DNA from: a virus
Direction: 5' to 3' (one strand)
DNA: 31,392 nucleotides
Virus record (IMG/VR): IMGVR_UViG_3300031539_000190
Location: 1-31,392 of that record
Below the pieces are notes generated by a model. That model was not told where the DNA came from and did no database searches. It saw only the letters and a program-made list of their open reading frames with translations. This document shows positions 1-31,392 of this stretch, one piece after another. Numbering within the stretch: position 1 is the first letter of the stretch; each line of letters starts with the position of its first letter. The translations under genes were made by a program, and so were the position numbers.

Positions 1-529
1 CTTGAGTCGTGAGGATTATTTGTGTTCTACCCTTTTCATCATAGATGACTACTCCCCACTCCTCAAACATGCAGTCCCTGGCATTATCTACAGTCCAAGA
101 ATCGCCACTATCACTAGAATATACATAAGTGCCGTCCCCATAAGTCGGAGATGATGCGTCAAGACACCAAACTACCCTGTTTGTGCTAATAGCATTCAAG
201 GCTCTTATAACAATGGCATATTGAGTATCAGCACTTAAATCATAGCCATTGCCCAGTGTGATTTCTCGCCACTCGCCAGCAGTATTAGTAGTCAGGGTAT
301 TCCCATCGGTCGTTCCTACGCATAGGTCGGCACCAGTGGGTTTCCCATCTGTGGTTGCTCTTATACTTACTGTAACTGTCCCTGGAGAGCCAACTCGGTA
401 GAGCAGAAGTTTAACACTCGTAACCTTATGGTTAGTAGAAGGCGTAAATGTTTGTGCCTTCCAAATATCCCCATATATGGAAACATAAGAGTCATCTCCA
501 GTATTATAGTATTCGTGAAGCTGACTCAT
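1..529 (-). CDS. Fibre-like/adhesin protein, 3' end cut off by window edge
   Basis: An open frame of 176 codons starts at ATG 529-527 and is still open at base 1, so the C-terminus lies outside the window. The N-terminal ~155 residues look like a beta-sandwich of the choice-of-anchor type often seen in phage and surface proteins (FTPSTNHKVTSVKLLLYR, then GEWREITLGNGYDLSADTQY). The last visible residues are YDEKGRTQIILTTQ, which matches the repeat unit of the 521-aa protein at 7058-8623. It lies just after the distal tail gene, where tail tip and fibre genes usually sit. Its start overlaps the stop of a 29-aa ORF (ATGA), which suggests translational coupling. A role in receptor binding is an inference from position and fold style. 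Confidence 0.75.
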   Translation of the reverse strand, partial: MSQLHEYYNTGDDSYVSIYGDIWKAQTFTPSTNHKVTSVKLLLYRVGSPGTVTVSIRATTDGKPTGADLCVGTTDGNTLTTNTAGEWREITLGNGYDLSADTQYAIVIRALNAISTNRVVWCLDASSPTYGDGTYVYSSDSGDSWTVDNARDCMFEEWGVVIYDEKGRTQIILTTQ

Positions 530-615
530 TTAATTTCCTCAAGAAAAAAGTCCAGTCTGAGCTGGACATTACCCTTCCGTTCTATGCAACCCGTCTTGTT
601 TACTACAGCATACAT
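526..615 (-). CDS. Small hypothetical protein (29 aa)
   Basis: ATG at 615-613 is preceded by GGAAAGG four bases upstream and reads MYAVVNKTGCIERKGNVQLR, then an acidic tail ending in EEIK. The stop overlaps the start of the fibre-like gene in the ATGA pattern. Function unknown. It may be a true mini-protein or a device that couples translation of the next gene to the distal tail gene. Confidence 0.4.
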   Translation of the reverse strand: MYAVVNKTGCIERKGNVQLRLDFFLEEIK

Positions 616-634
616 ATTACCTTTCCTTAAATGT

Positions 635-1378
635 TCATAAGAACCTATTCCTATACGTAATCGTTACCGTGCCACCCGTGAACCCTGTAGTCTCAATTGC
701 GTTCGTTGCACCGCCTGTTAGTTGCGGAAACTTTCCCGCAACAGACGACATATCAGCAACTCCATTCTTCTTGACAACCCAAGTCTCGGAGTCGATTTCG
801 AGGTAGTCAGTCGAACCGTTCAGGACACCTGTCCACTCAATTTCCTCACTCCGTGTATCGTTTCTCAGTGTAACCTTGCCATTAACAGCGGCCGAAGGTA
901 ATATCTTCCAAACTGGAACAGCTATCGCATTTCCGCCTACCACCTCGTCAAACGAATCTGGAGAAGACTCAACTATATGCGGACTCACTGTTGGATCATT
1001 ATCATAAGCGAGCGGTTCAGGACAAACGAAGACAATCGTCCCTTCGAACAGCGACAAGCCTCGATATGCACCAGTAAACGATTCCAAGAGAGCACTGAAA
1101 TAACGGTCAGTGATAGAATCTAGTTCGAGCTTTTGGACTCCATCTGTGCGCAACACCTCTTTAATAGCATCTAGATTGTCGTCTAAATCAGCACGACTGT
1201 CTCCAACAACAGTACATCCCAAACTGATGATTCGAGGAGGGCTCTTAGGACGGAAGCTATAGCTTCTACCTTGCAATTGAACGAGGCTCAGCTCCTGTCT
1301 CAGCCTATTGATGTCGACTGAATTGACGACTAACTCGTAAGCGCTTAAATCAGTGGTAGCGAATGAAAAACTATACAT
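635..1378 (-). CDS. Distal tail protein (Dit-like) / siphovirus tail component
   Basis: This 247-aa protein follows the tape measure gene directly; its ATG overlaps the tape measure stop. The pattern of an N-terminal half rich in beta strands (LQGRSYSFRPKSPPRIISLG, with D/E-rich turns), followed by a second beta domain with NDTRSEEIEWTGVLNGSTDY, is typical of Dit/phage tail family proteins that form the ring between tail tube and tip. Such proteins attach the receptor-binding apparatus, which fits the fibre-like gene downstream. Assignment rests on position plus overall pattern, not on a catalytic motif. Confidence 0.7.
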   Translation of the reverse strand: MYSFSFATTDLSAYELVVNSVDINRLRQELSLVQLQGRSYSFRPKSPPRIISLGCTVVGDSRADLDDNLDAIKEVLRTDGVQKLELDSITDRYFSALLESFTGAYRGLSLFEGTIVFVCPEPLAYDNDPTVSPHIVESSPDSFDEVVGGNAIAVPVWKILPSAAVNGKVTLRNDTRSEEIEWTGVLNGSTDYLEIDSETWVVKKNGVADMSSVAGKFPQLTGGATNAIETTGFTGGTVTITYRNRFL

Positions 1379-3156
1379 TATCCCCCTCGAGACCGCCTTT
1401 TATTCTCCTGTAGAAGGTAAAGCTCTCTTGCTATCCTTCCAACATCTGCTTCCTCTCTAACCACAAGTTGTGAAATGTTAAAGGTGTTCGTTATTGCCCC
1501 TCCACCTATTGGTGAAACAATCGCTGGGGCCGTTACAGGAAGCCCCGTAGGACGCCGCAAGGTTACTTCAGCTCCTATATCTTCCATTGAGGCACGGATG
1601 TCACCGAGTGCATCCTTAACTCCGCTTTCAATACCTTCTGCCAAGCCCTTCGCTATGTCCATACCAGCCTCGATAGCCAGCTTAGACGGACTACCGATCC
1701 CAAAAATGCCTTTGATACCCTTCCAGATGTTCGAAAAGAAACCGGTAATTTTGTCCCATATCCACGTTGCAAGACCCTTAATGCCTTCCCAAAGTCCCAG
1801 GATAATGTCCTTTCCCCACCCGACAGCTATATTCCAGATATTCTTGAAGACATCGACTATCTTGTTCCAGATGTCTTTGACAGCATTAAGAATCCAAGTC
1901 ATGCCTTCCTTGAAAAACCCAGTAATCTTGTCCCAGCCTTCCTTGAAGAAGCCAACGATATTGCCCCATATTTCTTTCAGCTTGTTCCAAAGCTCAAGAG
2001 CCTTTTCCTTGACCCAGTCCCAGTTCTTGACAACAAGAATGATGATAGCAATGAGAGCAGCAATAGCCAGAATAATGAGTCCGATGGGATTTGCAGACAT
2101 GGCAGCATTCCATAACCACTGAGCTGCCGTGACTACCTTAATTGCTATAGCTGAAGCAAGCATAGCTACCTTATGTGCAATCAACGCTGCTGTATGAAGC
2201 CCCCATTTGACAGCTGCGGTTCCAGCAGAGCTACCAAGAAATATCATCAGCGGGCCCATCGCTGTCATACCAGCTAAAAGAGGTTCAAGAGGTTCGAGGA
2301 ATCCACTGGCCTTCAACGTCAGCTCACTCCACCACTGCTTGGCCTTGTCCATAATAGTGAACTGCTTGTTGGCCTCATCACCAAATTCCTTCGCCATACC
2401 GGTAGCACCCTCGAGTCCGCTCTTGTACACTTCCAACTGTTCGCTAGTCATACCAAGAGCTTCTGTTAGTGCGATGCCCTCTTCTTGCGACTTAGTAACC
2501 GCCTTGTTCCATTCCCTGAGCATTACCTTGCCTGGCTCTACACCGTTGTCGGACATATACATCATAGCTGCGGCCATATCGTCTATTGTAAGCCCGGCAT
2601 CCACCATATCCTGTGACGTGTAGCCTACCATGGTATTAAAATCTTCTAAGGATATAGTACTATTCCTTACCATATAGGTCATCATATCGGTTTTGCCAGC
2701 TATTTCTTCTGCCGATAACCTGAACGTTTTCATCGCTGGCACCATTATCTCAGTCACCGCACTAGCACCCATACCAATGGCATCACCGAGTGTATCAAAG
2801 GCTGTGGCCGTAGCCTTCAGGACTTCCTGGTCTTTTATCCCAGCTCTAACCAATAAATCAAAAGTAGCCGTAACTTCCTTAATGGGGAAGGTGACGTTGG
2901 TCGTCGCGAGGGCTAGGTCTCGCATTTCCTTGGTAGTAATGCCAAGACCAAGTGCCGTCACACCTAGGTCGGCATTTATCTTCTTGGTAGATTGGATCAT
3001 GGCCAGGCCGGCAACACCGACCGCAGTGAAGGCGGCGCCCATGATCTTCATGCCCTGCTGGACTTTCTGAACATTGCCCTCAAGCCCAGACAACTGCTCC
3101 TTTGTTTTGTCCAGACCATCGATGGCCACTTTGCCAAATAATTCGAACACGTTCAA
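1378..3156 (-). CDS. Tail tape measure protein
   Basis: 592 aa. The N-terminus has a coiled-coil-like start (LDKTKEQLSGLEGNVQKVQQ) and then the conserved tape-measure/phage minor tail core of about 200 residues rich in Ala, Gly and Met (QVLKATATAFDTLGDA; GYTSQDMVDAGLTIDDMAAA). The middle is hydrophobic with probable membrane-like helices (ANPIGLIILAIAALIAIIIL), followed by repeated Trp-rich segments of the WNKLKEIWGNIVGFFKEGWD kind, then the IGSPSKLAIEAG motif common at tape measure C-termini. It sets tail length; at about 1.5 angstrom per residue this predicts a tail near 90 nm. The likely start is TTG at 3156 with AAGGAG about 9 bases upstream. Confidence 0.92.
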   Translation of the reverse strand: MNVFELFGKVAIDGLDKTKEQLSGLEGNVQKVQQGMKIMGAAFTAVGVAGLAMIQSTKKINADLGVTALGLGITTKEMRDLALATTNVTFPIKEVTATFDLLVRAGIKDQEVLKATATAFDTLGDAIGMGASAVTEIMVPAMKTFRLSAEEIAGKTDMMTYMVRNSTISLEDFNTMVGYTSQDMVDAGLTIDDMAAAMMYMSDNGVEPGKVMLREWNKAVTKSQEEGIALTEALGMTSEQLEVYKSGLEGATGMAKEFGDEANKQFTIMDKAKQWWSELTLKASGFLEPLEPLLAGMTAMGPLMIFLGSSAGTAAVKWGLHTAALIAHKVAMLASAIAIKVVTAAQWLWNAAMSANPIGLIILAIAALIAIIILVVKNWDWVKEKALELWNKLKEIWGNIVGFFKEGWDKITGFFKEGMTWILNAVKDIWNKIVDVFKNIWNIAVGWGKDIILGLWEGIKGLATWIWDKITGFFSNIWKGIKGIFGIGSPSKLAIEAGMDIAKGLAEGIESGVKDALGDIRASMEDIGAEVTLRRPTGLPVTAPAIVSPIGGGAITNTFNISQLVVREEADVGRIARELYLLQENKRRSRGG

Positions 3157-3203
3157 AATAATTTCTCCTTGACTTTACCTACTAAGTTTTGAGCGTCCTG
3201 ATT

Positions 3204-3557
3204 TCATGACTTCTTGACCCTCTTAGCCTTGATGTTCATCCGTGATAGGATTTCGTCCTGTCTTTTTTGAGGTTTAGCAGGCTGAATAGGTTCACCTGGT
3301 AAGTCTGGTAACAAATGCTTCAAGTATTGCCCAAATGTCTTATTGCCACCAGCCCCCATCTGCCAACCTACAAAAGCAGCCAGAGTAAACTTCTCCTCTG
3401 CCTCCTCTCGTCTCACCTCGGACAACAAACTGACTAATTGCGCAAAACGCGAGAACAGGAGGCCGTGAATTATCTCATCAGTCCAACCATATCGAGATTG
3501 AATCAAATCAAAGAGTCCCGCTATGCCCCCTTCCCTACTAGCTGCGAGACTCTTCCG
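3204..3557 (-). CDS. Tail assembly chaperone, frameshifted C-terminal part (lambda T-like)
   Basis: This frame has no convincing start: no ATG or RBS precedes it, only a TTG inside. It is open from the slippery site at 3557-3563 through the stop at 3204 and lies in the -1 frame relative to the upstream chaperone. Read after a -1 slip it continues RKSLAASREGGIAGLFDLIQ and then SRYGWTDEIIHGLLFSRFAQ, giving a fusion of about 219 aa. This is the standard G/GT arrangement just before the tape measure gene in long-tailed phages. The fusion product would recruit tail tube subunits to the tape measure. Confidence 0.8.
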   Translation of the reverse strand, partial: RKSLAASREGGIAGLFDLIQSRYGWTDEIIHGLLFSRFAQLVSLLSEVRREEAEEKFTLAAFVGWQMGAGGNKTFGQYLKHLLPDLPGEPIQPAKPQKRQDEILSRMNIKAKRVKKS

Positions 3558-3862
3558 AAAAAATCCTTAATATCTTCCTGCTCAATCAGCTTCTCAATGA
3601 TGTCTATCACGGTTGATGCTGGCATGGACACAAACTCATCCTTGGTCTTGTCAATCAGATCTGCTAACCATGCCTTCAGGTCTTCTTCAGTCTCGACAAA
3701 CATACTCTGGAAAAGCACCATGCCCAGCTCTGTGGGGTCGGGTTTTTCCTCAGATTTGATTGCTGAGGAAATCTCTTTCCTGGCCCCTTTTGTTGCCTTA
3801 CTCAGCATACGGGCAACCGTAAAGACATCGTTAACAGTCAGTAGCCTAACTTCAATCCCCAT
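3521..3862 (-). CDS. Tail assembly chaperone (lambda G-like)
   Basis: 113 aa, mostly helical and acidic (EEDLKAWLADLIDKTKDEFV; IIEKLIEQEDIKDFFGRVSQ), between the tail tube gene and the tape measure gene. This is the fixed position of the tail assembly chaperone in siphoviruses. The slippery heptamer near its 3' end lets a fraction of ribosomes make the longer GT product. The ATG at 3862 has AAGGAGG upstream. No enzymatic motif; the call rests on position, size and the frameshift signal. Confidence 0.8.
   Translation of the reverse strand: MGIEVRLLTVNDVFTVARMLSKATKGARKEISSAIKSEEKPDPTELGMVLFQSMFVETEEDLKAWLADLIDKTKDEFVSMPASTVIDIIEKLIEQEDIKDFFGRVSQLVGKGA
3557..3563 (-). promoter_or_regulatory. 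-1 programmed ribosomal frameshift slippery site
   Basis: On the minus strand the heptamer is T TTT TTC in the frame of the upstream chaperone (codons GAT TTT TTC), a canonical X XXY YYZ slippery sequence. A slip of -1 leads directly into the long open frame ending at 3204. It lies 34 nt upstream of the zero-frame stop TAG at 3521-3523. Confidence 0.8.
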
Positions 3863-3873
3863 TTTTGTCCTCC

Positions 3874-4968
3874 TTAAGCGTTATCAACGAAGGTGCCGAC
3901 AGGTCCACTGCTGGGCTTTAGAGCCCGGAGAGTCAAGGGGATGATGGTCTTTTCCGCCCTCCTAAAACTCATGCCCACTGCGCCCGTAGCAACTACCCGA
4001 GGAAACTCATATGAGCGGTTAGTTCCTGCAGGAGTTATGCCTGTCAACTTGATGGACATCTCCTTCAGGATGCCATCCCCTATCGTGAGGATGTTGCCAC
4101 TCAGCACACTTCCTGCTATGGCTTTGTCGATGTTGGCGAGTGAACCCTCGGCCATATTGCAGACAATCTCCACAGTTTCGCTAGTTATCTTTGCTCCTAC
4201 CGGGAAGGTTTCCTCTTCGACCTTGATCTCGGCGATGTCAACGCTATAGTTGCATGTCACACCGTCTTCGGTATAACCGACATCGACATAAGGACTACTC
4301 AGTGAAAGACCTGGAGCTGATGCAGCACCTGGTTCTATCTCGTAGGTAACACCGTTCAATGTGACGGAGTCGATGTGCATGTATCTCGCTGGTTCAGGCT
4401 CCCAAATCTCTATGCGGACCCTGGTCATTATCCAGTCGCCAGGATCGGCAGCGGCTGCATGTGCTGACGTAATAGCATCTGCGAGACCACTAATAGCTAG
4501 CAATGTGCCCCACTCGAAGAATGACTCACCGAGTTCGCCGACACCACCGTAACCACCCTTAGGAGTATTGCTAGACAAGTCTAGCTCCGCCCACCCCCCA
4601 TCACCTGCTTTGTTTTGCTGAGCTACAACCGTGTACTCAAGCCAGGCTTCGGAGTCAGGGTCTTCAAACCTGAACTCAAATTGTGCGAAGTTACCTGTCA
4701 CGCCATTCTGACACTTGTGCCAGAACTTGTACTTATTGACTCCCTCAGCGGCTGCCGCATTGGTAGCGAAGGTATCAAGTGTTATCCCTGCTGGTGGAGT
4801 AAGCTGTAGATGAGTGCTCCCGGCATTACCGGAACCACCCTTGCTCAGCTTCACTGAATGACTACCGGCATACTTGATATCGCTTACCCATTGAGCCAGT
4901 GCATCGTTTGGTTGTCGAATTGCTAGGGCTGCTACGCCTACCAAAACATTCTGTGATTCGTTACCCAT
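3874..4968 (-). CDS. Major tail tube protein with an inserted lectin-like domain
   Basis: 364 aa, start ATG 4968 with GGAGG upstream inside the preceding small gene. Residues ~1-25 and ~220-364 look like a tail tube protein: SPYVDVGYTEDGVTCNYSVD, FPVGAKITSETVEIVCNMAE, and a C-terminal beta segment ending LRALKPSSGPVGTFVDNA. Between them, residues ~30-215 resemble a galactose-binding/carbohydrate-binding beta sandwich (AGSHSVKLSKGGSGNAGSTH; FEFRFEDPDSEAWLEYTVVA; ARYMHIDSVTLNGVTYEIEP). Tube proteins usually have about 150-250 residues, so this one carries a large decoration likely to project from the tail shaft. The tube assignment is supported by position before the tail chaperones. Confidence 0.75.
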   Translation of the reverse strand: MGNESQNVLVGVAALAIRQPNDALAQWVSDIKYAGSHSVKLSKGGSGNAGSTHLQLTPPAGITLDTFATNAAAAEGVNKYKFWHKCQNGVTGNFAQFEFRFEDPDSEAWLEYTVVAQQNKAGDGGWAELDLSSNTPKGGYGGVGELGESFFEWGTLLAISGLADAITSAHAAAADPGDWIMTRVRIEIWEPEPARYMHIDSVTLNGVTYEIEPGAASAPGLSLSSPYVDVGYTEDGVTCNYSVDIAEIKVEEETFPVGAKITSETVEIVCNMAEGSLANIDKAIAGSVLSGNILTIGDGILKEMSIKLTGITPAGTNRSYEFPRVVATGAVGMSFRRAEKTIIPLTLRALKPSSGPVGTFVDNA

Positions 4969-4970
4969 GG

Positions 4971-5123
4971 TTATTTACCTCCTCGAAATAATTCTTCGTA
5001 GTATTTGGCTTTACCAAATGCTACTACGGGCTTAGGTTCTTCTGTTTCTATCGTTTCCTCATGTGTAATCACCTCCTCAGTTGGTGCCTCTGGTTCTTGG
5101 TTCTTGTCTGTCTTCTTCTTCAT
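4971..5123 (-). CDS. Small acidic protein upstream of tail tube gene (50 aa)
   Basis: ATG at 5123-5121 is preceded by GGAGGTAAAAT. The product begins MKKKTDKNQEPEAPTEEVIT and ends YYEELFRGGK. It is strongly charged, with a Glu/Pro-rich middle and no predicted fold. It sits between the tail terminator and tail tube genes, and its last codons carry the RBS of the tube gene, so it is probably translated. Function unknown. Confidence 0.65.
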   Translation of the reverse strand: MKKKTDKNQEPEAPTEEVITHEETIETEEPKPVVAFGKAKYYEELFRGGK

Positions 5124-5145
5124 ATTTTACCTCCAAGAGTTAACT

Positions 5146-5577
5146 TTATCTCGCCTCTATAGAAGCGGCTTCAGCGTCTCTACGAAATATCCAGTCCCAG
5201 AGCGTTGCATAGTGCCAGATACCTTGCTCGGGCTCTGGAATAAATCCGTCAGACATGAACTCTATATGAACTCTAGCCACTTCGTTTGTGCTGAAGATCA
5301 ACTCATCTAACAGCTCAATAAGCCTCTTTCTGATTAACAATATCTCATCCGCATTGGGGGAATCAGACCAGATGTCAAGATAGTAGCTCGCTTTCTGAAT
5401 AACCCAAGTCCCTGGCTCTTTTCGTATGTCTAATCGGTGAACGAGATACGGGAATTCAGCGTCAGAAATTGCCCATGTTAAATACAAACGGACTGGTACT
5501 CCCATTAAAGTTTTAAGCTCACTGTCTAGAGTGAGCTTATCGTAAATATATGTGATTAGTGATTTCTGTGTATCCAT
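5146..5577 (-). CDS. Tail terminator / tail completion protein (DUF3168-like)
   Basis: 143 aa. The pattern (MDTQKSLITYIYDKLTLDSE at the N-terminus, GVPVRLYLTWAISDAEFPYL, ASYYLDIWSDSP, then a helix LLIRKRLIELLDELI) is typical of the tail completion/DUF3168 group that caps the tail tube and joins it to the head. The position between the gp10-like gene and the tail tube gene agrees. It starts at ATG 5577, one base before the upstream stop region. Confidence 0.75.
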   Translation of the reverse strand: MDTQKSLITYIYDKLTLDSELKTLMGVPVRLYLTWAISDAEFPYLVHRLDIRKEPGTWVIQKASYYLDIWSDSPNADEILLIRKRLIELLDELIFSTNEVARVHIEFMSDGFIPEPEQGIWHYATLWDWIFRRDAEAASIEAR

Positions 5578-5991
5578 CTAAAACCATAACCTCGTAAATA
5601 TCTCTTTTACCTTTGCCCCTGATTCCTCAAATGACTTTCTCAGCCATGGTCTCGCTTCGATATACTTCGTGCCAAATTCGAGCATCTTGCCTTGAATCTT
5701 ATCCGTCCCTACCATACCCACAATTTGATTTCCCTCTTTTTCTACTACGCCCTTGACGGATTGTCTTAATTCAGCAGTGGCTACAGCCGGCGGCTCACCA
5801 GGTGAAGAGGCAGTATAAGTCCTGCTCGTACCAGGAACTTTGTAAGTTCGACCGGAGCGTGAGCCACTCAGCGTTTCTAAGGCTTGATTCCTCACGGCTT
5901 GGACAGCTTCTTGCATCCTATCCTTTGCAGTAGCATCTATCTTTCTCATTACCTCAGGCAAATTAGATTTGAATGTAATATCTATCCCCAT
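5578..5991 (-). CDS. HK97 gp10-like head-tail joining protein
   Basis: Chosen start is ATG 5991 (MGIDITFKSNLPEVMRKIDA) with AAGGAAG upstream, giving 137 aa; a TTG six codons earlier overlaps the previous gene and is less likely. The region TASSPGEPPAVATAELRQSV and the C-terminal KMLEFGTKYIEARPWLRKSF (GT+Y.xARPFL-type motif) are characteristic of the HK97 gp10/virion morphogenesis family. It works at the neck between connector and tail terminator. Confidence 0.85.
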   Translation of the reverse strand: MGIDITFKSNLPEVMRKIDATAKDRMQEAVQAVRNQALETLSGSRSGRTYKVPGTSRTYTASSPGEPPAVATAELRQSVKGVVEKEGNQIVGMVGTDKIQGKMLEFGTKYIEARPWLRKSFEESGAKVKEIFTRLWF

Positions 5992-5993
5992 AT

Positions 5994-6305
5994 TCAGACT
6001 TCCTTGCAAACGACAACTGTTGAATTCTCGATAATCTGTGGAGGTTCAACTGGTTCATAGGTTTTACTGCCATGCAGAATACGATGAGAACCCAGGTTCA
6101 GGGTAACGCTACCACGGAACACCACCTTGTGGGATACTTCACTCTTTAACTGCTGATAGATAGCCCTAGCTTTAGCATCCAGGGGGATTACCTGGGCGAA
6201 TCTCCTCTCCACGAATTTCCAGACTTCTATTTGTCCCAGAGCAGTCTGCGTGATAGTCCTTACTTGTATAGCCACTCTATCTCTTAGTTTATCCGCTAAT
6301 GTCAT
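5994..6305 (-). CDS. Head-tail adaptor (SPP1 gp16/HK97 gp7-like stopper)
   Basis: 103 aa with the usual small all-beta pattern: LRDRVAIQVRTITQTALGQI, VWKFVERRFAQVIPLDAKAR, SHKVVFRGSVTLNLGSHRIL. Typical head-tail joining proteins are 100-115 aa and follow the gp6-like connector, as here. The stop of the upstream connector overlaps its ATG (ATGA-type). It probably closes the connector after DNA packaging. Confidence 0.8.
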   Translation of the reverse strand: MTLADKLRDRVAIQVRTITQTALGQIEVWKFVERRFAQVIPLDAKARAIYQQLKSEVSHKVVFRGSVTLNLGSHRILHGSKTYEPVEPPQIIENSTVVVCKEV

Positions 6306-7057
6306 ATTACGCTCACCCTCAACGAGTCTAATTTCTTCTTAGATGCTTCTGGCAAGCCTTCTGCGTCCTCAACTCTATTTTCGTACCAAGCAGCAACTGC
6401 CCCCAAAACTGCAGCCACAGCGTCGGGTATCAGGGCCTGGGTAGCTCCCCAATCAGCACCATATCCGGCAACGTATGTGACCACGATCTCATAATCCAGT
6501 GGCCAGACCACAAGATGATATATCCTGCCAATAGAAAGCCTTTCGCTCCAGCTTGCAAGGGCAACACCACCAACAGTTACGCTAGTCACATCGATTACTG
6601 GCTGTCGATAGAGTTTCAAGACTTGCTTGTTATCTCCTATGCGGGTTTCGACAATCTCACGCTGAATAAAGGCCCGACCAGTGTACTCCTCTGCTTTCTT
6701 GGTGGCAGCCTCGATAAGCGTTTCCAGTAGATCGTCGTCGTAGCTCTCAAAGGTATTCTCACCAGCAGCATAATCATATGAGACTGTGATACCAGCACCA
6801 ACCCCAGGCTTACCGGCGGTGGTGAAGGTCAATGTAGTTCTCGAGTAAGTGTAATGCGTGGTCTCAGTTTTCAAGACATTGTCTACATATACCCTTAATG
6901 TCCCCTCGATTGGTGCATTGACGAGTGGAAAGGCAACAATGATGTTGTCCCCCACACCAACATACTCAGCATCCACATGCAGATTAGCTGCCGCATCAAC
7001 CCTCAGATAGTTCTTGGCTTGAATCAATGTTACCAATGCTGTATCGCTTAATGCCAT
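6302..7057 (-). CDS. Head-tail connector (gp6-like) with an N-terminal beta insertion
   Basis: 251 aa. Residues 1-20 (LVTLIQAKNYLRVD) and ~105-251 (YDDDLLETLIEAATKKAEEY TG; QPVIDVTSVTVGG; YEIVVTYVAGYG; PDAVAAVLGAVAAWYENR) fit the gp6/phiE125 gp8 connector family, normally about 180-200 aa. Between them lies an extra ~80-residue module of the beta-sandwich kind (GVGDNIIVAFPLVNAPIEGT, LRVYVDNVLKTETTHYTY, FTTAGKPGVGAGITVSYDY). The insert resembles short Ig-like repeats of tail and capsid proteins and might be exposed on the neck. Confidence 0.8.
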   Translation of the reverse strand: MALSDTALVTLIQAKNYLRVDAAANLHVDAEYVGVGDNIIVAFPLVNAPIEGTLRVYVDNVLKTETTHYTYSRTTLTFTTAGKPGVGAGITVSYDYAAGENTFESYDDDLLETLIEAATKKAEEYTGRAFIQREIVETRIGDNKQVLKLYRQPVIDVTSVTVGGVALASWSERLSIGRIYHLVVWPLDYEIVVTYVAGYGADWGATQALIPDAVAAVLGAVAAWYENRVEDAEGLPEASKKKLDSLRVSVI

Positions 7058-8623
7058 TTACTCTACCTTCCTTCCTAGATTATGGACACCTAGTTTTGCT
7101 TTCCCCATGGTGTAGTCAACCTGTGGTCTACCCAAAGTGTAATGAGGCTTTGTCTTGCCTAGGTCGTGAATAGCTGGTGGTTTTGCTATATGGCTGACTA
7201 TTTGAATAATCTCAGAACCAACCGTAATGAGAATAATCTGAATTCTTCCCGTTTCGTCATAGAGAATAACATAAGGATAGACAGCATCTCCACCTTGTTC
7301 TACTAAGATAATCTGCAGGAGCTGTTCACTGAAAAGAGCTTGGTCAAGAGAACCGTGCAAAGCCAAGACAACTTGAAGCCTACCGAGCTCACTCAATATG
7401 TGTGCATCGGATTCTCCCGTGACTGCTAGTGCAATCTGTTCCTTCGCGAGCTCGAGGAAGCGAAAACCGACTACCTTCCCTTGAGTAATGAGCAGAATTT
7501 GTTCTTTGTCTAATTCACTAAAAGTTGCTACATCACTTCTGCCCTGAGGAGCGAGAATAATCTGAAGCCTTCCTGTTTCGTCAATAACGCCAACAGGAAT
7601 GTAGACGTCTGTTCTTCCTTGTGCCGCTAAGATTATCTGAAGTAACTGCTCACTGAAAGTCGCCTTATCAAGGGAACCGTGCAAGCCTAGCACTTCCTGA
7701 AGTTTGCTAAGTTCATTCCATATCGAAGTATCTGTTTTACCCGATATCGCTGCGATAACCTGCTCTTTGCTTACCTCGGACAAAACTGTAGAATCGACAG
7801 AGCCTTGGACCGCAGCAATAACTTGTTCTTTGCCGAGCTCAGGTAGAAGTCTTATGTCTATTCTGCCTTGAGTACCTAGAATGATTTGTTCTCTTGCATC
7901 GAGCAAGGTTGCCGCATCACTTCTAGCTTGAGCCGCGAGAACGATTTGCGTTCTTCCGATTTCAAACCAAGCAGCTGTCTCTACCTTTCCTTGCGATACT
8001 AAAGCAACCTGTAGCTTTGCCGTTTCCTTCCTTGTAGCTATATCACTCTTTGCTTGAACGCCAAGGATAACCTGAAGTCTACCTTTCTCATCATAGGTTT
8101 CTCCTGCTGGCGGTGTGTAATATATCCTTATCTGACAGAAAAAAATGAATGCAGTACGCTGCTCAGAGGAGTCATTATTATAGACAGATATATCTATGCC
8201 AAAGTCGGCATTACCTGCAATATCACTATCCACGAGTCCAGCGTTCCAAGTATCGGCAGCACCACCATAGGTAAAAGTTTCCTTTTCGGTATCCCAATAT
8301 GTCTTTTCCTTTGCGTAGTCATCACCAACCTGCCCAGAGGTCTTTCTCAGGTATAGGGTATCATCCCAAACTTTGTTAGCGAGAGAGGCCGCATGTCTAT
8401 ACTGAACCTCTATGCCGTCTATGGTTGAGCCATCGGGAATATCACCTGTAGTGAAGCCAAAGTTTGTCAGCCTGAGCCAATCGGTGTAGCTTTTAAGAGC
8501 AGGAATACTCACAGCAGCAACATCATCGTCAGTCTTGGCATTATCTGGAGAACCCCATACTGGTTTGCCATCCCTGTCAACAGTTGCTGCTGTCCCTGGA
8601 GCTTTCCAACCAGTTACCGCCAT
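7058..8623 (-). CDS. 521-aa virion protein with about 14 tandem 21-residue repeats
   Basis: Residues 1-175 form a jelly-roll-like module common in phage fibres (LTNFGFTTGDIPDGSTIDGI; YGGAADTWNAGL; QIRIYYTPPA). Residues ~177-475 are about 14 copies of a 21-residue unit with consensus close to [FL]xExGRLQ[VI]ILAxQGRxDxxx. Residues 476-521 contain four shorter units around DLGKTKPH, YTLGRPQVD, YTMGKAKLG and VHNLGRK. No cysteines in the repeats. The gene lies between capsid and connector genes, the place of head fibre or decoration genes. The repeat is shared with the protein at the left edge. I do not recognise the repeat family; a beta-solenoid is a guess. ATG 8623 has AAGGAG ten bases upstream. 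Confidence 0.75.
   Translation of the reverse strand: MAVTGWKAPGTAATVDRDGKPVWGSPDNAKTDDDVAAVSIPALKSYTDWLRLTNFGFTTGDIPDGSTIDGIEVQYRHAASLANKVWDDTLYLRKTSGQVGDDYAKEKTYWDTEKETFTYGGAADTWNAGLVDSDIAGNADFGIDISVYNNDSSEQRTAFIFFCQIRIYYTPPAGETYDEKGRLQVILGVQAKSDIATRKETAKLQVALVSQGKVETAAWFEIGRTQIVLAAQARSDAATLLDAREQIILGTQGRIDIRLLPELGKEQVIAAVQGSVDSTVLSEVSKEQVIAAISGKTDTSIWNELSKLQEVLGLHGSLDKATFSEQLLQIILAAQGRTDVYIPVGVIDETGRLQIILAPQGRSDVATFSELDKEQILLITQGKVVGFRFLELAKEQIALAVTGESDAHILSELGRLQVVLALHGSLDQALFSEQLLQIILVEQGGDAVYPYVILYDETGRIQIILITVGSEIIQIVSHIAKPPAIHDLGKTKPHYTLGRPQVDYTMGKAKLGVHNLGRKVE
7199..8095 (-). repeat. Protein-coding tandem repeat array (14 x ~63 bp)
   Basis: The array encodes units such as DEKGRLQVILGVQAKSD, EIGRTQIVLAAQARSD, ELGKEQVIAAVQGSVD and ELGRLQVVLALHGSLD. 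Two separate places contain the nearly identical block GSLDxAxFSEQLLQIIL, five units apart, and each is followed two units later by an (D)ETGR[LI]QIIL unit. This shows a higher-order duplication of about five units (about 105 residues). Units are diverged at the DNA level, so the array is not recent. Confidence 0.75.
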
Positions 8624-8624
8624 G

Positions 8625-9023
8625 TTATTGGGACTCCTTCTTTCTACTTACAATGCCGTCCTTCAACTCTTGCTCTACTGTGGGGACTTTACCCTTGAAG
8701 ATGCTTTCTAGTATTTTATCTTCCTCATCAGTTAGGCAAGCCACTTTAAGGTACATAAGAAAAGCAAGCATAGGGTCTTCTATCTTTGCTATCATAACCT
8801 TACACATTTCAGTATCTGTTTCTTTCCCCAAAACCTGCAAATACCAAGCTGCCCAATGCTGTTCGGGAGTGCTTTCAACCATATCTTTGACAGTTGCGTT
8901 TGGTGATTTCTCTTTGGAAAATTGGCTATAATGTATCTCAGCTTCACTACAAATCCCTATCTTCCATAAGACTTGTAGTAGTTTTTCAGCTGGTGTATCA
9001 GGAAAATACTTAATCTCTGACAT
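8625..9023 (-). CDS. Hypothetical protein in the head region (132 aa)
   Basis: ATG 9023 has GAGGAGG upstream. The product is mainly helical and acidic (FPDTPAEKLLQVLWKIGICS; TPEQHWAAWYLQVLGKETDT; DEEDKILESIFKGKVPTVEQ). No family recognised. The gene sits between two probable virion proteins, so a head assembly or structural role is possible but unproven. Confidence 0.7.
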   Translation of the reverse strand: MSEIKYFPDTPAEKLLQVLWKIGICSEAEIHYSQFSKEKSPNATVKDMVESTPEQHWAAWYLQVLGKETDTEMCKVMIAKIEDPMLAFLMYLKVACLTDEEDKILESIFKGKVPTVEQELKDGIVSRKKESQ

Positions 9024-9132
9024 TAAGCCTCCTCATTTATGGCTACCATGTCTCACTTCGCTCATGTACAGCAACTCATTTATCGCAGTGGTAAATACAC
9101 TTATTTACCTCTTGCCTTTCTTACCAGTGTTG

Positions 9133-9696
9133 TCATTCGGACAAACCAATGAACATTGAACCTTCGAGTTTATCGCCACTGAGCAGCAGTCTATCGGCGC
9201 TGAGTGGTAGAGAGCAGACTAGGTGGTCACCATCTCCATCCTCAGCAGCGGTAATATCCGTGCAGACGAAGATGTTCTTGACCGCGGTAACCCAGTCCTC
9301 GCCAGCTGTCCAGGTAACAGTCTTGCTATCCGCACGATAGTAAGCTGCGGGCTGATTGATGTAGAAGTCCTGGCCTTCCAATCCAGTTCCTCCAGAGATG
9401 ACAGCCTTTCGCTCGTAACCAGACTTGACCAGCTCATCCAGCGTTGCCAACGTGTCTGCTTCAGCAAGTGCCGCCCTCTTATCCAGCCCCAGATAGAGGT
9501 TGGCTGGCGGCGCTCCGTAGAGCGACATTGCCGTGGCGAAGAACGCTGAGAGGATGGCTATCTCACCGGTATCGTGAAGGATATTTCTATCCAACCCGAA
9601 CGGTTCCTCCCACAACATCTGCCACAGGTCATTGACCTTCCTCCAGTGCTTCACGATGAAGCCAGAATGATACTTGAGCATTTGTTTTGTGTTCAC
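9133..9696 (-). CDS. Probable virion structural protein (187 aa)
   Basis: The N-terminus is helical (KYHSGFIVKHWRKVNDLWQM). From residue ~60 it has APPANLYLGLDKRAALAEAD followed by SGYERKAVISGGTGLEGQDF and a C-terminal beta segment with TDITAAEDGDGDHLVCSLPL and a final FIGLSE. The pattern YLGL...GYxRxxV is common in a group of small phage structural proteins annotated as tail fibre or capsid-associated. Placement between head genes favours a head or neck role. No enzymatic residues. Confidence 0.6.
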   Translation of the reverse strand: MNTKQMLKYHSGFIVKHWRKVNDLWQMLWEEPFGLDRNILHDTGEIAILSAFFATAMSLYGAPPANLYLGLDKRAALAEADTLATLDELVKSGYERKAVISGGTGLEGQDFYINQPAAYYRADSKTVTWTAGEDWVTAVKNIFVCTDITAAEDGDGDHLVCSLPLSADRLLLSGDKLEGSMFIGLSE

Positions 9697-9698
9697 TG

Positions 9699-9896
9699 TT
9701 ACCTCCTAGTTTTTCGTTTTTGCTTAATAGGTGGCGTCTCCACCTTAGTCTCACTTGCCCCATCAAGACTTTTATCCTGCATTGCTATTCCAGCCTTACA
9801 CCAGTTCCTGCCTATGTTATCAGGAACGTCGACCACTACACCTGGAGAAAAACCCCCATAGGCTGAGACAATAGGTTTCAGGATTCTTACCCTCAT
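9699..9896 (-). CDS. Small head-region protein, SH3/KOW-like (65 aa)
   Basis: Chosen start ATG 9896 has AAGGTGGTG upstream; a GTG three codons earlier overlaps the RBS. The sequence MRVRILKPIVSAYGGFSPGV, VVDVPDNIGRNWCKAGIAMQ then a basic tail PPIKQKRKTRR matches a widespread small phage protein found next to capsid genes, whose core is a short beta barrel with G...PG..VD..... A head-completion or DNA-binding role is possible. Function not known. Confidence 0.65.
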   Translation of the reverse strand: MRVRILKPIVSAYGGFSPGVVVDVPDNIGRNWCKAGIAMQDKSLDGASETKVETPPIKQKRKTRR

Positions 9897-9927
9897 ATTC
9901 ACCACCTTTTTCTGTGTTGGGGGGAGC

Positions 9928-9957
9928 TTGACTTTTATCCCCCCCTTAGTCTATAAT
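9928..9957 (+). promoter_or_regulatory. Sigma-70-type promoter for the plus-strand HNH gene
   Basis: TTGACT (9928-9933), 18-base spacer, TATAAT (9952-9957). The predicted transcription start, 6-8 bases beyond the -10 box, falls on the ATG at 9964, so the mRNA would be leaderless. No Shine-Dalgarno sequence precedes that ATG. Confidence 0.75.
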
Positions 9958-9963
9958 GAACTT

Positions 9964-10344
9964 ATGAAAACATGCTACATTTGCAAAATCACGAAACCCG
10001 AAAGTGGCTTCCACCATGATGCCTCACGAAAGGACGGCCTTTCAAATAAATGCCGTCTTTGTGAAGATAAACGCCGCCTAGAACGGCTAGGCCGACTAAG
10101 AGAACATTATCGCCTTCTCACACTTGAACCAAAAAGGAAGGGATGTTATATCTGTGGTGAGAAAGACCCTCTAGTTTTGGATATGCACCATAAAGAGGGA
10201 AAAGTCTTCGGCATAAGCAACATAACAGCTACGCATAGTCGAGTCATTCCTCCCCTTCCTGTTTTCCTAAAGGAACTTAAAAAATGTATCCCGCTCTGTG
10301 CAAATTGCCACCGTAGGGTTACGAGGGGAGCGATAAAACTATAA
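9964..10344 (+). CDS. HNH (homing-type) endonuclease on the opposite strand
   Basis: Start chosen at ATG 9964 because it lies at the predicted transcription start; the product is 126 aa. The N-terminus has a zinc finger (CYIC, x22, CRLC). The C-terminal half has a treble-clef HNH nuclease: CYICGEKDPLVLDMHHKEGK with the catalytic HH, then CIPLCANCHRR with the second metal pair and final His. It is the only clear plus-strand gene, has its own promoter, and is bracketed by an 11-bp inverted repeat. All this points to a self-standing mobile homing endonuclease inserted in the late operon rather than a packaging HNH. Confidence 0.88.
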   Translation: MKTCYICKITKPESGFHHDASRKDGLSNKCRLCEDKRRLERLGRLREHYRLLTLEPKRKGCYICGEKDPLVLDMHHKEGKVFGISNITATHSRVIPPLPVFLKELKKCIPLCANCHRRVTRGAIKL

Positions 10345-10368
10345 TCTTACCACTCCCCCCAACCTGAA

Positions 10369-10396
10369 AGGAGGACCCCGCTAGCAGGGCTCTCCT
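10369..10396 (-). terminator. Hairpin just after the decoration-protein gene
   Basis: On the minus strand AGGAGAGCCC, loop TGCTAGCG, GGGTCCTCCT forms a stem of ten positions with two central mismatches, followed by TTTC. It begins two bases after the stop at 10398. It may be a weak terminator that lowers expression of genes below the capsid genes, and it would also face the end of the plus-strand HNH transcript. The T-run is short, so strength is doubtful. Confidence 0.45.
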
Positions 10397-10397
10397 C

Positions 10398-11186
10398 TTA
10401 GTGCGCTATGGCCAGCATAAGGAATGGAGCGCCCTGGCCACCACCGCTTGCAGAGGTTATGATGTAACCAGCGATTTGAGCATTGAGCTTGCCAGTACTA
10501 CCAGCAGTAGCGTTCCTGACTGATATACTTCCATTAGAGCCAAAGACACACTCAATATATCCTTCAACTCCTACGAGTATATCTGGGACGACCCAGTGAG
10601 GCCCAGTCACCTGAAGCCAGCCACTCTTACCAGCTACGAGCGGATAGGTAGGCATACCCAGAATCATGTTATACCACCCTGCTTGATGTCCACCAGCAGT
10701 ATTAGCCACGTTGGAATAGGGATTGATTATGGCCTCTACCTTTCCTCCAGCATCGACATCCACTGGAGCGGGTGAATCCAAAACCACCGTCATCGTGCCA
10801 CTCGTAACGATGGCAGTATTGCTAACTACCCCACGAGTGAAGATGTCTATGGTGTTCGCAAAGCAAACCAATTCACCATCTTTCAGCTCATCCTCAGAGA
10901 TGTTGTTAGTAGCCGGGATGGTGATAGTGATGGTGGTATCCCCAGCCTTGACGTCTGCTGCAAGAACCATCTGCCCCAACTTCTGGACATCCGATGACCA
11001 GCATCCGAATGCGGTGTCAAGCAATGAATGGGCTTTGGCGTAGACGAATCCTTTATTGCCCAGCCTAATATAGGAGCCGTATGGGTATTGCCCCACATCG
11101 TCGTAGGTATAGGGTACTCCACCTGGGACGTGGATTACACCTTCCCCCACCTTAGGGAAGTGCATTCTGTGTATTTTTGCTGTCAT
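10398..11186 (-). CDS. Head decoration / capsid-associated structural protein
   Basis: 262 aa, beta-rich with repeated short strands (ADVKAGDTTITITIPATNNI; TSGTMTVVLDSPAPVDVDAG) and a C-terminal segment WLQVTGPHWVVPDILVGVEG then a small-residue stretch and GGGQGAPFLMLAIAH. The W.Q..GP.WVVPD element and the final hydrophobic strand occur in proteins encoded next to HK97-type capsid proteins in many environmental phages. Probably an outer capsid stabiliser made in amounts comparable to the capsid protein. A homing endonuclease gene separates it from the capsid gene. Confidence 0.65.
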   Translation of the reverse strand: MTAKIHRMHFPKVGEGVIHVPGGVPYTYDDVGQYPYGSYIRLGNKGFVYAKAHSLLDTAFGCWSSDVQKLGQMVLAADVKAGDTTITITIPATNNISEDELKDGELVCFANTIDIFTRGVVSNTAIVTSGTMTVVLDSPAPVDVDAGGKVEAIINPYSNVANTAGGHQAGWYNMILGMPTYPLVAGKSGWLQVTGPHWVVPDILVGVEGYIECVFGSNGSISVRNATAGSTGKLNAQIAGYIITSASGGGQGAPFLMLAIAH

Positions 11187-11225
11187 GTTTTTCCTTCCTT
11201 TGGGGAAATCAATTTCATCCCCGTT

Positions 11226-11840
11226 TTATTTTTTACTACCCCAGAATAACCTCAAATCCTCACGAGTTTTTACCCCATGACATTCAAGGCAGAGGGGACG
11301 GTAGTTATCCCACTTATCTATGCCACCATTGCATAGCGCTAGAATATGGTCTATCTGGTACGATCTCTTATATAGTTCTCCACACATCGCACAAGATTCT
11401 TTCAGGATGTGGAGCAATTCCACTCTAGCTGCAAAGAGGTCAGGATCAGTAGAGCGCTCCCTGCGTTTAGCAAAGCCCTTAGCTATTGCTGCTTGGCCTC
11501 CAGAAGAATTACGATAGGCTACTTGATAGGTTGCCATGTATACTTTCCCTCTAGGGGTTTCAATGTAGCGCCGCTGTGCGTCTAAGTGAGCAGCCCTACC
11601 TTCAGGAGTTGCCATACGAATTGCAATACAGGCTGTATGGGAGGCTTTGCGCTTTGGTGTTTGCTCATAGACTAGGCGCTGTGCAATACGCTTTGGTGAT
11701 TTAGCCCTAGCTGCTTCGAAGTCTGCTCGATTAGCAACCCTGCAAATATCGCAGAATTGGCGATGATTACGAATTTGTTCATCAGAGAAATCCTCACCGC
11801 ATCGAGTGCAAATAGTTTGTTCAACTAGAGCTAACACCAT
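11226..11840 (-). CDS. HNH homing endonuclease next to the capsid gene
   Basis: 204 aa, ATG 11840 with GGGGAGGAA upstream. The N-terminus carries a zinc finger (CTRCGEDFSDEQIRNHRQFC then DIC). The middle is basic with repeated short motifs (TPKRKASHTACIAIRMATPE; TPRGKVYMATYQVAYRN) resembling DNA-contact repeats of homing enzymes. The C-terminus is a full HNH: CAMCGELYKRSYQIDHILAL, NGGIDKWDNYRPLCLECHGV, KTREDL. It lies between major capsid and decoration genes, a common target of free-standing homing endonucleases in phages. Its presence within the operon means it is co-transcribed with late genes. Confidence 0.88.
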   Translation of the reverse strand: MVLALVEQTICTRCGEDFSDEQIRNHRQFCDICRVANRADFEAARAKSPKRIAQRLVYEQTPKRKASHTACIAIRMATPEGRAAHLDAQRRYIETPRGKVYMATYQVAYRNSSGGQAAIAKGFAKRRERSTDPDLFAARVELLHILKESCAMCGELYKRSYQIDHILALCNGGIDKWDNYRPLCLECHGVKTREDLRLFWGSKK

Positions 11841-11897
11841 TATGTTCCTCCCCGATTTATTTTCGACTCTATTCGCTTTAGCTATTTCTAGCTATGC

Positions 11898-13100
11898 TCA
11901 GGCAATATTCTTCAGAAGGACTATTGCCTTGTTGGCCGGCTTTATTGCCCCGCCGCCTACTCTCTTGTGGACCTTGAAGCCCACCAGACCAGACTCAGCG
12001 TATAGCTCAACAAGTCTCTGGAGAGTAATGCCAGCCCGGTCGATGATGCGGTATCCAGCCTTGATGTCGCCGAAGATGGCCACTACCGAGGTATCCCCAG
12101 TAAGAATATCGAGGTCGTCCTGGTTGTAGATTGGCCTGCCCAGGAATGTGTTGGGTCTACCCTCTATAATGCTCGGCTGCCACAGGAACTGACCACTGTA
12201 ACTAACGGCAGGAGTGCTCGCAACAGTGCCAACAGCCCTCAGCTGCCTTATGGCCAACTCAGTAGCGGAGTTCACTATCCAGACACCGTTCCTGCGGTGC
12301 TGGGCGGGACAGGCATACATTACTGCCATAAAGTCCTCAATGGCGGCAGTAAGGGTTGTGCTCACATCCTCACCGGCAGCAACAAGGATGGGCTCTATGG
12401 TGATACCCATAGGCTCTTCCGAGTCATGGCCGGCACCCTTGATGAATGCCAAATCTTCAGCCTCGGCTATTGCTCTAGTGAACGATTCGGCTAGAAGTGC
12501 CTGAAGGTTGAAGTCGCTATCTGCCAGCTCATCCTCACCAATCTTGGCCAGACCATAGAGGTCTTCGGCATACTGATAAGTAGGAGTACCGGGAACTTGA
12601 CTGGATTCAGGAATTTCAGCTCCCGTCTCCAGTTTACCCCATCCCACTGCTACCTCACTGATGCTGCGAACCTTCAGCCGGTCTTTGCCAATTGACCGAA
12701 CAGTCGCCAATGGGCGGATAACAGTTATCTTGGGAAGGGTACGCTCAATCTCGGTTTCGAGTTCTGGAGTAATGAGAATTTGCCCGGTGGTATCCTCTAC
12801 CAGAGCCTTCCGTTCCTCTGGAGTTAGACCCGTGTCGCCGTGCCTCACGAATTTGAAGAAAGCAGCGGTGCGAGCCTTAGACTCTTCAGTCTGCGCATCC
12901 GGGCTACCAGGTGCCGGTACGGTTTGGCGCTGGAGTTTGACCTCCAACTCATCAATGCGCTCATTGCACCTGTCAATGGTCGCCTTGGTTTCAGCCATAG
13001 GTGTACCCAATTTCTTGGTTTCATCCATAGCCTGGTCATATTTCTTGTGCAATTCGGCTACTGCTTCTTGCACAAGTTCAGGTAATGATTTGTCACTCAT
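11898..13100 (-). CDS. Major capsid protein, HK97 fold
   Basis: 400 aa. Residues ~1-65 form a charged coiled coil (AVAELHKKYDQAMDETKKLG; IDRCNERIDELEVKLQRQ), the delta/scaffold domain that the prohead protease removes. The mature part starts near residues 75-110 and shows the HK97 pattern: TTGQILITPELETEIERTLP, LRPLA-like ITVIRPLATVRSI, VGWGKLETGAEIPESS, ALLAESFTRAIAEAEDLAFI KGAG, LWQPSIIEGRPNTFLGRPIY and a final VGFKVHKRVGGGAIKPANKA. ATG 13100 follows GGGAGGTAAAC-like spacing (GGAGG upstream). Co-encoded with its protease directly upstream. Confidence 0.95.
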   Translation of the reverse strand: MSDKSLPELVQEAVAELHKKYDQAMDETKKLGTPMAETKATIDRCNERIDELEVKLQRQTVPAPGSPDAQTEESKARTAAFFKFVRHGDTGLTPEERKALVEDTTGQILITPELETEIERTLPKITVIRPLATVRSIGKDRLKVRSISEVAVGWGKLETGAEIPESSQVPGTPTYQYAEDLYGLAKIGEDELADSDFNLQALLAESFTRAIAEAEDLAFIKGAGHDSEEPMGITIEPILVAAGEDVSTTLTAAIEDFMAVMYACPAQHRRNGVWIVNSATELAIRQLRAVGTVASTPAVSYSGQFLWQPSIIEGRPNTFLGRPIYNQDDLDILTGDTSVVAIFGDIKAGYRIIDRAGITLQRLVELYAESGLVGFKVHKRVGGGAIKPANKAIVLLKNIA

Positions 13101-13117
13101 GTTAGTTTACCTCCCAT

Positions 13118-14083
13118 TTATTTTTTCAATTGGTCGAGTATAGCCTCGATACGCTTTTCAGCTTCCTTTGTATCAAAGCCTTCGTTTTCGGCCTTGAGTG
13201 TGTTTACCAATGTCTCCAGTTTCACGGCTTCTGCGGTTGCTTCCTCGGAGAGTTGAGTGGCTTTCGCCGGCTCCTCTTCCCCTTCAAGCGATTCCAGAAG
13301 TGCTTGGAGAGCATCGAAGGCTCTCTTAACCTTCTCAAGATTGACGGCGCTCAAGACACGCCCCGATTTAGACTGCTTCTCAGCAGCCTCAAACTTTCCA
13401 TCGTGGTCTTTACAATGGGTACTAGCTTCACTAGCCTCCCAGACTTCCTTATCATATCTATAGGCTTGCTCGGTCATAGTTGTTTCACCTTCAAGCCTAC
13501 CCATAATGACCGAATACTTTTTGCCATCCGATACCCTGCTAGTTCTACGGAAGCTGTCCGTTTCAAAATCATCAGGGTTGCGAAGCCGGCAGGAATGTTC
13601 TGAGGGAAACGGCTTCAGCTCATCTTGTTTAACGCTGGTGATTCGAGCTTCAGGATTAGCAGCAAAGGTTACTGGAGATATATCATACAAGCGAACCTCT
13701 GCCAAATGCCTAATACCATCTTTATGATATTCCTTAATAACATCATAGCCAATACTCATTTCAGTAATGACGCCGTCCTTCATCAAGCTCAAAACTTCTC
13801 TGGCCCGCTGGACGCCTAAGCTCAATTTACCTACAAAACTTAGCCCAGTTTCATCTTCCGACATTTCAAGGGGCTTGCCTATCGGTTCCATGACATTATG
13901 ATTCCATAGATGCTTTATTCGCCTTTTCCCTTCCTTAATAGTTTTTAGAAAAGCCCCTTTATCAACTATATCGTTGTAACTATCTGGCTTCTCCGCAAAG
14001 GTACTAGCGTGACCCTTGAAAGTCCCCTCCTCTTCATTAACTTCCTTGACTTCAAATTGTAATGTCTTAATCTCTCGATCCAT
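13118..14083 (-). CDS. Prohead protease (HK97 family) with C-terminal extension
   Basis: Start chosen at ATG 14083 (MDREIKTLQFEVKEVNEEEG) with GGGAGG six bases upstream; 321 aa. Residues ~1-155 are the S78-type protease: GHASTFAEKPDSYNDIVDKG AF, HLWNHN with the catalytic His, VITEMSIGYDV with the catalytic Ser, and DISPVTFAANPEA. Residues ~165-240 carry a second conserved module (EHSCRLRNPDDFETDSFRRT; YDKEVWEASEASTHCKDHDG KFEAA) that also occurs attached to other phage proteins. The rest is a charged coiled coil (LSEEATAEAVKLETLVNTLK). Proteases of this family are often 180-230 aa, so the C-terminal part may act as scaffold or cargo. Confidence 0.93.
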   Translation of the reverse strand: MDREIKTLQFEVKEVNEEEGTFKGHASTFAEKPDSYNDIVDKGAFLKTIKEGKRRIKHLWNHNVMEPIGKPLEMSEDETGLSFVGKLSLGVQRAREVLSLMKDGVITEMSIGYDVIKEYHKDGIRHLAEVRLYDISPVTFAANPEARITSVKQDELKPFPSEHSCRLRNPDDFETDSFRRTSRVSDGKKYSVIMGRLEGETTMTEQAYRYDKEVWEASEASTHCKDHDGKFEAAEKQSKSGRVLSAVNLEKVKRAFDALQALLESLEGEEEPAKATQLSEEATAEAVKLETLVNTLKAENEGFDTKEAEKRIEAILDQLKK

Positions 14084-14085
14084 TA

Positions 14086-14241
14086 TTACCTCCCTGATTT
14101 TGGTTTCTTTGCTTCTTCCCCCTCTAACCATGAAGGGCTTAATTCTACTGGTATAAATTCACTACACCCGCAACTGGGGCATGATTCAGTTTCTAAGGTA
14201 ATCATCCGTTTGCAGTTATTACATATCTTGGCTTGAGACAT
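14086..14241 (-). CDS. Small zinc-ribbon protein (51 aa)
   Basis: ATG 14241 follows GGGAGGTAATT. The sequence starts MSQAKICNNCKRMITLETES, then CPSCGCSEFIPVE and a basic end. Two CxxC pairs make a zinc ribbon. Its stop TAA overlaps the RBS spacing of the protease gene, so the two are probably coupled. Function unknown; similar mini zinc ribbons occur at several other points in this genome. Confidence 0.8.
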   Translation of the reverse strand: MSQAKICNNCKRMITLETESCPSCGCSEFIPVELSPSWLEGEEAKKPKSGR

Positions 14242-14254
14242 AATTACCTCCCTT

Positions 14255-14497
14255 TTAATGTGCTCTCAGGATGATGCCTACTATGTAAGCGATAGCAGCT
14301 GCACCAATGGCGCCGGCTGCCCACCAGAAAGGTCTCGCAATGGTATGGAATCTGTTGCTAACCAGTTTATTCAGCATACCGAACGCTGCCAGCGTTACGG
14401 CATTCTGGTTAGCGTCCTTCCACCCTTTGTTCGCCACCTCTTCCATCGCTTCAGAGACCATCTTGTTGAACATGTAATCATTCTCAGAACCATTCAT
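14255..14497 (-). CDS. Small membrane protein, single C-terminal helix (80 aa)
   Basis: Start ATG 14497 (MNGSENDYMFNKMVSEAMEE) has GGGAGATAAT upstream; an in-frame ATG seven codons earlier overlaps the previous gene. The N-terminal 50 residues are soluble and mixed charge; residues ~58-78 (PFWWAAGAIGAAAIAYIVGI) form one transmembrane helix followed by LRAH. It lies within the head gene cluster. Could be a late membrane protein of lysis or of injection; nothing in the sequence settles this. Confidence 0.7.
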   Translation of the reverse strand: MNGSENDYMFNKMVSEAMEEVANKGWKDANQNAVTLAAFGMLNKLVSNRFHTIARPFWWAAGAIGAAAIAYIVGIILRAH

Positions 14498-14498
14498 A

Positions 14499-14972
14499 TT
14501 ATCTCCCTGTTTGTTCAAATAAATATTGTGTCGCCTTATCGGATTGGAATATATCCTCAGCTTCGTGACCTAGCCAGAAATACTGAGCTGCAAAAGCTTC
14601 GGCAAAGGCTTCCAATCTATTAGTTTTCGCATACTCATTTACAGGCAAAGCTATATGCTTAAATTCTAAAATCTCATCCAGGCAATGCCCTAGTTCGTGA
14701 ATAACAACATAAGGAAGAGCGTCTTCTAGTAATGGTAACACAACAGTTGTGCGTTCTCGTTTATTAATGGCATTCCAAGGATAACTTACATGAGCTGTGT
14801 TGCGATAAGAACGTTTATCATCTGTTTCTATGTAATTATGTAGCCCTGCAAATACAGGGTCAGTGCCAGTGAAGAAATGCACATGACTTAATTTATTAGC
14901 AATAGCTATCGGAAGAAGGTTAATAGCATAACTAATTCCTTCTGAATATCTATAACTGACTAGCCTTTCCAT
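14499..14972 (-). CDS. Zinc metallopeptidase-like protein (HELGH)
   Basis: Start ATG 14972 (MERLVSYRYSEGISYAINLL), preceded by GGGAGATA and overlapping the stop of the MuF-like gene; 157 aa. Residues 92-96 are HELGH in the context YVVIHELGHCLDE, with EAFAEAFA at 121-128 supplying the likely third metal ligand (Glu). This HExxH + E layout matches gluzincin-type peptidases of the phage minor-head-associated kind. It probably acts on protein, in the procapsid or after ejection. No signal peptide. A structural non-catalytic role cannot be excluded. Confidence 0.8.
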   Translation of the reverse strand: MERLVSYRYSEGISYAINLLPIAIANKLSHVHFFTGTDPVFAGLHNYIETDDKRSYRNTAHVSYPWNAINKRERTTVVLPLLEDALPYVVIHELGHCLDEILEFKHIALPVNEYAKTNRLEAFAEAFAAQYFWLGHEAEDIFQSDKATQYLFEQTGR

Positions 14973-15628
14973 TATCTCCCTGTTCCAAATGCTTCTACGC
15001 ATCTACAGTTAATATCGTTTTCGCCCGGATACATGCTGCCATCAGAGTAAGGTTTATCGAAGGACACATCGTGATTCTCGTCGGTATCCATGAGAACATG
15101 CTCATCTCTCACTCGGCCATCTCTGCTCGAAATCCAACTGTGGGTCTTGACCACTCCACTTTGCCTAGCAGCTTCACGCTGTCCAAAGCCTGCCCCATGA
15201 CTTACCTCAGTTCTCGCTACCCTCATTGCCTTACTAGCCGACTGGTCTGTATAGAACTGCCGGATATTCCTGGCTATCTGCGGAGTGCTCAGGTTCTCAT
15301 CATGCCCGGCCAGGATAACCCGCTTCACGTCGTCAAGGTTCGTCGCCAGGATGGTCTTGATACTCGCAGCTCCGTTCTTGGCTATCCATGCCCTGGCTGC
15401 AGCACTCATCGGGTCAAACGCCCACTTAGTTTCAGCGGGCTTGTCTGACTTTTCGGCTCCTAAGTCATCTGCTATTTCATTACCAAAGTCCTCGATAAGA
15501 GCAGCGGATATTGCAATCAGCATCTTCTCCCATTCAGCCTTCCCGCTGTCTATGGCCCTACTGGCCACTGATATTAGCTGGGCCGACCCCTTGCTTCTAT
15601 ATCGTTGGGTTGCGAGTTGTAATTTCAT
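14972..15628 (-). CDS. Minor head protein, Mu gpF / SPP1 gp7 family
   Basis: 218 aa. The C-terminal half has the family motif set: MRVARTEVSHGAGFGQREAA, then THSWISSRDGRVRDEHVLMD and PGENDINCRCVEAF (the CRC end pair). Known family members sit inside or at the portal vertex and help procapsid assembly and DNA ejection. Encoded two genes after the portal, as usual. Length is on the short side of the family, without a C-terminal toxin or enzymatic extension, but the next gene is a metallopeptidase that some phages fuse here. Confidence 0.9.
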   Translation of the reverse strand: MKLQLATQRYRSKGSAQLISVASRAIDSGKAEWEKMLIAISAALIEDFGNEIADDLGAEKSDKPAETKWAFDPMSAAARAWIAKNGAASIKTILATNLDDVKRVILAGHDENLSTPQIARNIRQFYTDQSASKAMRVARTEVSHGAGFGQREAARQSGVVKTHSWISSRDGRVRDEHVLMDTDENHDVSFDKPYSDGSMYPGENDINCRCVEAFGTGR

Positions 15629-15632
15629 CTAT

Positions 15633-15839
15633 CTACTTCCTTAGGCATCTCCCATTAGCATCAAGGTGGACATCCATGGCTTTGCATTGGCCTCTCTGGT
15701 TCCACCCACAGCTGATATTATCACAGGCTAAACTCACCTTCCCAAGTTTGCATCCTCCACCTTCTATACGGTGGGGACACTTCTTTGCGTGGCAGACATA
15801 GCGCCCAGCGATTCTGACTGCTTCGTGGCACTCGGTCAT
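15633..15839 (-). CDS. Cys-rich small protein, DUF1540-like (68 aa)
   Basis: Eight cysteines in 68 residues: YVCHAKKCPHRIEGGGCKLG and then LACDNISCGWNQRGQCKAMD, ending in GRCLRK. The second half resembles the DUF1540 pattern C....C.WN....C.A..I...... Probably metal binding. ATG 15839 overlaps the portal stop (ATGA), so it is translationally coupled to the portal-methyltransferase gene. Function unknown. Confidence 0.75.
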   Translation of the reverse strand: MTECHEAVRIAGRYVCHAKKCPHRIEGGGCKLGKVSLACDNISCGWNQRGQCKAMDVHLDANGRCLRK

Positions 15840-17854
15840 TTCGGTTCTCCTGCTTTCTTGAGTAGCGAAACAATGATAAGGTGTTTCTCTCCAAACTCAT
15901 CAAAGCTTTCCTCTTGTTCAGTGTATATGTCAAGCACGGTGAAGTTCAAACCCTTGACAAGCCCCAAATACCCATCTTCAGTGATGACCTCTTCTCGCTT
16001 GCCATCAGCAAACTGTGTGTCCCCATATATGTACACAAATGCAAGTCCATCCGTCTTTAATACCCTGTTAACTTCAGGCATAGATTTTTGTAGGTCAGTG
16101 GCGTGCAACACAGACAAGGAGAATACGGACTCAAATTGCCCATCGTCGAATGGCAACTTCTCGGCATTAGCCACCTTGAAATCAATCGATACCTCAGCCT
16201 TCTCCGCGTTTTCCTGAGCAAGTTTAATAGCACTAGGAGCCACGTCAATGGCTGTCACATTCAAACCACCTCTAGCAAAGAAGATAGAATCACGGCCATT
16301 ACCACAACCAATTTCGAGTACTGAGGTGTAGAAAGCATAGAGAGATAACTCCTTTCTAAAGTCCTGAGCAAACAGTGACGGCGTTAAATCTATGGCCCAG
16401 TGAGGGGGATCTTCTGAGTATGCCTCTTCCCAGTCCCGGGGCGATAATGCCTTAACGGTCTTCAGCGCCTTCTCAATGGCTTTAATCTCATCATCATAAA
16501 GCGGTTTAATCTTCTTGGTTACTACTCCCCACCAGCCAACACGCCGCAGGTCTATCCGCTTCCAGTGGATTGTTTTCTGCTCTTCAGTTGAAAGGTTGAG
16601 AGCTTTGGTCATCATCTTCTGTGGCTCCGCCGGTGGTACCGAACCAGTCGGCAATAACATCATGGGCAAATAGCCAGTATCCCAGCCGGGGAACTCGCTG
16701 AACCCCATCTCCAATCTCTCGTTTATCTGGTCGAAGGGGACTCCCATGGACCAGAGGTTCTTAGCCTGGTCAACCTTCTTGGTAAAGTCCTCTCTAAGAG
16801 CAACTACCTTTGAAGTATCATAGGAGATTGTGATACTAGGATACATCGGCGCAACCCTGAGACCAAGCGTTGATTTGATGTCATCGAGTAATGGGATAAC
16901 AACATCCTCGTATAGTGCTTTCCTCGCTTCTGCCATGTTGGCATAACTGGAGTGCTCCATATCCCCTAAGAATATCGAGCTAATCCCGAAGGCTCCGGCA
17001 ATGTCACGCTTGTTGGTAAGACGGGACTTGATGAAGTCCATCTCCACCGGGGTCAGGCTCATCTGGTGCCACTTCCCCCCAGCTACCACCCAGGGCATAC
17101 GCCTCTTTACTTTGGCTAAGTAGCGCTCTTGAACCTGTCGGTCTGCTTCCTCATACTGCTCATTTGTTAAAGCATCAGTTTCGAAAACACCATCTGGGAT
17201 GCCCCTGTTCTGCATGCTTATCTTCTGCGTGTCCTGCGCCTCGTTATCAGTGTCGACAGTCCTTGATATCGCTTGAAGAGGCCCAATTCCCCAATAGGGA
17301 TTACCGGGGTTGATCATCATAAAATGGATAAACTGCTCCGGTGGCACGATTTGCTGTCTACCGTCTATACTCGTTACCTCATAGCCTTTGAGCCATTGCC
17401 CCGGCACATCTGATGGGATTGGATGGATAAGGTCCGGCATGCAAACCCAGTATTCCCGGGGTCGGCCCCCTACAATAATCGGCTGAATCAATGCGTTACC
17501 GACTAACAATTGATGAGCAATAATGAGCTCCATATTGTCTTGCCCGGAGAACTGCGGGTTGGGATTTGCCCAGGCCTTGCTGAAGGGATGGTCAAGAATA
17601 ATCTCACCCTCTTTATCAAGAGCTACCCAGGGAATGGCTGAAGCCGCTTGCACAATCACCCTGATGGCACGATAGACATCCCCTGATATTTTATATCCTT
17701 CTCGAACAGCCTTGCGAACTGTTAAGTCAGTATAAATCGGAATGTCAGCGGTCTGCACAGACAGTATTTGATACGGGCCCAAGGAAGTGCCTCTACCATT
17801 TGCCTTTGGGAAAATAGCAGAAGCGACTTTGCTGCGTAATCTATTCATTACCAT
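15836..17854 (-). CDS. Portal protein fused to a class I SAM methyltransferase
   Basis: Start ATG 17854 (MVMNRLRSKVASAIFPKANG) just after the terminase stop; 672 aa in one uninterrupted frame. Residues ~1-410 are an HK97-type portal: SGDVYRAIRVIVQAASAIPW, HFMMINPGNPYWGIGPLQAI, LTNKRDIAGAFGISSIFLGD, and LREDFTKKVDQAKNLWSMGV. Residues ~415-470 are a helical linker (TEEQKTIHWKRIDLRR). Residues ~473-672 are a methyltransferase: motif I VLEIGCGNGRDS at about 512, acidic loop VTAIDVAPSAIKLAQENAEK, motif around KLPFDDGQFESVFSLSVLHA, and VLKTDGLAFVYIYG. No NPPY/SPPY, so the substrate is more likely protein or a small molecule than DNA. Portal proteins usually end near 400-450 aa. Confidence 0.92.
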   Translation of the reverse strand: MVMNRLRSKVASAIFPKANGRGTSLGPYQILSVQTADIPIYTDLTVRKAVREGYKISGDVYRAIRVIVQAASAIPWVALDKEGEIILDHPFSKAWANPNPQFSGQDNMELIIAHQLLVGNALIQPIIVGGRPREYWVCMPDLIHPIPSDVPGQWLKGYEVTSIDGRQQIVPPEQFIHFMMINPGNPYWGIGPLQAISRTVDTDNEAQDTQKISMQNRGIPDGVFETDALTNEQYEEADRQVQERYLAKVKRRMPWVVAGGKWHQMSLTPVEMDFIKSRLTNKRDIAGAFGISSIFLGDMEHSSYANMAEARKALYEDVVIPLLDDIKSTLGLRVAPMYPSITISYDTSKVVALREDFTKKVDQAKNLWSMGVPFDQINERLEMGFSEFPGWDTGYLPMMLLPTGSVPPAEPQKMMTKALNLSTEEQKTIHWKRIDLRRVGWWGVVTKKIKPLYDDEIKAIEKALKTVKALSPRDWEEAYSEDPPHWAIDLTPSLFAQDFRKELSLYAFYTSVLEIGCGNGRDSIFFARGGLNVTAIDVAPSAIKLAQENAEKAEVSIDFKVANAEKLPFDDGQFESVFSLSVLHATDLQKSMPEVNRVLKTDGLAFVYIYGDTQFADGKREEVITEDGYLGLVKGLNFTVLDIYTEQEESFDEFGEKHLIIVSLLKKAGEPK

Positions 17855-17855
17855 T

Positions 17856-19157
17856 TTATCCAAACCTCGTAAGTTTTTCTGGCTTTTCAAGCATTAGCTC
17901 AGTTATCGCCCAGACTAGGGCATCTAGCCGGTCAGGTGATTTGTCCCCTGGTACCCACTCGCACATCTGGTCTTCTAACTCCGAAAAGAATCCGACATGA
18001 TGAACTCTTCCCTGCTCATATAAGGCTGACACCGGCTCGGCCCTGATTGCCTTGCCCCGGCTGGCATGGACTTTCTTGAAAGACACCGACTTATCAATTA
18101 TCCTGATGATGCTCTCGACCATATCCCCGCCGAAGTTCACTTCGCCCACTATCCGGTCAGCCTTGAAGTTATAGTAACCACTCACCGCAGCGGTCGCCCA
18201 CTTCTCAGGAGTTCCGCTCAGTGTCAGGTCGGCCAAGACAAAGGCTTCTTGCCGGTCAGCAACTTGCGCTACGCCGGCAACCACAATCCCTGTCGATGAC
18301 GAGGTATCGCTATCGGTTCCTTGTGGGTCTATGGCCACCACTATTCTTTTCAGCTCAGGATACTTCCGCACCCTCAGCTCATCTATCTTAGCTCGCTCCC
18401 ATAGAGCGTCTGGGTTATCGTCGAGTATCTCACCAGCCAGCTCTTGGCGCCCAAGCCTAGTGCCTTCATACTTCCTCAGTATATAGCGCAAGAAGTCTGG
18501 AGCCAGGTTGTCTTTATTCTCCAGTGTATGCCCTCGAGTAACCGCCGTCCTCTCATCTGCTATTAAGTCCTTGATGACTTTAATGGGCTTCGGCGTGGTG
18601 GTAACAACTGCCTGAGGGTGATTGCCAATCCTCAGACCGAACATCAAGTTATCCCAGGAATCCTTTGGGTATTTGAACTTGGCCAGCTCATCTACCCACG
18701 CCTTCTGATGCTGCGGTCCCCTGAGCTGCTCTGGCTCATCCCCGGAATAGATTATGCCCAGCACTCCGTTCGGCCATATCAGCCGTCTCTTCGATGGTTC
18801 GTATTCTGGCATGAACCAGGGGGGGCTGATATTGAGTATAGCCGAGTCGCCGACCTCAACCATGGTGTCCCGGACGTCGGCCTTAGTCTGCCCTACCAGT
18901 GCTATCGGGCTAAATCCTTCCCTCGCCCACTTATTGATTAGCTCGGCGCCAGCCCGTGTCTTCCCACCGCCTCGACCTGATAAAAGAAGCCAGATATACC
19001 AGTCCCAATCGGGAGGGAGCTGCTTAGGTCTAGCCCAGAATTCCCAGTCATATAGGAGAGATTCAGCTTCCTTGTTCGTCAGGCTCTTGAGTGTCTTCTG
19101 CCTCTCCTGTTCTGGCAGCAAGGCGATTGATTGCGCTAATGAGTTTTTGTTTGACAT
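17856..19157 (-). CDS. Terminase large subunit (TerL)
   Basis: 433 aa from ATG 19157. Near the N-terminus KEAESLLYDWEFWARPKQLP leads into Walker A LLLSGRGGGKTRAGAEL (about residues 58-74), then Walker B-like KAWVDELAKF and the coupling motif VVTTTPKP. The RNase H-like nuclease has VVAIDPQGTDSDTSSSTG with its first Asp, FVLADLTLSGTPEKW with the second, and SPDRLDALVWAITEL with the third. It cuts and pumps DNA into the procapsid through the portal. The gene begins inside the small subunit gene; the ~95-nt overlap is larger than usual, but the N-terminal part is conserved in the family, so the start looks right. Confidence 0.95.
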   Translation of the reverse strand: MSNKNSLAQSIALLPEQERQKTLKSLTNKEAESLLYDWEFWARPKQLPPDWDWYIWLLLSGRGGGKTRAGAELINKWAREGFSPIALVGQTKADVRDTMVEVGDSAILNISPPWFMPEYEPSKRRLIWPNGVLGIIYSGDEPEQLRGPQHQKAWVDELAKFKYPKDSWDNLMFGLRIGNHPQAVVTTTPKPIKVIKDLIADERTAVTRGHTLENKDNLAPDFLRYILRKYEGTRLGRQELAGEILDDNPDALWERAKIDELRVRKYPELKRIVVAIDPQGTDSDTSSSTGIVVAGVAQVADRQEAFVLADLTLSGTPEKWATAAVSGYYNFKADRIVGEVNFGGDMVESIIRIIDKSVSFKKVHASRGKAIRAEPVSALYEQGRVHHVGFFSELEDQMCEWVPGDKSPDRLDALVWAITELMLEKPEKLTRFG

Positions 19158-19479
19158 CAAATTCTATTCCTATCGGCCCGCCACCTTCTCCGGCAATCGG
19201 TTGTGTGACCTTCCCCTCTAGTCTGTCCAGGAGCTCGCAGAAATAAACAGCGTTCTTTACAGCTTTCTCTAGCCATTGGTCTACCAAATACTCAGCCCAG
19301 GTTTTACCCTCATCATGGGGACAAGGTTGCCCGAGTTTCTTTCTGGCGATGGCCGTTAAGCACAGCCTGTTAGTGGGGCGCCCGTTTGGATTTCGTGCCT
19401 CTCCTGGCTGTATCGGCTTGAGGTTTTTAATCGAGTTCGGATGCTTGCCTAATGCGTAAGTCTTTTTCTCTTGTGTCAT
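19063..19479 (-). CDS. Terminase small subunit (DUF5681-type)
   Basis: 138 aa. Residues ~20-40 (LKPIQPGEARNPNGRPTNRL) match the QPGE..NP.GRP signature of DUF5681 proteins, followed by LTAIARKKLGQPCPHDEGKT and WAEYLVDQWLEKAVKNAVYF. The C-terminus (GKVTQPIAGEGGGPIGIEF) is also typical. Position directly before and overlapping TerL supports a DNA-recognition role in packaging. The start overlaps the stop of a small, apparently frameshifted Cys gene (ATGA). Confidence 0.85.
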   Translation of the reverse strand: MTQEKKTYALGKHPNSIKNLKPIQPGEARNPNGRPTNRLCLTAIARKKLGQPCPHDEGKTWAEYLVDQWLEKAVKNAVYFCELLDRLEGKVTQPIAGEGGGPIGIEFDVKQKLISAINRLAARTGEAEDTQEPDEQGS

Positions 19480-19662
19480 GGTCTCTTCCTTATGCAGTGA
19501 ACATGCGCTCTCACTGGCCGGGTTACTGTCCCCCCGCTAATGAGATTGAATGTCCTGTAAAAATAAACAAAAGGCGTTCGTGCCTTGATAATCTCTGGAC
19601 ACTTGTTGCACTTGTGGTCATATTCACTTGTGAAGGTTTCAAGGTCTTTTATACTCCATCAT
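19476..19662 (-). pseudogene. Small CxxC protein gene with an apparent 1-nt frameshift
   Basis: ATG 19662 overlaps the upstream stop (TAATG) but its frame stops after seven codons. The +1 frame is open from there to TGA 19476-19478, which overlaps the terminase start (ATGA). That frame reads LETFTSEYDHKCNKCPEIIK, then FVYFYRTFNLISGGTVTRPV and RAHVHCIRKRP, a convincing small zinc protein. No ATG, GTG or TTG starts it. Removing one A from the run AAAA at 19647-19650 would join start and body into about 61 aa. Either a true mutation, a sequencing error, or +1 frameshifting. Confidence 0.6.
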
Positions 19663-19892
19663 TAAGTCACCCACTTATGAATAGCTGCTACGAATACCAC
19701 AAAGCCTACAAAGCCGAGGACTCTCCCGGCATTGTAGTAATGATGCTCATTCGCTATATCTCTACATAACTGCTTAGTTGGCTTATGCTTAGTCGGCCAC
19801 GGCCAGAAGCCATCACAGAAGCCTTCGATTGCAGCATGCCACTCCCGGTAGTCGTTCATAAACTCTTTGAAATTGAGACCGCTTAGAAACAT
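19662..19892 (-). CDS. Small protein with C-terminal membrane helix (76 aa)
   Basis: Start chosen at ATG 19892 (MFLSGLNFKEFMNDYREWHA), with GGGTGA upstream. Aromatic-rich middle (FCDGFWPWPTKHKPTK), then a transmembrane helix near the end (AGRVLGFVGFVVFVAAIH) and a short tail KWVT. It follows the holin candidate and the papain-like peptidase, so a lysis accessory role is possible. The stop overlaps the start of the frameshifted gene. Confidence 0.6.
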   Translation of the reverse strand: MFLSGLNFKEFMNDYREWHAAIEGFCDGFWPWPTKHKPTKQLCRDIANEHHYYNAGRVLGFVGFVVFVAAIHKWVT

Positions 19893-19896
19893 ATAA

Positions 19897-20382
19897 TCAC
19901 CCACAAAGTAAGTCTAAGCGCCACTCTTTGGGCGTCTGGTAAACATCGTCATTCTGGGGCTCGACAATCTTAACTATGTGGACTATGCCACTCTTGTAGT
20001 AGCTAAGAATTGCATGCCCTACTCTTTGCCCTTCCTGAATCCAGCTTACCCAGGTTATGAAGATTGGCATAGCACACAACATCGGGTCACAGTGGACGAC
20101 GCCCATCAGCCTAAAGGTAAAGTCGTCGCAGTCATGGTCTTCAGCAATATACTTCTCCATGTCAGTTTTGTCAGTTTCCAAGAGTGCCACTAGCCTTTGC
20201 TCTGCCTCTTCGTCTAGCTTCTGATAGTATGAGTCTGCAAGCTGAAAGATAGCACCAAAACCGAAGAGCCTGGCGACAAAGTCAATCGCCAGTCTCCACC
20301 AAGGTATGCTGAAGGCTTCCTGGTAGGCGGTTATTATATCGGCCGCGCTGATTGTTCCTCTTACTGTCTGTCTATAGTTCAT
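19897..20382 (-). CDS. Papain-like cysteine peptidase/amidase; endolysin candidate
   Basis: 161 aa. Core motif AEDHDCDDFTFRLMG places Cys85 at the head of a helix; GQRVGHAILSYYKSG gives His123; VEPQNDD (residues 140-146) gives the polar third residue. This Cys-His-(EPQ/N) arrangement fits the transglutaminase-like/lectin-MOA C-terminal peptidase family found in phages. ATG 20382 has GGAGG upstream. No signal peptide, so release would need the holin-like protein encoded immediately upstream. Lysis function is inferred from position in the late operon before the terminase genes. Confidence 0.65.
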   Translation of the reverse strand: MNYRQTVRGTISAADIITAYQEAFSIPWWRLAIDFVARLFGFGAIFQLADSYYQKLDEEAEQRLVALLETDKTDMEKYIAEDHDCDDFTFRLMGVVHCDPMLCAMPIFITWVSWIQEGQRVGHAILSYYKSGIVHIVKIVEPQNDDVYQTPKEWRLDLLCG

Positions 20383-20391
20383 AGTTCCAAA

Positions 20392-20428
20392 TCCTCCTTA
20401 CTTTACCATTGTGACTCCTCCTTACTTT
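20392..20428 (-). repeat. Direct repeat of a stop/RBS module
   Basis: On the minus strand AAAGTAAGGAGGA occurs at 20416-20428 and again at 20392-20404. Between them is a minimal ORF ATG GTA AAG TAA. Both copies end a reading frame with TAA and supply a strong RBS. It looks like a small duplication that left an extra RBS ahead of the peptidase gene. Confidence 0.6.
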
Positions 20429-20610
20429 TCCTTGACATGCGTTATCGTGCGCTCACCAAACCACCAGACGATGCAAGGGATAGCCAGACTGAGAAACCAG
20501 GCCGGCGCCTCAATACCCTCAATGACAACCTGGGCGATGACGGCGGCAAAGATGATTGTCACTGCTGGTCTAGCAAGTGCCCTGATAAAGTTCGGTAGCC
20601 AGTCATTCAT
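20422..20610 (-). CDS. Holin-like protein, two membrane helices (62 aa)
   Basis: The product has a short cytoplasmic N-terminus MNDWLPNFIRALARP, a first transmembrane helix (AVTIIFAAVIAQVVIEGIEA), a second (AWFLSLAIPCIVWWFG), and a charged end ERTITHVKEK. Size, two helices and charged C-terminus match class II holins. It lies early in the late operon just before the peptidase gene. ATG 20610 overlaps the stop of the previous small gene. Confidence 0.7.
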   Translation of the reverse strand: MNDWLPNFIRALARPAVTIIFAAVIAQVVIEGIEAPAWFLSLAIPCIVWWFGERTITHVKEK

Positions 20611-20698
20611 GCTCCCCCCTTTGTTCAGGCTCTTCGCCTGTAAAGTTAGTCCATTCGTCGGGATATTCGTATTGGTCTTCTATCAGGATGTCATTCAT
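20603..20698 (-). CDS. Small acidic protein (31 aa)
   Basis: ATG 20698 overlaps the stop of the zinc ribbon gene, and its own stop overlaps the holin-like start. The product, MNDILIEDQYEYPDEWTNFT and then an acidic end, has no known match. The AAAAAGGA upstream and the overlaps at both ends argue for translation. Confidence 0.55.
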   Translation of the reverse strand: MNDILIEDQYEYPDEWTNFTGEEPEQRGEHE

Positions 20699-20829
20699 TC
20701 CTTTTTTGCCTCTTGTACTTCTGGCTTCCTTGGTCTCCATTTGCCCTGATGGCATTGCCCGCAAGGTCTTCCCAATCTAAGCGGTGAATAATTTGCAACT
20801 TTACGGCAATGTGTACACTGCATTTCCAT
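20695..20829 (-). CDS. First late-operon gene: small zinc ribbon (44 aa)
   Basis: ATG 20829 follows GGAGGTGTATTC. The sequence MEMQCTHCRKVANYSPLRLG then CGQCHQGKWRPRK carries two CxxC pairs and a basic C-terminus, so a nucleic-acid-binding zinc ribbon is likely. It is the first gene after the late promoter and leader terminator, and so would be the first made when late expression begins. Confidence 0.75.
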   Translation of the reverse strand: MEMQCTHCRKVANYSPLRLGRPCGQCHQGKWRPRKPEVQEAKKE

Positions 20830-20850
20830 GAATACACCTCCGGGAAATAG

Positions 20851-20871
20851 AAAAACCACCCGAAAAGGTGG
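20851..20871 (-). terminator. Intrinsic terminator in the late leader
   Basis: Minus strand: CCACC stem, loop TTTTCG, GGTGG, then TTTTTCT. It lies between the late promoter and the first late gene, 20 bases upstream of that gene's start, so it should stop late transcription unless antiterminated. Confidence 0.8.
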
Positions 20872-20887
20872 CCCTAAAACTATAAAT

Positions 20888-20903
20888 GGCGTAGAATTAC
20901 GCC
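20888..20903 (-). promoter_or_regulatory. Leader hairpin at the 5' end of the late transcript
   Basis: Minus strand GGCGTA, loop ATTC, TACGCC: a perfect 6-bp stem starting within a few bases of the predicted transcription start. Could be a pause or antiterminator-recruiting element. Confidence 0.55.
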
Positions 20904-20912
20904 TAAAAAATC

Positions 20913-20941
20913 AGCATAGCACACTCAATAATGTTTGTCAA
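20913..20941 (-). promoter_or_regulatory. Late promoter
   Basis: Minus strand TTGACA (20936-20941), 17-base spacer, TATGCT (20913-20918), with TG one base upstream of the -10 box (extended -10). The -35 box includes the stop codon of the upstream regulator gene. Predicted start near 20904-20906. It drives the long late operon after the leader hairpins. Confidence 0.85.
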
Positions 20942-21399
20942 ATCGCCTCTTTGACTACCTTTTGGTAGTCATTTTGCCGGTGTTTTCTCTGCTTTTTCCA
21001 GGCATTGAAGCTCATCCTTTTCCGTCCCAATCCCTTGACATACATCAAGGCAGCCCGAGCATTCCCGCTTATCGTAGAATACTCTCTCCCTGCCTCTATC
21101 TGAGCAAGCAGTAATTCGCCATGGATGCCTGTTCTTTCTAACCTGGACTCCACTTCGGCAAGGATGAGTACAGGCCTGGCGAAGGTTGCCTCTGTCTTGA
21201 TATTTCGTCCCCCGGGATTATTGTCGCTTGAGCTGTCAGGGTCCTGGGGCCAGTGCCCAGCTCTTAATGTTTCAGCGTGTCTCAGGATGAAGATTACCTG
21301 GTAAACACAGAATCTAATCTCGCCATAGTGCCACCAGTCCTTGAGTCCAAAGCACTCCCTGTAATCCTTGCAGTGCCGGCAATCCCCGGGTTCGGTCAT
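20938..21399 (-). CDS. Putative late transcription regulator (Q-position protein)
   Basis: 153 aa. The N-terminus has a Cys cluster (CRHCKDYRECFGLKDWWHYG EIRFC) that may bind zinc. The centre holds LILAEVESRLERTGIHGELL LAQIEAG, and the C-terminus is strongly basic (ALMYVKGLGRKRMSFNAWKK QRKHR), as expected of a nucleic-acid-binding protein. Its stop lies inside the -35 box of the late promoter, which is followed by a terminator. That is where lambda-like phages encode the antiterminator Q (about 160-210 aa). I see no clear sequence homology to Q, so the function is inferred from layout. Confidence 0.6.
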   Translation of the reverse strand: MTEPGDCRHCKDYRECFGLKDWWHYGEIRFCVYQVIFILRHAETLRAGHWPQDPDSSSDNNPGGRNIKTEATFARPVLILAEVESRLERTGIHGELLLAQIEAGREYSTISGNARAALMYVKGLGRKRMSFNAWKKQRKHRQNDYQKVVKEAI

Positions 21400-21584
21400 A
21401 TTACTCTTCCCGGCTTCTGGCGCATGAGCTTGTCTATCTCTTCAAGGGATTCAATCTTTGTCTCGCACTCAATAGCCCGCTTGTCCTGTGCCGGCGGGAC
21501 CCACTTCTTGCCCTTGAACTGCTTATAGAGCTCAGCCCACTTCGGCTTGCCTGATTCTGATAGTGATTCCCAAAATTTAGCCAT
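21396..21584 (-). CDS. Small hypothetical protein (62 aa)
   Basis: Start chosen at ATG 21584 (MAKFWESLSESGKPKWAELY) because the earlier in-frame start lies in the terminator stem region. Mixed charge, helical, no known family (KQFKGKKWVPPAQDKRAIEC; ETKIESLEEIDKLMRQKPGR). The stop overlaps the start of the putative late regulator, so the two may be co-translated. An intrinsic terminator stands just upstream. Confidence 0.6.
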   Translation of the reverse strand: MAKFWESLSESGKPKWAELYKQFKGKKWVPPAQDKRAIECETKIESLEEIDKLMRQKPGRVI

Positions 21585-21609
21585 TGCCTTATGTTTCCTT
21601 CGCACTAAC

Positions 21610-21649
21610 AAAAAAAAGGCGAGCTCGGGATTTCTCCCAAAACTCGCCT
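21610..21649 (-). terminator. Intrinsic terminator upstream of the regulator pair
   Basis: Minus strand AGGCGAG at 21643-21649, an inner GGGA...TCCC stem, CTCGCCT at 21617-21623, then eight T's (21610-21617). A strong intrinsic terminator about 25 bases before the start at 21584. No promoter fits between it and that start, so the regulator genes would need read-through. Confidence 0.85.
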
Positions 21650-21713
21650 CGTATTTCCTACGTCAGCGTTTAGTTATGCTAGTTTAATCATACCGTCCTC
21701 ATAGACAATCTTA

Positions 21714-22020
21714 TCAAACCCAGTCCTCCCCGTTCCAGGTCTTGTTATACTTCTCCTTCATCACTACCCTTAACCATGCCTGCTCCATTGATTGACAACC
21801 CATTAAAATATTATGGTCTAAGGGTTTATCGTAATAGGACATAAATATACCTGTTGGCATTATGTAACCCACAGGTGAAACACAAACCATCGCCTGCAAC
21901 TGGTCCTGGCGATGGAGTTTCACGACCTCACCGCGGACTAAGTAGGCAAGGGCGCTTTCAAAGTGTATGCAAACTTCTTTCTTGTCCCTGTCATAATAGT
22001 AGTCGCCGAGAAGTGTCCAT
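21714..22020 (-). pseudogene. Small gene with RBS and start in one frame, body in the +1 frame
   Basis: ATG 22020 follows AAGGAGGTATAG, but its frame ends after nine codons. The +1 frame is open across the same region to 21714 and reads RWTLLGDYYYDRDKKEVCIH, then FESALAYLVRGEVVKLHRQD, MVCVSPVGYIMPTGIFMSYY and YNKTWNGEDWV. No standard start lies in that frame before GTG 21923, from which a 69-aa protein is also possible. The long open, protein-like stretch upstream of that GTG suggests one gene of about 100 aa with a single-base lesion near its start. Function unknown. Confidence 0.5.
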
Positions 22021-22030
22021 CTATACCTCC

Positions 22031-22243
22031 TTACTTTAACAAACCAGCCTTTCTCGCAAACTTATCAAACATTATTGTCTCATAACCTGTGCCGTCCTCG
22101 CAAGGAACTTGAGCCTTCATGGGTATGCCATTTTGAAAAGTCAATCCATGAATATACCCAAAGGGATGTAGTTTTCCCCACTCAAACAGGGCAGCCTGTA
22201 GTGGGTGGAGCTTGCAGTCTATCAGCTTTACGCCTTCAATCAA
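22031..22243 (-). CDS. Hypothetical protein (70 aa)
   Basis: Start TTG 22243 with AGGAG seven bases upstream. The product MIEGVKLIDCKLHPLQAALF, EWGKLHPFGYIHGLTFQNGI, then GTGYETIMFDKFARKAGLLK has no family I recognise. It is compact and probably soluble. The start lies inside one copy of a 15-bp direct repeat. Confidence 0.6.
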   Translation of the reverse strand: MIEGVKLIDCKLHPLQAALFEWGKLHPFGYIHGLTFQNGIPMKAQVPCEDGTGYETIMFDKFARKAGLLK

Positions 22244-22767
22244 TCAACGCTCCTAAACTTCCTTGTGAACATCGCCGAGATTTCTATGGTGGGGACAATA
22301 ATCAATATCGCCACCAATATCTGGCCTATGGTGCTTGTGGTCTATACAAAGTGGCAAATCACATGTTCTTCCTTCCCCAATGGGTGCATCACAACGAAAA
22401 TCAGCAGCTTGCCCACAAAAAGCACAGGCAATAATACCTGACCCACACATAATGATTGGTTTGCTTTGCGATTTTGGTTTCATTTTGCGGTAGAAGAACG
22501 GCATAGGGAAACCTAGCAAGAGTGATACTTCAAACTGCGTCAAAAAGTCTACTGGTTTCATTTGCCTTTTGGCTTCTAACAAGGCTGGTATCTTCCTGTA
22601 TAACTTTTCTATTGTCATACCCCTAGCCTCCGCACCCAACTCAGCCATTTCGATATTAAAATGCTTTATTGATTTGCCTATAGACTTCCCGAAAACATAT
22701 GCACAACCCATAATTTAACTCCTTTCCCACTTGTCTTGATAATAGGGTTTATTCAATCAACGCTCCT
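22240..22767. repeat. 15-bp direct repeat flanking the zinc-domain gene
   Basis: TCAATCAACGCTCCT occurs at 22240-22254 and 22753-22767. The copies lie just outside the 152-aa gene between them. One copy encodes the last residues of the NinG-like protein (GALIE), the other overlaps the start of the 70-aa gene. May mark an insertion or be chance. Confidence 0.4.
22253..22711 (-). CDS. Hypothetical protein with C-terminal zinc domain (152 aa)
   Basis: ATG 22711 follows AAAGGAG. Residues 1-85 are helical (SIGKSIKHFNIEMAELGAEA; TIEKLYRKIPALLEAKRQM). Residues ~96-147 form a Cys/His-rich domain: CAFCGQAADFRCDAPIGEGR, TCDLPLCIDHKHH, DYCPHHRN. This C..C.......CD....... .C....C..H pattern is a small zinc-binding module seen in phage proteins of unknown role. 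A nucleic-acid or protein contact role is possible. Confidence 0.7.
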   Translation of the reverse strand: MGCAYVFGKSIGKSIKHFNIEMAELGAEARGMTIEKLYRKIPALLEAKRQMKPVDFLTQFEVSLLLGFPMPFFYRKMKPKSQSKPIIMCGSGIIACAFCGQAADFRCDAPIGEGRTCDLPLCIDHKHHRPDIGGDIDYCPHHRNLGDVHKEV

Positions 22768-23156
22768 GCTGTCTCCTGCTTTAATAGCTCCTTCAAAATA
22801 ATCATATCTAGCTTATCGTCTCTTTTCTTATAGGTATGCGCCCGAACATCAAGTAAATCAAAGCCTTTATCGCCAAGTTTCTTTCTCATATAAGCTGTGT
22901 ATTCATTCCGCCCATCTCCGTGACCCCAGCCAAATTTATGGTGATACCAGCAAAGTGAGTCGCAATTCTCAGGATCAAACCTCGTATTTTCATGTCCTCT
23001 GCCCCAATAATGGCTACAATGCAAACCTCGTTTGTTTTCAGAATAATCCTTACTCCCATTCTCCAAATCACAGGCTATACACCGCCAGCCATCTTTAGTC
23101 CTGATATAAATGGAGAATAGCTTATCTGTTTTCCTTTCTTTGGCCTTGAACATCAT
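22749..23156 (-). CDS. ninG: NinG/Rap-like recombination protein
   Basis: Start chosen at ATG 23156 (or the next ATG), which has GGAG upstream inside the methyltransferase gene; 135 aa. Pattern: TKDGWRCIACDLENGSKDYS, then GLHCSHYWGRGHENTRFDPE, NCDSLCWYHHKFGWGH. The C..C, HCSH, GRGH..TRFDP.NC...C..HH series matches lambda NinG (Rap), a Holliday-structure-specific nuclease of phage recombination. In lambda, ninG also lies between replication genes and Q, as here. A role as a general HNH-like nuclease is an alternative. Confidence 0.8.
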   Translation of the reverse strand: MMFKAKERKTDKLFSIYIRTKDGWRCIACDLENGSKDYSENKRGLHCSHYWGRGHENTRFDPENCDSLCWYHHKFGWGHGDGRNEYTAYMRKKLGDKGFDLLDVRAHTYKKRDDKLDMIILKELLKQETAGALIE

Positions 23157-24480
23157 ATCTCCATAACTTCTTGAACACCAAAATATCTTCCTTGTCCAGT
23201 ACCGGCGCATCGGGATACTTCTGTTGGTAAATAGTCCGCCAGAAGGATTGGCTTGTGAGTTTCCGATAATGCCTTTCAATAAACTGGAATCCAGCTTGCT
23301 CACATAGTTTTATCGTGTCGAGGTCAAGCCGGACCTCCTGTTTTTCCCTGATAAAGTTCTTAGTAACGAGAATCATTAAGCCCTGGGGTTTCAACACACG
23401 CCAGCACCCTTGATAGACCTCTAGCATAGCGGAGAGGTAGGATTCACCTTTGAGGTTGCCTATGTTTCCAGGAGCTGTGCCATAACCAGCTTCTAATCCC
23501 TGCCAAGCTATATTCCCTTTGCTGAAATAAACATCATCTCTTTGCCCTAGTTTTTGACCTGCTTGTATTTTCCGTCTTTTGTTTTCACCGTCATATTTCA
23601 TCGGTGTTTCATACGGCGGGCTTGTAATTACACAGTCTATGTTGCCATAGGGAAGATTGCCTAGATTGTCCATAGATTCTGAATAAGCAACAAGCGGAGG
23701 TCTATACTTGTCAGGATGCCGTTCCTTATGGCGTTGTTCTCTATCAAATGTAGCTTTGGGTCTATTGTTGTCAGAGACGCCCCATTGAGAGGCATAAGGC
23801 GGCGAGGTCATAATGACATCGGCTAACTTACCGTAAGGGAGATTGCCGATATTGGAGGGATTATCAGGATTATAGTCGGCTTCGTGTTGATGCCAATTAT
23901 CCGCTATCTCAATTCTATCAGCTATGTCATTATGTCCAGAGGCTCGCAATCTTTTCACTCTATTTTTACCGCCATCTTGGTCCGCCATTAGTGTCTCAGC
24001 ATAAGGTGGAGATGAAATCACTACATCAGCCAATGCCTGTCTATATCCCATCCTTTGGGGGTCGCCATCATTAACCGCCACATCGGATAAACGATTGCCA
24101 TATGGCGGAGAACTGATTATTGCGTCAGCTAACACATCAGGTAACTTTCTAGCATCGCCTTGCATGATTGTCGCCGTTCCCATCTCGTAGCCCATTTCAG
24201 GGCCAAGAGTTTGAATCTTAGTCCAGTTATCCTCCTGCATCTGGACAAACTTGGACTCCAGCTCAACCAAGATAATATGTCTCCCCATTGTGCAGGCTAT
24301 GAGTAGCGTTCCCTGGCCGGCCATGGGGTCGAGTATCACGTCCCCGGGCCGGGAATACCTCTCTATAATCCAGCGCTGCAAGGGCAGCATCATCTTAGCA
24401 GGGTGAGCGAATGAGCCAGCACTAAAGTATCTGTCTCTGTGCTTCTTGTCCGCTTTGAAAGTTATCTCTTGGGGTTTCAT
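23122..24480 (-). CDS. DNA methyltransferase (N4/N6 type) with four SPPY motifs
   Basis: 452 aa. Residues ~25-80 hold the SAM-binding end: HPAKMMLPLQRWIIERYSRP, VILDPMAGQGTLLIA (motif I at 51-60) and HIILVELESKF. The catalytic motif IV appears four times: SPPY at 124-127, 157-160, 226-229 and 287-290, each preceded by ADVIITS-like residues; two are introduced by IGNLPYG or LGNLPYG. The C-terminal part has CWRVLKPQGLMILVTKNFIR. One SPPY is the rule for these amino-methyltransferases. Likely modifies phage or host DNA, for example against restriction; target unknown. No restriction partner nearby. Confidence 0.9.
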   Translation of the reverse strand: MKPQEITFKADKKHRDRYFSAGSFAHPAKMMLPLQRWIIERYSRPGDVILDPMAGQGTLLIACTMGRHIILVELESKFVQMQEDNWTKIQTLGPEMGYEMGTATIMQGDARKLPDVLADAIISSPPYGNRLSDVAVNDGDPQRMGYRQALADVVISSPPYAETLMADQDGGKNRVKRLRASGHNDIADRIEIADNWHQHEADYNPDNPSNIGNLPYGKLADVIMTSPPYASQWGVSDNNRPKATFDREQRHKERHPDKYRPPLVAYSESMDNLGNLPYGNIDCVITSPPYETPMKYDGENKRRKIQAGQKLGQRDDVYFSKGNIAWQGLEAGYGTAPGNIGNLKGESYLSAMLEVYQGCWRVLKPQGLMILVTKNFIREKQEVRLDLDTIKLCEQAGFQFIERHYRKLTSQSFWRTIYQQKYPDAPVLDKEDILVFKKLWRYDVQGQRKENR

Positions 24481-24519
24481 ATCTCCATATCACCTTCCAA
24501 TAGATTGATACTCAATTTT

Positions 24520-24717
24520 CTATACCCTTTTCGAAGTGGTAGTATCAAGCTTATGGTCTTTAAGTGCTTGTTCATACCCTGCCTTGAATGAGATTTCAGC
24601 TTGATTAACAAGACCTGATAAATAATCATCATAAACTTTTAGGTGCTTCTTATCATCACCTGAATACCATATCTTAAGCCATTCCTTTTCACTCATTACA
24701 GTATCTGTTGCTTCCAT
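24520..24717 (-). CDS. Small hypothetical protein (65 aa)
   Basis: Start ATG 24717 (MEATDTVMSEKEWLKIWYSG) follows AGGAGGTTAAGG. An in-frame upstream extension exists but overlaps another small reading frame and lacks an RBS. Helical, charged (AEISFKAGYEQALKDHKLDT). Function unknown. Confidence 0.65.
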   Translation of the reverse strand: MEATDTVMSEKEWLKIWYSGDDKKHLKVYDDYLSGLVNQAEISFKAGYEQALKDHKLDTTTSKRV

Positions 24718-24737
24718 CCTTAACCTCCTATTGCTCC

Positions 24738-24866
24738 TTATTCTCCCAGGATATACCCGGCTATGAAACCGCTTGCTATGAACATCACGGTCTAGGCAAT
24801 CAGCACAATTAGCCATACCCGCTTCCAGTTTACCTTCGTTAGTTCTTTCTCAAGCCAGTGTTTCAT
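24738..24866 (-). pseudogene. Small membrane protein gene interrupted by an in-frame TAG
   Basis: ATG 24866 opens a frame reading MKHWLEKELTKVNWKRVWLI VLIA, then TAG (24792-24794), then in the same frame TVMFIASGFIAGYILGE and TAA. With the TAG read as an amino acid this is a 42-residue protein with a basic N-terminus and one continuous transmembrane helix. A C-to-T change in a CAG codon would explain it. TAG is used as a normal stop elsewhere (e.g. 3521-3523). No strong RBS is visible. Confidence 0.45.
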
Positions 24867-24893
24867 AACCCACTCTTTACTTTACAAAGGGTT

Positions 24894-25625
24894 TTACCTC
24901 TGCACCATGTGGCCATACTTGCCTTTGATATATTTATCCGGGTCGTTCTTATTCTTCGGCTTGGCAGCATCCTTTCCGAACCGTTCCCAATTCTTTAAGA
25001 TTCCGGCGACATATACCCAGGTTCGCTTATTGTGCTTCACCGCTTCCCTGATAGCATCAACAACCCATTGGGCCGTAAACCTCTTAACAGCGAGCACTAT
25101 TTCGTTTTCCATGTCCTCGCTGAGTTCTCCGATGTTCTCTCTGTAAGTCTCAAAGACATCTTCATTTTCTTTTGATGAGTTACAACAACCTTCTTCTTCT
25201 ACTTCTTGTTCTTCTTCTACTTCTCTTCTACTTAGGGGGAGCTTTTGTCCGACATCTTCCGTCTTCTTTCCGTCAAAAGTCGGGAAGTCTGGCTTTTCCT
25301 TGTCGTATCTAAGCCCTATTTGTTCTCCCTTAAATCCTGGCATAAAAAGGTATTGCTCCCCGTCAACAATGTATCTCACAATTAGCGGCGATTTCTCAGT
25401 CCCGTAACAATTTTCCATCAACTTTATCCAATTTTCGATGCGTGTTTTTGAATAGTTTTTGCGCGGGAACACCAAACTTTTAATCATTTGTGCACTCCCA
25501 TAGAAGCAGCCATTACAATCAAGGTGCGGGATAAGCCAGGTATAAAGCAGTTGAGCTGCCTCAGGCAATTCATCTACTACCCGACTATTGGAAATCTTCT
25601 TATTTATCATTCTGCCTCTAGCCAT
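24894..25625 (-). CDS. Replication initiator / DnaD-domain protein
   Basis: 243 aa. The N-terminal ~100 residues resemble the winged-helix part of phage replisome organisers (ARGRMINKKISNSRVVDELP; LLYTWLIPHLDCNGCFYGSA). A low-complexity acidic linker follows (EVEEEQEVEEEGCC, about residues 136-149). The C-terminal domain VFETYRENIGELSEDMENEI, FTAQWVVDAIREAVKHNKRT, WVYVAGILKNWERFG is a DnaD-like domain with the closing Y..GILKNW motif. These proteins bind the phage origin and recruit the host helicase loader. No separate helicase gene is visible in the window. Confidence 0.88.
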   Translation of the reverse strand: MARGRMINKKISNSRVVDELPEAAQLLYTWLIPHLDCNGCFYGSAQMIKSLVFPRKNYSKTRIENWIKLMENCYGTEKSPLIVRYIVDGEQYLFMPGFKGEQIGLRYDKEKPDFPTFDGKKTEDVGQKLPLSRREVEEEQEVEEEGCCNSSKENEDVFETYRENIGELSEDMENEIVLAVKRFTAQWVVDAIREAVKHNKRTWVYVAGILKNWERFGKDAAKPKNKNDPDKYIKGKYGHMVQR

Positions 25626-25631
25626 TACCTT

Positions 25632-26414
25632 CTACTCCTTCTTTTGGTTCTTTTCTTTGCCGGGCATCTCCTGTCGTAATACTGGATATTTACACTGTAC
25701 CCACTCTTTTGCAGCCCAACTAGCCTGACTATGCCCTGCCTCTTGGATTAAAGGCTTCAGGTTATCCTTCAGGAATACCTTTACTCCCGCTTTATCGGCA
25801 GCCTCGACAATCTCCTGGAGCCACTCTATTTTAGGCTCTGTCTTGGCTGAGACCGGGGTTTGCTGCCCGATGATGAGCCAGTCTAGCCATCCTTTTGTAC
25901 CCCCTCTTTCTATTACAGCCCCACATGGCTTGTCCCAATTCAACAAAGGCTCTAGGGATAAGTATTTCACCTTTGCCGTTACTTGTTCTAGCTGGTATTC
26001 AGCTTCATATAGTTGCCCTAAATCACTCGAGGTAACAGTCACGCCCACCCAGCAATTATCCGGGAACGGACTCCACTTGATTAGGTTCTGGGGCTGTTTG
26101 GTGAGGAAGATGAAGGTATGCTGGGGAAATTCCAAAGGCACCTCTAAAATCCATTTCAGGTATTGCTCACTTAGCCTGTCATCAAATAATTCGATTGTGC
26201 TACCTACGAATATACGAGACGGTTTTCTTAGACTGCCTAATCCCAGCCAAGCCCTAGGGTCATATCTTATTGTCGGGTTCCACTTAAACCGCTTATACAT
26301 TCTCCGGGCATAGCAGTAAGGACAAGCCATAGGGCACAAACCCTTAACGGGATTTATCGTATATCCTTGGCTGCCATCGGGATTCTTAACCCACTCTATT
26401 TTTGTCGCGTTCAT
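25632..26414 (-). CDS. Phage Gp37/Gp68 family radical-SAM-type protein (DUF5131)
   Basis: 260 aa. The N-terminus TKIEWVKNPDGSQGYTINPV leads to CPMACPYCYARRMYKRF with Cys27, Cys31 and Cys34 in the CX3CX2C spacing of radical SAM enzymes. Further family marks are FVGSTIELFDD, HTFIFLTKQPQNL, NCWVGVTVTSS, KYLSLEPLL and WLIIGQQTP. In other phages relatives occur beside a three-Cys-motif partner; none is seen here. Substrate unknown; nucleic acid modification has been proposed for such phage enzymes but is not shown by this sequence. ATG 26414 has AAGGAG upstream. Confidence 0.87.
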   Translation of the reverse strand: MNATKIEWVKNPDGSQGYTINPVKGLCPMACPYCYARRMYKRFKWNPTIRYDPRAWLGLGSLRKPSRIFVGSTIELFDDRLSEQYLKWILEVPLEFPQHTFIFLTKQPQNLIKWSPFPDNCWVGVTVTSSDLGQLYEAEYQLEQVTAKVKYLSLEPLLNWDKPCGAVIERGGTKGWLDWLIIGQQTPVSAKTEPKIEWLQEIVEAADKAGVKVFLKDNLKPLIQEAGHSQASWAAKEWVQCKYPVLRQEMPGKEKNQKKE

Positions 26415-26437
26415 ATCATCTTCTCCTTATTCTCTTC

Positions 26438-26524
26438 TTAATGTTCTATGGTAGCGAGGGGTTCGCCATTCCCCCCACTACCTATCTCTAAGAAAGGAGG
26501 TGAAAAGAAGTTGGTAGTAGTCAT
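26438..26524 (-). CDS. Possible mini-protein (28 aa)
   Basis: An ORF from ATG 26524 reads MTTTNFFSPPFLEIGSGGNG and then EPLATIEH. No RBS precedes it, but it fills most of an otherwise empty 118-base interval in a densely packed region. Alternatively this interval is an untranslated leader with a 12-bp hairpin (26450-26482). Weakly supported. Confidence 0.3.
   Translation of the reverse strand: MTTTNFFSPPFLEIGSGGNGEPLATIEH
26450..26482 (-). promoter_or_regulatory. Stable hairpin upstream of the radical-SAM gene
   Basis: Minus-strand RNA GGUAGUGGGGGG pairs with CCCCUCGCUACC over 12 positions (two G-U pairs) around a 9-base loop. It lies 36 bases upstream of the ATG at 26414. The G-U pairs mean it is stable only as minus-strand RNA. 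No T-run follows, so it is not a terminator. It overlaps the possible 28-aa ORF. Confidence 0.45.
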
Positions 26525-26532
26525 TTTTTAGC

Positions 26533-26685
26533 TCAGGTGCGTGTATTGCAAGCCCGATTCAATGCAGGTATTACCCTTCTTTTAAATTCATTAGGTGTCA
26601 TATTGCCCCGGTCGTATTCTTTCTGAGCCCTCTTCCTTATTTGGTAGTAATTCTCCCATGCCGTATTCCAAGCCTTAGATGCCAT
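26533..26685 (-). CDS. Small basic protein (50 aa)
   Basis: Start ATG 26685 (MASKAWNTAWENYYQIRKRA) follows AAAGGAGGAAGGA. Basic and helical (QKEYDRGNMTPNEFKRRVIP), possibly a small DNA-binding protein. No family recognised. Confidence 0.7.
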   Translation of the reverse strand: MASKAWNTAWENYYQIRKRAQKEYDRGNMTPNEFKRRVIPALNRACNTRT

Positions 26686-26696
26686 TCCTTCCTCCT

Positions 26697-27131
26697 TTAC
26701 CATAATTGACTTGGACTTATCAGGTCGGGTCTCCACCAACCCAATAAAAAGTGTTCTTCAATATCATCGCCACTTCTGATTATTCCAATCAGCATAGGGT
26801 CGAGTGCTTTGCCCCTTGCATCACCTCTTACAATAGCAATGGCATCAAAAATCTCTCTGAAAGACAGAAGTGAAATTAGGGCATCTGCTGGCAACGCAGT
26901 ATCTTCGCTTATCAGCTCCCTTTCCATACGAGGTAGTGGAATAAAGCCAGCCTCTGCTAGATTGATAAACTTTTGCATAAACTCAACTCTTCTTCTAATC
27001 CTTGTTAGCCGCTTGGGAAACTTGTTAGTTGCGACTAATTCTGCAATCAATTTTTCACCCTCTAAAACTTCTGCCCTTTTACCTTCAATGAATTGTCCTG
27101 ACTTAGCTAAAACTATAGATGTTCCTTTCAT
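26697..27131 (-). CDS. Hypothetical protein (144 aa)
   Basis: ATG 27131 has AAAGGAGGGAG upstream. The N-terminus KGTSIVLAKSGQFIEGKRAE and basic segment FPKRLTRIRRRVEFMQKFIN are followed by ISLLSFREIFDAIAIVRGDA and a final WWRPDLISPSQLW. It lies downstream of the recombination pair. No motif allows a function. Confidence 0.7.
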   Translation of the reverse strand: MKGTSIVLAKSGQFIEGKRAEVLEGEKLIAELVATNKFPKRLTRIRRRVEFMQKFINLAEAGFIPLPRMERELISEDTALPADALISLLSFREIFDAIAIVRGDARGKALDPMLIGIIRSGDDIEEHFLLGWWRPDLISPSQLW

Positions 27132-27149
27132 AACTCCCTCCTTTCTGTT

Positions 27150-28079
27150 CTAAGCCCTCATAATGTTCTTTCGCCAGCATTGAGTTATCTTCTTGTAGGG
27201 TAGCTTTATCTCCGGCGGGACTTCGTATGATGTCCTGTCAATATACTTGCCTTCGATAAAGTAGTCACCGGCTAGGATTTTCTCTCTGCCCTTCACCAGT
27301 TCGTTGATCCTCTTGTCTACCTCGTCATACTCTTTGGCCCCGGGCTTCAGGGTCCAGTAACGGCTAACCAGTTCAATGAGCTCAGTATCATCGGAGATCT
27401 CGACTTCCTTGCCGATCCTGTCCGGGAGACAGATATGGACGAAGGCGCAATCCTGGCAAATGTCCTCTTTGTATTCCATCGGCTCAGGCAGCGTCCCTTC
27501 AGCCACATGCTTATTGATTGCCTCTGCCTTCTGAACAAGGGACTCAGCAAAGTCATAGTCCAGGTCCATCCAGATTTCCTTTAGCTCCCCGGTGGACTTG
27601 TTCTTAAAAAGGAACAATCCTCTGTCCTTGCCGTCCATAAGTAGGTAGAGGGTGAGTTGCGCCAGGTACTTCCTCATGTAATGCCACTTGTGGTGCCTTA
27701 TGTCCTCAATGCTGTTTATGGACTCGAAGGAATAAGGTGCCGCAGACTTTATTTCTGTTGGGTAAACTGCTCCATCTATGGCAAGTTTGCAGTCTATTGC
27801 GCCGGTGATTTGATACTTGGCCCAGGAGAAAGCCCTTTGCTGCTCAATCACATTAAAGCCGGCATCCCTCAAGTCCTGCTGGACTACTCCCTCTACCATT
27901 CTCCCCATGTCAAAGATCATTTGCAGCCTGGCATCGTGCAGAGCCTTTTCCTGCCACCTGGTTCGGTTCAACACCAGGTAGCGTAGGCACTCATGCCCTA
28001 GCTCGCTGGCGCGGTTAGCATTGACCGGGTATTGCTTTATTTTCTGTGTTTTTGCCTCTAAAACCTTTTCAACTATCAT
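27150..28079 (-). CDS. Cas4-like PD-(D/E)XK exonuclease with Fe-S cysteines
   Basis: 309 aa. Residue E63 in MGRMVEGVVQQ, then ITGAIDCKLAIDGAVYPTEI KSA with Asp96, Glu109 and Lys111 form the PD-(D/E)XK site. Cys31 near the N-terminus plus Cys208, Cys211 and Cys217 (ICQDCAFVHIC) form a probable 4Fe-4S cluster as in Cas4/AddB-type nucleases. A helical tail of ~70 residues follows. ATG 28079 overlaps the stop of the annealing protein gene. The pair is a phage recombination module: exonuclease plus annealing protein. There is no CRISPR array, so this is a phage RecB-type enzyme. Confidence 0.88.
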   Translation of the reverse strand: MIVEKVLEAKTQKIKQYPVNANRASELGHECLRYLVLNRTRWQEKALHDARLQMIFDMGRMVEGVVQQDLRDAGFNVIEQQRAFSWAKYQITGAIDCKLAIDGAVYPTEIKSAAPYSFESINSIEDIRHHKWHYMRKYLAQLTLYLLMDGKDRGLFLFKNKSTGELKEIWMDLDYDFAESLVQKAEAINKHVAEGTLPEPMEYKEDICQDCAFVHICLPDRIGKEVEISDDTELIELVSRYWTLKPGAKEYDEVDKRINELVKGREKILAGDYFIEGKYIDRTSYEVPPEIKLPYKKITQCWRKNIMRA

Positions 28080-28939
28080 GCTTCACCTCCATTGATTTCT
28101 TCCTGTAGTTTCTGAATTACTGTGCTAGCCTGTATCTTGGTGAGCTTGCTCATTGATGTTATGACTACTGGCGAATCTATGAGCTTGGACACCTTTTCGT
28201 GTTTGGCGAGCTCGTCCGTTATTTTGAGCCTCCCATTCAAGACGGCATGGATAGCTGTGCATTGTGCCTCAGTAGCAGGAGCATCGGGATCGTTTATTAT
28301 CGGCTTGTTTCCCTGAGTTGATGGCTTTTTGTCCCCCTGGGGTTGTGACTTGCCTCCCTTTCGGTATTCCACCGTAGTCACCTGGTCTTTACTTATCCCC
28401 GCAAATTCATGCAAGTCCTCATAGGTGAGGTTCCGGATTCCCAGGAGCCTGGTAATGCCGTTGCCTAAAAGATTGGTATAGGCAGACTTTTTGACATCGC
28501 CCGGGTCAATCTCTGAGACTGGTAATTCAATCCGTTCTTTATGGTCACCATCCCCCACATATTTATACTTCTTGAAAAAGCCGTCTTTGCTAGAGCGAGT
28601 CCCGATGGCCTCAATGGTTGCTCCGCCAAGTGAAAATTCCCCTTTGTAAGTGAAGCCGTAATGTCCACCATCCAATGCTTCGCGGACAGGCTCAGATATT
28701 CGCCAGGATATACCGAACAATCGAGCTACCTTTTCTGCTCCCGATGCTTGTAAATAGGGTCTCCCTTGTTCATCCACCCAATCATGCGGGTTGGTTAGCT
28801 TCAAAGCCATTCTCTTAATCTTCGCCATGGCTTCTACTCGCTTCTCGGCTTGTTCGGCTACGATAACCAGTGTATCGTCGCTAATTGCTGGTAATACGCT
28901 TCGGTCTTCGTTAGTTACAACTAAATCTCTATCTTCCAT
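28076..28939 (-). CDS. Putative single-strand annealing recombinase
   Basis: 287 aa, ATG 28939 with AAAGGAGG upstream. Residues ~35-165 (TNPHDWVDEQGRPYLQASGA, EKVARLFGISWRISEPVREA, GHYGFTYKGEFSLGGATIEA IGTRSS, then VKKSAYTNLLGNGITRLLGI) look like the core of Rad52/Erf-type annealing proteins of phages. A linker rich in Pro, Gln and Lys (GGKSQPQGDKKPSTQGNKP) follows. The C-terminal ~65 residues (ATEAQCTAIHAVLNGRLKIT; MSKLTKIQASTVIQKLQEEI) are the ATEAQ-type module found at the end of many such proteins. Partnered with the nuclease gene it overlaps. Confidence 0.72.
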   Translation of the reverse strand: MEDRDLVVTNEDRSVLPAISDDTLVIVAEQAEKRVEAMAKIKRMALKLTNPHDWVDEQGRPYLQASGAEKVARLFGISWRISEPVREALDGGHYGFTYKGEFSLGGATIEAIGTRSSKDGFFKKYKYVGDGDHKERIELPVSEIDPGDVKKSAYTNLLGNGITRLLGIRNLTYEDLHEFAGISKDQVTTVEYRKGGKSQPQGDKKPSTQGNKPIINDPDAPATEAQCTAIHAVLNGRLKITDELAKHEKVSKLIDSPVVITSMSKLTKIQASTVIQKLQEEINGGEA

Positions 28940-28957
28940 GTTTTTTATCCTCCTTTT

Positions 28958-29074
28958 TTATTCTGTTTCCTTGATGTTCTCCGAACCGCATGCAGGGCAT
29001 TGTCCGTCCCTTTGTGCACTCCGAGTCTGGTCTGTGGAGTGAAACTTAGCTCCACATTGACATTCGTAATTCAT
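28958..29074 (-). CDS. Small zinc ribbon protein (38 aa)
   Basis: ATG 29074 follows GGGGGTGAA. The sequence MNYECQCGAKFHSTDQTRSA then GQCPACGSENIKETE has CxC and CxxC pairs of a rubredoxin/FmdB-like zinc ribbon. Directly upstream of the recombination genes. Function unknown. Confidence 0.75.
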   Translation of the reverse strand: MNYECQCGAKFHSTDQTRSAQRDGQCPACGSENIKETE

Positions 29075-29075
29075 T

Positions 29076-29255
29076 TCACCCCCAAACCCAATCTCCTATT
29101 CCTAACCGACACTGGCAAGCGCGACACCAATAAACAGGATGACAGAAGTTAGGAATGAGATGCCTGAAATTAAAGCCAGGGGCATGTTGCCAATAAAGTC
29201 TGACTACTGAGCCACACTCCCGGCATAATCTTGGTCTCCATCTTTTAGTTGCCAT
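29076..29255 (-). CDS. Zinc-finger mini-protein (59 aa)
   Basis: ATG 29255 follows AAAGGGGGAGAA. The sequence MATKRWRPRLCRECGSVVRL, YWQHAPGFNFRHLIPNFCHP, VYWCRACQCRLGIGDWVWG has CxxC, a single C, and CxxCxC, with a basic N-terminus: a likely zinc-binding DNA or RNA contact domain. The stop lies two bases before the start of the next zinc ribbon gene. Confidence 0.75.
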   Translation of the reverse strand: MATKRWRPRLCRECGSVVRLYWQHAPGFNFRHLIPNFCHPVYWCRACQCRLGIGDWVWG

Positions 29256-29268
29256 TTCTCCCCCTTTC

Positions 29269-29544
29269 CTAATAAATCGCCCTCTCCCTGGTAACTGGCC
29301 AGATATTTGTCATATCTAATGCCGGCATCCAGTTCGAGTATCTTTCTATGTCTGGTGCTCTCCTGCAGGGTTTCTCTGCTGCCTGTTTGCGGAGAGGCCA
29401 TTCTCCACTACTGAATAATCGGTCGCATTCTTCCATGAGCTCGCATTTCCCCTGGTGACGAGTGCAGCATTTCTCCAGTTGTCCGACTGTATAGCTTTCG
29501 CTCCGCTTTGGGCCCCTGAGCAGCCTAATCCCTCTAGGTAGCAT
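29269..29544 (-). CDS. Hypothetical basic protein with Cys cluster (91 aa)
   Basis: Start ATG 29544 (MLPRGIRLLRGPKRSESYTV) follows AAGGAGAAA. The middle has CCTRHQGKCELMEECDRLFS with four cysteines; the C-terminus is KQAAEKPCRRAPDIERYSNW and a final hydrophobic stretch. No known family. Another reading frame overlaps the last 130 bases but lacks an RBS. Confidence 0.6.
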   Translation of the reverse strand: MLPRGIRLLRGPKRSESYTVGQLEKCCTRHQGKCELMEECDRLFSSGEWPLRKQAAEKPCRRAPDIERYSNWMPALDMTNIWPVTRERAIY

Positions 29545-29557
29545 TTTCTCCTTCACT

Positions 29558-29743
29558 TCAGTTCTGCCTCTCTTTTATGGCTTGCCAGGCGACCTTCAGG
29601 ATATTCTCAGTCGTTACACCAGTCTGTGAAAACCTAGCTATGACTTCACCATGGTGCCGAAGTTCCAAGATATGATCGTCTGGCTCTTCCAATGTTAGCC
29701 CTTGCTGTTTCCATTCCTCTGTGATATAATTAGTTTTTAACAA
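29558..29743 (-). CDS. Small hypothetical protein (61 aa)
   Basis: Start is TTG 29743, with AAGGAG seven bases upstream. The product MLKTNYITEEWKQQGLTLEE then DHILELRHHGEVIARFSQTG VTTENILKVAWQ resembles a common small phage protein of unknown function. It follows the integrase gene after a hairpin. Confidence 0.65.
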   Translation of the reverse strand: MLKTNYITEEWKQQGLTLEEPDDHILELRHHGEVIARFSQTGVTTENILKVAWQAIKERQN

Positions 29744-29758
29744 TCCTTAACTCCTTCT

Positions 29759-29791
29759 GGGACCAGAAGTGATGATGTCACCCCTGGTCCC
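29759..29791. terminator. Hairpin between integrase and early genes
   Basis: GGGACCAG at 29759-29766 pairs with CTGGTCCC at 29784-29791; inside is a second stem GTGA...TCAC. On the minus strand it stands after the integrase stop and before the next RBS. No long T-run follows in either direction (CTCTTGT on the plus strand), so it may be an RNA stabiliser or weak terminator. Confidence 0.5.
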
Positions 29792-29807
29792 CTCTTGTAT
29801 TTGATAA

Positions 29808-30671
29808 TTACCGTTCGACCGCCGGCGAGACATTTTCAAATACTCGACCTGGACTATGCTTGTGGTGTATCTGAATCACATCTTCGGTTAATAAAGGTGC
29901 GTAGTAATCTGCTGTTGTCTTGATACTCCTATGCCCCAGGATAAGAGAAAGGGATTGCATATCTCCCCCGTCCTTCAGATGAAATCGCCCAAATGAGCGC
30001 CGGAGAATTTGCGGGCCAAAGGATTTCCCACCTGAATAGCCAATCATTGAGAGATACTTCTTGACTATCTTGTAAAAGCCGGTGGAGCCTAGCGGCTTAT
30101 CTCTATATTTATGCGTTCCGTGAAAGACATAGCCATCTTCATAAACAGATAAGGCTAGAAGTAAGTCTCTGGTAACTGAAGATAATGGAGCCACCCTATA
30201 TCCCGTCTTGCCGTGAATGATGATGCGATCTTCAAGAATATCTTGCCGTTTAAGATTACACGCTTCGCCCTCGCGAATAGCGGTGTCAATAAAGAGAGCG
30301 AGAATCGCCTTGTCTCTAGGTGTTGCTTTCTCAAGAAACACGGCTAGTAAGTTCAATTCCGTGTTTGAGATTGTTGGCATGATTTGTTTGGGAACTCTAG
30401 GGCGAGTTACACTACGCATGAAGTTAGGTTTCTTGTATCGTCTCTCTGCGTACTTCCCTAGAGCGTGATATGTCCGATAATAGGCATCGGCGTTGTGAGC
30501 ACCCTTGACAGTAGCAAGGAACTCCTGTATGGTATCGGGTTTAGGTGGGAACTTTGGGGATAATTGGATAAGTCGCTTGACATGGCAATCGTAGCCCCTT
30601 AGGGTTTTGGGAGAAAGCCCCCGGAGCCTACAATCAGCCATGAAACTAGCGACAACCTCCTGCGTCCTCAT
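29808..30671 (-). CDS. int: Tyrosine recombinase (phage integrase)
   Basis: 287 aa. Residues 1-90 form the SAM-like core-binding domain (MADCRLRGLSPKTLRGYDCH VKRL). The catalytic domain has Arg133 (IDTAIREGEACNL), Lys155 (IIHGKTGYRV), QILRRSFGRF at 221-230 with Arg224, His247 (LILGHRSIKTTADYY) and Tyr256. The usual His of the HxxR box is Gln221. Compact: there is no long N-terminal arm-binding domain. ATG 30671 has GGAGG upstream. It catalyses integration at the tRNA-like site located 95 bases upstream. Confidence 0.93.
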   Translation of the reverse strand: MRTQEVVASFMADCRLRGLSPKTLRGYDCHVKRLIQLSPKFPPKPDTIQEFLATVKGAHNADAYYRTYHALGKYAERRYKKPNFMRSVTRPRVPKQIMPTISNTELNLLAVFLEKATPRDKAILALFIDTAIREGEACNLKRQDILEDRIIIHGKTGYRVAPLSSVTRDLLLALSVYEDGYVFHGTHKYRDKPLGSTGFYKIVKKYLSMIGYSGGKSFGPQILRRSFGRFHLKDGGDMQSLSLILGHRSIKTTADYYAPLLTEDVIQIHHKHSPGRVFENVSPAVER

Positions 30672-30765
30672 GGCTTCCGCCTCCTTTCGTTAATTCATGA
30701 CCTGATTGTAGGCGAGTAGTTCGAACAAATGGTATAGGTCTTTCGTACTGGGGAAGATTAGAAAG

Positions 30766-30812
30766 TGAGCCGCCAGGGTCTCGAACCCTGAACCTGCTGA
30801 TTAAGAGTCTGA
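30766..30812 (-). other. attP: attP core identical in form to the 3' half of tRNA-Lys(CTT)
   Basis: Minus strand from 30812: anticodon loop CTCTTAA, stem strand TCAGC, variable loop AGGTT, T arm CAGGG-TTCGAGA-CCCTG, acceptor strand GCGGCTC and discriminator A. The upstream bases do not form a D arm, the 5' anticodon strand or the 5' acceptor strand, so no complete tRNA is present. With the integrase gene on its 3' side and no tRNA 5' half on the other side, this is an attP, not attL. Integration would restore the host tRNA. Confidence 0.85.
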
Positions 30813-30828
30813 TTGCCTGTTTCATGCG

Positions 30829-30993
30829 TTAATCCTTGTCGTGATTATTCTTATGCCTTGCCCGCCAAATAACCATAGTAACAGTATGTGGGTTTTTAAT
30901 CTTCATCATGTTGGCGATGGATTTGTGTGGCCAATCCTTATTAGCAAGTTCCAGTATTTTTTCGTTTCGTTTTGTCTTAGTTCTGTTAGCCAT
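30829..30993 (-). CDS. Small helix-turn-helix protein (54 aa)
   Basis: ATG 30993 follows AAAGGTGATAA. The product MANRTKTKRNEKILELANKD, WPHKSIANMMKIKNPHTVTM, VIWRARHKNNHDKD looks like a single HTH: helix KILELANKD, turn, recognition helix region IANMMKIKNPHTVTMVIW. Basic. It is driven by its own promoter and encoded just before attP and integrase, so an excisionase, Cro-like or int-regulating role is plausible. Confidence 0.75.
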   Translation of the reverse strand: MANRTKTKRNEKILELANKDWPHKSIANMMKIKNPHTVTMVIWRARHKNNHDKD

Positions 30994-31010
30994 TTATCAC
31001 CTTTGCCTAC

Positions 31011-31039
31011 ATTTTATTACACCCCTAAAATCCTGTCAA
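31011..31039 (-). promoter_or_regulatory. Promoter for the HTH/integrase region
   Basis: Minus strand TTGACA (31034-31039), 17-base spacer, TAAAAT (31011-31016). Predicted start near 31004 leaves a leader of about 11 bases that is little more than the RBS. Probably drives the HTH gene and, across attP, the integrase. Confidence 0.85.
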
Positions 31040-31090
31040 GCCCCCCTCACTCGTGGGCAAAAAGATAATTCTGAGAAAATTTTGGGCAAT

Positions 31091-31117
31091 AAAAAAAGAC
31101 CCAGGCCGAAGCCTGGG
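31091..31117 (-). terminator. Intrinsic terminator with UUCG tetraloop
   Basis: Minus strand CCCAGGC, loop TTCG, GCCTGGG, then TCTTTTTTT. Perfect 7-bp stem. It isolates the HTH/integrase promoter from transcription coming from the right side of the window. Confidence 0.92.
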
Positions 31118-31131
31118 ATGTTGCTAGAAAT

Positions 31132-31167
31132 CGCCTGAGATGGCGTTAAGATGGGGCAGAAAGCCCC
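31132..31167 (-). ncRNA. Two further hairpins before the terminator; possible small RNA
   Basis: Minus strand GGGGC-TTTCT-GCCCC (31153-31167) and CGCC-ATCTCA-GGCG (31132-31145), followed by the UUCG terminator: three stems in row after the stop at 31198. Could be a structured 3' end or a processed small RNA. No promoter directly before it was found. Confidence 0.35.
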
Positions 31168-31197
31168 TTAAGGTGTTTGTGCTAGTAATTCCACATA

Positions 31198-31380
31198 TTA
31201 AGCCTCTTTCGGCTCGCCTTTCCCCGCTGCAATCGCCTCCTCCTTGCTAACGGTAATTATCAATTCTGTTAACATTTGCTGAGCACGGTCTAATGGCACT
31301 TCACTACTAATAAAATACCGTATCGCCGGCGGCTTATCAGGAGTTGTCGCTTCGACACGGGTCATGCTGAAATGTTCCAC
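31198..31380 (-). CDS. Hypothetical protein, possibly truncated at 5' by window edge
   Basis: The frame is open to the window edge. Possible starts are GTG 31380 or ATG 31365 (MTRVEATTPDKPPAIRYFIS, with AAGGGTGGAA upstream, 55 aa). The rest, SEVPLDRAQQMLTELIITVS KEEAIAAGKGEPKEA, is a helix and an acidic/basic tail. No family recognised. Terminated by the three-hairpin region. Confidence 0.55.
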   Translation of the reverse strand: MEHFSMTRVEATTPDKPPAIRYFISSEVPLDRAQQMLTELIITVSKEEAIAAGKGEPKEA

Positions 31381-31392
31381 CCTTATCCCGAT

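Follow-up and report, generated by a model that had tools for sequence, protein, structure and literature searches.

The window analysed here is the whole of a 31,392-base IMG/VR virus record, whose minus strand carries the head-to-tail module of a tailed phage. Genes for terminase, portal, head morphogenesis, protease and an HK97-type major capsid protein stand upstream, followed by an HNH endonuclease gene, three genes of unknown kind, the repeat gene studied here, a head-tail adaptor gene and a head closure gene, and then by genes for tail completion, a tail terminator, an Ig-domain tail protein, a tape measure and Dit. The major capsid protein shares 42–46% identity with its counterparts in Silence (a Bacillus phage), GBK2 (a Geobacillus phage) and a phage of Parageobacillus. 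The parts of the repeat gene and the features around it are collected in Table 1; "lectin-like" is our own reading of an N-terminal domain that gave no family match. Two other features of the module are worth recording: the HNH endonuclease gene lies inside the structural module, right after the major capsid gene, and residues 522–627 of the portal ORF match PHROGs labelled methyltransferase (phrog_22502, E 5.9e-18), which is unusual in a portal.

Table 1. Positions in the window of the repeat gene, its parts and surrounding features
Feature	Position	Strand	Remark
Head closure Hc1, the next neck gene	5994..6305	(-)	phrog_25 E 1.7e-8; Pfam Phage_HCP E 2.3e-7
Head-tail adaptor (neck 1) gene	6302..7057	(-)	phrog_442 E 2.7e-19; Pfam Phage_connect_1 E 1e-5
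TAA of the repeat gene, then directly, in frame, ATG of the adaptor gene	7055..7060	(-)	sequence read directly
Repeat gene	8623..7058	(-)	ORF with ATG start, 521 aa
C-terminal foot with short LG[KR]-containing repeats, residues 477-521	7061..7195	(-)	putative anchor
14 tandem ~21-residue units, residues 177-476	7196..8095	(-)	stalk
N-terminal beta-rich, lectin-like domain, residues 1-176	8096..8623	(-)	putative distal binding domain, variable part
187-aa conserved neighbour	9133..9696	(-)	also 5' of the repeat gene in L004, L061/L076
HNH endonuclease gene	11226-11840	(-)
Major capsid gene	11898-13100	(-)
Portal ORF	15836-17890	(-)

The repeat protein and its junction with the adaptor gene

The stalk is built of units of 21 residues (nine), 22 residues (two), 24 residues (two) and 19 residues (one), with a consensus of about F-x-E-[LT]-[GA]-K-L-Q-[IV]-[IV]-L-A-x-Q-G-x-x-D-x-A-T. 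As autocorrelation of residues 179–521 with BLOSUM62 shows, there are peaks at lag 21 (z 8.9) and at lag 108 (z 10.2), compared with a top z of 4.5 at any lag in 300 shuffles. The 108-residue spacing corresponds to 5 × 21 + 3, and units 7–9 match units 12–14 at 63% protein and 66% DNA identity across 60 residues. Because the copies have diverged to this extent, the five-unit duplication is old rather than a product of recent slippage. The foot carries a separate short repeat, DLGKTKPHYTLGRPQVDYTMGKAKLGVHNLGRKVE (within 7195..7061), and a matching foot is seen in L004 and in L076/L008. The sequence-only reading of this DNA had described about 14 tandem 21-residue units, a five-unit higher-order duplication and a distinct LGK/LGR repeat at the C-terminus, and each of these features is present as described. 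Its account of the protein holds for the repeat but left out the 176-residue N-terminal domain encoded by the same ORF.

The repeat had also been called undescribed, which agrees with the searches of Pfam, PHROG and PDB sequences. The repeat region gives no match over the cut-off in Pfam (best sub-cutoff score tRNA_anti-codon, 19.8 of 27 bits) or in PHROGs (best E 0.14), and phmmer finds no relative among PDB sequences (best E 0.23); the family is likewise not described in the literature on tandem-repeat neck fibres within the library searched. Pfam matches to OB-fold, PHP and DUF421 were below the cut-off, were located on the repeats, and were rejected. A unit-profile HMM, for which part of the window and L004 units served as the training set, identifies 14 domains in the window protein and 31–32 in each of the untrained L040 and L041 proteins. 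AlphaFold2 returned no usable fold, with a pLDDT of 35.3 for the full-length protein and 36.6 for the repeat alone with fragments of relatives. In both runs DSSP assigns mostly short strands, about two per unit, and almost no helix (pLDDT 35–37), and from these strands a solenoid or stacked-strand fibre is plausible, although the confidence of both models is much too low for the strands to carry weight.

Since the TAA of the repeat gene abuts the adaptor ATG in frame, the two genes are one stop codon from a fused form. The corresponding genes overlap in L076, and in L004 a single base separates stop and start. The adaptor, a putative attachment ring, bears before its core an extra N-terminal DUF2460/tail-fibre-like beta domain (residues 47–97, DUF2460 E 1.7e-4). 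Fibre-like PHROG matches occur at the same place in the adaptors of L006 and L076. The 187-aa neighbour on the 5' side of the repeat gene, for which searches of Pfam and PHROG gave no match, is extremely conserved, with a dN/dS of 0.045 against L004.

Relatives of the repeat and exchange of the N-terminal domain

The window repeat, with ETGKLQxILAxQGxxD as the motif of its family, is found in seven other IMG/VR contigs, in arrays of 6 to ~40 units. Beside the 14 units of the window there are 11 in L004, 9–10 in L061 and L076, which are nearly identical to each other, 6 in each of L008 and L082, and about 40 in each of L040 and L041. The L008 and L082 arrays are cut by contig ends and come from one sample, and they are possibly the two ends of one gene. 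The L040 and L041 proteins (1,061–1,062 aa, 65% mutual identity) are nearly all repeat, with 40–44 HMM hits. Wherever that side is visible, the repeat gene in the relatives stands directly before an adaptor gene. In L004, L076 and L008 it is followed by the adaptor gene known from the window; the gene that follows in L040 and L041 resembles a head-tail adaptor PHROG (E 1e-3 and 4e-4), with unnamed families matching more strongly. No match was obtained when viral contigs were scanned with the full ORF as a single protein. A DNA pattern scan of the viral contigs gave 35 stretches, the majority of them single-unit chance or frame matches, and a pattern scan of genome contigs, with a pattern that is narrow, gave 8 stretches and no real arrays.

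The repeat gene is an optional addition, because it is absent from several related phages. L005, the adaptor of which is 68% identical to that of the window, has neither a repeat gene nor any other large gene between the capsid and adaptor genes, and in the more distant Silence and GBK2 only small genes are found there.

The N-terminal domain has changed more than the stalk and foot. Between the window and L004 the stalk and foot are 78% identical, compared with about 33% for the N-terminal domain, and in L004 this domain is followed by an extra stretch that is lectin-like and fn3-like (both labels weak). The N-terminal domain of L076 is quite different from that of the window, and L082 carries another again, although the L076 and L082 arrays are near-identical. 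The foot is retained in L004, L076 and L008 though their N-terminal domains differ. The converse exchange is also observed, with an L076-type N-terminal domain in L081, L084 and L086 mounted on arrays of other sequence and a period of about 18–22. Against L004, dN/dS is 0.28 for the repeat and foot and 0.21 for the adaptor, while synonymous sites in the N-terminal domain are saturated. These values indicate purifying selection on the stalk and foot and mark the N-terminal domain as the changing part. Relative to the window, L004 is without one unit and one three-unit block. Since identity is lower between the duplication copies (63%) than between the window and L004 (78%), the sequences suggest that L004 probably lost these units.

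Adaptor fusions and a possible wider class of arrays

Two podophages from Manatee Spring with circular genomes, MW202473 and MW202478, have an N-terminal domain, a 22-residue tandem array and an adaptor joined in one chain (UOF77207, 753 aa, L002, and UOF77486, 652 aa, L003, respectively). The window N-terminal domain is homologous to those of the fusions (33.7% and 32.3%, E 1e-10 and 2e-10), the arrays have a clear 22-residue period (z 10.3 and 13.1), and the adaptor part matches phrog_394 (E 1.2e-35 and 3.1e-36) and, for L002, the Carin1 connector 8ck1_E (E 1.6e-17). A sister phage, MW202738, has a 249-aa adaptor that is 43.6% identical and is without the extension. The same order of domain, repeat and adaptor is seen with separate genes in L040/L041, and with a domain-plus-repeat gene beside the adaptor gene in the window, L004 and L076. 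The fusions are single polypeptides. Because their repeat sequence is unrelated and their adaptor is of the phrog_394 type rather than phrog_442, the argument drawn from them rests on what they share with the window protein, namely the homologous N-terminal domain and an architecture of tandem array and adaptor coupling.

An IMG/VR scan with the N-terminal domain extends this further. Eighty loci were kept, one of which (L063) is the L004 contig, and the other 79 were analysed. Tandem arrays (period 18–24, z 5 or more) are present in 19 of the 41 loci that have at least 80 residues after the domain, the periods being mostly 20–22 and in 12 of the 19 equal to 20; the period control, a rough one in which non-coding frames and a few neighbouring repeat ORFs are counted, gave 10 of 372 other ORFs. 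The window repeat HMM does not recognise the wider-class arrays that were tested, the best E being 0.2 once the true relatives are set aside. In L110, L113 and L124 an adaptor gene comes directly after unrelated 20–21-residue arrays. Other neighbours follow in two loci, namely unknown, holin-like and portal genes in L106 and a minor-tail-like gene in L163; the class of domain plus array is therefore not confined to the neck.

We put forward only tentatively, and with less than even confidence, the idea that these loci represent a broad class of phage appendage, in which a lectin-like domain sits on arrays of ~20–22 residues that are unrelated in sequence but keep their period, so that one stalk geometry would be rebuilt from freely changing sequence, and which at the neck would either plug into the adaptor ring or be fused with it. 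If so, the stalk fold would become a clear structural question, given a near-constant period across sequences that are unrelated.

Short repeats of ~10–13 residues also end the arrays in L084 (6001–7908), L110 (1790–4816) and L106 (7001–10222), and these feet, for example RKVNVVTCQKRKVNTVTTQKRKVRVITGE, have no common sequence. L086 carries a second ORF (9154–10044, plus strand) with RSSTDTRAALxL repeats two ORFs before its adaptor gene, and this ORF begins with short TEFGR repeats that resemble the DEFGY start of L040/L041.

Placement of the protein and comparison with known systems

The sequence-only reading had proposed a head fibre or neck appendage. Context supports a virion appendage, and of the two sites the evidence favours the neck, at the head-tail adaptor, because the adaptor gene is adjacent in the window and in its relatives L004, L076 and L008, as it is in the independent L040/L041 and, beside different arrays, in L110, L113 and L124, and because of the two podophage fusions. 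As the class is not neck-confined, the placement of the window protein itself rests on its own neighbour and on the fusions: it is encoded beside an adaptor gene, and a homologous domain is fused with one. On balance we consider it somewhat probable that the repeat protein is an auxiliary neck fibre of the virion, with its C-terminus on the adaptor ring and its binding domain directed outward.

Placement on the head itself appears unlikely. A fibre or decoration whose foot binds the major capsid protein, with fibres studding the head, would fit the site of the gene in the head module, where further structural-type genes separate it from the capsid gene. It would also fit L006 and L007 (adaptors 57% and 56% identical to that of the window), which hold other variable proteins in the slot, without the repeat, one of them with Laminin_G_3. 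However, every relative that bears the repeat has the adaptor gene as its nearest neighbour, and it is the adaptor, not a capsid protein, that takes part in the fusions. Less likely still is a tail fibre or tail-shaft protein that is encoded in the head-neck module by chance. The N-terminal domain and similar arrays do occur near tail, lysis or portal genes (L106 and L163), but the tail genes of the window are all 3' of the adaptor gene, and the tight coupling is with the adaptor. The absence of the gene from L005, GBK2 and Silence would also suit a protein that is no lasting part of the virion, whether it acts in assembly or is released at lysis. This we regard as the least probable of the explanations, and improbable in itself, since two phages have the equivalent module covalently in the adaptor, a permanent virion protein.

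For the neck fibre, we infer presence in the virion and an oligomeric state, along with the arrangement that follows. The C-terminal foot and the end of the array would dock on the adaptor ring encoded by the next gene, possibly at the extra beta domain of the adaptor, and the 14 units would form an all-beta stalk. The N-terminal beta domain would point outward and make weak, many-copy contacts with host-surface glycans; its exchange and fast divergence at the sequence level suggest such a host-binding role. Gain or loss of units would alter the length of the stalk, and exchange of the N-terminal domain would alter the target. If this is true, large unannotated head-neck repeat genes of uncultivated phages acquire a testable identity with a named attachment ring, and reach (unit number) and target (N-terminal domain) would change in a modular way.

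T4 fibritin is a trimeric coiled coil, and a PDB sequence search reveals no resemblance between it and the window protein. These whiskers are neck-attached fibres (PMC10966104), as is also proposed for the window protein. In function, the closest known structures are the neck passage structure (NPS) of lactococcal phages (PMC6669499) and the neck fibres of Anabaena phage A-1(L) (PMC10966104). The NPS of 936 and P335 phages are neck collar fibres in which a stalk bears carbohydrate-binding domains that can be exchanged, and only part of the phages in the group have them (PMC6669499); in these respects the proposed fibre of the window would be similar. In the NPS a BppU-like ring domain at the N-terminus is conserved, the stalk is a predicted coiled coil and the binding domains at the C-terminus vary (PMC6669499), whereas the polarity of the window protein is reversed, with the variable part N-terminal and the conserved foot C-terminal, and its stalk is a ~21-residue repeat for which the low-confidence models show almost no helix. 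Indeed, a conserved N-terminal domain of the BppU-like type is not what the window protein has, as its N-terminus is the less conserved part (about 33% vs 78% for stalk and foot) and is replaced in L076 and L082.

The A-1(L) fibres (gp82/gp81/gp80) are attached to the neck ring and have a repetitive shaft and a larger distal domain with a carbohydrate-binding module (PMC10966104), and the proposed neck-ring fibre of the window would likewise combine a repetitive shaft with a distal domain. The A-1(L) shaft consists of about 14 copies of a separate protein from its own operon (PMC10966104), whereas the window repeat lies within one chain, encoded beside the adaptor gene. In the Milano neck, adaptor (neck 1) proteins can bear a peripheral beta-sandwich domain (PMC10491603).

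Follow-up and report, generated by a model that had tools for sequence, protein, structure and literature searches.

Structure of the fusion gene

The window, that is, the whole 31,392-nucleotide stretch of viral DNA that was analysed (an IMG/VR virus contig), derives from a temperate, siphovirus-like phage encoding an integrase, a tail tape measure protein, a distal tail protein and a Cas4-type exonuclease. Among its head genes (Table 1) lies a single open frame at 15836-17854 on the minus strand, which translates into 672 residues plus a stop with zero internal stops. A preliminary description of this DNA had read the frame as an HK97-type portal joined through a linker to a complete class I methyltransferase (MTase), and had named two findings that would speak against it: an interruption by a stop or frameshift within residues 410-480, or the lack of a methyltransferase fold at residues 473-672. 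There is no such interruption, and the fold is present.

Table 1. Positions of the cassette and the neighbouring head genes in the window
Feature	Position	Strand	Basis or remark
Large terminase	17856..19160	-	PF03237/PF17289; stop ends 1 base ahead of the portal ATG
N-terminal portal portion, residues 1-469	16448..17854	-	PF04860, phrog_2662, phmmer, alignment with L007-L009
Class I SAM methyltransferase domain, residues 470-672	15839..16447	-	In frame with the portal; Methyltransf_11, AlphaFold2, Foldseek, alignment, dN/dS
Second cassette gene, for the 68-aa Cys-rich protein	15633..15839	-	ATG overlaps the MTase stop (ATGA)
Shine-Dalgarno-like AAGGAAG	15636..15642	-	7 bases ahead of the MuF start codon, from the sequence
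MuF-type minor head protein, separate ORF, 218 aa	14972..15628	-	PF04233, 5.9e-10; phrog_2662 positions 524-704, 1.1e-24
Prohead serine protease (S78)	13118..14131	-	PF04586, 1.9e-28
HK97-type major capsid protein	11898..13100	-	PF05065, 1.4e-42

The portal part consists of an HK97-type core (residues ~1-410) and a helical linker (~415-469). Residues 60-372 match Pfam Phage_portal over profile positions 3-310 of 321 (PF04860, 9e-52), and at 176.7 bits against a curated cut-off of 39.1 this match places the protein among the HK97-type portals; the NCBIfam model TIGR01537 scores 109.8 bits, slightly below its cut-off of 112.05. The match to phrog_2662 spans residues 43-474, and phmmer relates the portal part to that of RcGTA (6te8/6tba, 1.3e-27).

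Within the C-terminal domain, residues 513-606 match Methyltransf_11 (1e-21) and Methyltransf_25 (3.4e-21). For the MTase part, AlphaFold2 gave a confident Rossmann-type model (pLDDT 92.4), and among solved structures Foldseek matched this model to class I methyltransferases, 6mro being the best (E 2.5e-14). Together with this Rossmann-like fold, a GxGxG motif I (VLEIGCGNGRDS), an acidic residue after strand 2 and the acidic loop VTAIDVAP, both sequence motifs being as first described, identify the domain as a class I SAM methyltransferase. G47, G51 and D68 are invariant across 33 relatives, as are 18 columns overall (alignment A3). An assembly artefact as the source of the fusion was ruled out, since the same fusion occurs in L006, which comes from another sample and whose portal and MTase are 73% and 90% identical to those of the window, and also in L004/L005 and L002/L003.

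Downstream, the MuF ORF matches the C-terminal half of phrog_2662, the same portal-MuF family that covers the portal, and carries no extra C-terminal domain. In L007, L008 and L009, the closest relatives lacking the cassette, a homologous portal, linker and MuF form one ORF of 663-698 aa that has no MTase, and the separate MuF ORF of the window corresponds to the C-terminal half of that protein, a relationship missed in the preliminary description. The putative ribosome site AAGGAAG would be what supplies the MuF gene with its own start after insertion. The MTase of the window comes after the linker, whereas in L002, whose portal is 65% identical, it precedes the linker, which there forms part of the MuF gene; the insertion point therefore varies even among close relatives.

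Two further ORFs of the window may be recorded. Behind MuF in the head block, a 167-aa ORF (14499-15002) has a weak match to the phrog_87 metallo-protease (2e-5), and at 23122-24480 there is a second, conventional DNA-methyltransferase-like protein (phrog_67), with matches scattered over an unusually long ORF. An intron, riboswitch or other RNA element was considered and dropped, as the window and five loci gave no Rfam match.

The cysteine-rich companion gene

While the portal-MTase fusion was correctly recognised at the outset, the preliminary description missed the small gene at 15633-15839 and, with it, the mobile cassette that the two genes form. A Cys-rich gene lies directly downstream of the MTase in 37/37 members of the first set of relatives and, in the wider set, behind every MTase where the sequence reaches, with L181 as the sole exception. 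Seven cysteines are invariant in the family (alignment A4, 34 sequences). The protein has zero matches in Pfam, NCBIfam, PADLOC and the PDB, and none in cultured phages; by these sequence searches it constitutes a family without earlier description.

The zinc activator Trm112, a small Cys/zinc protein that is the obligate partner activating class I methyltransferases (PMC5372719), offers a possible model for the pair. It is an analogy only, as PF03966 is absent and the window's Cys-rich protein has no Trm112p match, nor any other Pfam match. The Cys-rich protein is probably zinc-binding, a suggestion that in its more general form, as metal binding, amounts to a guess, because the protein could not be modelled with confidence (pLDDT 50; the model was unused for fold search).

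Distribution and fusion partners

Scanning IMG/VR with MTase and Cys-rich profiles yielded 48 related MTases in 43 clusters at 95% identity; the cluster counts are at contig level, and several contigs apparently come from the same sites. In most clusters the enzyme is fused to a head protein. By tally 28/43 clusters are portal-fused, with the truncated L169, L173 and L185 assigned through resemblance rather than by scan. By profile, the portals include PF04860 types (part of the 28), Portal_Mu (the L111, L146, L130, L120 group) and Phage_portal_3 (L112, L121, L141), and the portal of L107 was assigned to phrog_10963 through its resemblance to the scanned L108 portal. In L127 the partner is a portal-MuF ORF, with the MTase C-terminal to the MuF domain.

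The other partners are a 65-aa head-module protein (four clusters: L108, L118, L126, L172), recognised from its stand-alone form in L224; an S78 prohead protease in L143 (Pfam 3e-4, phrog_617 1e-12); a giant protein without family assignment in L117; a 255-aa preceding part, likewise without family assignment, in L109; and, in L181 (4636-11670), a 2344-aa LPD38 polyvalent protein that carries an MTase relative at residues 458-640 and has no Cys-rich partner. Besides a portal-MuF protein, the 65-aa protein and a prohead protease, the N-terminal partners thus include portals of no fewer than four families. The MTase forms its own ORF in 6/43 clusters, almost bare in L110 and L149 and with 37-81 aa extensions in L025, L128, L147 and L165; in one cluster (L144) it is cut by the contig end. 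The stand-alone cassette of L149 (5361-6195) belongs to a T4-like phage, where it is flanked by a head-closure-like gene and gp15; its MTase is very divergent.

For the 65-aa partner, a reading as split MuF in L108, L118, L126 and L172 was rejected, because in L224-L226 this segment of 65-70 aa is encoded by a small gene of its own. A conserved ORF of 65-100 aa, without earlier description, stands between portal and MuF in L224 (2177-2374), L225 (5465-5779) and L226 (1351-1620); its pattern is NPxSxKNEKxEKxMExS..YF, and the one example tested has no PHROG or NCBIfam match.

Every copy of the cassette seen lies among virion genes, including those in records of 30-96 kb, and in 12/12 larger records it is single-copy and always within the virion block. 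Cultured phages gave generic MTase matches only, at less than 40% identity. The best 80 genome matches of the MTase are likewise generic, the top one being 41% identical over ~105 aa, and 0/80 have a Cys gene nearby. The Cys profile was absent from sets of 7, 400, 395 and 247 genomes (~1,050 in total, scanned with no positive control). Short patterns were in addition scanned over 84,980 species; in this sampling of cells no copy of the cassette came up among the matches listed, and a cellular source is conceivable.

Transfer between partners and sites without the cassette

The MTases remain 50-76% identical where the N-terminal parts give no BLAST similarity; between the window and L107, for example, the MTases are 60% identical and the N-terminal parts show none. 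By parsimony, the MTase tree requires a minimum of 12 changes of partner class; in this tree the class 'MuF_N' denotes the 65-aa head-module protein. From these comparisons of sequence, the MTase/Cys pair is a mobile two-gene cassette that has moved repeatedly among partners of unrelated families.

The manner of insertion can be seen by comparing L142 with the cassette-free L218, whose portals are 97% identical. Their DNA is 94% identical up to the portal's last codons and ~85% identical from the next gene's ATG, and where L218 has ~41 bp encoding the last codons of the portal, L142 has 878 bp, ending exactly at that ATG. The same picture is obtained for L130 against L202 and for L107 against L224. 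In L172 the MTase extends the 65-aa ORF found in L224. Within one gene order, L107 has the cassette at one junction and L172 at the junction next to it. Relative to cassette-free phages, the cassette of ~0.9 kb takes the place of the final codons, stop included, of the gene upstream, in frame.

The L142 insert has no recombinase, clear terminal repeats or target duplication, and so does not resemble a transposon or IS-like element; recombination at gene junctions is therefore likelier than transposition. By eye, a GIY-YIG-like ORF lies directly behind the Cys-rich gene in L140 (1551-2177), and an HNH-like ORF occupies the portal/next-gene junction of a cassette-free relative, L223 (4158-4835). 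With endonuclease-like ORFs at or near the same junctions, homing-type help is possible. Other small ORFs sit at the portal/MuF junction of the cassette-free Portal_Mu phages L212 (4419-4712) and L213 (4410-4805), and from such arrangements this junction looks like a general insertion site.

One explanation of these data is that the cassette is a selfish hitch-hiker that spreads where head genes adjoin, through recombination or homing, and persists because it is fused to an essential gene, with an activity that serves its own spread or little else. Its frequent moves between unrelated partners and the endonuclease-like ORFs of L140 and L223 would fit. However, the cassette itself contains neither recombinase nor nuclease, the L142 insert lacks the marks of transposition noted above, and the MTase is more constrained than the portal, unlike an inert passenger. 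Between the window and L006, dN is 0.068 for the MTase (dN/dS 0.058) and 0.181 for the portal, for which dS is saturated. As estimated from this pair, the MTase is under strong purifying selection (dN/dS ~0.06), and we regard the hitch-hiker explanation as improbable.

The fusion itself also appears to be under selection. Most fusions keep a remnant of an internal start, M-T/S-P-x-D/E-W, for which no ribosome site is obvious, whereas AAAGGAGG is present in L110, which stands alone. Since the second junction of the cassette uses ATGA stop-start re-initiation, expression does not need a fusion, and the loss of the MTase's own start therefore looks selected.

Relation to known systems

Iyer et al. 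(2017) described PBECR RNase, 2H phosphoesterase and InPase domains fused to portal or MuF within the virion gene block, and these domains, together with large polyvalent proteins, were proposed to be packaged and injected (PMC5512222). The enzyme of the window resembles such effectors in that it forms part of a head protein whose gene lies among the late genes, and its relative in L181 shares a protein with LPD38, a large-polyvalent-protein domain. It differs in having a dedicated Cys-rich gene and in re-attaching to many unrelated portals and head proteins; moreover, no Methyltransf_11-type enzyme figures among the portal fusions in the portion of that survey considered here. The original statement that no standard portal has such a domain accordingly stands for this MTase, which was found on no portal in 50,697 phage records, while it falls for enzymatic domains in general, as other fusions to portal or MuF had already been described there (PMC5512222).

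In MuF polymorphic toxins, too, a head protein encoded beside the portal gene bears a C-terminal enzymatic domain, and a small ORF follows (Jamet et al. 2017, PMC5576092). The cassette might by this likeness be a toxin-immunity type of module, in which the MTase is a MuF-like polymorphic effector and the immunity protein is encoded by the Cys-rich ORF, and the effector-then-small-ORF order and the MTase C-terminal to MuF in L127 point that way. Yet the cassette consists of one enzyme family and one small-protein family, mostly on portals, rather than polymorphic sets, and is not known to be toxic; the small ORF is conserved as much as the enzyme and does not vary across partners; and the window's MuF has no added domain. 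We consider this explanation even less probable than the hitch-hiker.

We found no published paper on portal-methyltransferase fusions. Portals are usually regarded as conserved passive channels. The gain of one and the same constrained enzyme by four or more portal families, with a strict companion from a new small-protein family, suggests that portal C-termini tolerate folded domains of ~200 residues, which would be useful for cargo loading. The natural pairs with and without the cassette, down to 97% portal identity, make enzyme loading into the capsid testable with matched variants.

A possible role in the virus particle

The repeated attachment to unrelated head proteins suggests that the enzyme is built into the virus particle, which probably carries it; its incorporation, substrate and delivery are what we infer from the comparisons above. 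In the mechanism envisaged, a head-module gene such as the portal gene would receive the two-gene cassette, the MTase being translated as an in-frame C-terminal extension and the coupled second gene giving a small Cys-rich, probably zinc-binding protein as a co-assembled partner or activator. Fusion would tether the enzyme to proteins entering the procapsid, so that up to 12 copies per portal may line the portal vertex on its inner side and be packaged. Portal C-termini can make long barrels inside the capsid, as in P22 (PMC4992974). As virion cargo in the manner of the portal/MuF-fused effectors and large polyvalent proteins, the MTase might, while packaging proceeds, modify the DNA or a component of the head. 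Alternatively, it might modify a host target at an early stage of infection, perhaps once the prohead protease has freed it.

Because of the location of the partners, the precedent of portal/MuF-fused effectors (PMC5512222) and the presence of a relative inside a large polyvalent protein, virion cargo tethered to capsid-internal proteins is the best reading of the cassette, at slightly better than an even chance; the preliminary description was right to call a cargo role conceivable. Tethering is not obligatory, given the six clusters in which the MTase is its own ORF, and since portals remain in the particle, delivery to the host would need cleavage. A more far-reaching version, of which we are tentative, is that of a 'capsid-tagging' module: MTase and Cys-rich (metal) partner would spread among unrelated tailed phages by capturing the C-termini of head genes. 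Portals would thereby become 12-fold rings of enzyme within the capsid, with packaged DNA, head proteins or, post-ejection, a host target as what they modify.

The main rival to virion cargo is action in the producing cell. The fusion partners are neighbours in gene order, and position rather than localisation could therefore be the selected trait. Phage morons are extra genes between structural genes that are missing from close relatives, and the cassette shares both properties, although it has no transcription unit of its own and is translated as an extension of an upstream structural protein. As a late-operon moron, the enzyme would act on small molecules, proteins or nucleic acids in the infected cell, its fusion being an expression device or a by-product of insertion at the much-used portal/next-gene junction, with no cargo involved. 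The fold is a compact one, and the nearest structures by Foldseek are small-molecule methyltransferases and structural-genomics entries (6mro, 4nec, Rv0560c, TehB); these, the free-standing copies in L110 and L149, and the other inserts at the same junction in L212, L213 and L223 agree with this rival. Conversely, ATGA coupling would be enough for expression, yet most partner changes end as in-frame fusions with neither stop nor ribosome site, and all copies seen lie among virion genes, even in the records of 30-96 kb. Action in the producing cell is thus unlikely, if by some way the most credible of the alternatives to virion cargo.

With regard to the enzyme type, no NCBIfam model for a functional equivalog (TehB, ArsM, UbiG and others) reaches its cut-off, the scores falling far under it (MduS, 65.7 against 380; TehB, 36.6 against 218). 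In PADLOC, the profile of the defence-system protein mad2 ranks first (1e-18); a defence or resistance enzyme was rejected, this match being read as the common MTase domain only. The motif [DNS]PP[YFW] of DNA amino-methyltransferases (N6A/N4C) is absent from 48/48 MTases, which extends to the relatives what had been noted for the window.

That the MTase and a nucleic-acid-binding Cys-rich partner methylate phage DNA at the portal or in the filled head is the least probable explanation, in spite of a location adjoining the incoming DNA, the mad2 match and the precedent of P1 DarB, a methylase carried in the phage head that protects DNA in cis (PMC5512222), for unlike DarB, an adenine methylase-helicase acting on DNA, the enzyme has neither the amino-methyltransferase motif nor a helicase, no target-recognition domain accompanies it, and the window already encodes a conventional DNA-methyltransferase-like protein.

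Lastly, inteins occur in the portal ORFs of two cassette carriers, L133 (2116-5799) and L165 (3405-5951), with Intein_splicing/Hint and LAGLIDADG matches, and the MuF ORF behind the cassette of L108 (6213-7625) has an intein-splicing match as well.

Follow-up and report, generated by a model that had tools for sequence, protein, structure and literature searches.

A phage amino-methyltransferase family with exchanged strand-and-loop cassettes, most likely multispecific

Known systems and the viral setting of P0001

The multispecific m5C enzymes of temperate Bacillus phages (SPR, phi3T, rho11, SP-beta and H2) are cytosine-C5 methyltransferases with one catalytic motif, in which Pro-Cys is the C5 hallmark, and separate recognition domains. 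Several target-recognition units stand in a row on one catalytic body, giving protection against several restriction systems. A 2025 review describes Bacillus phages as arraying multiple target recognition domains (TRDs) in one polypeptide (PMC12707154). The phage protein described here, P0001, is likewise one chain with one catalytic body, and we infer that its units may be arrayed to a similar end. It differs in being an amino-methyltransferase with its own catalytic motif and strand in every cassette. P0001 contains no PC dipeptide, and no C5 methylase profile is among its listed profile matches. P0001 would work like the multi-TRD m5C enzymes without being a member of them.

A second form of modular specificity is found in Type I HsdS subunits and Type IIG enzymes. 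One Helicobacter pylori study describes, under the name DOMO, how repeat-flanked recognition segments shift position and how their number falls or rises (PMC3077401). The units that move there are recognition domains of the specificity subunit or part, whereas the exchanged unit of the family described below includes the active-site strand. P0001 has no separate specificity subunit or S part with two TRDs joined by conserved repeats.

In chemistry, P0001 resembles the N6_N4_Mtase/UPF0020 enzymes (e.g. TTHA0409, CcrM and the bdelloid N4CMT), which share its motif I, PP(Y/F) chemistry and Rossmann core; these carry one motif IV only. Most DNA-methylase chains matched by P0001 have the half that bears motif I placed towards their C-terminus; in P0001 it is N-terminal. 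In overall fold, the tRNA methyltransferases Trm11, Trm14 and TrmN come closest to the model of a single-cassette relative. An N-terminal THUMP domain is defining for Trm11-type enzymes, and the tRNA enzymes carry a single motif IV. No THUMP domain appears among the Pfam matches of P0001 up to E 0.1, and only 23 residues precede motif X. A full-text search, whose coverage leaves out most subscription journals, found no literature on methyltransferases with repeated SPPY.

The window, that is the whole stretch of DNA analysed, is 31,392 bases long and makes up the entire virus record. It carries genes for terminase, portal, prohead protease, major head, tape measure and integrase; the virus is therefore a tailed phage, and probably a temperate one. 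Genes for a NinG-like endonuclease, a DUF5131 protein and a DnaB_2 replication protein adjoin the P0001 gene. No neighbouring gene was recognised as coding for a restriction enzyme, and P0001 is probably an orphan phage methyltransferase. Read from its first GTG, the NinG-like HNH ORF (window 22749-23303, minus strand) shares positions 23122-23303 with the 3' end of the methyltransferase gene; for that reason the actual start of the HNH ORF probably lies further downstream. Elsewhere in the window, an ORF at 15836-17890 (minus strand) joins Phage_portal (residues 71-384) to a C-terminal class I SAM methyltransferase (Methyltransf_11, E 1e-21, residues 525-618), an unusual fusion.

Cassette anatomy and copy number

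P0001 matches the Pfam families N6_N4_Mtase (PF01555, 'DNA methylase'; 65 bits, cut-off 26.7) and UPF0020 (43.5 bits, cut-off 22.3), and contains both a SAM motif and the catalytic [SDN]PP[YFW] motif (Table 1). A sequence-only reading of the gene had pointed to four SPPY motifs and one motif I, and both counts hold. The SPPY copies start at residues 124, 157, 226 and 287, as that reading had placed them, in the contexts ADAIISSPPY, ADVVISSPPY, ADVIMTSPPY and IDCVITSPPY; two follow NIGNLPYG or NLGNLPYG, and LDPMAGQGT occurs once. The cassettes are set into the methyltransferase core, with motif III on one side and the C-core on the other. SPPY has been described as common to most bacterial N4C enzymes (PMC8885841), and for this reason m4C is the first guess for the product; the motif suggests N4-cytosine as the target, with N6-adenine as the second candidate. 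In N4CMT, replacing SPPY by APPA did away with activity (PMC8885841).

Table 1. Layout of the P0001 gene, in window positions
Feature	Residues	Positions	Strand	Remarks
Multi-SPPY amino-methyltransferase gene, protein P0001 (452 aa)		23122..24480	-	ATG-to-stop ORF
N-core: motif X, single motif I, motif III region (GDARKL)	1-117	24130..24480	-	
Motif X-like FAHPAKM, one copy	24-30	24391..24411	-	Sequence; (nearly) invariant in most family-alignment columns
Motif I LDPMAGQGT, sole SAM-binding motif	50-58	24307..24333	-	Sequence and family alignment
Cassette 1	118-150	24031..24129	-	SPPY at 24100-24111
Cassette 2	151-219	23824..24030	-	SPPY at 24001-24012
Cassette 2/3 junction, NIGNLPYGKLADVIMTSPPYA (62 nt)		23792..23853	-	92% identical to L001; flanking cassettes unaligned
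Cassette 3	220-280	23641..23823	-	SPPY at 23794-23805
Cassette 3/4 junction, DNLGNLPYGNIDCVITSPPYE (60 nt)		23609..23668	-	95% identical to L001
Cassette 4	281-338	23467..23640	-	SPPY at 23611-23622
C-core: NIGNLKGESYL helix, LKPQG, LMILVTKNF strand, C-terminal strands	339-452	23125..23466	-	

Relatives were gathered by scans of viral contigs (with P0001, alignments and the linker pattern) and by one scan of genome contigs. An ORF was counted as a family member if it matched both an N-core profile (E <1e-5) and a C-core profile (E <1e-3). Six of the 51 ORFs passing were dropped: the window itself (L005), a cut copy of L011b (L078), a frameshifted copy of L014 (L015), a near copy of L118 (L116), and two ORFs with no SPP motif between the cores (L034 and L040). 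The final family comprises 45 distinct ORFs, including P0001, with 130 copies of motif IV.

All members, P0001 among them, show one plan: shared N-core and C-core, with at least one strand-SPP[YFW]-variable cassette between them. The sequence-only reading had proposed aligning homologues for variation in copy number, and the number does vary, from one to seven: eight ORFs have one cassette, 12 have two, 10 have three, 11 have four, one has five, two have six and one (L112) has seven. At least two SPP[YFWH]-type motifs are thus present in 37 of the 45. As a control, ORFs outside the family that lie in the fetched loci and have both motif I and [SDN]PP[YFW] were counted: 43 of 43 carried the latter exactly once. 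These loci had been fetched with family queries, and the sample is therefore not a random one of methyltransferases. Because every control ORF is single-motif and most family members are not, the multiplicity of SPPY in the family is more than chance. The N6_N4_Mtase match recurs in all 18 members scanned, at E 0.001 or better.

Each cassette has the pattern x-D-x-(V/I)-(V/I/L)-(T/S)-SPP(Y/F/W), followed by a variable part that in most cases is 23-60 residues long; many cassettes then end in a linker of the NIGNLPYG kind. NIGNL-like linkers occupy 56 of 86 interior junctions, and the last cassette continues into NIGNLKGESYL, the helix start of the C-core. Gly and charged residues are abundant in the cassettes. 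The motif takes the forms SPPY (107), SPPF (17), SPPW (3), SPPH (2) and SPSY (1), so that it is canonical SPP[YFW] in 127 of 130 cassettes; one of the three exceptions is a relative of P0001 cassette 1 (second cassette of L012, SPPH). The beta4-like strand and the motif are equally conserved in first, middle and last cassettes. The suggestion that extra copies are inactive decoys fits poorly with this conservation of motif and strand at all positions, and decoys are disfavoured for that reason.

Some members depart from the common form. L111, L113, L115 and L118-L121 constitute a subfamily of viral relatives with one cassette each, which may resemble the ancestral form. Another member, whose frame overruns the contig ends (L060 12766-14670 and L067 1-387, both plus strand), has about 200 inserted residues separating its last cassette from the C-core, and part of an additional cassette follows the C-terminal core. 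An intron in the L060 insertion was considered and found no match in Rfam.

Exchange of cassettes between proteins

Variable parts were compared by Smith-Waterman alignment in all 8256 pairs, using the 129 of 130 parts that reach 15 residues, with linkers trimmed and a score of at least 48 counted as a match. Matches number 86, where 20 shuffles led one to expect a mean of 0.6, and 69 of the 129 cassettes, spread over 34 proteins, have a partner. Not one of the 163 within-protein pairs reaches the score of 48. Position is often not kept: counted from the N-terminus, the index differs in 62 of the 86 matching pairs and is the same in 24; in 43 pairs it differs whichever end is taken. An earlier list of 64 pairs (stricter cut-off; 131 cassettes, one of them a false SPSY in L025) has 35 pairs in which the likeness of the cassettes exceeds that of the cores; among the 17 pairs with cores less than 50% identical, this holds for 15.

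The cassettes of P0001 take part in this sharing. The type of cassette 1 recurs in L082 (first), L084 (first) and L012 (second, with SPPH), and that of cassette 4 in L011 (second), L019 (first), L070 (first) and L082 (second). For cassettes 2 and 3, the pairwise comparison of 129 cassettes gave no partner. The segments after the four SPPY motifs are mutually unrelated, and no direct DNA repeat of at least 14 bases occurs inside the gene. The idea of a repeatedly duplicated catalytic loop, put forward from the sequence, is not borne out, alike pairs being absent within proteins; as judged from these comparisons, the variable parts are exchanged, not duplicated.

Three pairs of near relatives serve as natural comparisons. 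The cores of P0001 are 90% identical in protein to those of its nearest relative, L001, and 86% to those of L002, and no cassette is shared with either. In blastn of the window against L001, only the N-core (86% over 24125-24469), the C-core (86% over 23171-23472) and the two junctions of Table 1 align within the gene. These junctions encode linker, strand and SPPY and are at least as conserved as the cores, with a weak excess (binomial tails 0.12 and 0.02). In the second pair, L108 and L109, the DNA of the two cores is identical along most of its length, yet the array of L109 includes a fifth cassette, its cassette 2 is longer, and the DNA around the cassette insertion has diverged. On the contig of virus L011, two enzymes (L011 and L011b; 600-1577 and 2483-3571, plus strand) lie about 0.9 kb apart, with 95% core protein identity, 85-91% core DNA identity, one junction at 87% and zero aligned cassettes; as proteins, too, the two have disjoint sets of cassettes. 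At the level of these alignments, the three pairs show whole-cassette replacement and gain at conserved junctions.

Cassettes are swapped, moved and gained whole while keeping their motif, which accords well with two ideas of the sequence-only reading: that the extra copies may form alternative target-recognition loops, and that one SAM site may serve several specificities.

Proposed working and rival explanations

P0001 is likely a phage DNA amino-methyltransferase made multispecific by its cassettes, each supplying a catalytic strand and a recognition loop and docking in turn. For the family as a whole, the balance favours a 'revolver': one cofactor-binding body with one to seven interchangeable strand-and-loop cassettes, each docking in turn for its own DNA target. 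Such an enzyme would be for m4C/m6A what the multispecific Bacillus-phage enzymes are for m5C, and the part that is modular and passes horizontally would be the active-site segment itself. The N-core (motifs X and I-III) and the C-core (the helix and strands after the recognition region) would form a SAM-binding Rossmann body without its fourth strand. Every cassette would contribute this missing strand together with the catalytic SPPY loop and a segment of its own, some 23-50 residues long, for reading a DNA sequence. Because there is one SAM motif and several strand-and-loop units exchanged whole, the cassette would be the specificity part, and only one would complete the active site at once; the others would loop out via NIGNLPYG-like linkers. 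One P0001 molecule could in this way address up to four target sequences. Arrays would be altered by recombination at the conserved linker-strand-SPPY junctions, importing whole cassettes from other viruses. The likely advantage to the phage would be self-methylation against several restriction systems, and a rapidly renewed cassette array is what selection for such a gain would be expected to produce.

Several observations weigh against this reading: the structure predictions given next, the three non-canonical motifs, the 24 matching pairs that keep one N-terminal index, and the lack of partners for cassettes 2 and 3 of P0001. The AlphaFold model of P0001 (18-sequence alignment) has a mean pLDDT of 58 with both cores mostly confident. 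Strand 116-123, leading to SPPY1, fills the strand position, and most of residues 125-346, cassettes 2-4 included, fall below pLDDT 50. The single-cassette relative L113 (260 aa) is modelled with pLDDT 85 and pTM 0.84, the variable part after SPPY being partly below 50; in fold this model comes closest to TrmN, Trm14 and Trm11 (Z 18.8-19.8, rmsd 1.9-2.9, 169-178 aligned residues). The models show one complete methyltransferase body per chain with flexible cassettes, and neither demonstrate nor exclude turn-taking. The sequence-only reading had named, as a finding against it, models with a single SPPY near SAM and the others in loops lacking a pattern across homologues. The first half agrees with the prediction, which places SPPY1 only; the second half is false, for the modular family is strongly patterned across homologues and, by its sequences, most likely multispecific.

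A different use of the same architecture is unlikely but deserves the first place among the rivals: only one cassette, probably the first or last, beside a core half, would be used, and the rest would be a silent reservoir for recombination, giving one specificity at a time. The placement of SPPY1 alone in the model would suit this, as would the partial cassette after the C-core on the L060/L067 contig and the whole-cassette difference between L108 and L109. However, silent in-frame copies should decay, whereas 127 of 130 cassettes, wherever they stand in the array, retain the canonical motif; silent cassettes also need not remain in an open frame, and P0001 offers no internal DNA repeats of 14 bases or more to drive rearrangement.

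Extra cassettes might instead be accessory surfaces under diversifying selection, either non-specific DNA clamps or decoys binding host restriction or anti-phage proteins. Rapid cassette replacement suits any arms race, and the cassettes are Gly- and charge-rich and mostly of low confidence in the model. This explanation is rather improbable: it leaves unexplained the hydrophobic strand and SPP[YFW] kept in each cassette, and in the single-cassette relatives the variable segment comes after the sole catalytic motif.

The substrate might also be RNA or another non-DNA target, with cassettes reading different RNA sites, as the fold neighbours TrmN, Trm14 and Trm11 and the UPF0020 match could imply. 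The 'DNA methylase' family N6_N4_Mtase is, however, the better Pfam match and is found in 18 of 18 scanned members, no THUMP domain was matched, the PDB entry that matches best in sequence is TTHA0409, a putative DNA modification methylase, and the passage cited above gives SPPY as common to most bacterial N4C enzymes (PMC8885841). A non-DNA target is accordingly given very little weight. Ordinary tandem duplication within one gene, without functional meaning, has the four motif copies in one chain in its favour and is ruled out as the sole explanation by 0 of 163 alike pairs within proteins, against 86 matches between proteins, and by the lack of an internal DNA repeat.

Under the preferred reading of cassettes as alternately docking specificity parts, one protein probably marks several DNA sequences and dodges several host defences. 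One small viral enzyme would then hold several methylation specificities and renew them through the exchange of cassettes some 30-70 residues long, which would amount to programmable DNA methylation in a compact, natural form. The structural question would be how a Rossmann sheet takes alternative copies of one of its own strands. L108/L109, L011/L011b and P0001/L001 are natural pairs for assigning cassettes to DNA motifs. The cassettes could supply the parts for building methyltransferases with a chosen specificity, and could reveal which restriction systems a virus meets.

Occurrence beyond this virus

Family members come mainly from uncultivated viruses. Among 50,697 phage records and 72,556 plasmid records, no place covered 80% of P0001; the seven-cassette L112 as query found four phage records, at 12-14% coverage. 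In searches with parts of family proteins, a piece of L084 gave general methylase matches only and one 38-residue cassette gave no match, although queries this short may fail for their length, and a viral-contig scan with P0001 cassettes 1-3 alone returned two loci, both on contigs already known. A SPPYGNRMAD-like motif of actinobacterial methylases occurred as a DNA pattern in 0 of 149 genomes, which leaves the supposed likeness of P0001 cassette 1 to a known monospecific enzyme unconfirmed.

The family also extends to cellular genome collections. One member (L027) lies on a 3.5-kb contig binned as Bathyarchaeota, and a genome of the same phylum encodes a four-SPPY protein (L182) with a cassette like one of those of L110 (score 57). 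In the phylum of genome G001, four of 349 genomes match, two of them multi-SPPY; in that of G002, two of 398 match at E 1e-15, both proteins being single-SPPY. The cellular single-SPPY relatives L183, L187 and L188 have a short segment between SPPY and a DLGN/DLGT-like motif.
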